Source of the DNA: Maribacter arenosus
GTDB taxonomy: Bacteria; Bacteroidota; Bacteroidia; Flavobacteriales; Flavobacteriaceae
DNA: 64,000 nucleotides
NCBI RefSeq assembly: GCF_014610845.1
Contig: NZ_JABTCG010000001.1
Coordinates: 868,001 to 932,000 of the forward strand
Reading direction: 5' to 3'
Part shown: piece after piece, positions 1 to 64,000 of the stretch
How the letters are laid out: each line of letters starts with the position of its first letter
Position numbering within the stretch: the stretch's first letter is position 1
Made by a program: the position numbers and the translations under genes
The notes under the pieces: model-generated
What the model saw: the letters and a program-made list of their open reading frames with translations, nothing else
The model's database searches: none
What the model was told of the DNA's origin: nothing

Positions 1-84
1 TTTCAAGTCAAAATCGGCTATGGTAAATATTCTGATTTCTTGACCTTGCCCCAAATGGAAGAAGCACATGAATATCAAAAATAA
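1..84 (+). CDS. C-terminal end of an unidentified protein (5' truncated by window)
   Basis: An open frame runs from the first base to TAA at 82-84 and gives 27 residues ending LPQMEEAHEYQK. The mixed hydrophobic/charged composition looks like a real protein tail, but it is too short to assign a family. The gene starts upstream of the window. About 150 bases of AT-rich DNA separate it from the promoter of the next gene. Confidence 0.5.
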   Translation, partial: FQVKIGYGKYSDFLTLPQMEEAHEYQK

Positions 85-213
85 TAGGAAACGTACAAAA
101 GAAGTCGCGTAGTTTTTCTCCATATTTCAAAGGTACTTTATAATACTGCAATTATAAAACAAATTCCATACCAGTAATATTGTATTCTAAGCTAGAAATT
201 CATAGGTAACCCA

Positions 214-245
214 TTTACATTTACATCATCTGTCCCGTATCTTTG
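214..245 (+). promoter_or_regulatory. Bacteroidota-type promoter for the metallophosphoesterase gene
   Basis: TATCTTTG at 238-245 matches the Bacteroidota -7 consensus TAnnTTTG. TTTA at 214-217 lies 20 bases upstream and fits the -33 TTTG element at three of four bases. The implied start of transcription, just after 245, leaves almost no leader for an ATG at 254, which favours translation from the ATG at 284. Confidence 0.55.
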
Positions 246-283
246 GCCTTAATATGGATAAAATAACTAAAAACCATACCAAA

Positions 284-1186
284 ATGAAGAAGCTTTTAGC
301 CATGCTCTCCCTAGTTCTTATCATGGGTTGTAACACAAAAAAGGAAGCTGCTACCGACCACAGGGTTTTTGAAATTGGCGTTATTGCTGATTGCCAATAT
401 TGCCAATGTGATCCTACCGACGTCCGTTTTTATAAGAAAGCACCCTTGCGTTTACAAGAAGCTGTCACTGAACTAAATACACATCCTTTGGATTATACCA
501 TACATTTGGGAGATTTCATCGATAGGGATTTTAGTAGCTTTGACACGCTTCTCCCTATTTGGAACAAATTGACATCGGACACCTACCATGTGTTGGGCAA
601 CCATGATTTTAGTGTACCGGATTCCTTAAAACCTTATATCTTCGAAAAAATGGCTCTTAAGGATCGCTATTATAGCATTGTAAAGAATAAATGGCGGTTT
701 ATTGTTTTGGATGGAAATGATCTTAGTGAACACGGTGCCTTATCGGAAGTTAAAAAACAACAGACAGACTCCCTTTTTAAGTTGTTGTCCAATAAGGAAT
801 TACCAAATTTAAAACCTTGGAACGGGGGTTTGGGTTTGGATCAATTGAATTGGGTCGAAAATGAGTTGAAACTTGCGACCAAGAATAATGAACGCGTTGG
901 CTTTTATTGCCACTTCCCGGTTCTGGGGGAAACCAACGCACATAACCTCTGGAATTACGAGCAATTGTCTGCGATCATTGATAAATACGATTGTGTAAAG
1001 TTTTATTTTAATGGGCACAACCACGCTGGTGGTTACCTACAGAAAGATGGAATACATTATTTGAACTTTAAAGGCATGGTCGATACCCATGACAGTACGG
1101 CATTTGCCAGGGTGGCTTTTCATAACGATTCACTGATCATAAAGGGCTATGGTAGGGAACCTGACCGGGCCTTAAAAATAAGATAA
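284..1186 (+). CDS. Metallophosphoesterase lipoprotein, ADP-ribose/CDP-alcohol diphosphatase-like
   Basis: This is a 300-residue lipoprotein of the calcineurin-like phosphoesterase superfamily. The N-terminus MKKLLAMLSLVLIMGC is a signal peptide with a lipobox, so the product should sit on a membrane outside the cytoplasm. Metal-binding motifs appear in the expected order: IADCQYC, LGDFIDRDF, VLGNHDF, YCHFPV and FNGHNHAGGY. The WNGGLGLDQLNW segment and the spacing of the motifs resemble the Mn-dependent ADP-ribose/CDP-alcohol diphosphatase (ADPRM) branch rather than generic phosphatases. An ATG at 254 is in frame, but it would bury the signal peptide behind ten polar residues and lies too close to the -7 box. 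Substrate is inferred from family resemblance only. Confidence 0.8.
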   Translation: MKKLLAMLSLVLIMGCNTKKEAATDHRVFEIGVIADCQYCQCDPTDVRFYKKAPLRLQEAVTELNTHPLDYTIHLGDFIDRDFSSFDTLLPIWNKLTSDTYHVLGNHDFSVPDSLKPYIFEKMALKDRYYSIVKNKWRFIVLDGNDLSEHGALSEVKKQQTDSLFKLLSNKELPNLKPWNGGLGLDQLNWVENELKLATKNNERVGFYCHFPVLGETNAHNLWNYEQLSAIIDKYDCVKFYFNGHNHAGGYLQKDGIHYLNFKGMVDTHDSTAFARVAFHNDSLIIKGYGREPDRALKIR

Positions 1187-1202
1187 TAACTTAACCCTAT
1201 AA

Positions 1203-1236
1203 AAAAGCACCCTGATGATATTGTCAGGGTGCTTTT
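1203..1236. terminator. Bidirectional intrinsic terminator
   Basis: A perfect 13-bp stem (AAAAGCACCCTGA at 1203-1215 with TCAGGGTGCTTTT at 1224-1236) closes an 8-base loop. It has A and T runs on either side. It sits between convergent genes, the phosphoesterase and dnaK, and can terminate both. Confidence 0.85.
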
Positions 1237-1256
1237 CAATTTACTTGTTTTAACGT

Positions 1257-3164
1257 TTACTTGACTTCTTCGAAGTCTACGTCTTCAACATTATCACCTT
1301 CCGGAGCTTCCCCTGCAGCGGCATCCTCACCATTTGGTGATGCGCCTGCTTGTTGGGCCTCGGCTTGGGCTTTGTACATTTCCTCAGAAGCAACTTTCCA
1401 GGCTTCATTGATTTTATCCAAAGCTGGGGTAATCACAGCAAGATCCTTGCTCTCATGGGCTTTCTTTAATTCTTCCAAAGCTTCTTCGATAGGCTTTTTC
1501 TTATCATCGGAAAGTTTATCCCCAAACTCTTTCAATTGCTTTTCGGTCTGGAAGATCATACCATCTGCCTCATTTAACTTATCCGCAGTTTCCTTGGCTT
1601 TTTTATCCGATTCTGCATTGGCTTCCGCTTCCGCTTTCATCTTTTTGATTTCCTCTTCGGTCAATCCGGAAGAAGCCTCGATTCGGATATCCTGGGTTTT
1701 ATTCGTGGCCTTATCGGTTGCCGAAACTTTGATGATACCATTGGCATCAATATCAAAAGTTACCTCGATCTGTGGTGTTCCTCTTGGTGCAGGTGGAATG
1801 CCATCTAAATGAAAACGTCCTATCGTTTTATTATCAGCTGCCATTGGTCGCTCACCTTGTAACACATGGATCTCGACTGAAGGCTGGTTATCCGCTGCGG
1901 TAGAGAATACCTGTGATTTTTTCGTCGGGATCGTAGTATTGGCATCGATCAATTTTGTCATTACGCTACCCATGGTCTCAATACCTAAGGATAGTGGTGT
2001 AACATCTAACAACAATACGTCTTTTACATCACCTGTCAACACCCCACCTTGTATCGCTGCACCTACGGCAACAACTTCATCAGGGTTTACCCCTTTCGAT
2101 GGTTTTTTGCCAAAGAATTTCTCAACGGCTTCCTGTACGGCAGGGATACGGGTAGAACCTCCTACAAGAATAATTTCATCTATATCGCTTTTCGAAAGGC
2201 CAGCAGCTTTTAATGCGGTTTCACAAGGCTCAATGGTTCTTTTGACCAAATCTGCGATCAATTGCTCAAATTTAGATCGTGATAGGGAACGCACCAAATG
2301 CTTGGGTCCAGAAGCTGTAGCAGTTACATAGGGTAGATTTATTTCGGTCTGTGCCGTAGACGACAACTCTATTTTTGCCTTTTCGGCCGCTTCACGTAAT
2401 CGTTGCAATGCCATGGCATCATCCCTAAGATCGATCCCTTCATCCTTTTTAAACTCTTCGGCCAACCAATCAATGACTTTTTGATCCACATCGTCCCCTC
2501 CCAAATGGGTATCACCATCTGTAGACAATACTTCAAAAACGCCATCTCCCAATTCAAGGATGGAAACGTCATGGGTACCTCCACCAAAGTCAAAAACTAC
2601 TATTTTTTGGTCTGTGTCCTTTTTGTCCATTCCGTAAGCCAAGGATGCGGCTGTAGGCTCATTGATGATTCGTTCTACTTTAAGGCCTGCTATTTCACCT
2701 GCCTCTTTGGTGGCCTGGCGTTGTGCATCGTTAAAATACGCTGGAACCGTAATTACGGCACGAGTTACATCCTGTCCCAAGTAATCCTCTGCTGTTTTCT
2801 TCATTTTCTGAAGGATCATGGCAGAAAGTTCCTGGGGGGTGTATAAACGCCCGTCGATATCGACCCTTGGGGTGTCATTATCCCCTTTTACCACTTTATA
2901 GGGAACACGTTCAGCTTCTTTTTTTGATTCCGAATACTTGTTACCCATAAAACGTTTTATCGAATAAACGGTTTTATGCGGGTTAGTGACCGCCTGTCTT
3001 TTTGCAGGATCACCAACCTTGATTTCACCACCTTCGACAAATGCGATTACTGATGGTGTTGTTCTTTTACCTTCGGCATTGGGAATTACAACGGGCTCGT
3101 TACCTTCCATTACTGAAACGCAGGAGTTGGTCGTACCCAAATCTATTCCTATAATTTTGCTCAT
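1257..3164 (-). CDS. dnaK: Molecular chaperone DnaK (Hsp70)
   Basis: This 635-residue Hsp70 is an ATP-driven chaperone that binds unfolded segments with DnaJ and GrpE in the cytoplasm. The N-terminus [16 protein letters not shown] holds the phosphate-1 motif. [13 protein letters not shown] (phosphate-2) and [13 protein letters not shown] (adenosine motif) follow. [15 protein letters not shown] marks the linker and start of the substrate-binding domain, and an alpha-helical lid and the acidic tail EDVDFEEVK end the protein. Length is normal for the family. dnaJ and grpE are not adjacent, so the gene is probably transcribed alone, and it ends at the shared terminator. Confidence 0.97.
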
Positions 3165-3537
3165 TATATATGTTTTAAATATTAGTGCTTAATTTTTTAT
3201 GTCGATTAGGGAATGACAAACAATATGCCAATTGCCGGTAACCTGACATGATGTCATTTTTGAAAGGTTTGATTAATGGCCTTTTTGAATGCCAAATGGC
3301 TGGATTGTCTGAGAAATAGCCACTTCCATATATGAGCGTGAAATAATTAATTAACGACAAATGTGTTAAATAAAACAAACCAAGTTGCCCACTTCCTCCG
3401 AGGGAAGCCAACTATCCATTTGATTTATATAATCTAAACTCTTAAGTGTAGCATCGTAAAGTCTAGAAATCGGTCTAGTTTACAGATAAAACAAGAACCA
3501 AGCTTCAATTTAAAAACCATGTAATAATTTTCAAAAA

Positions 3538-3551
3538 TTGACATTTATCAT
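3538..3551. promoter_or_regulatory. FNR/CRP-like dyad upstream of the oxidoreductase operon
   Basis: TTGAC-ATTT-ATCAT matches the FNR consensus TTGAT-N4-ATCAA at eight of ten fixed positions. It is 76 bases before the first start codon, a position suited to control of transcription. The enzyme downstream is of an oxygen-sensitive iron-sulfur class, which makes an oxygen-responsive regulator plausible. This is inferred from the pattern only. Confidence 0.3.
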
Positions 3552-3567
3552 ATTTATTATAATAAAT
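3552..3567. promoter_or_regulatory. 16-bp AT-only perfect palindrome
   Basis: ATTTATTATAATAAAT reads identically on both strands and directly abuts the FNR-like dyad. It may be an operator or simply part of an AT-rich promoter. In such AT-rich DNA, chance is a real alternative. Confidence 0.25.
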
Positions 3568-3627
3568 CAATATTATTTTTATGAATTATAAAATTTCCTT
3601 GATTAAAGTGTATGTAAATTTATTAAT

Positions 3628-3858
3628 ATGGCAAAAGTAAATGGAGCTATCGTTGTTGATATTGAAACATGCAAAGGTTGTGATCTGTGCGTACCTGTTT
3701 GCGCGGAAAATGTCATAAGCATGTCCACAGAAGTCAATCGAAAAGGTTATCACTATGCCTATATGAGCAACCCTGAGGCCTGTAATGGATGTACGAACTG
3801 TGCTGTTGTTTGTCCAGATAGGGCCATAACAGTGTATCGGGTAAAAGTTGCAGGATAA
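3628..3858 (+). CDS. 2-oxoacid:ferredoxin oxidoreductase, delta (2x[4Fe-4S]) subunit
   Basis: This 76-residue bacterial ferredoxin-type subunit passes electrons from the oxidoreductase core to ferredoxin. Two CxxCxxCxxxC motifs are visible: Cys15/18/21/25 followed by an alanine, and Cys52/55/58/62 followed by Pro. They would bind two [4Fe-4S] clusters. It is the first gene of a tight operon: the alpha subunit starts 15 bases after its stop. In this gene order (delta-alpha-beta-gamma) the family is often annotated as 3-methyl-2-oxobutanoate (Vor) or 2-oxoglutarate (Kor) ferredoxin oxidoreductase. The sequence does not settle the substrate. Confidence 0.9.
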   Translation: MAKVNGAIVVDIETCKGCDLCVPVCAENVISMSTEVNRKGYHYAYMSNPEACNGCTNCAVVCPDRAITVYRVKVAG

Positions 3859-3873
3859 ATTAAAAATGAATTT

Positions 3874-4998
3874 ATGTCCGAATTAAAATTAATGAAAGGG
3901 AACGAAGCATTGGCTGAGGCTGCCATCAGGGCCGGAGTTGATGCTTATTTCGGTTATCCCATTACGCCACAATCAGAAGTAATTGAACATCTGATGGCTG
4001 AACGTCCGGAAGAGCGAACCGGAATGATCGTCTTACAGGCCGAAAGTGAAATCGCAGCGATCAATATGGTCTATGGGGCCGCGAGTACCGGAAAAAAAGT
4101 AATGACTTCATCTTCAAGCCCAGGTATTTCCTTGAAATTGGAAGGAATTTCTTATTTGGCAGGCGCAGAATTGCCCGCGGTTATCGTTAATGTTGTTCGT
4201 GGCGGACCTGGTTTGGGTACTATACAGCCTTCGCAAGCAGATTATTTCCAATCGGTTAAAGGAGGCGGCCATGGCGATTACAAACTTTATGTGCTGGCGC
4301 CGGCATCGGTTCAGGAAATGTCCGATTTTGTAGAGGATGCCTTTGATATTGCCTTTAAATACCGTGCCCCTGTTTTAATACTTTCAGACGGGCTAATCGG
4401 ACAGATGATGGAAAAAGTATACCTGAAAGACCAGCAAGAACGAATTTCTGATGAAGAAGTAATCAAAAAATATGGAGGCTGGGCGGTTACTGGTAAAACA
4501 GATAGGAAAAGAAATATAATTACCTCACTTGACCTACAATCCGAAAAGATGGAAGCCCGTGTTCATAGACTGCTGAAAAAGTACGCGCAAATGGAAAAAG
4601 AAGATCTGCGGTTTGAAAAAATAAGTTGTGATGATGCCGAATATCTGTTCGTTGCTTACGGTTCAAGCGCCCGGATCGCTCAAAAAGCAGTCGAATTAGC
4701 ACGTAAAAAAGGCATTAAAGCCGGGTTGTTACGGCCTATTACCTTATTCCCTTTTCCAAAACAGCAACTATTTGAATTGGCAGATCAAGTAAAAGGGATT
4801 TTGAGCGTTGAATTAAACGCAGGCCAAATGGTAGAGGACGTTAGATTATCCGTAGAACACAAAGTAGCCGTAGAGCATTTTGGAAGGACAGGCGGAATTA
4901 TTCATACCCCTGAAGAAGTATTGGAAGCATTGGAAGAAAAAATAATACATAATGAACGTATCGGAGATTATAAAACCCGAGAATCAAGTATTCTGTAA
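3874..4998 (+). CDS. 2-oxoacid:ferredoxin oxidoreductase, alpha subunit (VorB/KorA type)
   Basis: This 374-residue alpha subunit carries the pyrimidine-side fold of the thiamine-diphosphate enzyme that oxidatively decarboxylates 2-oxoacids to acyl-CoA and reduced ferredoxin. The N-terminal signature GNEALAEAAIRAG followed by YFGYPITPQSEVIEHL is diagnostic. SSSSPGISLKLEGISYLAGAE and GGPGLGTIQPSQ follow in the usual places, and the C-terminal third is the transketolase-C-like domain. The beta gene starts inside it (47-base overlap), so the subunits are probably translationally coupled. Many annotations would call it VorB, but substrate preference is not readable here. Confidence 0.9.
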   Translation: MSELKLMKGNEALAEAAIRAGVDAYFGYPITPQSEVIEHLMAERPEERTGMIVLQAESEIAAINMVYGAASTGKKVMTSSSSPGISLKLEGISYLAGAELPAVIVNVVRGGPGLGTIQPSQADYFQSVKGGGHGDYKLYVLAPASVQEMSDFVEDAFDIAFKYRAPVLILSDGLIGQMMEKVYLKDQQERISDEEVIKKYGGWAVTGKTDRKRNIITSLDLQSEKMEARVHRLLKKYAQMEKEDLRFEKISCDDAEYLFVAYGSSARIAQKAVELARKKGIKAGLLRPITLFPFPKQQLFELADQVKGILSVELNAGQMVEDVRLSVEHKVAVEHFGRTGGIIHTPEEVLEALEEKIIHNERIGDYKTRESSIL

Positions 4999-5725
4999 AA
5001 CAAAATTAATGACCGATGCGACCTTGTCGTATTGTCCAGGTTGCGGTCATGGTACAGCACATAATCTTACCATGGAGGTCATCGATGAAATGGGTATCGT
5101 TGCAGATACTATTGGGGTTGCCCCTGTTGGTTGTTCTGTACTAGCCTATGATTTTATGAATATTGATATGACCCAGGCCGCGCACGGTAGGGCACCAGCA
5201 GTTGCTACCGCTATTTCGAGATTATGGCCCAATAAATACGTGTTTACCTATCAAGGTGATGGTGATTTAGCCGCTATTGGGACGGCAGAAACCATACATG
5301 CTTGTAACCGGGGCGAGAATATTGTGGTGATTTTTGTAAATAATGGTATTTATGGTATGACCGGAGGCCAAATGGCACCGACAACACTATCGGGTATGCC
5401 TACATCAACATCACCATATGGAAGGGATGTCAAAACAATGGGTTCCCCGATAAAAATGACTGAATTGGTAGCTAATCTACCAGGTGTCTATTTTGCGACG
5501 CGGCATGCCGTACATACACATAAACATGCACGTAAAGCTAAAAAGGCCATTCAGAAAGCATTTGAAAATACACGATTGAAAAAGGGGGTATCCTTTGTGG
5601 AAATTGTTTCAAACTGTAATTCGGGTTGGAAAATGACCCCTTTAGAATCTAATCAATGGATGGTAGATAACATGTTCCCCTACTACCCTCTCGGGGATAT
5701 CAAAGTAGATGGTGTATTAAAATAA
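4952..5725 (+). CDS. 2-oxoacid:ferredoxin oxidoreductase, beta (TPP-binding) subunit
   Basis: This 257-residue subunit binds thiamine diphosphate and part of an iron-sulfur centre. YCPGCGHG (Cys28 and Cys31) is the conserved N-terminal motif. The TPP/Mg site is GDGDLAAIG followed by FVNNGIYGMTGGQ about 30 residues later. The start overlaps the end of the alpha gene by 47 bases, and the gamma gene begins four bases after the stop. The first 20 residues are encoded within the alpha overlap and are less certain; Met20 is an alternative start just before the Cys motif. Confidence 0.9.
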   Translation: MNVSEIIKPENQVFCKTKLMTDATLSYCPGCGHGTAHNLTMEVIDEMGIVADTIGVAPVGCSVLAYDFMNIDMTQAAHGRAPAVATAISRLWPNKYVFTYQGDGDLAAIGTAETIHACNRGENIVVIFVNNGIYGMTGGQMAPTTLSGMPTSTSPYGRDVKTMGSPIKMTELVANLPGVYFATRHAVHTHKHARKAKKAIQKAFENTRLKKGVSFVEIVSNCNSGWKMTPLESNQWMVDNMFPYYPLGDIKVDGVLK

Positions 5726-5729
5726 GGTT

Positions 5730-6299
5730 ATGACGGAAGAAATTATCATTGCAGGTTTTGGAGGTCAAGGAGTGCTTTCTATGGGAAAAATTTTAGCCTA
5801 TTCAGGCATCATGCAGGATGAGGAAGTAAGCTGGATGCCATCATATGGTCCCGAAATGCGAGGCGGAACTGCCAACGTTACTGTTATTTTGAGTGATGAG
5901 CGAATCAGTTCCCCTTACTTAAAAATGTACGATACCGCTATTATCTTAAACCAACAATCTATGGATAAGTTTGAGGAGACCGTTAAGCCTGGTGGTACAC
6001 TTTTGTATGATCCCAACGGAATTTCCCAACATCCTACGAGAACGGATATTAAGATTTACCAGATTGAGGGGGCAAAATTAGCTGCCGAAATGGGAAATAA
6101 AAAAATATTCAATATGGTCGTTTTGGGCGCATTTCTAAAGATAAAGCCCATCGTAAAGCTTGAAAATGTTATTGAAGGTTTGAAAAAATCATTATCAGAA
6201 CGTTACCATTATTTAATTCCATTGAACAAAGAAGCGATAATTGAAGGTATGGGTAACGTGTCTCCCTACACTATTGAAGAACAGGCCCTTCCTAATTAG
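5730..6299 (+). CDS. 2-oxoacid:ferredoxin oxidoreductase, gamma subunit
   Basis: This 189-residue gamma subunit helps build the CoA-binding and dimer-interface part of the complex. The family signature is at the N-terminus: IAGFGGQGVLSMGKIL, then SYGPEMRGGTANVTV. It closes the four-gene operon, with only four bases separating it from the beta gene. No strong terminator follows. About 200 bases of untranslated DNA lead to the serine dehydratase gene. Confidence 0.9.
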   Translation: MTEEIIIAGFGGQGVLSMGKILAYSGIMQDEEVSWMPSYGPEMRGGTANVTVILSDERISSPYLKMYDTAIILNQQSMDKFEETVKPGGTLLYDPNGISQHPTRTDIKIYQIEGAKLAAEMGNKKIFNMVVLGAFLKIKPIVKLENVIEGLKKSLSERYHYLIPLNKEAIIEGMGNVSPYTIEEQALPN

Positions 6300-6507
6300 C
6301 TATATTCCCAAATATGTTGTCTTATTCATGATATGGATCAAGGTTAATAACTACATCCAATTGTAACTTTCATTCTGGAAAATAATATCGTCCCAATAGC
6401 GCCTTATACATAGGCTGGATTGATCGCCTCCATGTAAAATCCAACTCTCCATAATTCCGATAATTTGTAAACCGGACTTGATTCAACAATAAGTTTATCT
6501 TTACATC

Positions 6508-7953
6508 ATGGAGACGACCTACGCCAAAATGGAGTGCATCAGCATATTTGATATGTTGAAAATCGGTATTGGCCCATCAAGTTCGCACACCTTAGGACCT
6601 TGGCGAGCTGCTGAAAGATGGATTGCCGAACTCAAGGCCTCAGATCTTTTCCATGAAGTCGAAAAGATACAGGTACATATGTATGGCTCATTGTCCTTGA
6701 CAGGGAAAGGTCATGCCACGGATTTTGCCGTTATGCTGGGATTGTCCGGGACCGACCCCGAATATGTGGCCATAGAGGATATTCATCAAATTGTTCAAGA
6801 AATAAAGAATACCAAAAGCTTACATTTTAATAAGGAACGCCCATTGCCATTTGATCCGGCTACCGATATTATCTTCAATCGGAAGTTCCTTCCCTTTCAT
6901 GCGAACGGTTTAAAGTTCGTCGCCACCTTTACAAATGGTACGACAAAATCAAAGACCTACTACTCGATCGGTGGGGGTTTTGTGGTAGTGGAAGAACGAA
7001 AAAATGCCAAACGTAATATCGAGACCTTTAAGTCCTTTCCCATGCCAATCACCTTGGGCAGCGAACTTTTGGCCTATTGCGCACAAGAAAACAAAGCCAT
7101 TTCAGAAATCGTACTAATGAACGAACGTTCCCTGCGCACTGATGAAGAAATAGATCTACAATTACATCGTATTTGGGACACCATGCTCGAATGCATGTAT
7201 ATCGGCTGCCATAGTGAAGGTGTTCTCCCAGGGGGACTCAACGTGCGCCGTCGTGCCTTTGGTATCCATCAAAATCTCAAGGGTGACCTACCCTACTCCA
7301 CGCCCCAGGAATGGTTACATACCATACGCCAGACCGAGGTTAAATTTCGACAGATCTTAAAATGGGTCAGTTGCTTTGCTCTGGCCGTCAACGAGGTCAA
7401 CGCCTCCTTGGGCCGCGTGGTTACAGCCCCTACTAATGGGAGTGCCGGGGTAATCCCGGCTGTACTCATGTATTATCTGGTCATTGAAAATCACGATGCC
7501 GGTTTTGAGGAGATTAAAAAATTTTTATTGGTAGCCGGGGAAATTGGGAGCTTATTTAAAAAAGGTGCTACGATATCCGCTGCCATGGGGGGTTGCCAGG
7601 CCGAAATCGGGGTTTCCTCGGCCATGGCCGCAGGAGCTTTGACAGAACTACTGGGAGGTACTCCCGAACAGGTATTGATGGCTGCTGAAATTGCCATGGA
7701 ACACCATTTAGGACTCACTTGTGATCCTATTGGGGGACTGGTACAAGTGCCATGTATAGAACGGAACTCCATGGGGGCAATAAAGGCCATCAACGCTGCG
7801 GAACTGGCTTTGGGTTCAGACCCCAAAGAAGCCAAGGTCCCCTTCGACAAGGTGGTGCAGACCATGTGGGAAACCGCAAAGGACATGAATACCAAATACA
7901 AGGAAACCTCGGAAGGCGGACTCGCCGTCGGGGTCTATTTAAGTGATTGTTAG
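6508..7953 (+). CDS. sdaA: L-serine ammonia-lyase (iron-sulfur type, single chain)
   Basis: This 481-residue enzyme deaminates L-serine to pyruvate and ammonia using a [4Fe-4S] cluster rather than PLP. The N-terminal domain starts with [21 protein letters not shown], the conserved serine-dehydratase-beta motif. The cluster cysteines fit [16 protein letters not shown] and VPCIERN in the C-terminal half, as in the single-chain (E. coli SdaA-like) enzymes, and the length is typical. An ATG seven codons downstream (6529) is an alternative start closer to the conserved region. It stands alone, with a possible -7 box (TATCTTTA) just before the ATG. Confidence 0.93.
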
Positions 7954-8168
7954 CAGGTTAAGGCAATACTATGACGGGTTTGTCCTCACTTTTACAACTT
8001 CTAGAGTCTAACCTATCACTATTATCCCAAAAACCTTGTAATTCTTACGCTTTTGTCAGAGATTTAGTAAATTAGTAAAGTACTTATTGTACCAAGTTAG
8101 GGTTCACCTCAATGACACGTTCAAAACAACAAGCACATCCATTAACCGCGTCATATTACCAATTAATC

Positions 8169-8492
8169 ATGAAACCGAGAAGTATTCTTCTAGTGGGGAT
8201 ACTAACGATTTTGTTTTTTAGCTGTGAGAAAAAGGGTTCAGATTTAATCTGGGCCTATATAAGTGAAACTCAATGCACCAATGAATGGGACAGATTTGGT
8301 CTTAATTCAACGGAGGATAATTTAGTTGAATATTTAAAGAGTCATGATATTCCAATATTTGATTTTAATATTGAAGTATATTCCGCTGGTCCATTTTGTA
8401 ATGCTTGTACATGTCCCTCAGGTAGAAATATTCAAGTTCTTATTGACGCCGATGATTTTAGTAAAATAGAGAAATTAGGATTTATAAAATGA
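8169..8492 (+). CDS. Small lipoprotein, hypothetical
   Basis: This is a 107-residue protein that I do not recognise. MKPRSILLVGILTILFFSC is a lipoprotein signal with a lipobox cysteine, so it should be exported and lipidated. The mature part is acidic and contains a C-x2-C-x-C cluster (CNACTC). The end reads NIQVLIDADDFSKIEKLGF, which could be a short beta-alpha unit. A longer frame opens at 8112, but its 19 extra residues would disrupt the signal peptide. It lies alone between sdaA and the DinB-like gene. Confidence 0.6.
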   Translation: MKPRSILLVGILTILFFSCEKKGSDLIWAYISETQCTNEWDRFGLNSTEDNLVEYLKSHDIPIFDFNIEVYSAGPFCNACTCPSGRNIQVLIDADDFSKIEKLGFIK

Positions 8493-8643
8493 TCACGCAA
8501 ACCTAACGGCGGCATAGGTAATACCGGATTCTACCTCAAACAAATAACAAGAAAATAGTATTTTAGTCTTATCAAATAAAAGTTGTGTTAAGGCAATATA
8601 CCAGATTGGGGTATTCCTAAGAATACTTATGGAGGATTATTCA

Positions 8644-9120
8644 ATGACAAGAAGTCGATTTATTGCGAATAGGTTACGCGAAGTCCTATTAAACGGGCAT
8701 TGGGTTGCCAATACAAACTATAAAGAACAGTTACAAAGTGTGGATTGGGTACAGGCTACACAAAAAATCGGAAAACTGAACACGATAGCTGCGCTCACTT
8801 ATCACGTCAACTACTATTTAGCCGGTATTCTCAATGTTTTTAATGGTGGAGATCTCGAAATTCGGGATAAATACAGTTTTGAAATGCCCCCAATTACATC
8901 GGAAACCGATTGGAAAAAACTAAGTAATGAATTTTTGATGAACGCCGAAAAACTGATACATCATATAGAAAAATTGGAGGATCAAAAATGGGATACCGTA
9001 TTTGTAGCTAAAAAATACGGCACCTTCTTAAGAAATATGGAAGGGGTTATTGAACATAGCTATTATCATCTCGGGCAAATTTCCCTACTTAGAAAACTGA
9101 ATTTGGAGCGTACAACATAA
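8644..9120 (+). CDS. DinB-like (DUF1572/DinB_2 fold) protein
   Basis: This 158-residue protein is predicted to form the DinB four-helix bundle, a family with a metal site made of three histidines. Candidate ligands are His in LTYHVNYYLAG and in the C-terminal VIEHSYYHLGQISLL. The family includes thiol-dependent transferases and many proteins of unknown role; no substrate can be named. The start at 8644 is chosen because GGAGG at 8631-8635 is a well-placed Shine-Dalgarno site, unusual in this window. An upstream in-frame ATG at 8629 would overlap that site. Confidence 0.7.
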   Translation: MTRSRFIANRLREVLLNGHWVANTNYKEQLQSVDWVQATQKIGKLNTIAALTYHVNYYLAGILNVFNGGDLEIRDKYSFEMPPITSETDWKKLSNEFLMNAEKLIHHIEKLEDQKWDTVFVAKKYGTFLRNMEGVIEHSYYHLGQISLLRKLNLERTT

Positions 9121-9227
9121 TTAAGTTACTAAAATTTACCATATTCGAAATAGTCAAATTTTAATGGGCTAGTAAATAGGATTTTATTATATTGATTTAA
9201 GAATCGAAACCCATAAAACTTCATACT

Positions 9228-9467
9228 ATGAAAACGATGACCTGTAAACAATTAGGCGGTGCCTGTGAATTGGAATTCCAAGCGAACAATTTTGATGAAA
9301 TAGCGGAAATGAGTAAGCGACACGGTATGGAGATGTTCCAAAAAGGGGACAAAGCCCATCTAAAGGCTATGATTGGGATGAAAGCCAAGATGCAATCGCC
9401 AAATGACATGGTTGAATGGCTCGAGAGTAAAAGAAAAGTATTTGATTCACTGCCAGATAATGAATAA
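9228..9467 (+). CDS. DUF1059 family small protein
   Basis: This 79-residue protein begins MTCKQLGGACELEFQA after a two-residue lead. The Cys-x5-Cys arrangement followed by an amphipathic helix (EIAEMSKRHGMEMF) is the pattern of DUF1059 proteins, which are short, conserved and of unknown function. The C-terminal half is helical and charged. It is probably a single-gene unit; no partner gene is suggested by the context. Confidence 0.7.
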   Translation: MKTMTCKQLGGACELEFQANNFDEIAEMSKRHGMEMFQKGDKAHLKAMIGMKAKMQSPNDMVEWLESKRKVFDSLPDNE

Positions 9468-9562
9468 CACACCCATACGATTTTTACCTATAATAAGCCT
9501 ATTCAAATTCGATGCCGGCCTTAGATAGCCATCTTCCAAAAATCCTTAATCTTGCATTCCCT

Positions 9563-11404
9563 ATGAAAAAACAGTTCCCATTAATTTCCTTAGTAGTATT
9601 CCTTTTACTCAACATAATTAACTCCCAGGCCCAAATGGCCGAACAGGCGGCACCCAAATTTAAAGATGGGGAGGCACAGGTAATTCCCGCTTTTGAGGAT
9701 ACCTCCAAGTGGATCCGTCACGACCTATGGGTAGCCACTGAATTCGATTCCGACGGGGATATGAAACCCGACCGTATGCATGTCAGTGTCACCCGACCCG
9801 AGCAAACAGAAACAGAAGGACTCAAACTACCCGTTATTTACGTTTCAAGTCCTTATTTCGCTGGGGTCGCCCCCGATATCGACGGAGTTTTTTGGGATGT
9901 ACGACATGAGCTCGGTGAAATGGGCAAGGAACGGGTACATCCCGAGGTTGTCCGAATTGGGAAACGACCCATAATTTCCAATTCCCATATAAATACTTGG
10001 GTGCCCCGAGGGTACATCGTGGTACATTCATCCTCTCCGGGGACTGGACTATCCGAAGGGGCACCAACAGTTGGGGGAGATAACGAATCTTTGGCACCTA
10101 AAGCCGTTATTGATTGGCTATGTGGACGTATTCCGGGGTACACCACCCCTGATGGTACTGAAACCATAGCGGCTTATTGGTCAACAGGAAAAGTTGGGAT
10201 GACCGGGACATCCTATAATGGCACCATTCCCTTGGCAGCGGCAACTACCGGTGTTGATGGCCTTGAAGCCATCATCCCTATTGCACCTAACACTTCTTAT
10301 TATCATTATTACCGATCGAACGGATTGGTACGTTCCCCCGGGGGGTATTTGGGGGAGGATATCGATGTGCTCTATGATTACATTCATAGTGGGGATGAGT
10401 CCAAACGCGCTGGTAACAATGCCAGGATCCGGGATACCGAAATGAAAAACGGAATGGATCGGATTACCGGGGATTACAATGACTTTTGGGCGGGGCGTGA
10501 CTATCTAAACGATATGAAACCTATGAAAGCGGCCTTATTGATGTCTCACGGTTTTAACGATTGGAACGTAATGCCCGAACATAGTTATCGAATTTATAAG
10601 GCAGCCAAGGAAAAAGGGTTACCAGCCCAGATCTATTACCACCAAAATGGCCATGGAGGACCGCCACCCATGAAAATGATGAACCGTTGGTTTACACGGT
10701 ATTTACATGGTATAGAAAATGGCGTGGAAAATGAACCCAAGGCCTGGATCGTACGTGAGAATGCTGACGAGACCGATCCTACCCCCTATGCCGAATACCC
10801 AAATCCAGATGCCTTGCCAGTAGAACTACACCTAAGTCCCGGGGCACCGGAAAAAGGGAAATTGACTTTAGGAAAGACCAAGACCAAAACCAAGGAAACC
10901 TTGGTCGATGATTATTCCTATTCAGGAGCTTCTTTAGCCAAAATGGAAAATACGAAACATCGTTTATTATACATAACCCCCGAACTCAAAGAAGCCGTAC
11001 ATATATCAGGCACCCCACGGATAACGGTTACTTTGGCGAGTAGCAAACCAGCTGCGAATCTTTCCATTTGGTTGGTATCCCTTCCTTGGAACGAAGGTGA
11101 AAACGTAAAAATCACGGATAATATCATTACCCGGGGTTGGGCCGATCCGCAGAACCACAAGTCATTGACCAAAAGTGAGCCCTTGCAACCGGGGAAATTC
11201 TATGAGGTAACCTTTGATTTAATGCCCGATGATCAGATTATTCCAAAAGGGCAACATATAGGACTAATGATTTTCTCGAGTGACCAAGAGTTCACCCTTT
11301 GGCCAACACCTGGAACGGAACTTACCATTGATCTGGATCGGACCCATTTAAGTCTACCCGTAGTCGGAGGTGTTGAGACCTTAACAAAGGCCATGACAAA
11401 ATAA
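9563..11404 (+). CDS. Secreted CocE/NonD or Xaa-Pro dipeptidyl-peptidase-like hydrolase
   Basis: This 613-residue exported alpha/beta-hydrolase belongs to the S15/CocE group, which cleaves X-Pro dipeptides or acyl esters. MKKQFPLISLVVFLLLNIINSQAQ is a signal peptide with a likely cut after AQ. The nucleophile elbow GMTGTSYNG places the serine at about residue 217. SHGFNDWNVMPEHS supplies the Asp region and YHQNGHGG a candidate histidine. The C-terminal 200 residues form the jelly-roll domain typical of X-Pro dipeptidyl-peptidase C-termini. The ATG at 9563 is preferred over 9512 because it starts the signal peptide and lies after a -7-like TAATCTTG at 9547. It converges on purC with only ten bases between stops. 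Confidence 0.85.
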   Translation: MKKQFPLISLVVFLLLNIINSQAQMAEQAAPKFKDGEAQVIPAFEDTSKWIRHDLWVATEFDSDGDMKPDRMHVSVTRPEQTETEGLKLPVIYVSSPYFAGVAPDIDGVFWDVRHELGEMGKERVHPEVVRIGKRPIISNSHINTWVPRGYIVVHSSSPGTGLSEGAPTVGGDNESLAPKAVIDWLCGRIPGYTTPDGTETIAAYWSTGKVGMTGTSYNGTIPLAAATTGVDGLEAIIPIAPNTSYYHYYRSNGLVRSPGGYLGEDIDVLYDYIHSGDESKRAGNNARIRDTEMKNGMDRITGDYNDFWAGRDYLNDMKPMKAALLMSHGFNDWNVMPEHSYRIYKAAKEKGLPAQIYYHQNGHGGPPPMKMMNRWFTRYLHGIENGVENEPKAWIVRENADETDPTPYAEYPNPDALPVELHLSPGAPEKGKLTLGKTKTKTKETLVDDYSYSGASLAKMENTKHRLLYITPELKEAVHISGTPRITVTLASSKPAANLSIWLVSLPWNEGENVKITDNIITRGWADPQNHKSLTKSEPLQPGKFYEVTFDLMPDDQIIPKGQHIGLMIFSSDQEFTLWPTPGTELTIDLDRTHLSLPVVGGVETLTKAMTK

Positions 11405-11414
11405 AGAAAGAGTA

Positions 11415-12371
11415 CTATTTTATTTTCAGCAAATAGTCGAGAACATTGTTCTCAATACGTTCATGGATATTTGAAATATCCGCTTTTACAAAGGTTTCCC
11501 CTGTAATATTCTCATAAAGTTCGATATAACGGTCAGATACGGTTTCAATATATTCATCGGTCATTTCAGGTAATGTCTGTCCTTCCAATCCTTGAAAACC
11601 ATTGCTTATCAACCATTGACGAACAAATTCCTTCGAAAGTTGCTTTTGGGCTTCTCCCCTATTTTGACGATCCTGATATCCTTCGGCATAAAAATATCGA
11701 GAGGAATCTGGAGTATGAATTTCATCGATCAATACAATCTTTCCCTGTTTGGTCTTTCCGAATTCATATTTGGTATCGACTAAGATCAAGCCCCTTTTGG
11801 CTGCAATCTCCGTACCCCTCTGAAATAAGGCCTTGGTATACTTTTCAAGTACGGTGTAATCCGCTTCGGTTACGATACCTCTTTTTAAAATATCAGCCTT
11901 GGAAATATCCTCGTCATGGTTGCCCATTTGAGCCTTGGTCGCTGGAGTGATGATAGGCTCTGGAAACTTGTCGTTCTCTTTCATTCCATCTGGCATGGGA
12001 ACGCCACAAAGCATTCTTTTGCCAGCTTTGTACTCGCGAGCAGCATGACCAGAAAGATAGCCTCGAATAACCATTTCTACCTTATAAGGCTCGCAGGCAT
12101 AACCTATAGCTACATTAGGATCTGGGGTTGCCAATAGCCAATTGGGGACAATATCCTTGGTATCTTCCATCATCTTGGTGGCGATCTGATTCAAAATTTG
12201 CCCTTTATAAGGAATACCTTTGGGCATCACCACATCAAAAGCGGAGAGTCGGTCAGTAGCGATCATCACCAAAATATCTTCTTCCAGGCGATATACTTCC
12301 CGTACTTTACCTTTATAAACACTTTGTTGACCTGGAAAATTGAAATCTGTATTCGTTATCGTATTGCCCAT
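11415..12371 (-). CDS. purC: Phosphoribosylaminoimidazole-succinocarboxamide synthase
   Basis: This 318-residue SAICAR synthetase is the de novo purine enzyme joining CAIR and aspartate with ATP. The N-terminus has [27 protein letters not shown], the usual nucleotide-binding start. [19 protein letters not shown] and [30 protein letters not shown] are strongly conserved substrate and Mg-ATP segments. It is longer than the 240-residue E. coli form, as is usual in Bacteroidota. It is the second gene of a minus-strand pair, nine bases after phoH. Confidence 0.95.
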
Positions 12372-12380
12372 GGGGTATGC

Positions 12381-13334
12381 TTAATTTTGATGTTCTATAT
12401 TCTTGTAGGCGTCTATCACTTTTTTCACCAGTTTATGGCGAATGACATCCTTGTCATCTAAATAAATCATAGAAATACCCTCCACATTCCCCAAGATCAA
12501 CAGCGCCTCTTTTAAACCTGAAATAATCCTTCTAGGTAAATCGATTTGCCCAGGATCTCCGGTAATCAGGAACTTGGCATTTTTACCCATTCGGGTAAGG
12601 AACATTTTCATCTGTGCATGTGTGGTATTCTGGGCTTCATCGAGGATGACGAAGGCATTATCCAATGTTCGTCCTCTCATAAAGGCCATTGGAGCAATCT
12701 GAATGGTTCCATTTTCAATCAAATGTGCCAATTTTTCAGTGGGAATCATATCCCTCAGGGCATCGTATAACGGCTGCATATAGGGATCTAATTTTTCTTT
12801 AAGGTCGCCTGGCAAGAATCCAAGATTTTCACCAGCTTCCACCGCAGGCCGGGTTAAAATAATCCGCTTTACCTGTTTTTCCTTTAGAGCCTTAACAGCT
12901 AAGGCTACCCCAGTATAGGTCTTTCCGGTACCAGCCGGACCAATGGCGAAAACCATATCATTATTATAGGAGGCATCTACCAATCTACGTTGGTTAACGG
13001 TCTGGGCCCTTATCAACCGGCCACTGACACCATGCACCAATACCTCCCCACTATTCTCAGGGGATGCATAATCCTCTTTGCCATTACTTGTCAATACCCT
13101 TTCTATAATGTTCTCGTCCAACTTGTTGTATTTTGCGAAATGTTGGGTAAGCATATCGAATCTTCTATCGAATTCCTCCAAAAGATCCTCGTCCCCATAG
13201 ACCTTAATCTTATTTCCCCGTGCCACGATCTTTAGCTTTGGGAAATACTTTTTTATGATATCAATGTTTTCATTTCCTTGTCCAAAAAACTCTCTTGGAC
13301 TAATTTCGATGAGCTCTAGAATTAGTTCGTTCAA
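12381..13334 (-). CDS. PhoH-family ATPase
   Basis: This 317-residue PhoH-type ATPase is a cytoplasmic P-loop protein linked to RNA metabolism in other bacteria. An N-terminal ~100-residue KH-like segment precedes the Walker A motif GPAGTGKTY. VILDEAQNTTHAQMKMFLTR gives the Walker B box and the following helix, and LITGDPGQIDLP is the PhoH signature. The first gene of an operon with purC, it is read from the divergent region at 13335-13461. Confidence 0.9.
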   Translation of the reverse strand: MNELILELIEISPREFFGQGNENIDIIKKYFPKLKIVARGNKIKVYGDEDLLEEFDRRFDMLTQHFAKYNKLDENIIERVLTSNGKEDYASPENSGEVLVHGVSGRLIRAQTVNQRRLVDASYNNDMVFAIGPAGTGKTYTGVALAVKALKEKQVKRIILTRPAVEAGENLGFLPGDLKEKLDPYMQPLYDALRDMIPTEKLAHLIENGTIQIAPMAFMRGRTLDNAFVILDEAQNTTHAQMKMFLTRMGKNAKFLITGDPGQIDLPRRIISGLKEALLILGNVEGISMIYLDDKDVIRHKLVKKVIDAYKNIEHQN

Positions 13335-13371
13335 AAAATATTGGGTTGTTAAATTAAAGCCAGGAATAATA

Positions 13372-13402
13372 TTTCGTACGGCTGTTTTTTTGTTTAATTT
13401 TG
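13372..13402 (+). promoter_or_regulatory. Candidate promoter for the SAM hydrolase gene
   Basis: TAATTTTG at 13395-13402 fits TAnnTTTG, and TTTC at 13372-13375 lies 19 bases upstream, the expected -33 spacing. On the opposite strand TAAGTTTG (plus-strand 13408-13415) could serve phoH, so this short divergent region may hold overlapping promoters. Confidence 0.45.
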
Positions 13403-13461
13403 TTTAACAAACTTAAGTAAAATTTCAGTTTGACGAACCAAAAACATATCAACATTGCTGC

Positions 13462-14292
13462 ATGGCAATTATTACATTAACTACCGATTTTGGATTAAAA
13501 GATCATTTTGTGGGCGCATTGAAGGGTGCCGTCTACAAAGAACTTCAAGAAGCCAGGATTGTTGATATTTCACACAACATAAGTCCGTTCAACATTCAAG
13601 AATGTGCTTACATTCTAAAAAACTCCTATAAAAGTTTTCCGGAAGGCACTATCCATATCGTTGGTGTTGACTCGGAAGCCACCCCAGAGAACCAACATAT
13701 TGTCGTACTGGTCGATGGGCATTATTTCATCACCGCCAATAATGGGGTGATCGGTCTTATTATTTCTGAGATAAAACCGCAAAAGGTTATTGAAATCAAT
13801 TTGCCAAATACCGTTAACGGACCTTTTCCCGTGCTCGATGTTTTTGTGAAAGTAGCCTGTCATATCGTTCGTGGTGGTACCTTGGAGGTGGTTGGCAAGC
13901 CCTTTGAAGGGCTAAAGGACCTAAAGGATTTCTCGCCAAGAATCACCGATGACGGTAAAAAAATAGTAGGTAGCATCATTTATATCGACCATTATGGTAA
14001 TGTGGTGACCAATATCCAGAAAAGCCTGTTCGAGGCGTATAGAAAAGGGCGATCCTTTGAATTACATGCCAGGACCAGTTCAATTACCAAAATCCTTAAT
14101 AATTATGGTGAAATCGTTAATTACGATCTGGATCGGACCAAGAGAAAAGGGGCAGGGGATTTACTGGCTCTTTTCAATTCATCGGACTATATAGAACTCG
14201 CTATTTATAAAAGCAATTTGAAAACCGTTGGTGGGGCTTCTACCCTATTGGGGTTGGATTATCGGGACACCATCACCATTAACTTTTTGTAA
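13462..14292 (+). CDS. S-adenosyl-L-methionine hydrolase (adenosine-forming), DUF62/SAM hydroxide adenosyltransferase family
   Basis: This 276-residue member of the chlorinase/fluorinase-related family hydrolyses SAM to adenosine and methionine in its common bacterial form. The N-terminus IITLTTDFGLKDHFVGALKG carries the conserved Asp, DISHNISPFNI is the second signature, and IYIDHYGNVVTNI lies in the C-terminal domain. It lacks the extra loop typical of the fluorinase, so halogenation is unlikely. The ATG of the next gene directly follows its stop, indicating co-translation. Confidence 0.88.
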   Translation: MAIITLTTDFGLKDHFVGALKGAVYKELQEARIVDISHNISPFNIQECAYILKNSYKSFPEGTIHIVGVDSEATPENQHIVVLVDGHYFITANNGVIGLIISEIKPQKVIEINLPNTVNGPFPVLDVFVKVACHIVRGGTLEVVGKPFEGLKDLKDFSPRITDDGKKIVGSIIYIDHYGNVVTNIQKSLFEAYRKGRSFELHARTSSITKILNNYGEIVNYDLDRTKRKGAGDLLALFNSSDYIELAIYKSNLKTVGGASTLLGLDYRDTITINFL

Positions 14293-14577
14293 ATGTTGGT
14301 ACGCATCGTAAAATTGACTTTCAAAACAGCCCATATTGCGGCTTTTGAGCAGATTTTTGATTCGTCCTATCCTTTAATAACGGATTTTGAAGGTTGTATT
14401 TCCCTGGAATTACTACAGGATGTATCCCATCCCAATATCTTCTTTACCTATAGTCAATGGGAAAGCGAAGCCCATCTAAACGCCTACAGGAATTCCGACC
14501 TTTTCAAAGGGGTTTGGGGTACCACCAAAAAATTGTTCAAGGACAAACCGGAAGCTTGGAGTGTTGTTAAAAAGTAA
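14293..14577 (+). CDS. Antibiotic-biosynthesis-monooxygenase (ABM) fold protein
   Basis: This 94-residue protein has the ferredoxin-like dimeric alpha/beta-barrel pattern of the ABM family: MLVRIVKLTFK at the first strand, then a helix, a Cys-containing strand GCISLELLQD, and FFTYSQWESEAHLNAYRNSDLFKG. Family members range from quinol or heme monooxygenases to small binding proteins, so the role is open. It starts on the base after the SAM hydrolase stop, so the two are made together. A link to SAM or adenosine metabolism is inference. Confidence 0.8.
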   Translation: MLVRIVKLTFKTAHIAAFEQIFDSSYPLITDFEGCISLELLQDVSHPNIFFTYSQWESEAHLNAYRNSDLFKGVWGTTKKLFKDKPEAWSVVKK

Positions 14578-14953
14578 GGAAACCCCATAACTCAAGATTG
14601 ATTCGACGAATTGACCCTCCATAGCGATATAGGAATTGTTCGACTTATAAACATCCTCTAAAATAGAAGGATGACTTTTAGATTTGTCAGGACAAATAAT
14701 ATATATTTAAAATTTGACTCTTTCCCGTAAGTATGGGGGATTGAAACAATAATGCTTATTGGATTTACATATACCCGACTGAATTTCAAATAACCAATTT
14801 GGATGGGGAAGTGTTAATAAGTTTGTTTCTTTAGAAAGGACAATTAAAATATCTTTGTTTGACTGCCAAAGGCAGGTTCAATCAATTATTAGGGGTCCAC
14901 ATCCTAATGAAATCAAATCGAACATAAAGTAATTCAGAAAAAAAGAACATCGA
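14578..14953. other. Intergenic region before dnaN
   Basis: The 376 bases hold no gene. Visible structure includes CATCCT/AGGATG arms at 14652-14673 (a weak hairpin that might end the upstream operon) and ATTTGTC-AG-GACAAAT, a perfect inverted repeat at 14682-14697. A CTGCC-AAA-GGCAG hairpin at 14863-14875 lies within the probable dnaN leader. The dnaN promoter is listed separately. Confidence 0.5.
14826..14857 (+). promoter_or_regulatory. Candidate dnaN promoter
   Basis: TATCTTTG at 14850-14857 is a perfect Bacteroidota -7 box. TTTC at 14826-14829, 20 bases upstream, is a three-of-four -33 match. The leader to the ATG at 14954 would be close to 90 bases and would begin with a small hairpin. 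Confidence 0.5.
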
Positions 14954-16072
14954 ATGAAATTTATAGTATCAAGTACTTATTTGCTTAAACAATTACAGGT
15001 TTTAGGAGGGGTGATCAATAATAGTAATACCTTACCTATCCTAGATAATTTTCTATTTGATTTACAACAAAAAAAATTAACTGTTTCGGCTTCCGATCTT
15101 GAAACCACCATGAGTACGGAACTCGAAGTAGATTCGGACAATGAAGGAACGATCGCTGTACCCGCCAAATTATTGCTAGAGATATTAAAGACATTCCCTG
15201 AGCAACCATTAACCTTTGTCGTGGAAGACAACAATACGGTTGAGATCAGTTCCAACCACGGTAAATATGCCTTGGCCTATGCCGATGGGGCCGAATTTCC
15301 AAAAGCTGTAGAATTGGCCAGTCCTAGTACTACCACCATTATGGGTGACATTTTGGCAACGGCTATCAACAAAACCATATTCGCTGCGGGTAATGATGAT
15401 TTAAGACCCGTAATGAGCGGTGTATTCTTTCAGTTCTCCCCTGAACATCTGACTTTTGTGGCCACAGACGCCCACAAATTGGTAAAATATCAAAGAGCGG
15501 ATGTTAGTGCTTCGCAAGTAGCGGAATTCATTATGCCCAAAAAACCATTGAACCTTTTGAAAGGAATATTGGCCGGCAGTGAATCTGAAGTGACCATTGA
15601 GTATAATGATAGCAATGCCAAATTCAGTTTTGAGAATACGGAATTGATTTGTAGGCTGATCGATGGTAAATATCCTAATTATGAAGCGGTGATTCCGAAG
15701 GAAAACCCGAACAGACTGACCATCTCTAGGAATCAGTTTTTAAGTTCAGTGAGAAGGGTTTCCATTTTCTCTAACAAAACTACCCATCAGATCCGATTGA
15801 AGATTGCAGGGGCCGAACTGAATATTTCGGCTGAGGATATCGATTATAGCAATAAGGCGGAAGAAAGGCTTACCTGTTCGTACCAAGGCGATGATATGCA
15901 AATCGGCTTCAATTCAAGGTTTCTGACCGAAATGCTCAATAACTTGGGTTCTGAGGAAGTGTCCTTGGAAATGAGCTTACCCAATAGAGCAGGAATACTT
16001 ACCCCCATCGACGGATTGGATGAAGGGGAGCATGTAACCATGCTGGTTATGCCTGTTATGTTGAATAATTAA
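14954..16072 (+). CDS. dnaN: DNA polymerase III beta subunit (sliding clamp)
   Basis: This 372-residue clamp is made of three successive topologically similar domains of about 120 residues. The dimer encircles DNA and tethers the replicative polymerase. The start MKFIVSSTYLLKQLQVLGGVI and the segments NTLPILDNFLFD, RPVMSGVFFQF and FIMPKKPLNLLKG match the family, as does the end MLVMPVMLNN. It is a single gene here; dnaA, recF and the origin are not in the window. Confidence 0.96.
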   Translation: MKFIVSSTYLLKQLQVLGGVINNSNTLPILDNFLFDLQQKKLTVSASDLETTMSTELEVDSDNEGTIAVPAKLLLEILKTFPEQPLTFVVEDNNTVEISSNHGKYALAYADGAEFPKAVELASPSTTTIMGDILATAINKTIFAAGNDDLRPVMSGVFFQFSPEHLTFVATDAHKLVKYQRADVSASQVAEFIMPKKPLNLLKGILAGSESEVTIEYNDSNAKFSFENTELICRLIDGKYPNYEAVIPKENPNRLTISRNQFLSSVRRVSIFSNKTTHQIRLKIAGAELNISAEDIDYSNKAEERLTCSYQGDDMQIGFNSRFLTEMLNNLGSEEVSLEMSLPNRAGILTPIDGLDEGEHVTMLVMPVMLNN

Positions 16073-16271
16073 ATGTTTTCAAGGCGGAATTTTTAATTGT
16101 TTATCCCTTTAATCACTGCGTTTTTTCCTACAATCGTTATCGTTTAATGGTAGTTGAACTGGGAGTTTTGTGCTACGTCGAATAATTTCCATTTTAGCTA
16201 TTACTCTATATTCTTAGGACTATTTTAGTTATGCTTTTAATAAGTATTAACTTTTATTAATTCCTATTATT

Positions 16272-16847
16272 ATGAAAAAAATAATTCTGCCCTTATTAAT
16301 ACTAGGGTTCCTTTTTACCTCCTGCGAAGGGGAAGATTTGAACTCCCAGATCGAGATGGATGCCATTGCGGCTAAGGCTAAAATCTCTAAAGAGAAGTCT
16401 GAAACGGAATCCAATTCCGAAGATGGAAACTGTGAAACGGCTTTTGGAAGGTATTGTTCTTGTGCGAGCCTAAATACTTGTTTTATCGACATGGATTACG
16501 GATTTAATCGTTGGGGATGGTCCGTTAGACTAGATAAGCATAGAACTGAACGCTTCGGTTTATACGCGGGAGTTGGCCAATGTGATATGAGTAAAGGGAC
16601 TCCAGTCGGTGGTATTGATGTAACATTCAATGAAGATGGAACCGTTACTCTTGGTGACTTTGAACCAAAATCTGGATACTCTCTAAAGGAGTTTCATTTC
16701 TATGCCGGTGACACAGAAGTTCCAATTGGAAAAAATGGAAGGACCACAGTTGCTCCAGGTCAATACTATAATGAAGGGGATTATAATAACGATGGTGTTG
16801 TTTATGTGATTATACACGCAGTCATCTGCGGAGATTTTGAGGAATAA
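16272..16847 (+). CDS. Cys-containing lipoprotein, hypothetical
   Basis: This 191-residue lipoprotein of unknown function has the signal MKKIILPLLILGFLFTSC followed by an acidic linker rich in Glu and Ser (residues ~20-52). The mature domain has a compact cysteine group (CETAFGRYCSCASLNTC) plus later cysteines in GQCDM and AVICGDF, suggesting disulfides. The second half is strand-rich (VTFNEDGTVTLGDF) and ends in an NDGVVYVIIHAVICG strand. The gene stands alone and is closed by a clear terminator. I do not recognise the family. Confidence 0.65.
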   Translation: MKKIILPLLILGFLFTSCEGEDLNSQIEMDAIAAKAKISKEKSETESNSEDGNCETAFGRYCSCASLNTCFIDMDYGFNRWGWSVRLDKHRTERFGLYAGVGQCDMSKGTPVGGIDVTFNEDGTVTLGDFEPKSGYSLKEFHFYAGDTEVPIGKNGRTTVAPGQYYNEGDYNNDGVVYVIIHAVICGDFEE

Positions 16848-16910
16848 GTATATTTTGATTCAGTAGATTGTACAGATATTTTGAATTGGGTATACTTTAT
16901 AAATTGTATA

Positions 16911-16939
16911 GGGTGGGTTTAAATACCCACCCTTTTTTT
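16911..16939 (+). terminator. Intrinsic terminator after the Cys-containing lipoprotein
   Basis: GGGTGGGT (16911-16918) pairs with ACCCACCC (16925-16932) around a six-base loop and is followed by seven T residues (16933-16939). Confidence 0.9.
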
Positions 16940-17068
16940 ATATAGGTATTACTTTTTTCAGTCAGGCTCTTGAATAATAGTGCTGCAAAATTGACTTATT
17001 AAAATTCCTATTAATAGCAGTTAGGAACACTATAGTAGGTGAACTTGCTATTTTTGAGTAAATGTAAG

Positions 17069-17434
17069 TTAAGAGATAAACCGTATCGTACCGAAATAAC
17101 TTGGAGATTCCCCATTGCTGGCCTTAACGGCATTCACGATGGGCATTATCAAGGAAAGGACCCCAGCAAATATCAGTAGCAATATACCCAATCCCAATAA
17201 CAGGATACTAGGTATGCCTATCACCACATAAAGTATTAGGCTCAATTGTAGATTGATGACCGATTTGCCATGTTCGTCCATTCCTAGTACAGCGTCTTTA
17301 TTAGTTAGCCAAAGGATCAAGGGTACGATCAGTCCGCCAAATCCGGTAACATAATCCAAATATTGGGTCAAGTGAGTAATGACGAGGAGTTGTCTATCTT
17401 CCCGTAATGCGATGTTTCGATTTATAATTTCCAT
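17069..17434 (-). CDS. DUF4870 family membrane protein
   Basis: This 121-residue integral membrane protein has three hydrophobic segments: one around FGGLIVPLILWL, then SLILYVVIGIPSILLLGLGI and LLIFAGVLSLIMPIV. The N-terminal HLTQYLDYVTGFGGLIVPL and the DEHGKSVINLQLS loop are the DUF4870 pattern. The function of the family is unknown. It is followed, in the direction of transcription, by about 220 bases to the next plus-strand gene. The coiled-coil protein upstream (17510-17929) has the same direction. Confidence 0.8.
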   Translation of the reverse strand: MEIINRNIALREDRQLLVITHLTQYLDYVTGFGGLIVPLILWLTNKDAVLGMDEHGKSVINLQLSLILYVVIGIPSILLLGLGILLLIFAGVLSLIMPIVNAVKASNGESPSYFGTIRFIS

Positions 17435-17509
17435 TTTTTTGATTGATTTAAGATGAATAACTATAAATACGACGCAAAAACCAACCTTTTGTTACACCTA
17501 CCAACGCAG

Positions 17510-17929
17510 CTATTTTTTCTTGACGAGTTTGGCAAGCTTCTCCTTGTCCTTGGCAATCGTCGTATTGAGTTTATCGATTTTGGCATTCATCTTTTCAATA
17601 TCAACAGGGGATAATTTACCCTTTTGGGTTCCTTTCTTTAGTTTATCCTGTATTGAAATAACCTTCTTTTCATTTTTGGAAATCGCTTTTTCTTTGGCTT
17701 TGATGTTATGGATCAATTTCTCCGCTCTTTTTTTCTCTTTTTCCTTTTTATTTGCTTCCTTTTCTGCCTTGGCCGCTTGTTTTTCTTCTTTTTCAACTTT
17801 TTTGATTACCTCTTTCCGTTCTTTGATCTCCTCCTCGGTCAGTATGGGTGTATTGCCATCCTCTAATTGGGCATAGGAAAAGTTGAAGCTAAAGAGCAAC
17901 ATCGCAGCGAATATGAATAATTGTTTCAT
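17510..17929 (-). CDS. Secreted Lys/Glu-rich coiled-coil protein
   Basis: This 139-residue protein has a signal peptide MKQLFIFAAMLLFSFNFSYAQ, so it is exported. The rest is almost entirely Lys, Glu and Ala in heptad-like order (KVEKEEKQAAKAEKEANKKE and onward), predicted to form one long coiled coil. No enzymatic motif is present. Such proteins occur in the flavobacterial periplasm without an assigned role. It may be co-transcribed with the DUF4870 gene 75 bases downstream. Confidence 0.65.
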   Translation of the reverse strand: MKQLFIFAAMLLFSFNFSYAQLEDGNTPILTEEEIKERKEVIKKVEKEEKQAAKAEKEANKKEKEKKRAEKLIHNIKAKEKAISKNEKKVISIQDKLKKGTQKGKLSPVDIEKMNAKIDKLNTTIAKDKEKLAKLVKKK

Positions 17930-18046
17930 CTTTTTAAGTCTATTTAATTAATGGTGAATTCAATAGATAAAATTAATACAAATTCCAAAGCAAACCCATT
18001 TTAAATCATATGCTAACCCAAAACAATTTATAATTCAGGATTTACC

Positions 18047-18054
18047 TATTTTTG
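18047..18054 (+). promoter_or_regulatory. -7 box for mnmE
   Basis: TATTTTTG fits TAnnTTTG and ends 17 bases before the mnmE ATG, implying a very short leader. I found no good -33 TTTG at the right distance. Confidence 0.4.
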
Positions 18055-18071
18055 CGTTCAAAGATTAGCCC

Positions 18072-19484
18072 ATGACTCCAACAGATACTATAGTTGCTTT
18101 GGCCTCACCTTCAGGTGCAGGGGCCATCGCCGTTATCCGGGTGTCTGGCACTGATGCTCTCAAGATATGCAATAGTGTTTTTAAGTCCATACATGGGAAG
18201 GATCTGATGCGACAAAAGAGCCATACGATCCATTTGGGCCATATTATGGACGCAAACAAAACACTGGATCAAGTTTTGGTCTCCCTATTCAAAGGTCCCC
18301 ATTCCTATACCGGTGAAAATGTGGTCGAGATATCTTGCCATGGATCCCCATATATACAACAGCAGATTATACAATTGTTGCTTCGAAAGGGGTGCAGAAT
18401 GGCCGAGGCTGGGGAATTCACCCTTCGAGCCTTTTTAAATGGAAAGTTGGATTTAAGCCAGGCTGAAGCCGTTGCCGACCTGATTTCAAGCGAGAACGAG
18501 GCGTCACATCAAATAGCCATGCAACAGATGCGGGGTGGTTTCAGCAACGAGATAAAACTCCTACGGGATGAGTTACTGAATTTTGCCTCCTTGATTGAAT
18601 TGGAGTTGGATTTCGCAGAGGAGGATGTTGAATTCGCAGATCGCTCCAAATTCAAGGAGCTGCTCAATCGAATCGAAGAGGTTCTTAAAAGGTTGTTAGA
18701 TTCCTTTGCCGTAGGGAATGTTATTAAAAATGGAATTCCCGTAGCCATTGTCGGGGAACCCAATGTGGGCAAATCTACCTTGCTCAATGCCCTACTGAAT
18801 GAGGAACGGGCCATTGTATCCGAAATTGCAGGTACCACAAGGGATGCCATTGAGGACGAATTGACCATTGGGGGCATAGGGTTCCGATTTATTGATACGG
18901 CGGGAATAAGGGTCACCTCAGATGTAGTCGAAAATATTGGGATTAAAAAAACCTTTGAAAAAATCGGACAAGCCCAGGTTGTTCTTTTTCTTCATAGCGC
19001 CGAAGAATTCAAGAATGCCGAGATCAATCTAAAAAGTTTACAGACCGAGGTAGGTAAAATAGCTTCGAAACATCCGGACAAGCCCTTGGTGATCTTGGTG
19101 AATAAAATCGATATCTTAAACAAAAAAGAGAGGGAGTCCCTTGAGCAACTACTTTCCCATGTGGAGGGCTCTGATTTTGAGATTATTTCCGCCAAAACCA
19201 AAGAGGGTATAGATAACCTTAAAAACCGGTTATTAAAATTTGTCAATACAGGGGCTTTACGTAATAATGAAACCATTGTCACCAATACCCGCCACTACGA
19301 TGCGCTGTTAAAAGCCTTGGATGAGGTACAAAAAGTCCAGTTTGGCATGGACAATTCAATTCCAGGCGATCTTTTGGCTATTGACATTCGTCAGGCATTG
19401 TTCCATTTTGGGGAAATCACGGGGGAAATCACTTCTGACGATCTTCTCGGAAATATTTTTGCGAATTTTTGTATCGGTAAGTAA
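18072..19484 (+). CDS. mnmE: tRNA modification GTPase MnmE (TrmE)
   Basis: This 470-residue GTPase works with MnmG to add a carboxymethylaminomethyl group to wobble uridine-34 of certain tRNAs, using methylene-tetrahydrofolate. The N-terminal folate-binding domain begins DTIVALASPSGAGAIAVIRVSG. A helical domain is interrupted by the G domain, with G1 GEPNVGKST, G3 DTAGI and G4 NKID. The C-terminus FCIGK provides the catalytic cysteine. Length is standard. Confidence 0.97.
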   Translation: MTPTDTIVALASPSGAGAIAVIRVSGTDALKICNSVFKSIHGKDLMRQKSHTIHLGHIMDANKTLDQVLVSLFKGPHSYTGENVVEISCHGSPYIQQQIIQLLLRKGCRMAEAGEFTLRAFLNGKLDLSQAEAVADLISSENEASHQIAMQQMRGGFSNEIKLLRDELLNFASLIELELDFAEEDVEFADRSKFKELLNRIEEVLKRLLDSFAVGNVIKNGIPVAIVGEPNVGKSTLLNALLNEERAIVSEIAGTTRDAIEDELTIGGIGFRFIDTAGIRVTSDVVENIGIKKTFEKIGQAQVVLFLHSAEEFKNAEINLKSLQTEVGKIASKHPDKPLVILVNKIDILNKKERESLEQLLSHVEGSDFEIISAKTKEGIDNLKNRLLKFVNTGALRNNETIVTNTRHYDALLKALDEVQKVQFGMDNSIPGDLLAIDIRQALFHFGEITGEITSDDLLGNIFANFCIGK

Positions 19485-19600
19485 TAATCCTCCGATAAAT
19501 TATCCTTGATTATAAGCCCATTAAAAACTACAAGTCCCTAAGCCATAAACGGTGATAAGAATTCAGAAAAAAATTTTGCATGTTCAATAGGAAAGAAAAC

Positions 19601-20107
19601 CTAAATAAAAGGTTCCTTAAACCGTTCAAAATGACAGGTATACCCATTTGGATTTCGGACGAGGTAATCCTGATGTTCGGGTTCTGCAGGCCAAAAAGTG
19701 GTATACGGTTCCAGGGTGGTCACCACCCTACCCTTCCATCTATTTGTTCGATCCACAAGGGTAATCATTTCTACAGCTTCTTTTTTTTCTACCTCATTTT
19801 GAAAGAAAATAGCCGAACGATAGCTCGAACCCAAATCATTGCCTTGTTTATCTACAGTCGTAGGGTCATGGATCCTAAAAAAATAATCCAACAATTCCCT
19901 AAACGAAGTCTCTAAAGGGGCATAGGTGATTTCAATACCTTCGGCATGGCCGGGATGATAGCGATAGGTCGGATTCTCATTTTCACCGCCGATATACCCT
20001 ACCTCCGTATCCTTAACCCCTGGTCGTGCCCTAAAGAGCTCTTCCATGCCCCAAAAACAACCCCCGGCCAAATAGGCTTTTTTATAGTCCTCCATTTTCC
20101 AAACCAT
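19601..20107 (-). CDS. msrA: Peptide methionine sulfoxide reductase MsrA
   Basis: This 168-residue enzyme reduces methionine-S-sulfoxide in proteins. The catalytic motif GGCFWGMEE puts the nucleophilic cysteine at residue 17. [26 protein letters not shown] and FFRIHDPTT are the other conserved elements. No resolving cysteine is visible at the C-terminus ([10 protein letters not shown]), so it may use an external thiol. It converges with mnmE. Met5 (20095) is an alternative start. Confidence 0.93.
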
Positions 20108-20470
20108 TTAAAAGTTTTACAATTTCCATCATTAAAAAGAATTAGTCAAATTATATTGCTTTAAATTACCATGGGTGTACCGTTGTACATTTTGATTGTA
20201 TTGTTTTGGCTTCAGAAGTCAGTTCGAGTGTTTTTTCATAATGCAATGAAGAAAAAATGTATCGAGAACCGATTTAGCCGTAAAATGGTTCTCGAAACGA
20301 TCGATTTCCTATTAAAATAGGTAAATCATGCATTCAAACTGATATTTATGCAAATTCATTTATTATGCACAACGGTTATTGGTTATAAATTTTACCCTGA
20401 TTTTATTTAACTCGGTCTAACATTATGTAGCTAGATTCGCTTTCTTTTCCATTCAAAAGTAGAAATCCAT
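20108..20470. other. Intergenic region between selO and msrA
   Basis: These 363 bases contain no gene. The only structure I see is the inverted repeat at 20262-20295, listed separately. Confidence 0.5.
20262..20295. repeat. Perfect 9-bp inverted repeat with 16-base loop
   Basis: TCGAGAACC at 20262-20270 and GGTTCTCGA at 20287-20295 are exact reverse complements. No T run follows on either strand, so it is not a standard terminator. It could be a regulatory dyad or a relic of a repeat. Confidence 0.4.
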
Positions 20471-22036
20471 CTAAGAACTACATGAGAGCATGGAACAACC
20501 CACTTTGTTCCTCGCCCATTCGGGTCTTTTGGCAAACCACTTTTGATGCTCTGGCTGCTCTTCATACGGTTTTTTCAATAGGTTGAAGAACTCATCCAGC
20601 AATACATAATCGCCTTTATCCGCATCATCGATGGCCAATTGCGCCATATAATTGCGAAGTACGTACTTAGGGTTAACGGAATTCATAACAACAGCTCGTT
20701 CAACATCGCTTTTTAACTCCTTCTTTAAGCGTTCCTTATATTTTAAAAACCAATCTTCCCATAGTGTGGCTTTTTCACTCTTTATCCCTTTAGGATCGTA
20801 AAAAGCCTCTCCCACTATGGCCAAACCGTTAGAATTACCTTCGGTCCTGAATTTTGCAAGCTCACGAAAAAAAATGGTCATGTCGGTTTCTGATTGCTGT
20901 AAAACAGCCTCCAATTCATCAACCAATACTTGGTCATTAGCGTCCACTTCAAATAGACCTAGTTTTGATTTCATCATTTTTAAATAGGCGACCTTAAGTT
21001 CCTCCTGATACTCGCTTAGAATGTTCTGCAAGGGTTCCGCCTCCTCGATAAGCGGATAGAGTGCATTGGCCAATTTCAATAAATTCCATAACACCACTTG
21101 CGGTTGTGTGCCATATCTATAGCGCCTATGGGCACTATCCGTGGTATTGGGTGTCCATCCATGATCATACCCTTCCAACCAACCATAAGGCCCATAATCG
21201 ATGGTTAATCCTAATATAGACATATTATCCGTGTTCATTACACCATGTACAAACCCTACGCGCTGCCAATGAATGACCATTTCAAGGCTTTTAACGGAAA
21301 CTTCCTTGAAAAAGGCCAGATATACCTCCTTAGAGGGTTTTCCTAAATGGGGATAATGGTATTTAAGGGTGAAATCAACCAATTCCTTCAGTGTTTTTAC
21401 ATCTTGCTGGGCAACGAATATTTCAAAATTGCCAAAGCGAATGAACGATGGTGCTACACGGCAAACGATAGCCCCTTTTTCATAGGCTGGATTCCCGTCA
21501 TACAACATATCACGCATCACTTGATCACCACTTAATACAATCGATAGTGCCCTGGTCGTAGGCACGCCCAAATGATACATAGCCTCGCTACAAAGATATT
21601 CCCTAATCGAGGAACGCAGAACTGCCAATCCGTCCGCTGTTCTTGAATAGGGCGTTTCCCCAGCTCCCTTTAGCTGTAAGGCCCAATTTCTACCTTCATG
21701 TTCAACCTCGGCAAGGTTAATGGCACGACCGTCGCCTAATTGGCCTGCCCAATTTCCAAACTGGTGCCCACCGTAGCACATGGCATAGGGTTTTGTCCCT
21801 TTCATAACTTTTGATCCAGAAAAAACCGCCAAGAATTCTTTTGAAACCGAAGATTCCTTTAAACCGATAGCATTTATCATTTCGGGCGATACATGGACCA
21901 AAGATGGATTCGATGGCTTTCTTGGGGTTACATATGAAAAACAGGCGTTCCTAACCTGGCGTCTGGTGTTCGACACCAAGGGGTCTGCAGGAAGTTCTTT
22001 ATTGAATTTATCCCTTATGTTGAGTTTTAGCGTCAA
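20471..22036 (-). CDS. selO: Protein adenylyltransferase SelO (YdiU/UPF0061)
   Basis: This 521-residue pseudokinase-fold enzyme transfers AMP from ATP to protein hydroxyl groups; family members are linked to redox stress. Key stretches are YGGHQFGNWAGQLGDGRAINL (nucleotide loop), LKGAGETPYSRTADG and VNTDNMSILGLTIDYGPYG (the latter in the form MNTDNMS), with the Asp that binds Mg. The protein ends SMLSCSS; in some eukaryotic members selenocysteine occupies the position of this cysteine. Start and length fit the family. It is monocistronic, with a -7 box just upstream. Confidence 0.92.
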   Translation of the reverse strand: MTLKLNIRDKFNKELPADPLVSNTRRQVRNACFSYVTPRKPSNPSLVHVSPEMINAIGLKESSVSKEFLAVFSGSKVMKGTKPYAMCYGGHQFGNWAGQLGDGRAINLAEVEHEGRNWALQLKGAGETPYSRTADGLAVLRSSIREYLCSEAMYHLGVPTTRALSIVLSGDQVMRDMLYDGNPAYEKGAIVCRVAPSFIRFGNFEIFVAQQDVKTLKELVDFTLKYHYPHLGKPSKEVYLAFFKEVSVKSLEMVIHWQRVGFVHGVMNTDNMSILGLTIDYGPYGWLEGYDHGWTPNTTDSAHRRYRYGTQPQVVLWNLLKLANALYPLIEEAEPLQNILSEYQEELKVAYLKMMKSKLGLFEVDANDQVLVDELEAVLQQSETDMTIFFRELAKFRTEGNSNGLAIVGEAFYDPKGIKSEKATLWEDWFLKYKERLKKELKSDVERAVVMNSVNPKYVLRNYMAQLAIDDADKGDYVLLDEFFNLLKKPYEEQPEHQKWFAKRPEWARNKVGCSMLSCSS

Positions 22037-22060
22037 AAGGTTATTATTAAGTTAGATGTC

Positions 22061-22068
22061 CAAAGATA
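22061..22068 (-). promoter_or_regulatory. -7 box for selO
   Basis: On the minus strand the sequence reads TATCTTTG, a perfect TAnnTTTG element, 24 bases before the selO ATG. A TTTG lies 17 bases further upstream (plus-strand CAAA at 22086-22089), slightly closer than usual. Confidence 0.5.
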
Positions 22069-22339
22069 CAGTCTTGCAACTACAACAAAAGGTAGTCAAA
22101 TATTCCTTTAAATTTTACCGTAGCTTTTATGTTGGCTAACATTCAAGCTACCCAATCACAATCAGCCCATCGTTGGTTATAAAAAGAAGCCACTACATTA
22201 AGTTAGCGACCATTTCTGAACTTTTGGTCGCAATAATCCAAAATACTTACTGGATATTAAGGATACTCAATTAGTATCTGAAAAACAAGAAATCAAAAAT
22301 TAACCTTGGAATAATCTGTAAATGGCTCTATAACAATTT

Positions 22340-22355
22340 TGTAACATAGGTTACA
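22340..22355. promoter_or_regulatory. CRP/FNR-type palindrome upstream of ppdK
   Basis: TGTAAC-ATAG-GTTACA is a perfect 6-4-6 inverted repeat 82 bases before the ppdK start. This geometry is that of CRP/FNR-family operators. It lies upstream of the likely -7 box (TATTTTTG at 22405-22412), where an activator would bind. The regulator is not known. Confidence 0.5.
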
Positions 22356-22404
22356 GAAGGGTATATATATGATATATGTCATGAAATTTAGGAATTTATG
22401 TCTC

Positions 22405-22412
22405 TATTTTTG
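22405..22412 (+). promoter_or_regulatory. -7 box for ppdK
   Basis: TATTTTTG fits TAnnTTTG, 25 bases before the ATG. No clear TTTG is found at the -33 position, which would suit an activator-dependent promoter. The remaining part of 22037-22437 (401 bases) holds only AT-rich DNA and the selO promoter. Confidence 0.4.
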
Positions 22413-22437
22413 GTGGATTACTAATTGAAAAAACATT

Positions 22438-25167
22438 ATGGAGACCTTGACAGAAACAAAAAAAAGAGTGTATCTATTTGGCGATAAAAAAGCAGATGGA
22501 AACAGCACAATGAAAAATCTCTTAGGAGGAAAAGGAGCAAACTTGGCAGAAATGAGTGCCATAGGAATTCCAGTACCTCCTGGTTTTACAATAACTACTG
22601 AAGTTTGTACGGAATATAATGCGTTAGGGAAAGATAGTGTCATCAACGCATTGAAAGAAGACGTACAAGCGGCTATAGAGTCCCTTGAGCAGACCATGGG
22701 TACAAAATTCGGGGATGCTGAAAATCCACTTTTGATTTCTGTGCGATCAGGTGCGAGGGTTTCCATGCCAGGAATGATGGATACGGTCCTTAATTTGGGA
22801 TTGAACGACAAGGCCGTTCTTGGATTGGTCAAAAGAACAAAAAATGAACGATTTGCATGGGATTCCTATCGTCGTTTCATTCAAATGTACGGCGGTGTTG
22901 TTTTGGGAATGAAACCAAAGACCAAGCAAGATATAGATCCTTTCGAGGAAATCATGGAACATCTAAAGGACAAAAGAAATATTGAATTGGATACCGAATT
23001 CACCGTTCAGGATCTACGGGATTTGGTCTATGACTTTAAGGATGCCGTTAAAAAACAAACGGGACATGATTTCCCGACCGATCCTTGGGATCAATTATGG
23101 GGCGCTGTAATGGCCGTTTTTAATAGTTGGAATGGCGATAGGGCCGTATATTACAGAAATATGCATGGTTATCCTGCAGATTGGGGTACTGCTGTGAACG
23201 TTCAAGCGATGGTCTTCGGTAATATGGGCACTAATTCAGGAACCGGGGTTTGCTTTACACGGGATGCAGGTACGGGAGAAAATGTCTTTAATGGCGAATA
23301 CCTTATCGATGCCCAAGGTGAGGATGTTGTTGCTGGTGTTAGAACGCCACAACAAATTACAAAACTAGGTTCTAAACGTTGGGCGGAATTGGCCAAGGTA
23401 GAAGAGGCGGACAGGGCCGAGAACTATCCTTCCTTGGAAGAATTGATGCCTAAAATCTATAAAGAACTAAATGGATATCAAGAAAAGCTGGAAAAGCACT
23501 ATCGTGATATGCAGGATATGGAGTTCACCATACAAGATGGTAAGTTGTGGATATTACAGACACGTAATGGGAAACGTACCGGTGCGGCAATGGTAAAAAT
23601 AGCTGTGGACCTCCTAAAAGAAGGGTTGATCAATGAAAAAGAAGCCATACTTCGTATTGAACCTAATAAGTTGGATGAATTATTGCATCCGGTTTTTGAC
23701 CCAAAAGCATTGAAATCGGCCCATGTAATCGCGCAGGGCTTACCTGCTTCCCCAGGTGCAGCTACCGGTAAGATTGTTTTCTTTGCCGATGAAGCCTCTA
23801 AATTCATGCATAGTATATTAGTCCGAATTGAAACATCACCTGAAGATTTAGAGGGAATGAACATTGCCAAGGGTATTCTAACGGCCCGTGGTGGTATGAC
23901 ATCGCATGCTGCGGTTGTAGCCCGGGGTATGGGCAAATGTTGTGTTTCCGGTGCAGGGGCCTTAAAAATAGATTATAAATCGCGTACGTTAAAGGTTGAT
24001 GGACAAGTTTACCATGAAGGGGATTGGATTTCTTTAAACGGCTCAACAGGTAATATTATCGAAGGTAAAGTAGCTACAATTGAGCCTGAATTGAGTGGTG
24101 AATTTGCTGAAATCATGAAACTATCTGATAAATTCAGAACCATGGAAGTCCGCACAAACGCCGATAGCCCCAAAGATGCAAAAGTAGCTCGAAGTTTTGG
24201 TGCACAAGGTATTGGTTTAACACGTACCGAACATATGTTCTTTGAAGTGGATCGGATCAAGGCCATGCGCGAAATGATTTTGGCAGACACGGTTAATGGC
24301 CGTAAACGGGCGTTAAAACACCTATTACCAATGCAACGTGAAGATTTTGAGGGTATTTTTGAAGCCATGCAAGGGTTACCGGTAACTGTTCGTTTATTGG
24401 ATCCACCGCTACACGAATTTGTTCCCCACCAATTAAGTTTACAAAAAGAATTGGCCGAAGAAATGCATATCTCCGTGGATGCTGTTAAAAGCAAAGTGGC
24501 AGAATTAGCTGAATTTAACCCTATGTTAGGGCATCGGGGATGCCGCTTAGGCAATACCTATCCGGAAATTACCGAGATGCAAGCCAGGGCGATTATTGAA
24601 GCCGCCTTGAACCTAAAAGCAAAAGGTATAGAAGCAAAGCCTGAAATTATGGTTCCTTTGATTGGTACGATGGATGAATTTATTATGCAGGAAAACATCA
24701 TCAGGGAGACTGCCAATAAAGTATTTAAAGAAAAAAATGACACCATACATTATTTAGTGGGTACCATGATAGAGATTCCGCGAGCTGCACTTACCGCGGA
24801 TAAAATTGCCCAACATGCCGAATTTTTCTCATTTGGAACAAATGATTTAACCCAGATGGCCTTCGGTTATTCACGTGATGATGCCGGTAAATTCTTACCG
24901 ATTTACATTGAAAAAGGTATTCTAAAAGTAGATCCTTTTGAAGTGCTGGATCAAGAGGGCGTAGGACAATTGGTTGAAATGGCTACAGAAAGAGGCCGTA
25001 ACGTGAAACCTGATTTAAAAGTGGGTATTTGTGGTGAACATGGCGGAGAACCAAGTTCTGTTGAGTTCTGTTACCGAACCGGAATGAACTATGTAAGCTG
25101 TTCTCCCTATAGGGTGCCGATCGCCCGTTTGGCAGCCGCCCAAGCCGCTATAAAAGCGAAGGCATAA
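22438..25167 (+). CDS. ppdK: Pyruvate, phosphate dikinase
   Basis: This 909-residue enzyme reversibly converts pyruvate, ATP and phosphate into PEP, AMP and PPi. The N-terminal ATP-grasp part begins LLGGKGANLAEMSAIGIPVPPGF. The swivelling phosphohistidine domain has GGMTSHAAVVARGMGK with the catalytic His. The C-terminal PEP-binding barrel carries GTMIEIPRAAL, FSFGTNDLTQM and VGICGEHGGEPSS. Length is normal. In flavobacteria it can feed gluconeogenesis or PPi-based glycolysis. A possible CRP/FNR-type operator precedes it and a strong terminator follows. Confidence 0.96.
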   Translation: METLTETKKRVYLFGDKKADGNSTMKNLLGGKGANLAEMSAIGIPVPPGFTITTEVCTEYNALGKDSVINALKEDVQAAIESLEQTMGTKFGDAENPLLISVRSGARVSMPGMMDTVLNLGLNDKAVLGLVKRTKNERFAWDSYRRFIQMYGGVVLGMKPKTKQDIDPFEEIMEHLKDKRNIELDTEFTVQDLRDLVYDFKDAVKKQTGHDFPTDPWDQLWGAVMAVFNSWNGDRAVYYRNMHGYPADWGTAVNVQAMVFGNMGTNSGTGVCFTRDAGTGENVFNGEYLIDAQGEDVVAGVRTPQQITKLGSKRWAELAKVEEADRAENYPSLEELMPKIYKELNGYQEKLEKHYRDMQDMEFTIQDGKLWILQTRNGKRTGAAMVKIAVDLLKEGLINEKEAILRIEPNKLDELLHPVFDPKALKSAHVIAQGLPASPGAATGKIVFFADEASKFMHSILVRIETSPEDLEGMNIAKGILTARGGMTSHAAVVARGMGKCCVSGAGALKIDYKSRTLKVDGQVYHEGDWISLNGSTGNIIEGKVATIEPELSGEFAEIMKLSDKFRTMEVRTNADSPKDAKVARSFGAQGIGLTRTEHMFFEVDRIKAMREMILADTVNGRKRALKHLLPMQREDFEGIFEAMQGLPVTVRLLDPPLHEFVPHQLSLQKELAEEMHISVDAVKSKVAELAEFNPMLGHRGCRLGNTYPEITEMQARAIIEAALNLKAKGIEAKPEIMVPLIGTMDEFIMQENIIRETANKVFKEKNDTIHYLVGTMIEIPRAALTADKIAQHAEFFSFGTNDLTQMAFGYSRDDAGKFLPIYIEKGILKVDPFEVLDQEGVGQLVEMATERGRNVKPDLKVGICGEHGGEPSSVEFCYRTGMNYVSCSPYRVPIARLAAAQAAIKAKA

Positions 25168-25186
25168 TATTGGTTATAAGTACGAT

Positions 25187-25219
25187 AAAAGGCTTTGCAA
25201 AATTTTGCAAAGCCTTTTT
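25187..25219 (+). terminator. Intrinsic terminator after ppdK
   Basis: Bases 25187-25218 form a perfect 32-bp palindrome with arms AAAAGGCTTTGCAAAA and its complement; the 3' arm ends in a T run. This is a very stable hairpin that separates ppdK from the polysaccharide locus. Confidence 0.92.
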
Positions 25220-25280
25220 GTTTTGAACCGACGGTAACTAAATGGTTTTGGTATCGGTGTCGTAGTCACATTAGAAGTTC

Positions 25281-25288
25281 TATCTTTG
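25281..25288 (+). promoter_or_regulatory. -7 box for the CpsB-type phosphatase gene
   Basis: TATCTTTG fits TAnnTTTG, with a 56-base leader to the ATG. The -33 region is not a clear match. Confidence 0.4.
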
Positions 25289-25344
25289 CAGATTATTGGC
25301 CATTTTGGTGGTTCAACGATAATTTGTTTAAATGAATTTGATCC

Positions 25345-26082
25345 ATGTTTGACTTTTTTAGAAAGAAAAAATTTCTTGTAGATTATTTAGAAGGGTTATT
25401 GGACATACACAATCATATTTTACCGGGCCTAGATGATGGCGCCAAAAATGTAACGGAATCAATAGCCTTGATAAAAGGCTTTGCCGAAATGGGAATGACC
25501 GATTTTATTGCCACTCCCCATATCATGCATAACTATTACCCGAATAATCAAGACACCATCAAAGAGGCGCTATTACGACTAAAGAATGAATTGTTGGCAC
25601 AAAAATTAAAAGATGTTTCCTTACGGGCGGCAGCCGAACATATGATCGATGATAATTTCGAAGCTATTTTAGAAAAAGGTGAGATCATGCCCATGGGCGG
25701 CAATTATGTCTTGGTCGAAATGTCATATTTGCAACCTTCCATAAATTTCAATGAGGCTATCATAAAGATATCCTCAATAAACCATTTTACCATCTTAGCG
25801 CACCCTGAAAGGTACATTTACCTTCATAATGCATATAGCAAGTATGAGGGTTATAAAAAACAAGGGATTCTTTTTCAATTGAATCTCCTTAGCTTAAGTG
25901 AGTATTATGGTAAGGAGGTTCAAAAAATGGCCTTCAAACTTTTGGAAGACGGTTTTATTGACTTTGTAGGTTCTGATGTACATAACATGAAACAATTAAA
26001 CAGTTTAAAAGAAGTTCAGTTGGGCACGAAAATGTTGGAAATCCTAAAGCCGATATTCCTTAAAACGAACAATACATTTTAA
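25345..26082 (+). CDS. CpsB/CapC-family tyrosine-protein phosphatase (PHP fold)
   Basis: This 245-residue metal-dependent phosphatase acts on the tyrosine-rich tail of Wzc-type kinases and so tunes polysaccharide chain export. PHP-fold metal motifs are all present: DIHNHILPGLDDGA, ATPHIMHNYYP, AAEHMIDDNF, VEMSY, ILAHPERY and GSDVHNM. It opens the polysaccharide locus. Immediately downstream, on the opposite strand, lies a decayed wzc tail. The only intact kinase in the window is at 42075-44465, so that is the probable present partner. Confidence 0.9.
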   Translation: MFDFFRKKKFLVDYLEGLLDIHNHILPGLDDGAKNVTESIALIKGFAEMGMTDFIATPHIMHNYYPNNQDTIKEALLRLKNELLAQKLKDVSLRAAAEHMIDDNFEAILEKGEIMPMGGNYVLVEMSYLQPSINFNEAIIKISSINHFTILAHPERYIYLHNAYSKYEGYKKQGILFQLNLLSLSEYYGKEVQKMAFKLLEDGFIDFVGSDVHNMKQLNSLKEVQLGTKMLEILKPIFLKTNNTF

Positions 26083-26087
26083 AAAGA

Positions 26088-26283
26088 TTAAAATTTCCAC
26101 CATTTCTTGGTAGTTTTTCCATTGCGATACCCCTATTTATGGCCATATCCCAAATTGGAATCCTTTACCCCAATGACTACAATAGCCAATCATCAGCCTT
26201 TGCCTTTTTCGTGTGGTTCAAGACGAATAAGTAAAACGTTATATCTGACACTGCTCCTAAAATCGATCTGTTCAAATGCACTC
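26088..26283 (-). pseudogene. Decayed C-terminal fragment of a Wzc-type tyrosine kinase
   Basis: Read on the minus strand, this stretch encodes GVKDSNLGYG and GKTTKKWWKF followed by TAA. The intact Wzc at 42075-44465 ends with GVEDSKLGYG and GKTVKKWWKF. Nucleotide similarity to the wzc 3' end is obvious by eye from 26088 to about 26210 and continues more weakly, with gaps, to about 26283. In-frame TAG and paired TGA codons interrupt it, and no upstream kinase domain remains, so it cannot make a kinase. It lies tail-to-tail with the cognate phosphatase gene. Confidence 0.85.
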
Positions 26284-26766
26284 GCGTGCATAGCCCTATT
26301 ATTGTAGATTCTTTTTAAATGACCTAACTCATTTTCAATACTACCTATCCATGATACTTTAGCCTAACAAAAATCAGCAGTTATTCCTATTTTCGCCAAT
26401 GTCAACGCTAACAGAATAATGTTGATATTTGATGTGGTAAAATATAAATCCAATTGAAATGTGTCAATAATATAGTTTTTTCGTATTTAATCGAAAATAA
26501 GGGTACTTTCCATAATATGTACAATACCTTCGATCAGTACTACCATTACCTCAAATGATGTTTAATTGTTGAAAAGCAAAAAAATAACGATAATTAAGTC
26601 CTCTAAGCCCGCTTTTTTGACCTTAAACCATAGTATCTGCTGAGCATTAACTGAGACGCACAATCCCAGAAGGGTTATAAAGAATGTTATCATAAAATAA
26701 AAAAGAAAATAAAGAGTTACATTTAAATCCAACGTATTTTAAAATGAAATTATAATTTCTCGAAAC
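26284..26766. other. AT-rich intergenic region before the rml operon
   Basis: These 483 bases contain no open frame of note and no clear remnant beyond the wzc tail. The region probably contains the promoter for the long plus-strand polysaccharide operon starting with rmlB, but no confident element is visible. Confidence 0.4.
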
Positions 26767-27834
26767 ATGCTAGAAAAGGCTAAACCAAGTAAAAATATTT
26801 TAGTGACAGGAGGTGCAGGATTTATTGGCTCCCATGTCGTTCGAAGATTCGTTACTAATTATCCGGGGTATCACATCTATAATCTGGATGCACTGACCTA
26901 TGCGGGGAATTTGGAGAATCTAATTGACATAGAAGGAAATGATAATTATACGTTTCTTCAAGGTGATATCACCGATGAAGCTTTTGTGAATGCGATTTTC
27001 AAGGAACATCGATTTGAAGGCGTTATCCACTTAGCGGCAGAGTCCCATGTGGACAGATCTATAACCGACCCCCTTGCTTTCGCAAAAACCAATATTCTAG
27101 GCACCATGATTCTTTTGAATGCATTTAAGGCCTTATGGAAAGACAACTGGGAAGGAAAACGTTTTTATCATATCAGCACCGATGAAGTTTATGGAACCTT
27201 AGGGGAAACCGGTTTATTCAAAGAAACAACCCCTTATGAGCCTAATTCCCCTTATTCTGCTTCAAAAGCCAGTTCGGATCATTTTGTACGGGCATATGGC
27301 GAAACATACGACTTGCCGTATGTGATTACCAATTGTTCCAATAATTATGGGGCGAACCAATTTCCCGAAAAGTTGATTCCCTTGTTTATCCATAATATTA
27401 TTCATAACAAACCACTGCCAGTCTATGGAAACGGGAATTATACAAGAGACTGGCTGTATGTAATCGACCATGCCATTGCCATCGACCTTGTTTATCATGA
27501 GGGTCTCGATAAAGAAACGTATAATATCGGTGGTTTTAACGAGTGGAAGAATATTGATCTCGTAAAATTGCTATGCAAACATATGGATGAAAAATTGGGA
27601 CGGGAAAAAGGCAGTAGTGAGCTTTTGATTACTTATGTAAAGGATAGACCGGGGCATGACCTTCGGTATGCCATTGACGCCTCCAAAATTAACAAGGAAT
27701 TGGGTTGGAGTCCGACTGTAACCTTTGAAGAGGGACTTTCGAAGACAATTGATTGGTATTTGGCGAATGAAGGTTGGTTGAACAATGTTACAAGTGGGGC
27801 CTATCAACAATATTATGAAAAACAATACCAATAA
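26767..27834 (+). CDS. rmlB: dTDP-glucose 4,6-dehydratase
   Basis: This 355-residue extended short-chain dehydrogenase converts dTDP-glucose to dTDP-4-keto-6-deoxyglucose with bound NAD. The Rossmann motif is VTGGAGFIGSH near the N-terminus. HISTDEVYG holds the catalytic Thr-Asp-Glu, YSASKASSDH the YxxxK pair, and NNYGANQFPEKLIPL the substrate site. rmlA begins three bases after the stop. rmlC and rmlD are absent, so the keto intermediate is probably used by the aminotransferase further down instead of making L-rhamnose. Confidence 0.95.
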   Translation: MLEKAKPSKNILVTGGAGFIGSHVVRRFVTNYPGYHIYNLDALTYAGNLENLIDIEGNDNYTFLQGDITDEAFVNAIFKEHRFEGVIHLAAESHVDRSITDPLAFAKTNILGTMILLNAFKALWKDNWEGKRFYHISTDEVYGTLGETGLFKETTPYEPNSPYSASKASSDHFVRAYGETYDLPYVITNCSNNYGANQFPEKLIPLFIHNIIHNKPLPVYGNGNYTRDWLYVIDHAIAIDLVYHEGLDKETYNIGGFNEWKNIDLVKLLCKHMDEKLGREKGSSELLITYVKDRPGHDLRYAIDASKINKELGWSPTVTFEEGLSKTIDWYLANEGWLNNVTSGAYQQYYEKQYQ

Positions 27835-27837
27835 ATT

Positions 27838-28707
27838 ATGAAAGGAATAATTTTAGCAGGGGGTTCAGGGACACGATTGCACCCATTGACACTAAGTGTG
27901 AGTAAGCAATTGTTGCCTATTTATGACAAACCGATGATCTATTATCCCTTATCGGTCTTGATGCTTGCAGGGATCAAAGAAATATTGATAATATCAACAC
28001 CTGAAGATTTACCGAATTTTAAAAAATTATTGGGATCAGGTAAACACTTTGGTATAGAATTATCGTATGCCGAACAACCATCACCCGATGGTTTGGCACA
28101 GGCTTTCATCATTGGAGAGGATTTTATCGGTAATGATGATGTTTCTTTGGTTTTAGGGGATAATGTCTTCTATGGAGCCGGATTGCAAAAGTTATTGATG
28201 AATGCCATTAAAACGGTAGAGCAACAAAAAAAGGCGGTTATTTATGGGAATTATGTGACTGATCCTGAGCGCTATGGTGTGGTCGAGTTCAATCTGAATA
28301 ATGATGTTTTAAGTATTGAGGAAAAGCCAAAAATTCCAAAATCAAAGTACGCCGTGGTTGGATTGTACTTTTATCCCAACAGTGTCGTCGGGATTGCAAA
28401 AAATGTTAAGCCTAGTGCTAGGGGTGAGTTGGAAATCACTTCCATTAATCAAGAATATTTAGATCGGCAACAATTAAAACTGGAAATTCTGAGTCGAGGT
28501 TTTGCCTGGCTGGATACTGGGACCCATGAGGCCCTAACGGAAGCCACTGAGTTCGTAAAAGCTGTAGAAAAAAGAACAGGGTTGAAAATTGCTTGTTTGG
28601 AAGAGATTGCCTTAAATTATAATTGGATCGATAAAAAACAACTAAAACAGAGAATATTTGAATTAAAAGGAGAATATTACACCTATCTTCAAAATTTGCT
28701 GGATTAA
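27838..28707 (+). CDS. rmlA: Glucose-1-phosphate thymidylyltransferase
   Basis: This 289-residue nucleotidyltransferase makes dTDP-glucose from dTTP and glucose-1-phosphate. The N-terminal signature is [16 protein letters not shown], with [18 protein letters not shown] following. [10 protein letters not shown] is the Mg/nucleotide region, and the protein ends with an extra C-terminal helical part as in RmlA. It is coupled to rmlB, and its stop overlaps the wzx start by one base (TAATG). Confidence 0.95.
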
Positions 28708-30146
28708 TGTCCTTAAAACATAAAACAATATACGGTGCTGCATGGAGTTTTGCCGAGGCATTATTTTTAAAAGGACTTTCTTTTATAGCGATGCTCTTGT
28801 TGGCTCGCTGGTTAGGGCCAATTGATTTTGGCCTAATAGGAATGATCGCGGTATTTATAGGAATTGGCACATCTTTAGTAGACAGCGGCATGTCTTCTTC
28901 AATTATTAGGACCAAAGATGCGGATGATGATGATTATACGACCGTATTCTACATGAATATGACCATTAGTCTAATAGTGTATGCCCTTATGTTTTATTCC
29001 GCACCCTATATTGCCTTGTTTTATAAGCAAGAAGTGCTTATTAGTGTAATCCGGGTTTATTGTTTAATTTTTATTATTTCAGCTTTTTCAGCAGTACAAT
29101 TGGCGATTTTAAATAAGGAAATGCGTTTTAAAAGGATGACACTATTAAATGCGCCTAGCATCATTATTGGGGTTGGTGTCGGTCTATACATGGGCTATAA
29201 TAATTATGGTGTTTGGAGCATAATAACTATGTATATGACTTCACAAATAGTATTGTCGGTATTACTTTGGATAACGGGATCATGGAAGCCCAGTTTAAAT
29301 TTTTCAAAAGAAAAGTTAAAATACCATTATAATTTTGGGTACAAAATCATGTTATCGGGATTACTGGATACGATTTTTAAAAACAGCTATCAAATTATTA
29401 TTGGGAAATTTTTCCCGGTACAGACACTAGGACATTATGAACGGGCGAAAAGGTTTAACGAATATCCTTCAACACTTATTACCGGGATCTTAGGCAAGGT
29501 AACATATCCTATGTTGGCACAGTTACAGGATGACCCACCAAGATTGTCTATGATTTACAGGCGTTTACTGCGTATGGCTTTTTTTATTATTGCACCTTTA
29601 ATGTTGGGATTGGCTGCCATGGCAGAACCATTATTTGAATTGATTCTAGGTCCTGAATGGGTACCTGCAGTTCCTTATTTCCAAATATTAAGTTTGGCAG
29701 CAATGTTACACCCAATCCATGCTTTTAATGTTAATGTGTTAAAAGTATACGGAAGAAGCGATTTATTTTTAAAATTGGAAATATTTAAAAAATCATTCCT
29801 TACACTCGCCCTAATTATAGGATTCCAATTTGGGGTTATTGGTCTGGTCTGGAGTGGCGTATTTACTTCTGTTATCAGCTTGGCTATCAATACGTATTAC
29901 AGCAGTAAATTAATAGACTATAGTACAAAAATGCAATTTTTGGATATGCTGCCAATTTTACTATTAGCCGGTCTTACTTTTTTACTGATGTACTACTCAG
30001 TTTATTTATTTATGGACTTTAGTAATATCACACAATTAACTATTGCTACATTGCTAGGAATTACTTTTTATCTATTGATTCATTCCTTTTTTAAAGCTAG
30101 CCCCTTATATGATTTAGTAACAATTATAAAAAATCGAAAATTATGA
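28707..30146 (+). CDS. Polysaccharide repeat-unit flippase (Wzx/WzxC-like, MOP superfamily)
   Basis: This 479-residue membrane protein has about twelve to fourteen hydrophobic helices and is predicted to flip lipid-linked repeat units across the inner membrane. The N-terminus KTIYGAAWSFAEALFLKG and the following LLARWLGPIDFGLIGM are typical of the WzxC-like branch. The start codon overlaps the rmlA stop, and the stop overlaps the next start by four bases, so it lies in a tightly coupled operon. Confidence 0.88.
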   Translation: MSLKHKTIYGAAWSFAEALFLKGLSFIAMLLLARWLGPIDFGLIGMIAVFIGIGTSLVDSGMSSSIIRTKDADDDDYTTVFYMNMTISLIVYALMFYSAPYIALFYKQEVLISVIRVYCLIFIISAFSAVQLAILNKEMRFKRMTLLNAPSIIIGVGVGLYMGYNNYGVWSIITMYMTSQIVLSVLLWITGSWKPSLNFSKEKLKYHYNFGYKIMLSGLLDTIFKNSYQIIIGKFFPVQTLGHYERAKRFNEYPSTLITGILGKVTYPMLAQLQDDPPRLSMIYRRLLRMAFFIIAPLMLGLAAMAEPLFELILGPEWVPAVPYFQILSLAAMLHPIHAFNVNVLKVYGRSDLFLKLEIFKKSFLTLALIIGFQFGVIGLVWSGVFTSVISLAINTYYSSKLIDYSTKMQFLDMLPILLLAGLTFLLMYYSVYLFMDFSNITQLTIATLLGITFYLLIHSFFKASPLYDLVTIIKNRKL

Positions 30147-31225
30147 TACCTGTAACCTTACCATTTATACCACCGAAGGAGGATTATGATATTTTATTAC
30201 ATGGGATTTGGAAACGTCAATGGCTCACCAATATGGGGCCTTTGGCGAGCGATCTTGAGATGAAACTTAAAGAGCATTTGGGCGTAGAACATTTATTGTT
30301 CGTGACAAATGGAACCATCGCCCTCCAAATGGCAATTAAAGCATTGGATTTGAAAGGTGAAATTATTACAACTCCATTTACATATGTAGCTACTACCAGT
30401 AGTATTGTATGGGAAAATTGTAAACCTACTTTTGTGGATATCGATCAAAAGAGCCTAAACATTGATCCATCCAAAATTGAAGAGGCGATTACTGAGCATA
30501 CATCCGCTATATTGACCACACATGTCTATGGAAACCCTTGTGATGTCGAAGCTATTGATAAAATAGCAAAGAAACATCAACTTAAGGTCATTTACGATGC
30601 TGCCCATGCCTTTGGAGTGAATGTAAACGGCAAATCGATTTTTGAATATGGTGATATTTCAACCTGCAGTTTGCATGCCACCAAGTTATTCCATTCCGGG
30701 GAAGGGGGATTGATTATCACAAAAGATCCCATGCTATTAAAGGAACTGTCTCATATTCGAAATTTTGGGCATGACGGCCCTGAGAAATTCTATAATTTGG
30801 GAATAAATGGTAAGAATTCCGAGTTTCATGCTGCCATGGGCTTGGCCAATTTAAATTATGTACAGGCTATACATGAGCAACGTAAATTATTAACAGAACG
30901 ATATGATCAAAAACTAAGGAATTTTAAGGCTATTAAACCATTGTGGCATAAGCATTCCAAACCTAATTATGCCTACTATCCCATTGTTTTTGAAAGTGAA
31001 GATTTACTCTTAAAGTGCATTGATTTGCTCAAAATGAACGAGATATTCGGTAGGCGTTATTTTTATCCATCCTTATCGCGTTCCTTACCCTATTTAGAAT
31101 CAAAACCGCTTAAATGGGCCGACAATATTTCCAAACGGGTCTTTTGTTTACCTTTGTATTTTAATCTTACCGTTGAAGAAGTGGATTTGATTTGCAGATT
31201 ATTATTAAGAGCACAAAATAATTAA
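30143..31225 (+). CDS. DegT/DnrJ/EryC1/StrS-family sugar aminotransferase, probably on dTDP-4-keto-6-deoxyglucose
   Basis: This 360-residue PLP enzyme aminates a keto nucleotide sugar. The PLP pocket shows TNGTIALQMAI, the Asp in VIYDAAHAFG and the Schiff-base lysine in SLHATKLFHSGEGG. Following rmlA and rmlB with no rmlC/D, and followed by a WecF-like transferase, it most likely makes dTDP-4-amino-4,6-dideoxy-glucose or -galactose (VioA/WecE-like). A 3-amino sugar cannot be excluded. It overlaps wzx by four bases. Confidence 0.85.
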   Translation: MIPVTLPFIPPKEDYDILLHGIWKRQWLTNMGPLASDLEMKLKEHLGVEHLLFVTNGTIALQMAIKALDLKGEIITTPFTYVATTSSIVWENCKPTFVDIDQKSLNIDPSKIEEAITEHTSAILTTHVYGNPCDVEAIDKIAKKHQLKVIYDAAHAFGVNVNGKSIFEYGDISTCSLHATKLFHSGEGGLIITKDPMLLKELSHIRNFGHDGPEKFYNLGINGKNSEFHAAMGLANLNYVQAIHEQRKLLTERYDQKLRNFKAIKPLWHKHSKPNYAYYPIVFESEDLLLKCIDLLKMNEIFGRRYFYPSLSRSLPYLESKPLKWADNISKRVFCLPLYFNLTVEEVDLICRLLLRAQNN

Positions 31226-31228
31226 GAT

Positions 31229-31933
31229 ATGAAAGTCGCCGTGATGCAACCTTATCTGTTTCCTTATATCGGTTATTTCCAATTAGTAAATGCAGTCGAT
31301 TATTTTGTGTTTGCTGATGATGTTAATTATATAAAGAGAGGTTTTATTAATAGAAACAAGATATTATTGAATAATCAGGAACAATATTTTACGGTTCCCT
31401 GTCATAAACCTAGTCAGAATAGATTGATCAATGAAATCAAAATCGCTGATGATATGAAGGGCTATCCTGAAAACATTTTACTTACGATAAGACAAGCCTA
31501 TAAAAAGGCGCCTTTTTTTACCGAAGTTTTTCCGATAATCGAATCGCTATTCCATTCCGGAATCGATAGTATAGCTACATTAGCGGCCCGTTCAGTAGAA
31601 TCGGTAGCAAAATATTTGGAAATAGAGGTAGATTTAAAATTTTCTTCTGTGTCTTTTAGTCACACAAAAGGACAGGAAAGATCCGCTAGATTAATAAACA
31701 TCACAAAAGAATCAGGTAGTGATCATTACATTAATCCCATAGGCGGAAACATATTATATGATAAAGAACATTTTAAGAGCCATGGGATAACCTTAGAGTT
31801 CTTATCACCACAGATTAGACCCTACACTCAATTTACTGATGATTTTGTTCCTAATCTCTCGATAATCGATGTTTTAATGTTCAACTCCCCGGAACAAACT
31901 AAAATTCTTTTAGAACAATATAAATTGGTGTAG
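31229..31933 (+). CDS. WbqC-like family protein
   Basis: This 234-residue protein has the WbqC family signature at its start: KVAVMQPYLFPYIGYFQLVNAVD, then FVFADDVNYIKRGFINRNKI. The end, DVLMFNSPEQTKILLEQYKLV, is also characteristic. The family occurs widely in O-antigen and capsule loci beside aminotransferases, but its activity is not established as far as I know. Here it starts three bases after the aminotransferase, in the place where an N-acyltransferase would be expected. A role in modifying the new amino group is inference. Confidence 0.85.
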   Translation: MKVAVMQPYLFPYIGYFQLVNAVDYFVFADDVNYIKRGFINRNKILLNNQEQYFTVPCHKPSQNRLINEIKIADDMKGYPENILLTIRQAYKKAPFFTEVFPIIESLFHSGIDSIATLAARSVESVAKYLEIEVDLKFSSVSFSHTKGQERSARLINITKESGSDHYINPIGGNILYDKEHFKSHGITLEFLSPQIRPYTQFTDDFVPNLSIIDVLMFNSPEQTKILLEQYKLV

Positions 31934-32135
31934 CGGCAAGCTTGATTGTTTTATCTTGTCAGACCATGAAAATTTTTAATCGTTCTAGAGCGACTATTAT
32001 GATAACATTAGTAAACCCAGTGTTATACGTAGAATATTATTGGTTGTTAATCAATTAAATAGTTACAATATTTCTGAAAGATTATACTTTTACTTTCTTC
32101 AAGGGAAAATTTTCGATAAATTTTAATTTTGAATT

Positions 32136-33848
32136 ATGAATGGATTCAATATTTCAATAGGTTCAATGGGTAAAATTGATAAGCCAAGTGAAACTACAGC
32201 TCATAAACAGGACTATATAGCTTACAAAGATTTCAAGGTTAAAAATTTTTCTAATCATAAATTTGAAAATGATAATTTATTTTTAGAAACGAATGATTAT
32301 ATAATTGTTTTAAAAGGTGTTATTTTAAATAAAAAAGCCCTACTAGAGCCATCCTTAAATTGGGAGGAGACCATTACTGCATTATATTTGAAAGAAGGGA
32401 ATGGATTTTTCAAAAAGTTTAGGGGTAGTTTTTGTGGTGCTTTGTATGACAAAAAGAAGGATAAATGGCTAGTTTTTACGGATCACATTGGTTCAAAATC
32501 ACTTTTTTATTATAAAAAGGGGGAAGTCTATTTTATTTCAAGTAAAATAAGCGAAATATATGCTTTCTTAAATAATAATAATCTTTCCTATAGTCTCAAT
32601 ATTGAATCTGCTTATAATTTGTTGAGCTATGGTTATATGTTAGGGGATGACACCTTGTGTGATGATATTCATAAAATATTGCCCGGAAATTATCTCTGTA
32701 TTCAAGATGGCAACTTTGAAATGATAAATTATTACAAACTACCTCCGTCGAAACTTGAAGGGAATGTAGATGAAGATGAAATCATCGAAAAGTTGGATAT
32801 TAAATTTAGGGAAGCTATTCAACTTCAATTTGAAAAGGATAGGGAATATTCATACAAGCATTTAGTTACATTAAGTGGAGGTTTGGATTCTAGAATGACC
32901 TCTTGGGTCGCACATCAAATGGGCTATGTGGATCAGATTAATCTAACATACTCACAAAGTGATTATTTGGATGAGACCATTCCAAAAAAAATCGCTGCCG
33001 ATTTAAAACATGAATGGATTTTTAAGGCGTTAGATAATGGTATGTTTTTAAAGGACATTGATGAAATCAGCACTATCTCGGGAGGTAATGCCTTGTATTA
33101 TGGACTTGCCCATAGCAATAGTATTTGTAAATATTTGAATTATGATACGTTAGGAATGTCACATACTGGGCAATTAGGAGAAGTTGTAATAGGAAGTAAT
33201 ATTAGCCGTTTAAACAAAGTTGATTTGAAAACATTGGGAGGAAAATATTCCACGACAATGAAGAATAGAAACTCCTTAAGCACATCTTTCGAATCTTTTG
33301 AGGATCTTGAGTTGGCCATGATCTATCAAAGAGGATTTAATGGTGCTAATGAAGGGTTAAAAATTGTACAAATTAAAAGCGAAACCATGTCACCTTTTTA
33401 TAATGTGGATTTTTGGGAATATTGTAGGTCGATACCGTTAAAAAATAGGATGAATCATCGTATTTATCTAAAATGGATTTCATCAAAATACCCAGAAGCT
33501 GCTAACTATAAATGGACAAAAATTAATGCTAAACCAACTGCTAAGCAATTTATAGTGAACTATAAAGGTAGACAAATCCCATTAAAAAAACTTCCTGTTA
33601 CTATACTGCAAAAATTAGGTATGAAATCATCTCCTAGGTTAACTAAAAATCATATGAATCCCTTGGAATATTGGTACAACACAAATAATGACCTTAAGAC
33701 TTTTCAGGATAATTACTTTAAGGATAATATTGAAAGGATAACTAACCAAGGTTTGAAATCCGATTGTCAAAATCTTTACACCACAGGTAATGCTATTGAA
33801 AAGATTCAAGTATTAACCCTTCTTTCTGCATTGAAACTTAATTTTTAA
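32136..33848 (+). CDS. Asparagine-synthase-like protein lacking the N-terminal glutaminase cysteine
   Basis: This 570-residue protein has two parts of the AsnB architecture. Residues ~1-190 keep the class II amidotransferase fold pattern (FRGSFCGALYDKKKDKW, then DHIGSKSLFYY and ISSKISEIYAFL). Residues ~215-520 contain the PP-loop SGGLDSR (247-253), which binds ATP. The protein starts MNGFN, with no cysteine at position 2, so glutamine hydrolysis is unlikely. In polysaccharide loci such proteins are thought to amidate or aminoacylate sugar acids; GalNAcA made by genes at 51-55 kb is a possible target. Free asparagine synthesis is unlikely. It is preceded by 202 bases without a gene. Confidence 0.8.
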   Translation: MNGFNISIGSMGKIDKPSETTAHKQDYIAYKDFKVKNFSNHKFENDNLFLETNDYIIVLKGVILNKKALLEPSLNWEETITALYLKEGNGFFKKFRGSFCGALYDKKKDKWLVFTDHIGSKSLFYYKKGEVYFISSKISEIYAFLNNNNLSYSLNIESAYNLLSYGYMLGDDTLCDDIHKILPGNYLCIQDGNFEMINYYKLPPSKLEGNVDEDEIIEKLDIKFREAIQLQFEKDREYSYKHLVTLSGGLDSRMTSWVAHQMGYVDQINLTYSQSDYLDETIPKKIAADLKHEWIFKALDNGMFLKDIDEISTISGGNALYYGLAHSNSICKYLNYDTLGMSHTGQLGEVVIGSNISRLNKVDLKTLGGKYSTTMKNRNSLSTSFESFEDLELAMIYQRGFNGANEGLKIVQIKSETMSPFYNVDFWEYCRSIPLKNRMNHRIYLKWISSKYPEAANYKWTKINAKPTAKQFIVNYKGRQIPLKKLPVTILQKLGMKSSPRLTKNHMNPLEYWYNTNNDLKTFQDNYFKDNIERITNQGLKSDCQNLYTTGNAIEKIQVLTLLSALKLNF

Positions 33849-33903
33849 TCGCATAATTTTATGTTTCTATAAATATATTGCTAGATGCAGAATACTATAT
33901 TCT

Positions 33904-35010
33904 ATGAAAAAAATTATCCATATACATACAGATTATAAATTTATAGTAGATTCCGAAAGGTATATGGGTGAAATTTTTGTGAACGAAATACTGATTTTAG
34001 GTACCAAAAATTCATCCAATTCCGAATATCATGACAAAGCCCAATTTTTTGATCCGCATTTAGAATACTTAAACGAAATTTTAACTATAGTCAACTCCGC
34101 GGATGCTCTTGTGATTTATAGTTTGGACTTCTATAAAAGCAAAATTATAAATCGTGTGGATAAAAGAGTTAAGATTATCTGGCGGTTTTTTGGAACCGAG
34201 CTATATTCACGGAAATTGCATTTGTATCTCAGTACAAAATCCAAGTCCTTTGTTATACCCAGATTATTTAAAGGTCAGATAAAATCGATTTTTCGATTCA
34301 TTATTCAGGAAGAAAAATGGTTTTATAGGGCCATCAGGCGTACGGACGCCATTACCTGTGTTTTTAAAGAGGAATACGATTATTTGATACGGCATTGGGA
34401 TCATCTGCCAAAGTTCATCCCTCTTTCCTTGGAAAATCGGAATTATTCCAAAGCAATTGATTTTGAATTGGACTATCCCAAAAAAAATACTATCGTTATT
34501 GGTAATAGCAGGGCATATTATAACAATCATTTGGATATTTTGGAAATTGTGGAAAGATGTAAGCTAGATAAGAAAATCAACATAAGACTTTTGTTCAATT
34601 ATGGCGCAGAAGATGCCTATACCCATAGAGTAAGGCAAAAGGTAGATGATTTGGAAAGGGTTACCCTGTTGGATTCCTTTATTCCACCCCATGAATTTAT
34701 TGATTTTTACGGGCCGGTCGCTGCCTTCGTTACTAATAGTTACCGGCAGTTGGCACTTGGAAATATATTTTTAGCCTTGCACAAAGGGGTTAAGGTGTAT
34801 CTGAACAAAAAAAACCCTACCTATACGTGGTTTAAGGAAGAAGGGCTTTATATTTATGAGATAGAGCATTTAAAAAATGATTTGGAAACCGGGCGGATTC
34901 ATTTGACGAAAAATGAAATTGAACATAATTTAAAGTGCTTGAATCAACTTAAAGAAGACCATTCCAAAGCCGATTTCCAATTAGAAGTATTGCAATTACT
35001 CAACAATTAA
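33904..35010 (+). CDS. WecF-like (glycosyltransferase family 56) 4-amino-4,6-dideoxyhexose transferase
   Basis: This 368-residue cytoplasmic-face glycosyltransferase resembles WecF, which moves Fuc4NAc from dTDP-Fuc4NAc to a lipid-linked sugar. The match lies mainly in the C-terminal half: IVIGNSRAYYNNHLDILEI, a central FNYGAEDAYTHRVRQ, then FIPPHEFIDFY and YRQLALGNIFLALHKGVK. The dTDP-sugar genes rmlB, rmlA and the aminotransferase in the same operon agree with this donor. The first 150 residues diverge and may recognise a different acceptor. Confidence 0.78.
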   Translation: MKKIIHIHTDYKFIVDSERYMGEIFVNEILILGTKNSSNSEYHDKAQFFDPHLEYLNEILTIVNSADALVIYSLDFYKSKIINRVDKRVKIIWRFFGTELYSRKLHLYLSTKSKSFVIPRLFKGQIKSIFRFIIQEEKWFYRAIRRTDAITCVFKEEYDYLIRHWDHLPKFIPLSLENRNYSKAIDFELDYPKKNTIVIGNSRAYYNNHLDILEIVERCKLDKKINIRLLFNYGAEDAYTHRVRQKVDDLERVTLLDSFIPPHEFIDFYGPVAAFVTNSYRQLALGNIFLALHKGVKVYLNKKNPTYTWFKEEGLYIYEIEHLKNDLETGRIHLTKNEIEHNLKCLNQLKEDHSKADFQLEVLQLLNN

Positions 35011-35253
35011 TATCCTAATCATAACATATTTGATAAAAAGAATTTTCGTGATTAGTAGTATAATAGTAGGATATACTCAAGGATGGCGAATTTTAAGTTT
35101 TCTTTTAGAAATCTCCGCTATATTTATGAAAAATATTGATCTTTCAAATGATTCGAGTTCGAAATCTGATAGGCATTAACTTAGCAGGTTCGGCAAACCC
35201 AAACAAAAATGCAAAAACCAGCTTTAATTTCTGAAACAAAACTTAATTTTTAG

Positions 35254-36489
35254 ATGCACTTACTCTTCAATCGTATATTTTATCTTATCTTATTTATTGG
35301 CTTTTTTTTACCTACGAATAGCACATTCTTTTTGCCATTGCCTGGGGTACAATTAAGTTTAAATGAGTTCGCCTTTGTTTTTTTACCCATTATCAATCTA
35401 TTCTGTTATTCCCCAAATAATGTAAAAATCAATAACACTCCATTAAAAAGAAACATTGTTTTATTGATTTTAGTCGTTGTTTTTACCGAAGTTGTGGTTA
35501 AAAATCTTGTTTACGGCCAATCGTTTGGAGACGCCTTTAAAACCATACGGATTGGATTGCCCATGTTTTCCTCCTTAATCCTCATTGCTCAAGGGATACG
35601 GGCCGATATAACTACTGTTTGGAAAGCCATATTGCTTGCCGTAAGTGCTTCCACAATAATATCCATCCTATCTTTGGTTATTGATCTACCCATCTACCAT
35701 GATGTGGAAAGTGGTACGGATATATTGAGTGCAACAAGAGGTAGGGTTAAGAATGCGAACTTTACATTCGGTTTGATAGGTATGTATCTCTTGATCCAAG
35801 ATAATGACCATTGGTATAGTCGGGGCAAGTTGGTTAAAATCACTGCCATACTCAGTATATTTGCGATTATTCTCAGTTTTAACAGAACCTTATTGGCCTT
35901 ATTGTTTCTGGAGGCCATTTTTTTACTGCGGGTCAGGTTTAACTTAAAAAAGTTTCTAAAAATCATATCCTATGGCATTTTGGTTTTGCTGATTTTTTTT
36001 GGGGCCTATTTTTATAATGATACCATGAGACGTCAAATGGATAAAAGAATCTTTTCAATTCTAGAAGGAAAACAATCCATTGCAGAGAATGCCATAGAAG
36101 ATAACAGAGAGGTAATCTACAAGGCTGTACAAGAAAAATTGGAATCGGGATATCATGTGATTGGATTACCCTACAAAACACCCATATTTACATGGGTCCC
36201 ACGCTGGTCTTTTGAAGACGAACGGAATATGTCAGTCACCGATACATCTGCCCTAACAATCCTACTGCGATATGGCATTATACCTTTACTGTTGACTTTA
36301 TTGATTTTAAAGCAACTATATTCGTTTTCCAATAATCCGTTCTTTAAAACGATACTGATTTTATACCTAATAGCATCCTTAAACATTGATGTGATTTTGC
36401 GGCAGAACTCAATTTTATTTATCGCATTTATTTTTTTAATCACCAAAGCTGAAATTCATGAACAACGCAGCATTCATAGCAAAGACTAA
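35254..36489 (+). CDS. Wzy-like O-antigen/capsule polymerase (membrane)
   Basis: This 411-residue protein has about ten hydrophobic segments, starting with FYLILFIGFFLPTNSTFFLPL. A large polar loop lies at residues ~260-330 (DKRIFSILEGKQ, AIEDNREVIYKAV, GYHVIGLPYKTPI), as in the Wzy/WaaL ligase-polymerase family. As the only such gene among the Wzx, transferase and export genes of the locus, it is the likely polymerase. The following glycosyltransferase starts within it (32-base overlap). The 243 bases before it hold no full gene but may hold a short AsnB-like tail. Confidence 0.75.
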   Translation: MHLLFNRIFYLILFIGFFLPTNSTFFLPLPGVQLSLNEFAFVFLPIINLFCYSPNNVKINNTPLKRNIVLLILVVVFTEVVVKNLVYGQSFGDAFKTIRIGLPMFSSLILIAQGIRADITTVWKAILLAVSASTIISILSLVIDLPIYHDVESGTDILSATRGRVKNANFTFGLIGMYLLIQDNDHWYSRGKLVKITAILSIFAIILSFNRTLLALLFLEAIFLLRVRFNLKKFLKIISYGILVLLIFFGAYFYNDTMRRQMDKRIFSILEGKQSIAENAIEDNREVIYKAVQEKLESGYHVIGLPYKTPIFTWVPRWSFEDERNMSVTDTSALTILLRYGIIPLLLTLLILKQLYSFSNNPFFKTILILYLIASLNIDVILRQNSILFIAFIFLITKAEIHEQRSIHSKD

Positions 36490-37609
36490 TATTAATACGG
36501 ATGGAAGGATTTTAAACCAATTAAGGATTTTGAAAGAATGGAACACAGAGTTGGAAGTTGATCTTATTGTTTTTCCTGATAAAAAGGTGACCATTTCTTT
36601 TGATGATACGGTTAAATTACACCAAATTAATACAAGGTTAAGACATAATACCTTTTTGAGGATATTTACGGTTCTTGAATTTACTTTTAAAGCGTTTAAA
36701 TTATTGAATAAATTAAAACCAAGGATTGTCCATGCACAAGATTCTGCCGTACTACTCCCTGTACTATTATACAGAGTACTAAATCCCAAGAAATTTTATT
36801 TGATATATGACGATCACGAGGTACCCAATGAAAACGAATCTTACTTAAAACAAATCATGAATGCATTAGAAAATATTCTAATCAAAAAATCCGATGCCGT
36901 AATAATGGCAAATAAGGAGCGCATGCTATATTTAGGAGAAAAACTACAACTGACTAATAATCAATATTACTTTTTAAACTTGCCATACTATGATGTTAAT
37001 CCAAATACAGTCACCTCAGCGTTGATGGAATCAAAATTGGATGAATTGGAATTACGGAAAAAACAGGGGACTAAATTTATTATACATCAGGGGCCTTTAC
37101 ATATTGAAAGAGGAAGGCAGAAACTCGCTGACCTTTGCAAAAACCTACCCAAGCCTTATGTCATCCTTTTATTGGGGGGTACGGAAGCGGACTTTATCAA
37201 ATTTAAGGAGGAGAACGAGTTACCAGATAATAAATTCTTTTTTGTAGGTAGAGTGAATTATGAAGTGTTGCCCTTATATTGGAAAAAAGGATCTGCTAGT
37301 ATCGTGATGTACCTGCCTACCTATACCAATAATAGGCTATGCGCACCCAATAGGTTGTATTTATCCTATTTTTTGGGTCTGCCGATTATTGTAAATAAAA
37401 ACAACCCGGTATTATATGATTTTATCAATGTTAATAAGGCAGGAGGATTTGTAGAAGACTATTTGGAGCATCCTAATATTGAATTTTTCGACCAATTGAA
37501 TAATTTAATTATCGGCGATTCCGCAAAAGAAAGGCTTCTGGATACTGAAAAAAGCAAACTAATAGATTTGTATTCTAGCTTAATTGACAATGTTCCAATA
37601 ACTGGTTAA
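36458..37609 (+). CDS. Glycosyltransferase, GT4-like
   Basis: This 383-residue GT-B fold glycosyltransferase has an N-terminal domain with NTDGRILNQLRILKEW and VHAQDSAVLLPVLL, and a conserved YDDHEVPNENESYL. In the C-terminal domain, HQGPLHIERGRQKL and VILLLGGTEADF lead to FVGRVNYEVLPLYWKKGSASIVMY and CAPNRLYLSYFLGLPIIV, the usual donor-binding region. The donor cannot be read from sequence. After its TAA the same frame stays open with coding-like content to 37723 (see separate entry). Confidence 0.82.
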   Translation: MNNAAFIAKTNINTDGRILNQLRILKEWNTELEVDLIVFPDKKVTISFDDTVKLHQINTRLRHNTFLRIFTVLEFTFKAFKLLNKLKPRIVHAQDSAVLLPVLLYRVLNPKKFYLIYDDHEVPNENESYLKQIMNALENILIKKSDAVIMANKERMLYLGEKLQLTNNQYYFLNLPYYDVNPNTVTSALMESKLDELELRKKQGTKFIIHQGPLHIERGRQKLADLCKNLPKPYVILLLGGTEADFIKFKEENELPDNKFFFVGRVNYEVLPLYWKKGSASIVMYLPTYTNNRLCAPNRLYLSYFLGLPIIVNKNNPVLYDFINVNKAGGFVEDYLEHPNIEFFDQLNNLIIGDSAKERLLDTEKSKLIDLYSSLIDNVPITG

Positions 37610-37723
37610 TTAAACTCAACTAATTATGGAAAACAAATAGATTTGGACAATGTGGAAATAGTAGCGAAATCTATTGAAGATTTCAATGATATAGAAAAAA
37701 TGGGAATAAAAAAATTTTTGTAA
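37610..37723 (+). pseudogene. Coding-like tail after the GT4 stop, possible transferase remnant
   Basis: In the frame of the preceding glycosyltransferase, after its TAA at 37607-37609, 37 further codons follow to TAA at 37721-37723. They read NYGKQIDLDNVEIVAKSIED and then DFNDIEKMG. This looks like a glycosyltransferase C-terminus. It has no start codon of its own near the beginning, so it is either the lost tail of the gene upstream or the relic of another transferase. Confidence 0.4.
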
Positions 37724-37785
37724 TCGACTATCCTGGATTGCCATAGGCACTTCCGACCATCTCAAAGGGAGGTGAATTCGGTAAC

Positions 37786-37818
37786 CCTGTCTGCGGCAGG
37801 CAGGCCCAAGGCGAAGCC
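37786..37818. repeat. Two small GC-rich hairpins (REP-like)
   Basis: CCTGTCTGCGGCAGGCAGG (37786-37804) folds on itself apart from one mismatch, and AGGC-GAA-GCCT (37808-37818) forms a second hairpin. The local GC content stands out from the AT-rich surroundings. It sits in the 285-base gap between the GT4 gene and the PglC-like gene, beside remnant coding DNA. Confidence 0.5.
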
Positions 37819-37894
37819 TCTAGGAATTCCTTTCGATTAATAGTTTAAATTACGAAACGCTTGCAAATTAATATCTTAAAAGTATTGACAGCTT

Positions 37895-38506
37895 ATGATT
37901 TCTTATAGAAACCACATAAAAGTAGTATTAGACTTTGTTGTAGCATTTTTGCTCATGACTTTATTAAGTCCTATCTTGATTATTGTAACTATCGGGTTGT
38001 ATTTTGTCAACGATGGATCTCCATTTTTTTTCCAATTACGTCCAGGACAAAACGAAAAGATTTTCAGCATTATTAAGTTTAAAACGATGACAGACAAGCG
38101 GGATGCCCAAGGAAAGCTCTTGCCCGATTCAGAGCGGTTAACACGATTAGGAAAATTGGTGCGCAAATCTTCAGTAGACGAACTACCGCAATTACTCAAT
38201 GTACTTAAAGGCGATATGAGTATCGTAGGTCCTAGACCCTTGCTACCGGAGTATTTACCCCTTTATACTAAACATCAGGCGAGACGTCATGAGGTACGGC
38301 CCGGGATTACCGGTTGGGCACAGGTAAATGGCAGGAATGCCATAAGCTGGGAAGAAAAGTTTAATTTTGATGTTTGGTATGTAGAAAACCAATCGTTAAC
38401 TTTAGATTTGAAGATACTTTTGTTAACCATTAAGAAGGTGTTTGCCCGGGAAGGGGTAAACCAAACCGGGGAAGCAACGACCACCCCATTTAAAGGAAGC
38501 TTATGA
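37895..38506 (+). CDS. PglC-like initiating sugar-phosphate transferase
   Basis: This 203-residue monotopic phosphoglycosyl transferase begins repeat-unit assembly by moving a sugar phosphate from UDP to undecaprenyl phosphate. A single N-terminal hydrophobic re-entrant helix (DFVVAFLLMTLLSPILIIVTI) is followed by FKTMTD, SSVDELPQLLNVLKGDMSIV with the catalytic Asp-Glu pair, and GPRPLLPEYL. It has the short PglC size, without the extra membrane helices of WbaP. With PglD, E and F homologues in the locus, UDP-di-N-acetylbacillosamine is the likely substrate. It overlaps the next gene by four bases. Confidence 0.9.
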   Translation: MISYRNHIKVVLDFVVAFLLMTLLSPILIIVTIGLYFVNDGSPFFFQLRPGQNEKIFSIIKFKTMTDKRDAQGKLLPDSERLTRLGKLVRKSSVDELPQLLNVLKGDMSIVGPRPLLPEYLPLYTKHQARRHEVRPGITGWAQVNGRNAISWEEKFNFDVWYVENQSLTLDLKILLLTIKKVFAREGVNQTGEATTTPFKGSL

Positions 38507-39114
38507 TCAATATTTATGGGGCAAGTGGGCATGCCAAAGTGGTACTCGATATTGCAAAATCCATAAATTTGGAAATAGCGGAGGTTTATGATGATAATGC
38601 CGCACTCAAGGAGGTTGCTGGGTTTCGCATTCAACAACCCCAAAAAGGGGTAAAGATTTCCAACGTTGTCATTACCATTGGTAACAATGCTATTAGGAAA
38701 AGGATCGCACAGGAAAAAGTACTCACTTTAGCAGCCTGTTTGGTGCATCCTTCCGTACAAGTGGGGGGCGCGGTCTCCATAGGCGAAGGCACCGTGTTGA
38801 TGCCCAATGTGGTCGTCAACAATTCGGCAAAAATAGGTAAAAACTGTATCCTTAATACGGCATCTGTTATTGAGCATGATTGTGAATTGGGAGACTTTGT
38901 GCACCTCTCCCCAAACGCTGCCTTGGCAGGTGGGGTGAGCGTGGGGGAAGGCACCCATATAGGGGCCAATGCAGTTGTAATTCCCTGTGTAAAAATCGGG
39001 AAGTGGGCGGTTGTAGGAGCAGGGGCGGTTATCCTAAGGGATATTCCCGATTATGCCGTGGTCGTTGGCAATCCAGGAAAAATAATAAAATACGGTAAAA
39101 GAATTCACGGATAA
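38503..39114 (+). CDS. PglD-like nucleotide-sugar N-acetyltransferase
   Basis: This 203-residue enzyme resembles PglD, which acetylates the 4-amino group of UDP-4-amino-4,6-dideoxy-GlcNAc. The N-terminal Rossmann-like domain starts INIYGASGHAKVVLDIA. Hexapeptide left-handed beta-helix repeats then run to the end (IGEGTVLMPNVVVN, HDCELGDFVHLSPNA, GEGTHIGANAVVIP). The histidine in IEHDC is the family's catalytic base. It is coupled to the PglC-like gene. Directly downstream lies a decayed pglE start, matching the usual C-D-E order. Confidence 0.9.
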   Translation: MINIYGASGHAKVVLDIAKSINLEIAEVYDDNAALKEVAGFRIQQPQKGVKISNVVITIGNNAIRKRIAQEKVLTLAACLVHPSVQVGGAVSIGEGTVLMPNVVVNNSAKIGKNCILNTASVIEHDCELGDFVHLSPNAALAGGVSVGEGTHIGANAVVIPCVKIGKWAVVGAGAVILRDIPDYAVVVGNPGKIIKYGKRIHG

Positions 39115-39123
39115 CATTAAAGT

Positions 39124-39297
39124 ATGGCTTTCTTCCCTATATGGGATAAGAAGGCAAGGGTATGTTCAAAAAGTCTTGATACCATTGTGCAGCCCATTGG
39201 GCCTCACTTCAATGGGTTTGAAGGGGATTTAAAAACATTTTTAGAAGATGGTCTTAAAGAAGAGGCCGGGAGAAAATATATTATACTTTATATTTAA
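39124..39297 (+). pseudogene. N-terminal remnant of a PglE-like aminotransferase
   Basis: A 57-codon frame beginning ten bases after the PglD-like gene contains PIGPHFNGFEGDLKTFL. The intact PglE-like enzyme at 47233-48366 has PLGPNVTGFERDIQSYL at the matching point, preceded in both by an Asp-Thr pair. The part before it (FFPIWDKKARVC) has already lost the normal SSPHMGG motif, and after about residue 45 the frame ends without the PLP domain. The product cannot be functional. Confidence 0.75.
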
Positions 39298-39477
39298 ATA
39301 GCTTTCGATAGAACAGCCTTACGCCCTATTCTTCCACAAGAAATCTAAACAAATAGTGTAAGTTTCTCCCGTTTCGTTTGTTATGGGTTCAAATATTGCG
39401 TATTAGTTTACCGTACCGGCATCAAAATGTATTCTTCGCTCACCACTTCCTTCCCATAGAAGACCCGTAGTGTCAAT

Positions 39478-41181
39478 TTAATCATCAATGCTTGGACAAG
39501 CTTCAAAAGGTATAGTTGGTTCTATATATGAATATGTTGTTGGAGCCATTACAGAAGTTTTTCCACCGACATAAGTATTATCTGTGGACATTTGAAAATA
39601 ATCTGTTGGCTCACGAACTACCTTTACTTTATTAGTTGCACCGAAAGTACAATTAGCAAAACTTATATTTTGTATAGTACCAATACCAGCGGTATATGCA
39701 GTAAATCCATTCTGTGAAAAACCAACGTGTCCTCCTGTAAAAGAACAATTCCTAAAGTCTGCTCCTGCCGGGCCAAATTGCCCCACAACAAGAACTTCAG
39801 TGTACCAAGAAGCAAAAGGAGCGTCAGGATGACCTTGGAATGTACAACCGCAAACCACATTATTGGTGGCCCCTGTTGCAGAACTACCAGATGAAATAAC
39901 AAACAGTCCAGCAGGACCAAGTCCACCTTCAGATTCGGATACTAAATTAGGATTGTCATTGGCAGCGGCAGTAAAAACACAATTAACCCAAGTGGTATTG
40001 CCGATAAAACATTTAACTGTTCTCCTTTGAGCATCACTTATATTCACATTCTCAAACCAAAAGGAGAGAGGGCTATTGCTTGTGTCCCTTCCCGGGGAGT
40101 TAAGTGTTATCCCGCCTGCATCTTCTCCCCATAATTCATATAAACTAGAATTTTTATACACTATTTGGGTATCTTGAGTTGGTGTGTCTTGGGCACTTAC
40201 TAAAAAACCATGTACCATTCCGGGATTATTGCCTGATGAACCATCGCTATTATAACTCCTTAGCTTAAATATATTAACATTATCAAAAATTGATTGTCCA
40301 TATACACCGGGAACATCATATACCATAAGACGGATACCATTAGCATTGTCGTATATAACATCGTAAATATCTATATTCTTAAAATTCACCCTTGATTTAA
40401 TATCCACTACGCTACCTCCTTTATCATTCCCATCTAAATTTAGATTTGTTATTGTAGTCAGCGTATTGCTGTAATTCCTTTTATCTATATTAAGCATCCA
40501 ATGTACATGCGCTTTCCTAGTGATGGTAGAACCATTGAAATCGATGGTTTGCGCCATGTTTCTGTCAATATCAAGTGTTCCACTTATTAAATATGTTTTA
40601 TTTGGTTCTGAAGTTATATTAGTCTCATTGTCTAAAGCGTTCTGTATAGAAGCGGTATCGTCCGTTACTCCATCCCCTACAGCCCCGTAAGTGCTTAGAT
40701 ATACCCCTTCCTGTCTGGCGGCATTGTCCCCTGCTGTAATCACAACACTAGCTTCTTCCGAAGAAGCTGCACCATCCCCATTTACCACCTCGGCGGTATA
40801 GGTAAATGTATCTACAACTTCACCTGCTGCAGTATTTGCAGCATCCGAAACCTGTTCGATTATTTCGGCATTGGGCGTATAGGTTAACGTTTCATCACTA
40901 TTAATAGCCACGGTACCATTAGCTGGTGTAGAAGTTTCCGAAATTACAACCTCTGCTCCATTTTCAAAGGTATCATTAGCCAAAACATCGAGGATTATAC
41001 TGCCACTTAATGATACTTGGTAGGTATCATCTACAACAAGATTCGCAATACCCTTTGATACTGAAGTATCTGAAATCACATAATCCGTTAACAAATCGGA
41101 ATCCTTGGAACAAGAAAATTGAAAAATAACTACAAAACAAAGCAATAGCAATTTTAGTGGGGGTAGGGAGTTTAAATTCAT
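39478..41181 (-). CDS. Lipoprotein with Ig-like and pectate-lyase-fold (right-handed beta-helix) domains
   Basis: This 567-residue surface or periplasmic lipoprotein starts LLLLCFVVIFQFSC, a lipobox, followed by a Ser/Asp linker. Residues ~45-150 form an Ig/cadherin-like domain (VLANDTFENGAEVVI, VDTFTYTAEVVNGDG). From ~155 onward, VYLSTYGAVGDGVTDDTASI is the standard start of the pectate-lyase superfamily beta-helix, with many short strand repeats up to the C-terminus. Phage tailspikes and polysaccharide lyases or epimerases share this fold, so it may trim or modify the exported polysaccharide. No catalytic residues can be assigned. In frame after the TAA, 24 further sense codons (39406-39477) read on. 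Confidence 0.75.
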   Translation of the reverse strand: MNLNSLPPLKLLLLCFVVIFQFSCSKDSDLLTDYVISDTSVSKGIANLVVDDTYQVSLSGSIILDVLANDTFENGAEVVISETSTPANGTVAINSDETLTYTPNAEIIEQVSDAANTAAGEVVDTFTYTAEVVNGDGAASSEEASVVITAGDNAARQEGVYLSTYGAVGDGVTDDTASIQNALDNETNITSEPNKTYLISGTLDIDRNMAQTIDFNGSTITRKAHVHWMLNIDKRNYSNTLTTITNLNLDGNDKGGSVVDIKSRVNFKNIDIYDVIYDNANGIRLMVYDVPGVYGQSIFDNVNIFKLRSYNSDGSSGNNPGMVHGFLVSAQDTPTQDTQIVYKNSSLYELWGEDAGGITLNSPGRDTSNSPLSFWFENVNISDAQRRTVKCFIGNTTWVNCVFTAAANDNPNLVSESEGGLGPAGLFVISSGSSATGATNNVVCGCTFQGHPDAPFASWYTEVLVVGQFGPAGADFRNCSFTGGHVGFSQNGFTAYTAGIGTIQNISFANCTFGATNKVKVVREPTDYFQMSTDNTYVGGKTSVMAPTTYSYIEPTIPFEACPSIDD

Positions 41182-42074
41182 GGGGAAAAATTAAGTCAAG
41201 AATAAGATGATAATTTATATTTGGGTTCAACAAAATTATTTAAAAATTAATTGATAACGATGAAATACATCATATTTTCGATGAACTGCATTTTTTTAAT
41301 ATTAGTACTTATACGCGTGAATTCATTCCCTTGGATGTTCAAAACTACTATTCTCGATGAACGGCTTGTTTTTTTAACATTATCTTCGTAAATCATGCAT
41401 TAAATACAAACTTACCTTTATGGATATATTTACTTGCTTTATTCATCGGATACCATTTTTGATTTGAAGTAACCGAATTATCGACTCCTATATTTTTCTC
41501 CTTTTATGTTTAATCCGTTTGAAGGTCATAAAGAAGAAATAGACCAATTTGACAAAACCTACTAATTGTTAACTACACTACTCTAAACTACCTACTAAAA
41601 AATGTATGGACAATAAATTGGTTGGGAAAGCCTCTAATACCCAATTGGATTTTTAAAGGTATTTACAGAGTTGAAGAAGTGGAAAGAAGATAAATGCTAA
41701 AAAAATCGCATGGAAGCTCTGTCTTCTTTATTGTCAAATGTTGTCCTCCCTTTAATGTCATGAACAAATTCTGAAAATAAAAATATAGTATTTTGGAATG
41801 GTGTCCGTTGTTCCTAATAACTTGATCTCAGATGACCAACCAGATGTTATAGGTTTTATTGACTGCCAGAAAAACCGCTCTGGAAGAACCAAACTTCCAA
41901 AGGAGCGCGATATGGAATTTCGTATGACAAACTATAACCAAAATATGGTTTAGGAAATGAATTTAGAAAATATTGAGAAATAAAACTACAATACTAAATA
42001 CTATGTTTAGGCATTCGAAAGGTTTGTCAATAAACCGATGAACCCGGTTACAAATTTTTGCAAATGGAATTCGT
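41182..42074. other. Long gene-free region with decayed sequence
   Basis: These 893 bases lie between the wzc stop and the start of the beta-helix lipoprotein, both minus strand. They contain two similar T-rich blocks (CGATGAACTGC at 41279 and CGATGAACGGC at 41355) and a hairpin with 11-bp arms and a 3-base bulge at 41876-41907. An interrupted plus-strand frame from 41912 reads MEFRMTNYNQNMV, stop, EMNLENIEK. The last may be the start of a lost transposase, but I cannot confirm it. A possible minus-strand -7 box (TAATTTTG) lies at 41231-41238. Confidence 0.4.
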
Positions 42075-44465
42075 TTAAAATTTCCACCACTTTTTCACGG
42101 TTTTTCCATAACCGTACCCATATTTCCCCCCATATCCCAATTTGGAATCTTCTACTCCATTGACAACAAAAGACAATCCATTGAGTTTACCTTCTTTATG
42201 TAGCTTAAGCGGATATTCCAATACTTTTAACTCGGTCACTTCTGCCCGGGTCACATATAAGATCTGATGGGCAAATTCACTTATTAAAAGGGTGTCGGTA
42301 ACTACCATCAATGGAGCTGTATCCACTATGATATAATCATACTGATCGACCACATCGTCCAACAATTCTTTCATTCGCCCGTTCATCAATAATTCTGCAG
42401 GGTTTGGGGGTATTTTTCCAGAATAGATAACGTCAACGGTTTGTTCATGGGCCAGTAGGGTCGCGATGATATCCTTACTCTCCAAAGTTTGATCCACTAA
42501 ATATTCGGTAAGCCCATTATCCCCTTTATTCCTAGTAGCCTTGCCTAGTTTGTCCACATTTTTTCCGGAATAAAACTGGTATATTTTAGGGTTTCTAATA
42601 TCAGCTCCGATTAACAATACTTTTTTATCGGTATTGGCAAAAATCATAGCTAAGTTTGAGGCTACCAAAGTTTTACCTTCGCCCGAAACACTTGAAGTTA
42701 CATAGATGATATTCCCTCTATGCGCTTTCTTCTTTTTGGATTTGATCACGTAGTCCAAATTGGTCCGAAGAATACGCAGGGATTCTGCCAATACAGTTCG
42801 CTCACCTAGTTTAACGAGCTTATTTTCCTTTTTGGAAATTTTTGGAAGCTCGGCCAATACTGGAATATCCCCGGTCAATTTTTCCAGACCAACCTTATTA
42901 TGCACTTTATTATCCATTAAAGAATTGACATATATAATAGAAAATGGCACTAATAACCCGAGAAGTAAAGAAACCAATAACACAACTTTCTTTTTTGGGG
43001 AAATCGGAAAGTCACTGACTGCATAGGCACCATCCACAACGTTGGACTTTGCCGCCGAAGAGGCAAAGGCTATTTGTGCTTCTTCCCGTTTTTGCAACAA
43101 ATACAAATACAAAGACTCTGTGGTTTCTTGCTGTCTCGATATATCCCTTAAGGCTTGTTCATTTTTTGGAGCCGAGTATATTCTAGAGTTAATTTTTGAT
43201 AGACGACTACTCAAATCATTGACTTGAAGCCCCAAATTATTGGTCATCCCATTTAAACTTGTACGCATACTGCGTTTAAGTCCGGCGAGTTGCTGGTCTA
43301 AGTTTACGATAATCGGATTTTTGTCATTGGAACTCTCCAACAATCGCTTACGTTCCAAAGCCAGTTCATTGTATCTTTGGGTTGTAGTGGCTATTGACTG
43401 GTCTGCTAATCCAATATTCGAAGGAAGCAACTCGAATCCATCATCATTATCAATGATATCCTTCATCGAAGAGGCAATATCCAATTGTATGGCTGCATCC
43501 TGTAATTGTTGTTGATTTTGAGCCCCAAGATTAAGATTCAGATTGGTTTGGGTTGCAATGTCCGTCAAACCCCGGTTCGATTTAAATTCTACAGCGGACT
43601 CATCCGCACTCGTTAAGTTGGATGAAATTTTTGTTATTCTATCATTAATAAACTCCGATGTTCTATCGGCCAGCGCCTTTTTATCATCAATGTCATTTTG
43701 ATTATAGATTGCTATCAATGTATTTATAACGTCTTGTGCCCTTGGAACAATAGCATCATTTAAAGTAATTGTTAGAATCTTAGATCTAAAATTGTCGACC
43801 GTGATATCCAAGGCATTCTGATAGTATGCTGCCACTGAAGACAATGGGTTAACGGACACAGAATATTTATTTGTTCCTGATTTAGGTGGGTTCAAATTAT
43901 TGGGAGTTACAATTATATCCCCAACAGGTGAAGCAATTGTTTTTCCATAGGCGTACATGGTTGTAGGCCCATTATCGTTCTCAGAATACTCAAAAGATGT
44001 ATCCGATGACAAGGTAATAAAGAAACTTGCTCTCGAATTATGGACAAGGGAATCCGGGGCAAGAAAATTGATATTAAATGGAGGGCCTGGGTCCCGATAA
44101 ATAGCCGAACTTTTAATATTACCTAAGGCATTTATATTTATATTAAGTCCTAATTTCTTAACCAAGGCAATTAGGTTGGATCTAGATTTCAATATCTCAA
44201 TTTCGTCCTCAATTTGTATACCGCCTGCCCCTAAAATACCCAAGTCTTCAAAAACACTGATTTGGGAGGATCCCTCTGTATTCTCCAATATTTGGATTTG
44301 TGCTTCTACAGCATATTGAGGGATAGCATAACGGATATACATATACCCAAAAAGCAAAGCAATTAGTCCCGATACAACAAACCATTTCCAACTTCTCAGA
44401 TAAGGTTTCAGAAGTTCTCTATAATCAGGGTTTTCCTGCGGAAGATTTGTAGGTTCCTTATTCAT
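42075..44465 (-). CDS. wzc: Wzc-type polysaccharide co-polymerase / tyrosine autokinase
   Basis: This 796-residue inner-membrane protein controls chain length and export. There is a short cytoplasmic start, then membrane helix 1 (WFVVSGLIALLFGYMYI). A long periplasmic region with coiled coil (~60-490) follows, then membrane helix 2 (VVLLVSLLLGLLVPFSIIYV). The C-terminal BY-kinase domain has Walker A SSVSGEGKTLVASNLA, A' LLIGADIRNPKIY and Walker B YDYIIVDTAPL. The tail GYGGKYGYGYGKTVKKWWKF supplies the tyrosine cluster that is phosphorylated. It is last in the operon pglE-pglF-wza-wzc and the probable partner of the CpsB-type phosphatase. Confidence 0.95.
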   Translation of the reverse strand: MNKEPTNLPQENPDYRELLKPYLRSWKWFVVSGLIALLFGYMYIRYAIPQYAVEAQIQILENTEGSSQISVFEDLGILGAGGIQIEDEIEILKSRSNLIALVKKLGLNININALGNIKSSAIYRDPGPPFNINFLAPDSLVHNSRASFFITLSSDTSFEYSENDNGPTTMYAYGKTIASPVGDIIVTPNNLNPPKSGTNKYSVSVNPLSSVAAYYQNALDITVDNFRSKILTITLNDAIVPRAQDVINTLIAIYNQNDIDDKKALADRTSEFINDRITKISSNLTSADESAVEFKSNRGLTDIATQTNLNLNLGAQNQQQLQDAAIQLDIASSMKDIIDNDDGFELLPSNIGLADQSIATTTQRYNELALERKRLLESSNDKNPIIVNLDQQLAGLKRSMRTSLNGMTNNLGLQVNDLSSRLSKINSRIYSAPKNEQALRDISRQQETTESLYLYLLQKREEAQIAFASSAAKSNVVDGAYAVSDFPISPKKKVVLLVSLLLGLLVPFSIIYVNSLMDNKVHNKVGLEKLTGDIPVLAELPKISKKENKLVKLGERTVLAESLRILRTNLDYVIKSKKKKAHRGNIIYVTSSVSGEGKTLVASNLAMIFANTDKKVLLIGADIRNPKIYQFYSGKNVDKLGKATRNKGDNGLTEYLVDQTLESKDIIATLLAHEQTVDVIYSGKIPPNPAELLMNGRMKELLDDVVDQYDYIIVDTAPLMVVTDTLLISEFAHQILYVTRAEVTELKVLEYPLKLHKEGKLNGLSFVVNGVEDSKLGYGGKYGYGYGKTVKKWWKF

Positions 44466-44490
44466 TTTAAAGTAAAGTAAACATCAGATT

Positions 44491-45267
44491 TTATAATCTA
44501 GTAATTAGAAGTATGGATGATGTAATTAATAAGGAGGCAATCGATATTGCAACACTAGTGTTTTGGTTGATAGTTGATGACCTTATAGCTGAATTATTGG
44601 GTTCTACATACACCACATCGTTCTGGGTAAGATAATATACGGGGGACATGGCCATATTCTTCGAAGTTAAATCGATACGATTATATACTTTGGTACCATT
44701 AAAATCCCTTATAACCAAAACATTATTCCGAACACTCCTAATTGTCAAATCCCCGGCAAATCCCAAAGCCTCCAAAATCGTGATTTGCTCCCCATTAACG
44801 GGGTAAGTACCTGGCCTTCCGACCTCTCCCAACACAGTAACCGTAAAGTTCCTGAGTCTTATATTTATTATGGGGTCTTTTAAATATTCAGATAATCGAT
44901 CTCTTAGAAGTATTCGCAGTTCCTCTGGAGATAGCCCCTCAACCTTTATTTTACCGATAACTGGAAAATCAATTTCGCCCGCCTGATCTACTAAGTAATC
45001 CAATTGTTCTGGTTGCCCACGCATTTCCGCACCTCCTACAAATAAGTTGAAGGGCATACTTGCCTCAGGATTTAAGGAAGAGACATGAATTCCTATTAGA
45101 TCATCAACCTTGAATTTTGAAATAAAGGTATTCGTGTTGACTTGGGTTTCAAAATTCCCGGTATCCTGGAAATAGACCACCTCTTTACGCGAAGCGCAGG
45201 AGGTAATGAATATAACGCCCATCAAGAAAACTATAGGACGCATGTAAATCGCAATTTTTTCAAACAT
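44491..45267 (-). CDS. wza: Wza-type polysaccharide export lipoprotein
   Basis: This protein of about 258 residues is the outer-membrane-associated export channel component. The signal MRPIVFLMGVIFITSC (lipobox) comes shortly after the chosen start. The poly-export domain (FKVDDLIGIHVSSLNPEA, then VIGKIKVEGLSPEELRILL) and one SLBB domain (VLGEVGRPGTYPVNGEQITI) follow. Unlike E. coli Wza, it ends in a single hydrophobic helix (ISIASLLITSSILLITRL). A longer frame opening at 45363 overlaps pglF by 62 bases and places 40 non-signal residues before the lipobox, so I prefer 45267 (45243 is also possible). Confidence 0.92.
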   Translation of the reverse strand: MFEKIAIYMRPIVFLMGVIFITSCASRKEVVYFQDTGNFETQVNTNTFISKFKVDDLIGIHVSSLNPEASMPFNLFVGGAEMRGQPEQLDYLVDQAGEIDFPVIGKIKVEGLSPEELRILLRDRLSEYLKDPIINIRLRNFTVTVLGEVGRPGTYPVNGEQITILEALGFAGDLTIRSVRNNVLVIRDFNGTKVYNRIDLTSKNMAMSPVYYLTQNDVVYVEPNNSAIRSSTINQNTSVAISIASLLITSSILLITRL

Positions 45268-45301
45268 AATGATCGTTTTATAGTGCAAGTATACTAAAAA
45301 A

Positions 45302-47236
45302 TTAGGAGTGTAAAACTTTGAGTGTGCTTTTACTTGGTTCCTTTGGAGGTGCCGATGTATCATGCTTGCACAAATCCGAATTATTCGATATGTATTCAGG
45401 TACGATTTCTTTCATCAACTTCACAGTATCCCCATTGAAGAACATATTGTTGACACATAGTTCGTCGATTTTGGTACGCACAAAGTTATAGTCCAATTCC
45501 CGTACCTTTCCTATCATGATTTTCTTATGGTAGGTGGGCAGTGTATTTTCGCCATTGGCCAATAGTTCCTCATACAATTTTTCGCCGGGTCTAAGACCTG
45601 TAACCTTGATGTCAATATCCTCAGGGTAACGTAAACCTGATAATTTGATCATATTTTTGGCCAAATCGAAAATCTTCACGGATTCACCCATATCGAAGAT
45701 GAAAATCTCACCTCCCTCACCCATGGCGCCTGCTTCCAAAACCAACTGGGAAGCTTCCGGAATGGTCATAAAATATCGGGTAACATCCTTATGGGTCACT
45801 GTCAATGGGCCACCTTTTTCAATTTGCTTTTTAAACAAGGGTATTACCGAGCCATTGGAACCAAGCACGTTTCCGAAACGGGTCGTGATGAATTTGGTTT
45901 TACGCTCTTGTTGCATACAACTGATATACATCTCGGCAATGCGCTTGGTTGCCCCCATGACATTGGTCGGGTTTACGGCTTTATCCGTAGATATAAATAC
46001 GAATTTATCTACCTTATGCGCTAAAGATAGGTCCACAATGGCCTTGGTGCCGGCAATGTTAATTTTAATGGCCTCGTAGGAGTTGTATTCCATCAAGGGC
46101 ACATGTTTATATGCCGCCGCATGGAAAACCAAGTTCGGTTTATATTCCTGGAATAAATTGTTCATCCTGTTTTTGTCACGAATGTCGGCAACAATTGGCA
46201 TGAAATTGGAATGATTATTCTGCTTTAATTCTTGTTGAAGATCATATAGGGCCGATTCTGCTTGATCTACTATAATCAGAGACCTATAATTATATTTACA
46301 TAGCTGACGCACAATTTCACTTCCAATAGAACCGGCACCTCCGGTAACCAAGATGACCTTATCCTTAACTTCATCCAGTATCTTCGAATTTAGGATGTCG
46401 ATTGGTGGTCTATTCAATAAATCCTCAATTTGAACCTGTTTGATTTGTGACGCATTCAACTCCCCATTGATCCAATCTTCCACTGGAGGTACTATCTTGA
46501 CCAACACTGGAAAATCAACCAATCCTTCGACCAATTCCTTTAATCTTCGGGAATCAATTTTTTGAATACAAAAAACAATCTCGGATATATTGTTTTTTAG
46601 AATAAAACTTTCTGTTAAAACCTCAGGTCCGTAAACAATGACCCCATTAATCTGTTTCCCTATTTTTTTAACGTCATTATCTATATAACCGATTACCTTG
46701 GTATTGCTTTTAGCATGATTGCTAATTGCATTATAAGTTAAAATTCCCGAATCCCCTGCCCCATAGATAAGTACTTTTTTACTTGCCTTGAATTCTTTGG
46801 ATAAACTGGCATACATAGATTTGAATATATACCGGGATGCAGTAAGGGCAACAAAACTTATTAAACTATGGATAATGATAATTGATAGAGGTATTGTGAA
46901 ATCATCTACTACCTCGAACTGCCTATTGGCTATAATCAAGAAAATAGCAATAATACTCGACAAACAAATTGCATTGAATAGGTTGTACACATCCCGAACC
47001 CCTGTATGGCGAACGCCCCCCTTATAAGAACCTATAATTAAAAAAGAGATTAATGCAATCACCACTACAACGGGTAATTGCACCAATAATTTATCCACCT
47101 CAAAATTAAAGGTCAGGTTAAAACGAATGAAATAGGATAGCATAAAGGAAATAGCCACAACCACAAGGTCTATCGCCAAAACCAACCATTTTGAGGCATA
47201 ACGTTGGGCATTATTGGTCAAGTAACTCTGTATCAT
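45302..47236 (-). CDS. PglF-like UDP-N-acetylglucosamine 4,6-dehydratase (CapD family)
   Basis: This 644-residue membrane enzyme starts UDP-di-N-acetylbacillosamine synthesis by making UDP-4-keto-6-deoxy-GlcNAc. Four N-terminal membrane helices (for example WLVLAIDLVVVAISFMLSYF) precede a first Rossmann-like domain (VLIYGAGDSGILTYNAI) and a catalytic SDR domain (VTGGAGSIGSEIVRQLC). The catalytic stretch ISTDKAVNPTNVMGATKR has Thr-Asp-Lys and a Met where soluble inverting enzymes have Tyr. That is the PglF arrangement, so retention at C5 is expected. The four-base overlap with pglE implies coupled translation. Confidence 0.9.
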   Translation of the reverse strand: MIQSYLTNNAQRYASKWLVLAIDLVVVAISFMLSYFIRFNLTFNFEVDKLLVQLPVVVVIALISFLIIGSYKGGVRHTGVRDVYNLFNAICLSSIIAIFLIIANRQFEVVDDFTIPLSIIIIHSLISFVALTASRYIFKSMYASLSKEFKASKKVLIYGAGDSGILTYNAISNHAKSNTKVIGYIDNDVKKIGKQINGVIVYGPEVLTESFILKNNISEIVFCIQKIDSRRLKELVEGLVDFPVLVKIVPPVEDWINGELNASQIKQVQIEDLLNRPPIDILNSKILDEVKDKVILVTGGAGSIGSEIVRQLCKYNYRSLIIVDQAESALYDLQQELKQNNHSNFMPIVADIRDKNRMNNLFQEYKPNLVFHAAAYKHVPLMEYNSYEAIKINIAGTKAIVDLSLAHKVDKFVFISTDKAVNPTNVMGATKRIAEMYISCMQQERKTKFITTRFGNVLGSNGSVIPLFKKQIEKGGPLTVTHKDVTRYFMTIPEASQLVLEAGAMGEGGEIFIFDMGESVKIFDLAKNMIKLSGLRYPEDIDIKVTGLRPGEKLYEELLANGENTLPTYHKKIMIGKVRELDYNFVRTKIDELCVNNMFFNGDTVKLMKEIVPEYISNNSDLCKHDTSAPPKEPSKSTLKVLHS

Positions 47237-48366
47237 AATTGGGTATTTTTGATAATTTGGACTATACGTTCCAAGTCATTCGTACTTAGGTTGGAACCAC
47301 TGGGTAAACAAAGTCCCTTGTTGAACAAATCTTCAGAAGTACCATCCGAATAATTGGGGCATGCTTTAAAGACCGGTTGTAAATGCATAGGTTTCCATAA
47401 AGGTCTCGATTCAATATCATCTTCCAATAGAGCCAACCGAATTTGTTCCCGAATTTCATACGATGGCGTCAAAATACAGGATAACCATCGATTGGAAAAA
47501 AAGCCATCAGGTTCCTTTAAAAACTCAATTTTAGGAATCGCATTCAAATGATCAAGATAAAATTGATGGTTCGACCTTCGTGCCCCCACTCTATCATCCA
47601 ATACTTCCATCTGACCTCTTCCAATGCCTGCCAAGACATTGCTCATTCGATAATTATACCCGATATCCGAGTGTTGGTAATGTACGGCGCTATCCCGTGC
47701 TTGGGTGGCCAAATGAATGGCTTTTTCGATATATCCTTTATTTTTAGAGACCATGGCCCCTCCTCCCGAAGTTGTTATAATTTTGTTGCCGTTAAAGGAT
47801 AAGACCGAAATATCCCCAAAAGTCCCACATTTAATTCCATGATAGGAACTACCCAAGGCTTCTGCACTATCTTCCAAGATCGGAATGTTGAATTTCGCTG
47901 CAATTTCATGAACCTCCTTTACCTTGTATGGCATACCGTACAAATGTACCGCTACTATGGCCTTTGGTTTTTTACCAAGTTGAATTCGATCCAGGATGGC
48001 AATTTCCAATAGTTCCGGTGACATATTCCATGTCTCCTTTTCGCTATCTATGAATATAGGGGTCGCACCCAAATATACAATGGGGTTGGCGGATGCGGAA
48101 AAAGTAAATGACTGACATAATACCTCGTCACCTCGACCCACACCCAACAATTGTAATCCCAAATGTAAGGACGCCGTACCTGAACTCAAGACGGCCACAT
48201 GACTAGTTTGACCCAAATAACTTTGAATATCCCGTTCAAATCCGGTTACATTGGGACCCAAAGGTGCAATCCAATTGGTGTCAAAGGCTTCTTTGACGTA
48301 TTTCTGTTCGGCACCCCCCATATGGGGAGATGAAAGCCAAATTTTATCTTGTAAGGTCGTTTTCAA
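47233..48366 (-). CDS. PglE-like UDP-4-keto-6-deoxy-GlcNAc aminotransferase
   Basis: This 377-residue PLP aminotransferase is expected to form UDP-4-amino-4,6-dideoxy-GlcNAc for the PglD-like acetyltransferase. The N-terminal IWLSSPHMGGAEQKYV is typical of the branch. SSGTASLHLGLQLLG, ILEDSAEALGSSY and the lysine in LSFNGNKIITTSGGGA form the PLP site. It is the first gene of the minus-strand export operon. A decayed second copy of its N-terminus lies at 39124-39297. Confidence 0.9.
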   Translation of the reverse strand: MKTTLQDKIWLSSPHMGGAEQKYVKEAFDTNWIAPLGPNVTGFERDIQSYLGQTSHVAVLSSGTASLHLGLQLLGVGRGDEVLCQSFTFSASANPIVYLGATPIFIDSEKETWNMSPELLEIAILDRIQLGKKPKAIVAVHLYGMPYKVKEVHEIAAKFNIPILEDSAEALGSSYHGIKCGTFGDISVLSFNGNKIITTSGGGAMVSKNKGYIEKAIHLATQARDSAVHYQHSDIGYNYRMSNVLAGIGRGQMEVLDDRVGARRSNHQFYLDHLNAIPKIEFLKEPDGFFSNRWLSCILTPSYEIREQIRLALLEDDIESRPLWKPMHLQPVFKACPNYSDGTSEDLFNKGLCLPSGSNLSTNDLERIVQIIKNTQL

Positions 48367-48971
48367 ATCTATCCCTGTATTATACCTGTATTATATTCGT
48401 CTTGTAATAATTAATTCAATACTACATATAAATTGCGCTTCGAGAAATGATGTACATCAATGCTGGTCGAATAGTTCTCTTTTTTTCGAAACAAATTTTC
48501 CGCGAATTTAAGTATAAAGTTACTTCATAAATCGAAGTACAATGAATTTTGTTACGATATTTCGGCAAAGGTGTTGATAAACTCGGTTTAATGCTGTTTT
48601 ATGAATTAGAGTGCTGTTGATTTAAACCATTAGCACCTATTATAATCGCTTATACCCCTTTATACTTCCATAAGATAAGAATTTATTAAACACATACCGT
48701 ACAAATTGGGCATTTTTGCGATGAGCTCGTTCAGGCTGGTTGGGTGGTATTGGAAACCTGAAGTTTTAGGCTCGCCTAAGGTCTCTTGTCTCTGACCTAG
48801 TCCCCAATCTTTTTTGGGAATGACAAGTTACGTGTCAAAGATTGGTACTATGGTTCAATTCTTCGGCCCATTGCGGTGGCTGATTGCGTTCAAACCCATT
48901 AGTAAATTCGGATAGGTAACTAACATTCGCTATATTATTCCTTACTTTGTATTGATTATTTAAATGCGCAG
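48367..48971. other. Divergent intergenic region between pglE and the epimerase gene
   Basis: These 605 bases contain no gene. They should include the promoters of the minus-strand pglE operon and of the plus-strand epimerase, though no well-spaced pair is clear. TTAGGC-TC-GCCTAA at 48766-48779 is a small perfect inverted repeat. A nearby TTTTTTGGGAATGAC ends like the repeat units at 50-51.6 kb but lacks the rest of the unit. Confidence 0.4.
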
Positions 48972-50006
48972 ATGAAAATATTGGTCACAGGTGCAGCGGG
49001 TTTTATTGGTTTTCATACTACTTTGAAATTAATAGCCAACGGTCATGAGGTTGTCGGACTTGACAATATCAATGCCTATTATGATGTAGGTTTAAAATTT
49101 GGACGCCTCCAAGAATTAGGTGTCGGTAAAGAACAAGTGGAAAAATTCGATGCACTTGTAGAAAGTGAAAAATACAAGGGAAGGTTTAAATTCGTGCGAA
49201 TGAACCTAGAGGATGGGGATGCCCTGTCTAAACTATTTAATTCACAAAATTTTGATGTGGTCTGCCATTTAGCTGCCCAAGCAGGGGTACGCTATAGTTT
49301 GGAAAATCCCGAAGCCTACATCGATAGTAATGTTGTAGGTTTTTTAAATCTACTCGAGTGTTGTCGCCATCATAAAATTAAACATTTGGTCTATGCCAGC
49401 AGTTCCAGTGTCTATGGTTTGAACACGAAAGTGCCTTTTAAAACTACGGATAATGTGGACCACCCGATTAGTTTGTATGCTGCCACTAAAAAAAGCAATG
49501 AGCTGATGGCCCATACCTATAGCCATTTATTTGGATTCCCGACCACAGGCCTCCGTTTTTTTACGGTCTATGGGCCATGGGGAAGGCCAGATATGGCCTT
49601 GTTCCTTTTTACGGATGCTATGATAAAAGGCAAACCCATCAAGGTATTCAACAATGGCAATATGGCACGTGACTTCACCTATGTTGATGATGTTGTTGAG
49701 GGCGTAGTGCGTATTATTGAAAAAAGCACTTTGGAAAGATTAGCCAATAAAGAATTGTACAAGCTCTATAATATTGGGAACAATAAATCGGTGAAATTAT
49801 TGGATTTTATTACAGCTATAGAGACAAGTTTGGGTCTTACTGCAAAAAAAGAAATGCTGCCCATGCAACCCGGGGATGTTGCCATAACCTGGGCCAATGT
49901 GGATGATTTGATCCGAGACTATGACTATAGTCCCAATACCCCCCTAAAAAAAGGGGTGGATTCTTTTATCGGCTGGTATAAAAGGTATTATAAAATCCCA
50001 AATTGA
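48972..50006 (+). CDS. UDP-glucuronate 4-epimerase-like NAD-dependent epimerase
   Basis: This 344-residue extended SDR resembles the CapI/LpsL group, which interconverts UDP-GlcA and UDP-GalA. Features are VTGAAGFIGFHTTLKL (NAD loop), LAAQAGVRYSLENPEAYIDS, the catalytic SSSSVYG and YAATKKSNEL, and FFTVYGPWGRPDMALFLFTD, which is typical of this branch. UDP-GlcA would come from the ugd gene at 52796. Only repeat DNA separates it from the next gene, so it ends its own transcription unit. Confidence 0.85.
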   Translation: MKILVTGAAGFIGFHTTLKLIANGHEVVGLDNINAYYDVGLKFGRLQELGVGKEQVEKFDALVESEKYKGRFKFVRMNLEDGDALSKLFNSQNFDVVCHLAAQAGVRYSLENPEAYIDSNVVGFLNLLECCRHHKIKHLVYASSSSVYGLNTKVPFKTTDNVDHPISLYAATKKSNELMAHTYSHLFGFPTTGLRFFTVYGPWGRPDMALFLFTDAMIKGKPIKVFNNGNMARDFTYVDDVVEGVVRIIEKSTLERLANKELYKLYNIGNNKSVKLLDFITAIETSLGLTAKKEMLPMQPGDVAITWANVDDLIRDYDYSPNTPLKKGVDSFIGWYKRYYKIPN

Positions 50007-50873
50007 ATTTTAAGATTCGATTTAAGTTTCTTTAAAATTCCAATTACATATGTATTATCTATCCTCAATGAATTGTCATTTCGAAGGAACAAAGTGACTG
50101 AGAAATCTCACTCCTAACTCTGAACAATTCATATTCGCTCAGCAGGATGTGATTCCTCACGTGCATTCGGAATGACTGCTTATGTCATTTCGAAGGAACA
50201 AAGTGACTGGGAAATCGCACTCCTTGCTCTAAACGATCTTATTCGCTCAGCAGGATGTGATTCCTCATGTGCATTCGGAATGACTGCTTATGTCATTTCG
50301 AAGGAACAAAGTGACTGAGAAATCCCACTCCTAACTCTAAACAATCTTATTCGCTCAGCAGGATGTGATTCCTCACGTGCATTCGGAATGACTGCTTATG
50401 TCATTTCGAAGGAGAAACGACTGAGAAATCACATCAAGTAGAGTGGTAAGTTAGAATTGTAGCATGGATGCCAATCTGGATGTGATTCCTCATAGGCGTT
50501 CGGAATGACTGCTTATGTCATTTCGAAGGAACAAGGTGACTGAGAAATCCCACTCCTAAATCTAAACAATCCTTATTCGCTCAGCAGTATGTGATTCCTC
50601 ATAGGCATTCGGAATGACTGCTTATGTCATTTCGAAGGAACAAAGTGACTGAGAAATCTCACTCCTAACTCTAAACAATTCTTATTCGCTCAGCAGGATG
50701 TGATTCCTCATGTGCATTCGGAATGACTTCCCCGTCATTTCGAAGGAACAAAGTGACAGAGAAATCGCATTGCGGCGAGCAAAAGTCCTAAAAAATATAT
50801 TATAGTTGAAATGTAGGATGTGATTCCTCACCTGCGTTCGGAATGACTGAAACACGAATGGAATTACGCAGTC

Positions 50874-51252
50874 ATTTCTTAGTCGCTCCTTCGAAATCTC
50901 AGACGGAACAATTATATTTATCTATGCTTCATAACTACTTTGTTTATATCATGACCAACGAATATAGAACTACACTATACATTGGAATAACCAATAATAT
51001 TCAAAGAAGAATCGCTCAACATTATTTTGACAGTCAAAATGCGAAAAAGTCTTTTGCAGGTAAATACAATTGTATCTATCTAGTTTATTATGAAGGTTTC
51101 GAAAAACCAAATGAAGCAATTGCCAGGGAAAAAGTATTGAAAAATTGGCGACGGGAAAAGAAAAACAAGTTAATCACTGAATTTAATCCAAAATGGGAAA
51201 CACTCAATAGTCAAATCATTTAGTCATTTCGAAGGAGGAACGACTGAGAAAT
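50874..51252 (+). mobile_element. Candidate nuclease cassette bracketed by inverted repeat pieces
   Basis: ATTTCTTAGTCGCTCCTTCGAAAT at 50874-50897 is broken here as ATTTCTTAGTCG plus CTCCTTCGAAAT. On the other strand it matches the left end of a repeat unit found at 51226-51252, apart from one base change and a three-base gap. The GIY-YIG gene lies exactly between. This gives terminal inverted repeats of about 24 bp, as in a small mobile unit. No target-site duplication is evident because both ends lie in repeat DNA. Confidence 0.45.
50924..51223 (+). CDS. GIY-YIG endonuclease domain protein (UPF0213/YhbQ-like)
   Basis: This 99-residue single-domain nuclease has FVYIMTN as the GIY part, LYIGITN as the YIG part, the Arg in NIQRRIAQHY and the catalytic Glu in AIAREKVLKNW, all in order. 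It may nick or cut DNA, with no separate DNA-binding domain. An upstream in-frame ATG at 50843 would translate repeat DNA, so the ATG at 50924 is preferred. The stop TAG (51221-51223) shares its G with the first base of the next repeat. The intimate fit with the array suggests the gene and repeats move or are maintained together, which is inference. Confidence 0.85.
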   Translation: MLHNYFVYIMTNEYRTTLYIGITNNIQRRIAQHYFDSQNAKKSFAGKYNCIYLVYYEGFEKPNEAIAREKVLKNWRREKKNKLITEFNPKWETLNSQII

Positions 51253-51790
51253 CACATCAAGTAGAGTGGTAAGTTAGAATTGTAGCATGGATGCCAATCT
51301 GGATGTGATTCCTCACCTGCGTTCGGAATGACTTCCCCGTCATTTCGAAGGAACAAAGTGACTGAGAAATCCCACTCCTAAATCTAAACAAATCTTATTC
51401 GCTCAGTAGGATGTGATTCCTCACCTGCGTTCGGAATGACTGCTTATGTCATTTCGAAGGAACAAAGTGACTGAGAAATCTCACTCCTAACTCTGAACAA
51501 TTCATATTCGCTCAGCAGGATGTGATTCCTCATGTGCATTCGGATTGACTGCTTATGTCATTTCAAGTAAACGGAGTGATCAAGAAATCACATTACGGCG
51601 AGATTAGCCCCTACGCATTAAACGAAGGATAAAACTATTTTTTATTCTCAGATTTACAATTAGCCTATTCAATAAAACCTAAAACGCGAGTGTAGCAATC
51701 ACTTTATCGGATTTAAGCTAGACTTAAAATAAAATAGTCCCCATTTTTAAATTCTTTTATAGACCTTTGCATCTTTATTATTAAGATCTA

Positions 51791-52789
51791 TTGGAAATTT
51801 CTAATCTTATACTTAGTCCAAACTATAAAATATTGGTGACTGGAGGGGCTGGTTTTATTGGCTCAAACCTCTGTGATACACTTATTGCCAATGGCAACAA
51901 AGTAACTTGCCTGGACAATTTTGCTACAGGGAAAAGGGAAAATATTGCCTCTTTACTATCCAATACCAATTTTACCTTAATAGAAGGGGATATTCGAAAG
52001 TTGGAAGATTGCCATAAGGCTTGTACAGGTGTGGATTATGTGCTGCACCAAGCCGCCTTGGGTTCTGTGCCAAGATCTATCAATGACCCTATTACAAGCA
52101 ATGATGTAAATGTCTCCGGTTTTTTAAATATGTTAGTAGCGGCAAGGGATGCAAAAGTAAAGCGTTTCATCTATGCTGCAAGTTCATCCACCTATGGTAA
52201 TTCCAAAAACATGCCTAAAGTGGAGGACATCATTGGTAAACCATTGTCCCCCTACGCCATCACCAAATATGTAAATGAACTCTATGCGGATATTTTTAGT
52301 AAAACCTACGGATTGGAAACTATAGGCCTGCGCTACTTCAACGTTTTTGGCCGTAAACAAGATCCCAATGGGGCTTATGCTGCGGTAATCCCTAAATTTG
52401 TGATGCAATTAATGCAGCACGAATCCCCAATAATTAATGGGGATGGTAGTTTTTCGAGGGATTTTACCTATATCGACAATGTCGTTGAAATGAACATACG
52501 GTCTATGCTAACTGATAAAATTGAAGCCGTAAATACGGTGTACAATGTGGCGTATGGGGAACGTACTGATTTAAATGAACTTGTAGGCCTCCTTAAGCAA
52601 TACTTAAGTGGCTTTGATAAGAAAATTGCGGATGTAAAAGTTGTATATGGTCCTACCCGTCAAGGTGATGTTCCGCATTCCTTGGCGTCCATTGAAAAAG
52701 CAAAAAAACTATTGGGCTATGACCCACTATATGATATTAAAACAGGATTAAAGGAAGCTGTATCCTGGTATTGGAATAATTTAAAATAG
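51791..52789 (+). CDS. WbpP-like UDP-N-acetylglucosamine 4-epimerase
   Basis: This 332-residue extended SDR resembles WbpP, which makes UDP-GalNAc from UDP-GlcNAc. The NAD loop is LVTGGAGFIGSNLCDTL. QAALGSVPRSINDP, AASSSTYGNS, PLSPYAITKYVNELYA and RYFNVFGRKQDPNGAYAAVI are the marks of this branch. Translation seems to start at TTG (51791), since no ATG lies between it and the NAD loop. ugd follows six bases after the stop, so the two form an operon start. The wbpO-like gene further down would oxidise the product to UDP-GalNAcA. Confidence 0.88.
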   Translation: MEISNLILSPNYKILVTGGAGFIGSNLCDTLIANGNKVTCLDNFATGKRENIASLLSNTNFTLIEGDIRKLEDCHKACTGVDYVLHQAALGSVPRSINDPITSNDVNVSGFLNMLVAARDAKVKRFIYAASSSTYGNSKNMPKVEDIIGKPLSPYAITKYVNELYADIFSKTYGLETIGLRYFNVFGRKQDPNGAYAAVIPKFVMQLMQHESPIINGDGSFSRDFTYIDNVVEMNIRSMLTDKIEAVNTVYNVAYGERTDLNELVGLLKQYLSGFDKKIADVKVVYGPTRQGDVPHSLASIEKAKKLLGYDPLYDIKTGLKEAVSWYWNNLK

Positions 52790-52795
52790 TAAAAA

Positions 52796-54124
52796 ATGAA
52801 TTTAACAGTAATTGGAACGGGTTATGTAGGTTTGGTCAGCGGCACCTGTTTTGCGGAAATGGGTAACCGGGTAACCTGTATTGACGTGGATGCCCAAAAA
52901 ATAGAAGGTCTTAAAAACGGAATAATCCCTATATACGAACCTGGATTGGAAGCCATGATAGCACGAAATGTTAAAAGTAACACCTTACATTTTAGCAATA
53001 GTCTTGCAGAAAATCTAAAAAAATGCGATGTAGCCTTTATTGCCGTGGGTACCCCCATGGGTGACGATGGTTCTGCAGATTTGCAATATGTGTTACAAGT
53101 GGCCAAAGAAATAGGGCAACATATGGAGCATTCTTTAATCGTGGTTGATAAATCAACCGTTCCGGTCGGTACAGCAGACAAAGTCCGAGAAACAATCCAA
53201 AAAGAGCTGGAAAGGAGAAAAAAGGCAATTGATTTTCATGTGGTATCCAATCCAGAATTTTTAAAGGAAGGGGATGCCATCAATGATTTTATGAAACCCG
53301 ACCGCGTGGTGGTCGGGTCTGATAATGAAGCATCTACCCAAAAAATGCGGTTGTTGTACAGTCCTTTTTTTAGGAGCAGTATGGATCGCTTGATCACCAT
53401 GGATGTACGTTCCGCGGAAATGACCAAATACGTCGCAAACGCTATGCTGGCGACCAAAATTTCCTTTATGAACGAGGTAGCCAATATATGTGAATTGGTT
53501 GGGGCCGATGTAAACAAGGTGCGTATTGGAATTGGATCGGATAGCCGAATTGGCTATAGTTTTATTTATCCAGGTAGTGGCTATGGAGGGTCTTGTTTCC
53601 CCAAGGATGTAAAAGCGCTTAAAAAAACGGCCCAAGAACATGGCTATATAGCAAATTTAATTAGCGCCGTTGAAGATGTAAACGATAAACAGAAAATGGT
53701 AATCGCCCATAAAGTGGTAAATCGTTTTGGACAAGATTTAAAAGGAAAAACGTTTGCTGTTTGGGGCTTGGCCTTTAAACCCCAAACCGATGATATGCGG
53801 GAGGCTCCTGCCATTTACATCATTAAGGACTTGGTGCAACGAGGTGCCCATATTCAAGCCTATGACCCTAAAGCTATGGAAGAGGCCAAACATTTCTATT
53901 TGAAGGATGTTCCCCATGTTTCTTATTTCAACTCTAAGTATGAAACCCTTCAAGGGGCTGACGCTATGATTCTGTTGACCGAATGGAAGGAATTCCGGTC
54001 CCCTGATTTTGAGGAATTGAAGCAACAACTCAAGGAACCTATTGTTTTTGACGGTCGCAATCAATATAACAGTCAGATGATGCAAGACCTAGGTTTTGAG
54101 TACTTCCAAATAGGCAAGAAATAA
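52796..54124 (+). CDS. ugd: UDP-glucose 6-dehydrogenase
   Basis: This 442-residue NAD enzyme oxidises UDP-glucose to UDP-glucuronate. It has the N-terminal Rossmann motif VIGTGYVGLVSGTCFAEMG, STVPVGTADKVRE, NPEFLKEGDAINDF and the catalytic cysteine in SGYGGSCFPKDVKAL. A C-terminal UDP-binding domain begins near KTFAVWGLAFKPQTDDMREAP. The product can serve the epimerase at 48972. It is coupled to the wbpP-like gene. Confidence 0.94.
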   Translation: MNLTVIGTGYVGLVSGTCFAEMGNRVTCIDVDAQKIEGLKNGIIPIYEPGLEAMIARNVKSNTLHFSNSLAENLKKCDVAFIAVGTPMGDDGSADLQYVLQVAKEIGQHMEHSLIVVDKSTVPVGTADKVRETIQKELERRKKAIDFHVVSNPEFLKEGDAINDFMKPDRVVVGSDNEASTQKMRLLYSPFFRSSMDRLITMDVRSAEMTKYVANAMLATKISFMNEVANICELVGADVNKVRIGIGSDSRIGYSFIYPGSGYGGSCFPKDVKALKKTAQEHGYIANLISAVEDVNDKQKMVIAHKVVNRFGQDLKGKTFAVWGLAFKPQTDDMREAPAIYIIKDLVQRGAHIQAYDPKAMEEAKHFYLKDVPHVSYFNSKYETLQGADAMILLTEWKEFRSPDFEELKQQLKEPIVFDGRNQYNSQMMQDLGFEYFQIGKK

Positions 54125-54131
54125 GGATTTA

Positions 54132-54166
54132 GTTGATGGTTGATAGTTGATAGTTGATAGTTGATA
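54132..54166. repeat. Heptamer tandem repeat (GTTGATR)x5
   Basis: Five copies of a 7-base unit, GTTGATG once and GTTGATA four times, lie just after the ugd stop. Such short tandem arrays can change length by slippage. This one is outside genes and before the wbpO-like gene, 178 bases from its start. Confidence 0.85.
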
Positions 54167-54343
54167 ATACATATACTAAATTATACGTTAAAGGGTCGGG
54201 ATATAAAATATATTTTGTTTAAAGTATTTTGGTTTAGCTTATTAAGGGAACTCTGTCGAAGCAATCAGTAACTTTTTAAATAGATCTGAAGGCGTATGGT
54301 AAGCAAGAGAGAAAAAATAAATAACCATTGAAAGTAGTTATAT

Positions 54344-55624
54344 ATGGGCGCTATTAAAATAGCAATTATCGGATTGGGTTATGTGGGTCTGCCGATGGCG
54401 CGATTATTTGCCACCAAATATGCCGTTGTTGGTTTTGATATCAATTCCCAGAGAATTGAAGAACTACAATCTGGCGTCGATAGTACCCTGGAAGTAGAAG
54501 ATGCTATTCTAAAAAAGGTACTGAGCCCTACCCCTTTTATGGGGACAGGTTTGTACTGCAGCGATAACTTTGAGGACCTAAGGGATTGTAATTATTATAT
54601 AGTAACGGTGCCCACCCCGGTCGATACCACCAATAAGCCGGTACTAACACATTTGTACCGAGCCAGTGAAACCATAGGAAAGGTATTAAAACAAGGGGAT
54701 ATCGTCATTTATGAATCTACGGTATATCCTGGAGTCACAGAAGAAAAATGTGTTCCAATACTTGAAAAAATAAGTGGCTTACGATTCAATACCGATTTTT
54801 ATGCGGGTTATTCCCCAGAACGTATCAACCCAGGGGATAAGGAGCACACGATAGAGAAGATTCTGAAAGTGACTTCAGGATCGACTCCGACAATAGCGAA
54901 ACAAATAGATTCGTTGTATGCTTCGGTGATTACAGCTGGCACCTATCTCGCCCCTTCCATAAAAGTTGCCGAAGCGGCAAAGGTCATTGAAAATTCACAG
55001 CGGGATATTAATATTGCGTTCGTCAATGAGTTGGCAAAAATATTCAACCTCATGGGTATTGATACCCATGAGGTATTGGGGGCTGCTGGTACCAAATGGA
55101 ATTTTCTTCCTTTTAAACCAGGTTTGGTCGGGGGGCATTGTATTGGGGTCGATCCCTATTATTTAGCACAAAAAGCGCAGCAATATGGGTATCACCCAGA
55201 GATAATCCTGACAGGACGGCGGATGAATGATGGGATGGGGAAGTATGTAGCCTCTGAAGTCGTAAAATTGATGGTACAAAAAGATATTAAAATCAAAGGT
55301 TCTAAAATTTTGGTGTTGGGGATAACCTTCAAAGAAAATTGTCCGGATGTTAGAAACACCAAGGCAATTGACGTAATAAACAATTTGAAAAGTTATGGTG
55401 CCGAAGTAACCGTGTTTGATCCTTGGGCTTCCCCTAAAGAAGTTATAGCTGAATATAATTTAGTTACTACAAAAGAAATGCCGAACGGCAAATTTGATGC
55501 CGTTGTCTTGACGGTGGCCCACAAGGAGTTCTCTAAATTCAGTTGCAGAGAATTACTCAAAACAAATGGTGTATTATATGACGTTAAAGGGTTTTTGAAT
55601 GAGACCGTTGATGGTCGGCTTTGA
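54344..55624 (+). CDS. WbpO/TviB-like UDP-N-acetyl-hexosamine 6-dehydrogenase
   Basis: This 426-residue nucleotide-sugar dehydrogenase is close to the enzymes that oxidise UDP-GalNAc to UDP-GalNAcA. Features are [18 protein letters not shown] (NAD loop), [38 protein letters not shown] and the catalytic cysteine in [19 protein letters not shown]. The C-terminal domain runs from [19 protein letters not shown]. The PTPVD and [18 protein letters not shown] stretches are the WbpO/TviB type and distinguish it from ugd. It probably works after the WbpP-like epimerase. Confidence 0.9.
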
Positions 55625-56001
55625 TTAGTTTTAAGAGCAGACGACCCCACAATATAAAATAATTAATCTTGCCCTGAGATTAAGTTTTTTTGGTTAAGTA
55701 GTTCAATTATAAGGTTTATTGGTGTAAATATTATCTTTCATCGATTTTATGGACAGAGTATTTGGTTTTTTTTTTCAATACCAGGAAATAGGCTAATATT
55801 GGGCATTAAACTTTAAGGAATAGAGTTTATGAAATGTCTACATATTTGTAATGACTTAATGGGTAGCAAGATTCATAAAAATTGATAAACTTAAAAATAT
55901 AGTGTATTTATGCACCTATTTAGTCTAGTTATTTATACTGAAACCCACTTAGTTATTAGGATTGGAATGGTCTTTAATCTTTTAAACACCAACAATAAAG
56001 C
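55625..56001. other. AT-rich intergenic region
   Basis: These 377 bases before the next glycosyltransferase contain no gene and no strong promoter or terminator that I can identify. Long T and A runs are present. Confidence 0.4.
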
Positions 56002-57180
56002 ATGAACAATTTGGATAAACCTGTAAAATCTGTAGCTGTTATATATCATTATTTTGCACTATATAGATATAGTGTTCTCAATGAGTTGATGAAAGCTAAA
56101 CATATTAAATACACTTTTTTTTCCTCTCGTACATCGGGAAATGATATAAAAACAATTAATCCCGATTATGCCAATAGTGCGATAATAGACGGAGGTCTAA
56201 GATGGAAATTTATTACAAATATATGGTTTTATAAAGAAAGATTCCTTTGGCAAAAGGGGATTATCGGCTTGGCGTTAAAAGGAAATTTTGATGCGTTTAT
56301 TTTATTGGGAAATGTTTATTTCATAAGTACTTGGATTGCTGCAATGATTATCAGTTTCAGACGTAAGAAATTATATTTTTGGACACATGGGGTAACATCC
56401 AATGAAAGGGGGCTTAAATGGTTTATAAGAAAGGCACTGTACAATATAGCGGATGGTTTATTGTTATATGGTCATGGTGCTAAGACTGTTATGCAAAATA
56501 ATGGATTTAAAAAAAATATTCATGTAATTTATAATTCTTTAGGTACCGCAGAGGAAATTGTCGTTAACAATGATATTTCAGATGAAAGGCTAATAAACAA
56601 AAAACATGAACTTTTTCGAGACCCAAATTTGCCAATAATCATATTTGTTGGAAGGCTAACATATTACAAGAGGTTGGATCAAATTATAGACGCATCTCGA
56701 ATCTTAGCGGATGAAGATTTTAAAATTAATATTCTTTTTGTAGGAGACGGTCTGGCATTAAAAAGTTTGAAAAATTTAGCGCAAAACTTGAACCTTTCGG
56801 AGTATTGCAATTTTTATGGCCCTTGCTATGATAATAAGGAGCTAGAGTTATTGTTCGATATTAGCAGCATATGCGTTTCACCTGGTGAAGTAGGTTTAAC
56901 GGCGATGACTTCATTAGGGAATGGAACACCAGTAATTACACATGATGATTTCAACTTCCAAAAGCCCGAATATGAAGCAATAATTCCTGGTGTAAATGGA
57001 TTGTTCTTTAAAAGAAATTCTGTTTCTGATCTCGCTATTACAATTAAGAAATGGATTGACGAACATAAAAACATTTCACATGAAGTAATAAAAAACACCT
57101 GTCATAAGATAATAAAGGAAAAATACAATTCGACCTATCAAGCTACTTTAATTAATGAGATAATTTTAAGAAATGAATAA
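56002..57180 (+). CDS. Glycosyltransferase family 4
   Basis: This 392-residue GT-B enzyme has an N-terminal domain with SVAVIYHYFALYRYSVL and FWTHGVTSNERGLKWF. The C-terminal domain starts at IIIFVGRLTYYKRLDQII, with ILFVGDGLALKSL and YCNFYGPCYDNKELELLFDI. The acceptor/donor region is ISSICVSPGEVGLTAMTSLGNGTPVITHD, with the Glu of the EX7E pattern. The AT-rich, Asn- and Ile-rich composition is stronger than in neighbouring genes. It overlaps the following acetyltransferase gene by eight bases. Confidence 0.88.
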   Translation: MNNLDKPVKSVAVIYHYFALYRYSVLNELMKAKHIKYTFFSSRTSGNDIKTINPDYANSAIIDGGLRWKFITNIWFYKERFLWQKGIIGLALKGNFDAFILLGNVYFISTWIAAMIISFRRKKLYFWTHGVTSNERGLKWFIRKALYNIADGLLLYGHGAKTVMQNNGFKKNIHVIYNSLGTAEEIVVNNDISDERLINKKHELFRDPNLPIIIFVGRLTYYKRLDQIIDASRILADEDFKINILFVGDGLALKSLKNLAQNLNLSEYCNFYGPCYDNKELELLFDISSICVSPGEVGLTAMTSLGNGTPVITHDDFNFQKPEYEAIIPGVNGLFFKRNSVSDLAITIKKWIDEHKNISHEVIKNTCHKIIKEKYNSTYQATLINEIILRNE

Positions 57181-57721
57181 GTATAATCTGCGTCTTTTTT
57201 TTCGCTCTTTAAAAGGTAAATGGTACAGATTTAAATATGGTCTTAAAAATGTTCATCCAACATTCTATATGGGCGGGAAATCAATTATTCATTCTGACCT
57301 TGTGGCGGAAGAATTTGTATATATAGGTAAAGGATGTACAATTGCTCCAAAAGTAAAAATTGGTAAATATACTATGCTGGCACCCGGCGTTAAAATACTT
57401 GGCGGAGATCATATCTACAATAAACCTGACACACCGGTTATCTTCTCTGGAAGACCTGAAATGCCATCTACCGTTATTGGTATGGATGCTTGGATTGGAG
57501 CTAACGTCCTGATAATGGCTGGAATCCAAATAGGAAATGGCTCTATAATTGCTGCAGGATCAGTGGTTACAAAAGATATTCCAGCATATTGTATTTATGG
57601 TGGTAATCCTGCAAAATTTATCAAATTGCGTTTTACGGATGAAGAAGCTGCTATACATACTAAAATGTTAGAAAACGATAACATTTCTGCGGTTTTTTGC
57701 AAAAAGAAAACTATAGATTAA
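57173..57721 (+). CDS. Hexapeptide-repeat acyltransferase (CatB-like)
   Basis: This 182-residue acetyl- or acyltransferase has a left-handed beta-helix. FVYIGKGCTIAPKVKIGKYT starts the hexapeptide turns. GGDHIYNKPDTPVIFSGRP is the loop with the usual catalytic histidine, and WIGANVLIMAGIQIGNGSII followed by AAGSVVTKDIPAYCIYGGNP closes the domain. It probably O-acetylates a sugar of the repeat unit. Its start lies inside the preceding glycosyltransferase, implying coupled translation. Confidence 0.85.
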   Translation: MNKYNLRLFFRSLKGKWYRFKYGLKNVHPTFYMGGKSIIHSDLVAEEFVYIGKGCTIAPKVKIGKYTMLAPGVKILGGDHIYNKPDTPVIFSGRPEMPSTVIGMDAWIGANVLIMAGIQIGNGSIIAAGSVVTKDIPAYCIYGGNPAKFIKLRFTDEEAAIHTKMLENDNISAVFCKKKTID

Positions 57722-57739
57722 ATCAAGTAGAAAAATAAT

Positions 57740-59860
57740 ATGAAACAAATTATACAATCCTTTAAAACAGGGGAAACCATCCTAGAAAAAGTTCCAAAAC
57801 CGCAAGTAAAACCGGGTCATGTCTTAATTAGAACCACTAAAACTTTGGTCTCGTTAGGAACAGAACGAATGTTAGTAGAATTTGGAAAAGCCAATCTTCT
57901 GCAAAAGGCCAAACAACAACCTGAAAAAGTTAAAGAGGTTATTACTAAAATAAAAACGGATGGTTTAATGCCAACAGTTAATGCGGTATTTAACAAATTA
58001 AGTGAACCCCTTGCTCTAGGGTATTGTAATGTGGGCATTGTAGAAGAGATTGGAAAAGGAGTCAGCGAGTTTAAAATCGGGGATCGCGTCGCTTCCAACG
58101 GGCCCCACGCTGAGTTTGTTTGTATTCCAAAAAATTTAGTAACCTCTATTCCCGAAAATGTTTCAGATGAAGAGGCCTGTTTTACGGTAATAGGATCTAT
58201 CGGGTTACAAGGAATTAGATTGTTGAAACCTACTCTTGGGGAAACTATTGTTGTTATAGGTTTAGGTCTTATCGGACTAATTACGGCACAATTGCTTAAA
58301 GCAAATGGCTGCGAAGTAATAGGTTACGATCTAGATAAAACCAAGGTGGACTTGGCATCGTCTTTTGGAATCACAGCTTTTAACCCTAAAGAAGGTTCAG
58401 AACCCGTAAAACTGGTAATGGATAAAACCGAGGGTATTGGATGCGATGGAGTAATTATTACCGCGTCAGCACAATCTGATTTAATTATTTCGGATGCGGC
58501 AAAAATGAGTCGCAAAAAGGGTAGAATTGTATTGGTTGGGGTAATCGGACTCAATATATCGAGAGCGGATTTCTACGAAAAAGAACTTAGCTTCCAAGTC
58601 TCTTGTTCCTATGGTCCAGGAAGGTATGATACCAATTATGAAAATAAAGGTCTTGACTATCCCATAGCCTATGTAAGATGGACTGAAAAACGGAATTTTA
58701 ATGCAATATTAAAAGCAATTTCCAATAAATCTATCGATGTAAAACCATTGATTACCCAACATGTTCCTATTGATAACTATTTGGATGTCTATAGTAATAT
58801 GAGATCATCGGAAGCTATTGCCAGTATTCTGGAATATAGTTCATCTCCAGATAACGCAACAACTGTTGTCTTATCCGATCAAAAACAGTATTCAAAATCA
58901 AAGGGAGTTATAGGCATTATTGGTGCAGGAAATTTTACAGGCATGACTTTACTGCCCATGCTAAAAAAAACGAATGCAGAAATAAAATATATTACAAGTT
59001 CTAAAGGGCTGAGTGGAACCGGTCTAGCTAAAAAATATGGGATATCTAGAAGTACAACCAATTATTCGGATGTTTTAGAAGACCCTGAAGTGGATATTGT
59101 CATTATTACTACCCAACATCACCTACATAGCGATATGGTCATTGATGGTCTTAAGGCCAATAAGCATGTATTTGTTGAAAAACCTTTGGCGATAAATAAT
59201 AGTCAATTAGATCTGATAGAAAAGGCATACAAAAACTCTCAGGGAAGCTTAATGGTTGGATTTAATCGTCGATTTTCACCACATGTCAATAAAATGAAAT
59301 CATTGTTAGGTTCAGCTCAAACACCTATGAATATTATTGCGACTATGAATGCAGGTTTTATCCCTGAAAATGTTTGGGTACATGATATGGAAGTCGGTGG
59401 GGGAAGGATAATTGGCGAAGCCTGTCATTACATTGATTTACTCAGTTATCTAACAGGTAGTATCGTGACATCGGTATGTTTAAACGCGATGGGGAATCAC
59501 CCCAAGGAAAATACGGATAATGCAAGTATGCTCTTGAGGTTTGAAAATGGTTCCAATGCGGTTATCAATTATTTTGCGAACGGTTCAAAAGGTTATTCTA
59601 AAGAAAGGCTAGAGGTTTATTCCCAAGGCCGAACGCTCATTATGGATAACTTTAGAACAACAAAAGGATACGGATTCAAAGGCTTTAGTAAACTAAAAAC
59701 TAAAATGGACAAGGGACATTTGTCGCAGTTTGAAAATTATTTCACAAGCGTAAAAGAAGGAAATAACCCGTTGATAAATTTTGAATCTTTAATGAATACT
59801 TCCAGAGCTTCAATTGCAGCAATTGAAAGTTTAAAAACAGAAAGTTGGGTGACTATTTAA
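57740..59860 (+). CDS. Two-domain oxidoreductase: zinc-type alcohol dehydrogenase fused to Gfo/Idh/MocA
   Basis: This 706-residue fusion has residues ~1-370 as a medium-chain dehydrogenase (GDRVASNGPHAEFVCIP, then VIGLGLIGLITAQLLKANG as the NAD site). Residues ~385-700 are a Gfo/Idh/MocA oxidoreductase (GVIGIIGAGNFTGMTLLPML, then HVFVEKPLAINNSQLD and the His in GEACHYIDL). Such fusions recur next to heparinase-like genes in polysaccharide loci, as here with the gene 46 bases downstream. The reaction is not established. The pair may modify or remove a uronic sugar. Confidence 0.85.
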   Translation: MKQIIQSFKTGETILEKVPKPQVKPGHVLIRTTKTLVSLGTERMLVEFGKANLLQKAKQQPEKVKEVITKIKTDGLMPTVNAVFNKLSEPLALGYCNVGIVEEIGKGVSEFKIGDRVASNGPHAEFVCIPKNLVTSIPENVSDEEACFTVIGSIGLQGIRLLKPTLGETIVVIGLGLIGLITAQLLKANGCEVIGYDLDKTKVDLASSFGITAFNPKEGSEPVKLVMDKTEGIGCDGVIITASAQSDLIISDAAKMSRKKGRIVLVGVIGLNISRADFYEKELSFQVSCSYGPGRYDTNYENKGLDYPIAYVRWTEKRNFNAILKAISNKSIDVKPLITQHVPIDNYLDVYSNMRSSEAIASILEYSSSPDNATTVVLSDQKQYSKSKGVIGIIGAGNFTGMTLLPMLKKTNAEIKYITSSKGLSGTGLAKKYGISRSTTNYSDVLEDPEVDIVIITTQHHLHSDMVIDGLKANKHVFVEKPLAINNSQLDLIEKAYKNSQGSLMVGFNRRFSPHVNKMKSLLGSAQTPMNIIATMNAGFIPENVWVHDMEVGGGRIIGEACHYIDLLSYLTGSIVTSVCLNAMGNHPKENTDNASMLLRFENGSNAVINYFANGSKGYSKERLEVYSQGRTLIMDNFRTTKGYGFKGFSKLKTKMDKGHLSQFENYFTSVKEGNNPLINFESLMNTSRASIAAIESLKTESWVTI

Positions 59861-59906
59861 TCCTCCTAGACTAATCATGGATTTAACGAAATAAAAAAAG
59901 TTTCAT

Positions 59907-61778
59907 TTGAAGATTTTAAGACTATTTAATACCATAGGAAATATGGGTATGCGCTATACCCGATTTCGCTTAATACACGAAATATCGGTAAAAATCGGGC
60001 TTTTGAAATTTAAGTTCCCATCAAACCCTGATCCTATCGATATTTCGATATCACTGGACCAATGGCGCAAAGAGGCACCCCAATTCTTTTTTGATTCCAA
60101 GGAATCGTTGACTATTCCTAAAAACAGAAATGTAGTATTAGAAGCGTCTTTTAATGAAATTAAAGATAACACCTATACATTTTTTAGTAAAACGAAGTTT
60201 GCCTTGGGTGAAAACTATGATTGGTTGACCAATCCAGAAACGAATTACAAATATCAATTAGAGCATTGGACAAAAATCAAGGATCTGTCCAAAGAAGCCG
60301 GAGATATAAAATTTGTTTGGGAAAAAGCACGTTTTTCTTTTTTGTATGATATCATTCGTTATGATTACCATTTTGAAGAAGATTGTGCATCACTTGTATT
60401 TCATGAAATCGACTCATTTATTGATTGTAATCCGATTAACTTGGGGCCGAACTACAAGTGCAGCCAGGAAATCAGTATAAGAATATTGAATTGGACATTT
60501 GCATTGTACTATTATAGAAATTCTAAGGAACTGTCTGAAGATCGCTTTAATAAAATCATGAATGCCATTTATTGGCAACTTCATCACGTGTATCACAATA
60601 TCGATTTCTCTAGGATTGCGGTAAGAAATAATCATGCACTGACCGAAACCCTAATGCTCTTTTTAAGCGGTTTGTTATTTCCTTTTCTACCTAACACAAA
60701 GAAGTGGTCCAAAAAAGGTAAAAATTGGTTCGAGGAAGAAATTGCCTATCAAATTTATAAGGACGGCACGTTTTTACAATTTTCAATGAATTATCATCGG
60801 GTAGCGATCCAATTGCTTACTTGGGGTATTAGACTGGCCGAACTCCACAAAGACCCATTTAATTCGACCGTAATTAATAGGTCGGAGAAATCGTTAAACT
60901 ATTTACGAACATGTCAGGACCGAACTAGTGGAAAATTGCCAAATTATGGAAACAATGATGGCGCACTGTTCTTTAAGCTCACTGATGACAACTATCGCGT
61001 TTATACCTCTCAAATTAATGATTTAAGTGCCGTTTTACATCGTGAAGTTTCAGAACATAATGAAAGTCAGTTGTGGTATGGCATCAACAATTGCTACATA
61101 GTGCCCTTTGAACCAAACAAATTATCGTCTTATCCTTTTGGTGGTCATTATGTCATAAATGATGGTTCTTCAAAAACCTTGGTAAAGTGTGCCAAATACA
61201 AAGACAGACCTGGACATGCGGATAATTTACATGTAGATATATGGTTAGATGGCCATAACTACATATGGGACACTGGGTCTTATAAATATAATGCGGAAAA
61301 AAAGTATAGTTTATTTTTTGACCACTGTTATGGACATAATACCGTTTCTGTTGATAAAAAGAACCAAATGCTAAAAGGAAGCAGGTTTATTTGGAATTAT
61401 TGGAATAAAAAAGCGACAGCAACCATAACCGAAAAGGAAGATAATTTTATATTCGATGGCCAATTTACAGGTTTTCCGGAACTTGGAAATAAAATTGTCC
61501 ACCATAGAGAAGTGGTAAAGAGAAAGAAGGTAAATAAATGGGAGGTTACAGATAGAATAAAAAATGCCGATGGTTATGTAGCACAACTCTATTGGCATTT
61601 TAATCCAAAAACTTATGATCAAGTCCTTATCAACTGTAAAGATGGCAGCGGCAATGTTTTACATCCGGAAATAGAAGAAAAATGGTGTTCCAACTATTAT
61701 GGTGAGATTGAACCCTCGATCAGGCATACCTACTATTCAAAAACCGGATTTAGTACTACAATTAAAATAGACACTTAA
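59907..61778 (+). CDS. Heparinase II/III-like (alginate-lyase-fold) protein
   Basis: This 623-residue protein has the two-part layout of heparinase II/III-like lyases. A helical toroid domain contains IAVRNNHALTETLML and FSMNYHRVAIQLLTWG, which hold the usual His and Tyr. The C-terminal beta-sandwich shows GHADNLHVDIWLDGHNY, WDTGSYKYN and GHNTVSVDKKNQ. No signal peptide is seen, so it may act in the cytoplasm or lack classical export. The start appears to be TTG at 59907; Met12 (59940) and Met14 are alternatives. It is transcribed together with the oxidoreductase upstream. Confidence 0.82.
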   Translation: MKILRLFNTIGNMGMRYTRFRLIHEISVKIGLLKFKFPSNPDPIDISISLDQWRKEAPQFFFDSKESLTIPKNRNVVLEASFNEIKDNTYTFFSKTKFALGENYDWLTNPETNYKYQLEHWTKIKDLSKEAGDIKFVWEKARFSFLYDIIRYDYHFEEDCASLVFHEIDSFIDCNPINLGPNYKCSQEISIRILNWTFALYYYRNSKELSEDRFNKIMNAIYWQLHHVYHNIDFSRIAVRNNHALTETLMLFLSGLLFPFLPNTKKWSKKGKNWFEEEIAYQIYKDGTFLQFSMNYHRVAIQLLTWGIRLAELHKDPFNSTVINRSEKSLNYLRTCQDRTSGKLPNYGNNDGALFFKLTDDNYRVYTSQINDLSAVLHREVSEHNESQLWYGINNCYIVPFEPNKLSSYPFGGHYVINDGSSKTLVKCAKYKDRPGHADNLHVDIWLDGHNYIWDTGSYKYNAEKKYSLFFDHCYGHNTVSVDKKNQMLKGSRFIWNYWNKKATATITEKEDNFIFDGQFTGFPELGNKIVHHREVVKRKKVNKWEVTDRIKNADGYVAQLYWHFNPKTYDQVLINCKDGSGNVLHPEIEEKWCSNYYGEIEPSIRHTYYSKTGFSTTIKIDT

Positions 61779-61829
61779 CATACGAATGTTACTAAAATTA
61801 AGTTAAAGTAAACATAGAAGTTAACCAAA

Positions 61830-63074
61830 ATGAAAATTCTTTTAATACATCAATATTTTTTGGGCAAAGGTCAAGGTGGAGGGGCCCGTTTTAATGAAAT
61901 GGCCAAGCTATGGGCCGAAGAGGGTCACTCAGTTACTGTGATCGCTGGAATGCGCAGTGTATCAGGAGAAAAAGTAATTGACTCACAGGGCAAGCTATTC
62001 GTCCATGAAAAAGAATTTTATAAGAATACAGAAGTCTTTCGATGTTATGTTTCCGACACATCAAAAAGTCCAAATTTTCTCGGTAGGTTATTTGGCTTTT
62101 TTTCATTTGTTTTTTCTAGTACCTGGGCAGGTTTATTTAAAGTCAGGGGGAAATATGATCTAATGCTCGTTACTTCTCCCCCATTATTCGTTGCCATTCC
62201 CGCTTATATTTTGTCATCTGTTAAAAGAATACCCTTAATTTTTGAAGTACGGGATTTATGGCCGGAGTCCGCCATAGATACGGGTGTCATAAGCAATCCC
62301 TTTTTGATAAAATTTTCGTATTGGTTTGAAAAGACCATTTACAAAAAAGCAAAGTTAATAAATGTTCTGACACCCGCATTCAGGGAAAAATTAATAAAAG
62401 ACAAGAATATACCGACTGAAAAGATAATCTATATACCTAACGCTGCTGATTTTTCTGTAGCAGATAAAGTAATGGCCGATTTTGACGCCAAAAAATTTAG
62501 AATAGAGGAAGGTATCGATGATAAGTTTGTTGTAACCTATATAGGCGCCCATGGAATTGCAAATCATTTGATTCAACTCATCGAGGCTGCTGAAAGGTTG
62601 CAAGACACCAATGTGCTGTTTCAACTTGTAGGTGAGGGTATGACCAAAAACTCACTAATGGAAGCAGTTAAAGCAAAAAAGCTACAAAATGTTCGCTTTA
62701 TAGGTCATGTAAATAAATCGATGGCATTCAAATACATATTGGCCTCCGATGTGGGAACTTCCGTATTAAAAAAAGTCGATACCTTTAAAACTATTTATTC
62801 CAATAAGACGTTCGATTATATGTCCTGTAAAAAACCTGTTTTATTGGCCATAGATGGTGTTTCGAGACAATTGGTTGTTGAGGATGCTAAATGTGGGGTA
62901 TTTGCGGAACCAGAGAATGCCGATGATATTGCGGAAAAAGTTAGGCAGTATATTCGAGGTGATTTTGATATGAAAGAACAAGGGGAAAACGGTTATTTAT
63001 ATGCCAAGGAGCATTTTGATAGAGAAAAATTGGGACTTAAATACCTAAAGGAAATGCAAAGATTATTAAAGTAA
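61830..63074 (+). CDS. Glycosyltransferase family 4, WbuB-like
   Basis: This 414-residue GT-B transferase starts KILLIHQYFLGKGQGGGARF, the typical WbuB-type beginning. PLIFEVRDLWPESAIDTGVI and FEKTIYKKAKLINVLTPAF lie in the N-terminal domain. The C-terminal part contains VVTYIGAHGIANHLIQLIEA, FIGHVNKSMAFKYILASDVG and FDYMSCKKPVLLAIDGVSRQ. WbuB-like enzymes often transfer N-acetylated 6-deoxyamino sugars. Donor here is not known. Confidence 0.88.
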   Translation: MKILLIHQYFLGKGQGGGARFNEMAKLWAEEGHSVTVIAGMRSVSGEKVIDSQGKLFVHEKEFYKNTEVFRCYVSDTSKSPNFLGRLFGFFSFVFSSTWAGLFKVRGKYDLMLVTSPPLFVAIPAYILSSVKRIPLIFEVRDLWPESAIDTGVISNPFLIKFSYWFEKTIYKKAKLINVLTPAFREKLIKDKNIPTEKIIYIPNAADFSVADKVMADFDAKKFRIEEGIDDKFVVTYIGAHGIANHLIQLIEAAERLQDTNVLFQLVGEGMTKNSLMEAVKAKKLQNVRFIGHVNKSMAFKYILASDVGTSVLKKVDTFKTIYSNKTFDYMSCKKPVLLAIDGVSRQLVVEDAKCGVFAEPENADDIAEKVRQYIRGDFDMKEQGENGYLYAKEHFDREKLGLKYLKEMQRLLK

Positions 63075-63128
63075 TTGTACCTGCAATAAAATTTACAACT
63101 TCAAATAATAAGCCTATAAAATTAAAGA

Positions 63129-64000
63129 ATGAAAAAGAAAAATCTAATTATTTTCGGCACCCGTCCAGAAGCCATTAAGATGGCCCCTTTGGTAAAAGAG
63201 TTTTTAAAAAACCCAACTTTTGAAACAAAGGTTTGTGTTACCGCACAACATCGAGAAATGCTCGATCAGGTGCTGGATTTCTTTGAAATAGTACCGGATT
63301 ATGATTTGAATCTAATGAAACCAGGCCAGAACCTCTACGGTTTAACTGCGGCCATAATTACTGGGTTACAACCCGTTCTCGAAGATTTTAAACCGGATTA
63401 TGTATATGTTCATGGGGATACCACCACCACCATGGGATCAAGTATTGCGGGCTTCTATTCCGGGGCAAAAATTTGTCATGTAGAAGCCGGGTTACGAACT
63501 TTTAACAAGCAATCCCCTTTTCCTGAGGAAATCAATAGAACAATTACAGGACATGTTGCGGATTATCATTTTGCCCCAACACAAACTTCGTTCGACAATT
63601 TACGGAATGAGGGCATTTCCAAAGAAAATATTTTAATCACCGGCAATACGGTTATTGATGCACTTTTCGAAAGCGTTTCCAAAGTTGACAACCTCGAGGA
63701 TCCTGAAATTATACATCTAAAGCGCGAGCTGGATTTTACTAAAAGGATCATATTGGTCACAGGACATCGAAGGGAAAATCACGGGCAAGGATTTATCAAT
63801 ATTTGTAATGCCTTAAAAGAAATCGGGGAAAGGGTAGATAATGTACAGATCATTTATCCGGTGCATTTAAATCCAAAAGTACAGAAACCGGTATATGATA
63901 TTTTAGGAAAGCAAGACAATATAAAATTAATCGCCCCATTGGCATACCCCGCCTTTGTTTGGCTCATGAACAAATGCGAGCTCGTGATCACTGATAGTGG
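63129..64000 (+). CDS. wecB: UDP-N-acetylglucosamine 2-epimerase, non-hydrolysing (3' truncated by window)
   Basis: An open frame from ATG at 63129 runs to the end of the window without a stop (about 290 codons seen of a usual ~370). It converts UDP-GlcNAc to UDP-ManNAc. Signatures are [16 protein letters not shown] at the N-terminus, [45 protein letters not shown] and [12 protein letters not shown]. The visible part ends in the conserved LVITDSG. UDP-ManNAc or its uronic acid may be another sugar of the polymer, with a dehydrogenase gene expected downstream. Confidence 0.92.

Follow-up and report, generated by a model that had tools for sequence, protein, structure and literature searches.

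A small GIY-YIG nuclease gene between GTC-tagged palindromic arms: a probable REP-type mobile unit amplified into a tandem array in Maribacter arenosus

Introduction

Tandem palindromes and the gene of a small GIY-YIG nuclease share one intergenic gap in the genome of Maribacter arenosus, and the locus raises the question of whether enzyme and repeats form a single system. The window analyzed here (the whole stretch of 64,000 nucleotides, positions 868,001 to 932,000 of contig NZ_JABTCG010000001.1) had been the subject of an earlier note, in which a REP-like system of enzyme and repeat was proposed; this proposal was partly supported. Judging from the comparisons below, the locus is probably a REP-type mobile unit whose enzyme is the small GIY-YIG nuclease and which was amplified locally into a tandem array.

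Structure of the repeat array and the nuclease gene

The array around the GIY-YIG gene consists of ten full units of 101–114 bp and a partial eleventh, with seven units preceding the gene and three following it. It is surrounded by epimerase, dehydrogenase and glycosyltransferase genes. The features of the locus are as follows.

48972..50006, + strand: left neighbour gene, NAD-dependent epimerase family; the array occupies the intergenic gap behind it
50075..50847, + strand: upstream array of seven units arranged head to tail, every unit being a dimer of inverted arms tagged with GTC
50075-50176, 50184-50284, 50292-50392, 50400-50509: full units 1-4
50517-50618, 50626-50727, 50734-50847: full units 5-7
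50734..50847, + strand: unit with the third spacer type, adjoining the gene
50871..50904, + strand: gene-proximal degenerate arm GTCATTTC...GAAAT, its inverted-repeat partner being the first arm downstream
50924..51223, + strand: GIY-YIG nuclease gene, 99 aa, small subclass (PF01541, E 1.3e-16)
51223..51549, + strand: downstream array, three full units
51223-51332, 51339-51440, 51448-51549: full units 8-10
51557..51605, + strand: partial eleventh unit with a degenerate left arm
51791..52789, + strand: right neighbour gene, a second epimerase-family gene

About ten units of this length with common ends had been described in the earlier note, and the unit start GTCATTTCGAAGGA was indeed found in all ten, and the unit end TTCGGAATGAC in nine of them, with TTCGGATTGAC in the last. 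The short linkers reported there were also recovered, with a measured range of 6–7 rather than 6–8 bases, and the placing of repeats on both sides of a 99-residue GIY-YIG gene agreed with the unit count and the domain match. The array was detected independently by Tandem Repeats Finder, with periods of 108 and 109. Within each dimer, the left arm reads GTC-ATTTC...GAAAT and the right arm ATTCC...GGAAT-GAC; the stems (ATTTC/GAAAT or ATTCC/GGAAT) are 5 bp long, the loops are longer and the tail is not CCA. Each arm can pair with itself, and left and right arms can pair with each other, as the hairpin pairing expected in the earlier note implied. The base preceding GTC was T in seven of the ten units, C in two (50733 and 51338) and the stop-codon A in one (51222). 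By eye, seven units carry one spacer type, two a second (50400 and 51223) and one a third (50734); a spacer resembling that of 50734..50847, again by eye, was present in the arrays of two congeners at the same site (L227 of G152 and L231 of G149).

When three units were folded as single-stranded DNA, z-scores of −2.8, −1.8 and −4.4 were obtained. Units that fold this well, in an array between epimerase, dehydrogenase and glycosyltransferase genes, could be imagined as a terminator or an RNA-level regulator of the surrounding sugar-nucleotide genes, the nuclease gene being there by accident. The chance that this is so appears negligible, given that three congeners have the same neighbours without the array and that the same gene occurs with the same kind of arm in unrelated surroundings in other genera. 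Moreover, no Rfam match was found in 49900-51900, and a structured RNA was rejected on this ground.

The nuclease ORF comprises 126 aa when read from its first start, and the last base of its stop codon, TAG (51221-51223), is the first base of a unit, as had been noticed before. In an alignment of 10 sequences, Y6, Y17, G19, R27, E64 and N83 were invariant and H31 was nearly invariant (numbering of the first sequence); these conserved positions are those expected at the active site in the GIY-YIG superfamily. The nearest solved structures by sequence were the UPF0213 proteins PDB 1zg2 (E 2.8e-08) and 1ywl (E 2e-06), which are distant nonetheless. The label "UPF0213-type" used in the earlier note is approximate: it fits the nearest structures, but the class examined below is a subclass of the window gene's relatives and not UPF0213 genes as such. 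A reading as a defence system was set aside, the PADLOC matches being weak and covering part of the domain.

Framing of nuclease genes by inverted repeats

Relatives of the window protein were identified by a search in 79 of 149 genomes of the taxonomic family. From the longer match list, 60 regions were chosen so as to favour multi-copy genomes and close orthologues; two of them gave no nuclease gene, and together with four loci of the window's own genome the set amounted to 68 nuclease genes in 24 genomes. Framing was scored free of any motif, as the best local match of the 300 bp upstream of a gene to the 300 bp downstream, taken as reverse complement; neighbouring genes that were 100 codons or longer and separated from the nuclease by no less than 1 kb served as controls. 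In this set, in which multi-copy genomes were favoured, a score of at least 15 was reached by 30/68 nuclease genes versus 1/336 control genes (Mann–Whitney p 3e-23 over all scores), and 38/68 nuclease genes scored below 15. A finder based on motif hairpins with a 6-bp stem detected hairpins on both sides of 18/68 family genes versus 0/336 controls; since the arms of the window, like many others, escaped this finder, the motif-free score was taken as the main test.

The comparison was extended across phyla by a scan of one genome per species (84,980 species), from which the best 80 of 573 confirmed stretches were used; four of the 80 loci lay too close to contig ends and were dropped, leaving 76. 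A score of at least 15 was observed for 43/76 of these nuclease genes versus 2/260 controls, with 33/76 below 15. Both comparisons gave a positive outcome for a test proposed in the earlier note, namely whether such nuclease genes lie beside or inside repeats more often than expected. The titles of the best 80 of 573 stretches named Bacteroidota, Alpha-, Beta- and Gammaproteobacteria, Chloroflexi, Patescibacteria, Saccharibacteria, Verrucomicrobia, Clostridia, Mesoaciditogaceae, Treponema and others, some by genus only.

Local multiplicity of the genes was observed as well: at L116 (G013), two nuclease copies with identical protein lie 1036 bp apart, and at L111 (G087), four different nucleases lie within ∼6.2 kb.

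Arm architecture and the matching of enzyme and repeat

Among the best 80 of 573 stretches, the typical arm is ordered as GTC, a stem-loop starting with AT and a final CCA or CTC, as in GTCATTCCCGCGAAAGCGGGAATCCA (L175) and GTCATCCTGAACTTGATTCAGGATCTC (L206). Among genes scoring at least 13, the upstream repeat had a GTC at its outer end, or close to it, in 24/43 cases in the family and in 42/48 cases drawn from the best 80 of 573. A complement of the five bases that follow GTC was present nearby in 16/24 tagged stems in the family (shuffled mean 3.7, maximum 10) and in 25/42 across all phyla (shuffled mean 5.5, maximum 13); these counts, far above the shuffled means, indicate that the stem is kept although its sequence varies. 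Where a 6-bp-stem hairpin was detected, the tags pointed outward upstream of the gene in 20/21 (family) and 28/34 (all phyla) and downstream in 20/23 and 21/28, respectively. In its basic form, the unit consists of the nuclease gene with a palindromic arm on one side and an inverted arm on the other, ∼400 bp in all, with the GTC tags mostly outward.

In multi-copy genomes, the upstream flank of a gene was matched better by its own downstream flank than by every swapped partner in 46/62 cases, a result that is not explained by the genome-wide abundance of one repeat. Protein identity was compared with repeat similarity by a Mantel test, from which 6 of 144 genes were dropped for lack of a usable protein and 52 of the other 138 for a score below 13. 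For the 86 genes retained, r was 0.30, and the largest value of 5000 permutations was 0.13. Repeats were alike (similarity at least 0.5) in 83% of the 29 pairs with more than 75% protein identity versus 4% of the 1857 pairs at 45–55%. By these comparisons, enzyme and repeat diverge together, with a correlation that is modest and owed in part to shared ancestry.

Sites with and without the unit

Corresponding sites were compared in the window's genus (12 genomes) and in relatives of G044 (60 genomes), which yielded 38 stretches at six loci. Twenty of these were short gaps without gene or arms, five carried other sequence without arms, and 13 held a unit, an array or remains. Arm-end scores over the whole stretch (26–33 possible) were 6–12 in the 25 arm-free stretches and 15–31 in the thirteen others; three of the 25 arm-free stretches surpassed the highest of 20 shuffles, in each case by 2.

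At the L012 locus, the neighbours' aligned ends lie 14–17 bp apart in five relatives without the unit and 446 and 471 bp apart where it is present (the own genome and G032). At the L010 locus, the ends are 10 bp apart in three relatives; G158 has a full-length unit, and the units of five others are decayed or duplicated in part. One unit is located in the histidine operon. Its immediate neighbours are a glutamine amidotransferase gene and a His_biosynth gene, by position hisH and hisA, respectively, which are flanked in turn by IGPD and another His_biosynth gene; in three relatives, the two immediate neighbours are directly adjacent. The window array itself is missing in G032, G150 and G151, where 126–257 bp separate the aligned ends of the epimerase-family neighbours, and is present in G152 and G149 with other spacers. 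A target-site duplication or exact junction was sought by eye, and none could be defined, the flanks of the empty sites being 66–89% identical.

Because these sites lack gene and arms alike, it is probable that the gene comes in together with its arms, as a single unit of ∼400 bp. Clean short gaps in several relatives favour insertion, and absence could in part reflect loss. Flank similarity was also assessed for nucleases that share at least 75% identity, paired between different genomes and with enough flank (eight short-flank pairs were dropped), and 62 of the 92 pairs had no similar flank on either side.

The same sites bear on homing, that is, on a jump of the nuclease gene into palindromes already present, in the way that homing endonuclease genes enter their targets. 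The genes are located between repeat arms, and the best PHROG match of the window nuclease is phrog_5123 (E 5.1e-05), a family of phage GIY-YIG homing endonucleases; yet all 25 gene-free stretches at the six loci are also without arms, which would leave homing a short internal site at most. Nor was a bare dimer found at the same place: the stretch L242 has a lone arm-like remnant beside unrelated sequence, and the array stretches L227 and L231 could not be judged for this purpose (assembly gap, contig end). With empty sites free of arms, homing into existing palindromes was disfavoured, and only a small probability is assigned to it.

In three stretches (L250, L256 and L260), 23S_rRNA_IVP (PF05635) genes were observed at the same intergenic sites that hold a GIY-YIG unit in relatives. 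They have imperfect inverted repeats of their own, as judged by eye, and L254 may hold a remnant; these genes with their repeats may represent a second kind of single-gene element.

Repeat number and dispersal

The left-arm pattern of the window was present in 41/149 genomes. At least five matches were found in 14/79 genomes with a nuclease relative versus 1/70 without one (p 6e-4), and in 8/10 genomes with a close orthologue versus 7/139 others (p 5e-8), so that repeat number tracks gene presence, a correlation for which the earlier note had proposed a test. Within 1 kb on each side, 4–20 arm tags were counted for seven window-clade genes and 0–3 for 61 others, three further close orthologues being left out of this count. 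Two genomes, G134 and G036, depart from a simple rule. G134 has a close orthologue and yet no match to the arm pattern; its arms read GTCATGTTGACGATAGGAAACATC, a compensated variant.

Repeats common in genomes without the nuclease had been named in the earlier note as evidence against its proposal. G036 has 13 arm matches, seven of them in one array of eight units, and no nuclease was detected in it at E 1e-8, nor a remnant in the array region. This array without a detectable nuclease counts, on sequence grounds, against a strict dependence of the repeats on the enzyme. The orphan array (L247, G036:C9, ∼74883-75872) comprises eight dimers, whose other arm has the compensated stem ATATC/GATAT.

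In the 4.17-Mb genome of the window, all nine matches to a strict left-arm pattern fell within the window array; a looser pattern gave 12 matches, three of them at C1:663694-666973, and the bare tag GTCATTYCGA gave 41, of which 19 were in the array (13 for a reversed-pattern control). The window repeat is therefore nearly confined to its own locus, and dispersal in trans is not evident in this genome. At L049 (C1:663694-667059), two related arm clusters flank ∼3 kb with two genes, a segment that looks like a possible insertion into an array.

The same genome has nine PF01541 genes. Each of the four of the small subclass is framed by an inverted repeat, and the repeat sequences differ among the four; the scores were 14 for the window gene (the arm at 50871..50904 with the first downstream arm being its best inverted repeat), 27 for the L010 gene, 26 for the L012 gene and 14 for the L013 gene. 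Scores of 8–10 were obtained for the five other GIY-YIG genes, namely one UvrC-like, two of ∼470 aa and two beside tRNA genes. The last two, L015 (C20:178799-179011) and L016 (C12:261393-261590), encode 85–86 aa beside tRNA-Pro and tRNA-Leu genes; an apparent second partial tRNA copy with an inserted palindrome lies beyond the gene, and they are possibly a tRNA-associated relative of the nuclease-palindrome arrangement. A second array-like cluster, with longer GTCACTTCGAGTGG-type repeats, surrounds another GIY-YIG gene (L013/L052, C18:146201). Just two matches to Y1 transposases were found in this genome, each with an in-frame stop and on another contig, and a Y1 transposase as the mover was disfavoured on these grounds.

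The GIY-YIG superfamily reportedly includes site-specific nucleases (Ssn) that act on ssDNA only and have repeated genomic targets (a study in Nature Communications in 2025). The window nuclease probably belongs with these enzymes, its cleavage of DNA being putative. Like the Ssn enzymes, it is a small GIY-YIG domain protein whose cognate sequence recurs in the genome, in this case chiefly inside one array. An alternative holds that a host or passenger nuclease of this type cuts repeat-bearing single strands, for example limiting or shaping DNA uptake, that another enzyme or replication slippage moves the palindromes, and that gene and arms are linked since the gene needs a nearby target or rides as cargo. 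Such a function is reported for Neisseria Ssn, and among the best 80 of 573 stretches is a Neisseria sp. gene of the window nuclease's own protein family that has palindromes on its flanks (L186); the window repeats are amplified locally and scarcely dispersed, and the G036 array has no detectable nuclease. Against this stand the joint absence of unit and arms at many sites, the framing of the gene by arms with mostly outward tags, and, among Y1 transposases as the one family searched, the two interrupted matches on another contig. We regard this alternative as rather unlikely.

Discussion

The preferred reading, a REP-type mobile unit with a small GIY-YIG nuclease as its enzyme, rests on genome comparisons, which showed that the gene and its cognate arms co-occur, co-diverge and are jointly present or absent at the same sites in relatives. 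As a mechanism, the nuclease would recognize its own GTC-tagged hairpin as single-stranded DNA, on the lagging strand or in DNA incoming during transformation, and would cut beside it; repair or strand transfer could then copy the unit, or gene-free arm dimers, to new places. Movement driven by the nuclease is inferred by analogy with RAYT/REP. In the window, the dimers would have multiplied around the gene, most simply by tandem duplication between direct repeats. The array seems to turn over between species, with different spacers and with the arm ends kept.

A broader reading is put forward tentatively, at somewhat less than even confidence: GIY-YIG nucleases may be the mobilizing enzymes of CGTC/TGTC-tagged REPs from Bacteroidota and Pseudomonadota to Patescibacteria and Chloroflexota, and these REPs with their enzymes may be minimal mobile elements without a transposase or recombinase, in the form of one gene of ∼100 codons between two GTC hairpins. 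With a candidate enzyme that accompanies CGTC-tagged REPs, the question of their origin could be tested using a single purified protein and a short DNA. Movement driven by the nuclease, if real, would be a means of mobilizing DNA without a classical transposase. The many pairs of nuclease and arm also provide a natural inventory of sequence specificities that DNA-cutting enzymes are likely to have. Given the reported Ssn work, the idea of a nuclease with its repeat is probably not wholly new. A link of GIY-YIG nucleases to REP-type repeats was absent from the literature matches listed, many journals lying outside the search; as far as that literature goes, three points read from sequence appear to be new, namely the general association with CGTC-type REPs, the structure of the unit together with its empty sites, and its occurrence as a tandem array.

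In a 2013 survey (Di Nocera; PMC3733652), REPs are divided into GTAG- and CGTC-tagged superfamilies, and the CGTC repeats are apparently without a dedicated transposase. They carry a CGTC, TGTC or CCTC tag at one end, a stem of 8–9 bp starting with AT, a loop of 4–5 and a tail that is mostly CCA, and they occur predominantly as inverted dimers, most spacers being 20–100 bp, in five phyla including Bacteroidetes (PMC3733652). The window resembles this description in its GTC tag and its ten inverted dimers, and differs in its 5-bp stem, long loop, tail other than CCA and tandem clustering. The stem, loop and tail so described agree exactly with the flanks of some relatives, such as L094, whose arm consists of GTC, the stem ATTCCGCA, the loop CTTGA and the tail CCA. 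Unlike the CGTC-tagged REPs of the 2013 account, the repeats studied here have a GIY-YIG gene between the arms.

In a study of RAYTs (REP-associated tyrosine transposases; PMC2817692), RAYT genes are flanked by two inverted REPs, about a third are associated with larger arrays (BIMEs), and RAYT and REP trees are compared. As in this RAYT/REPtron arrangement, the enzyme gene lies between inverted REPs, a likeness that holds at the level of the class (the window gene scores 14 and has a degenerate upstream arm). In contrast to it, the enzyme belongs to the GIY-YIG nucleases (PF01541) rather than to the HUH/Y1 transposases, and GTC takes the place of GTAG as the tag. With co-localization, repeat number and joint presence at new sites all positive, the parallel with RAYT/REP is well founded.
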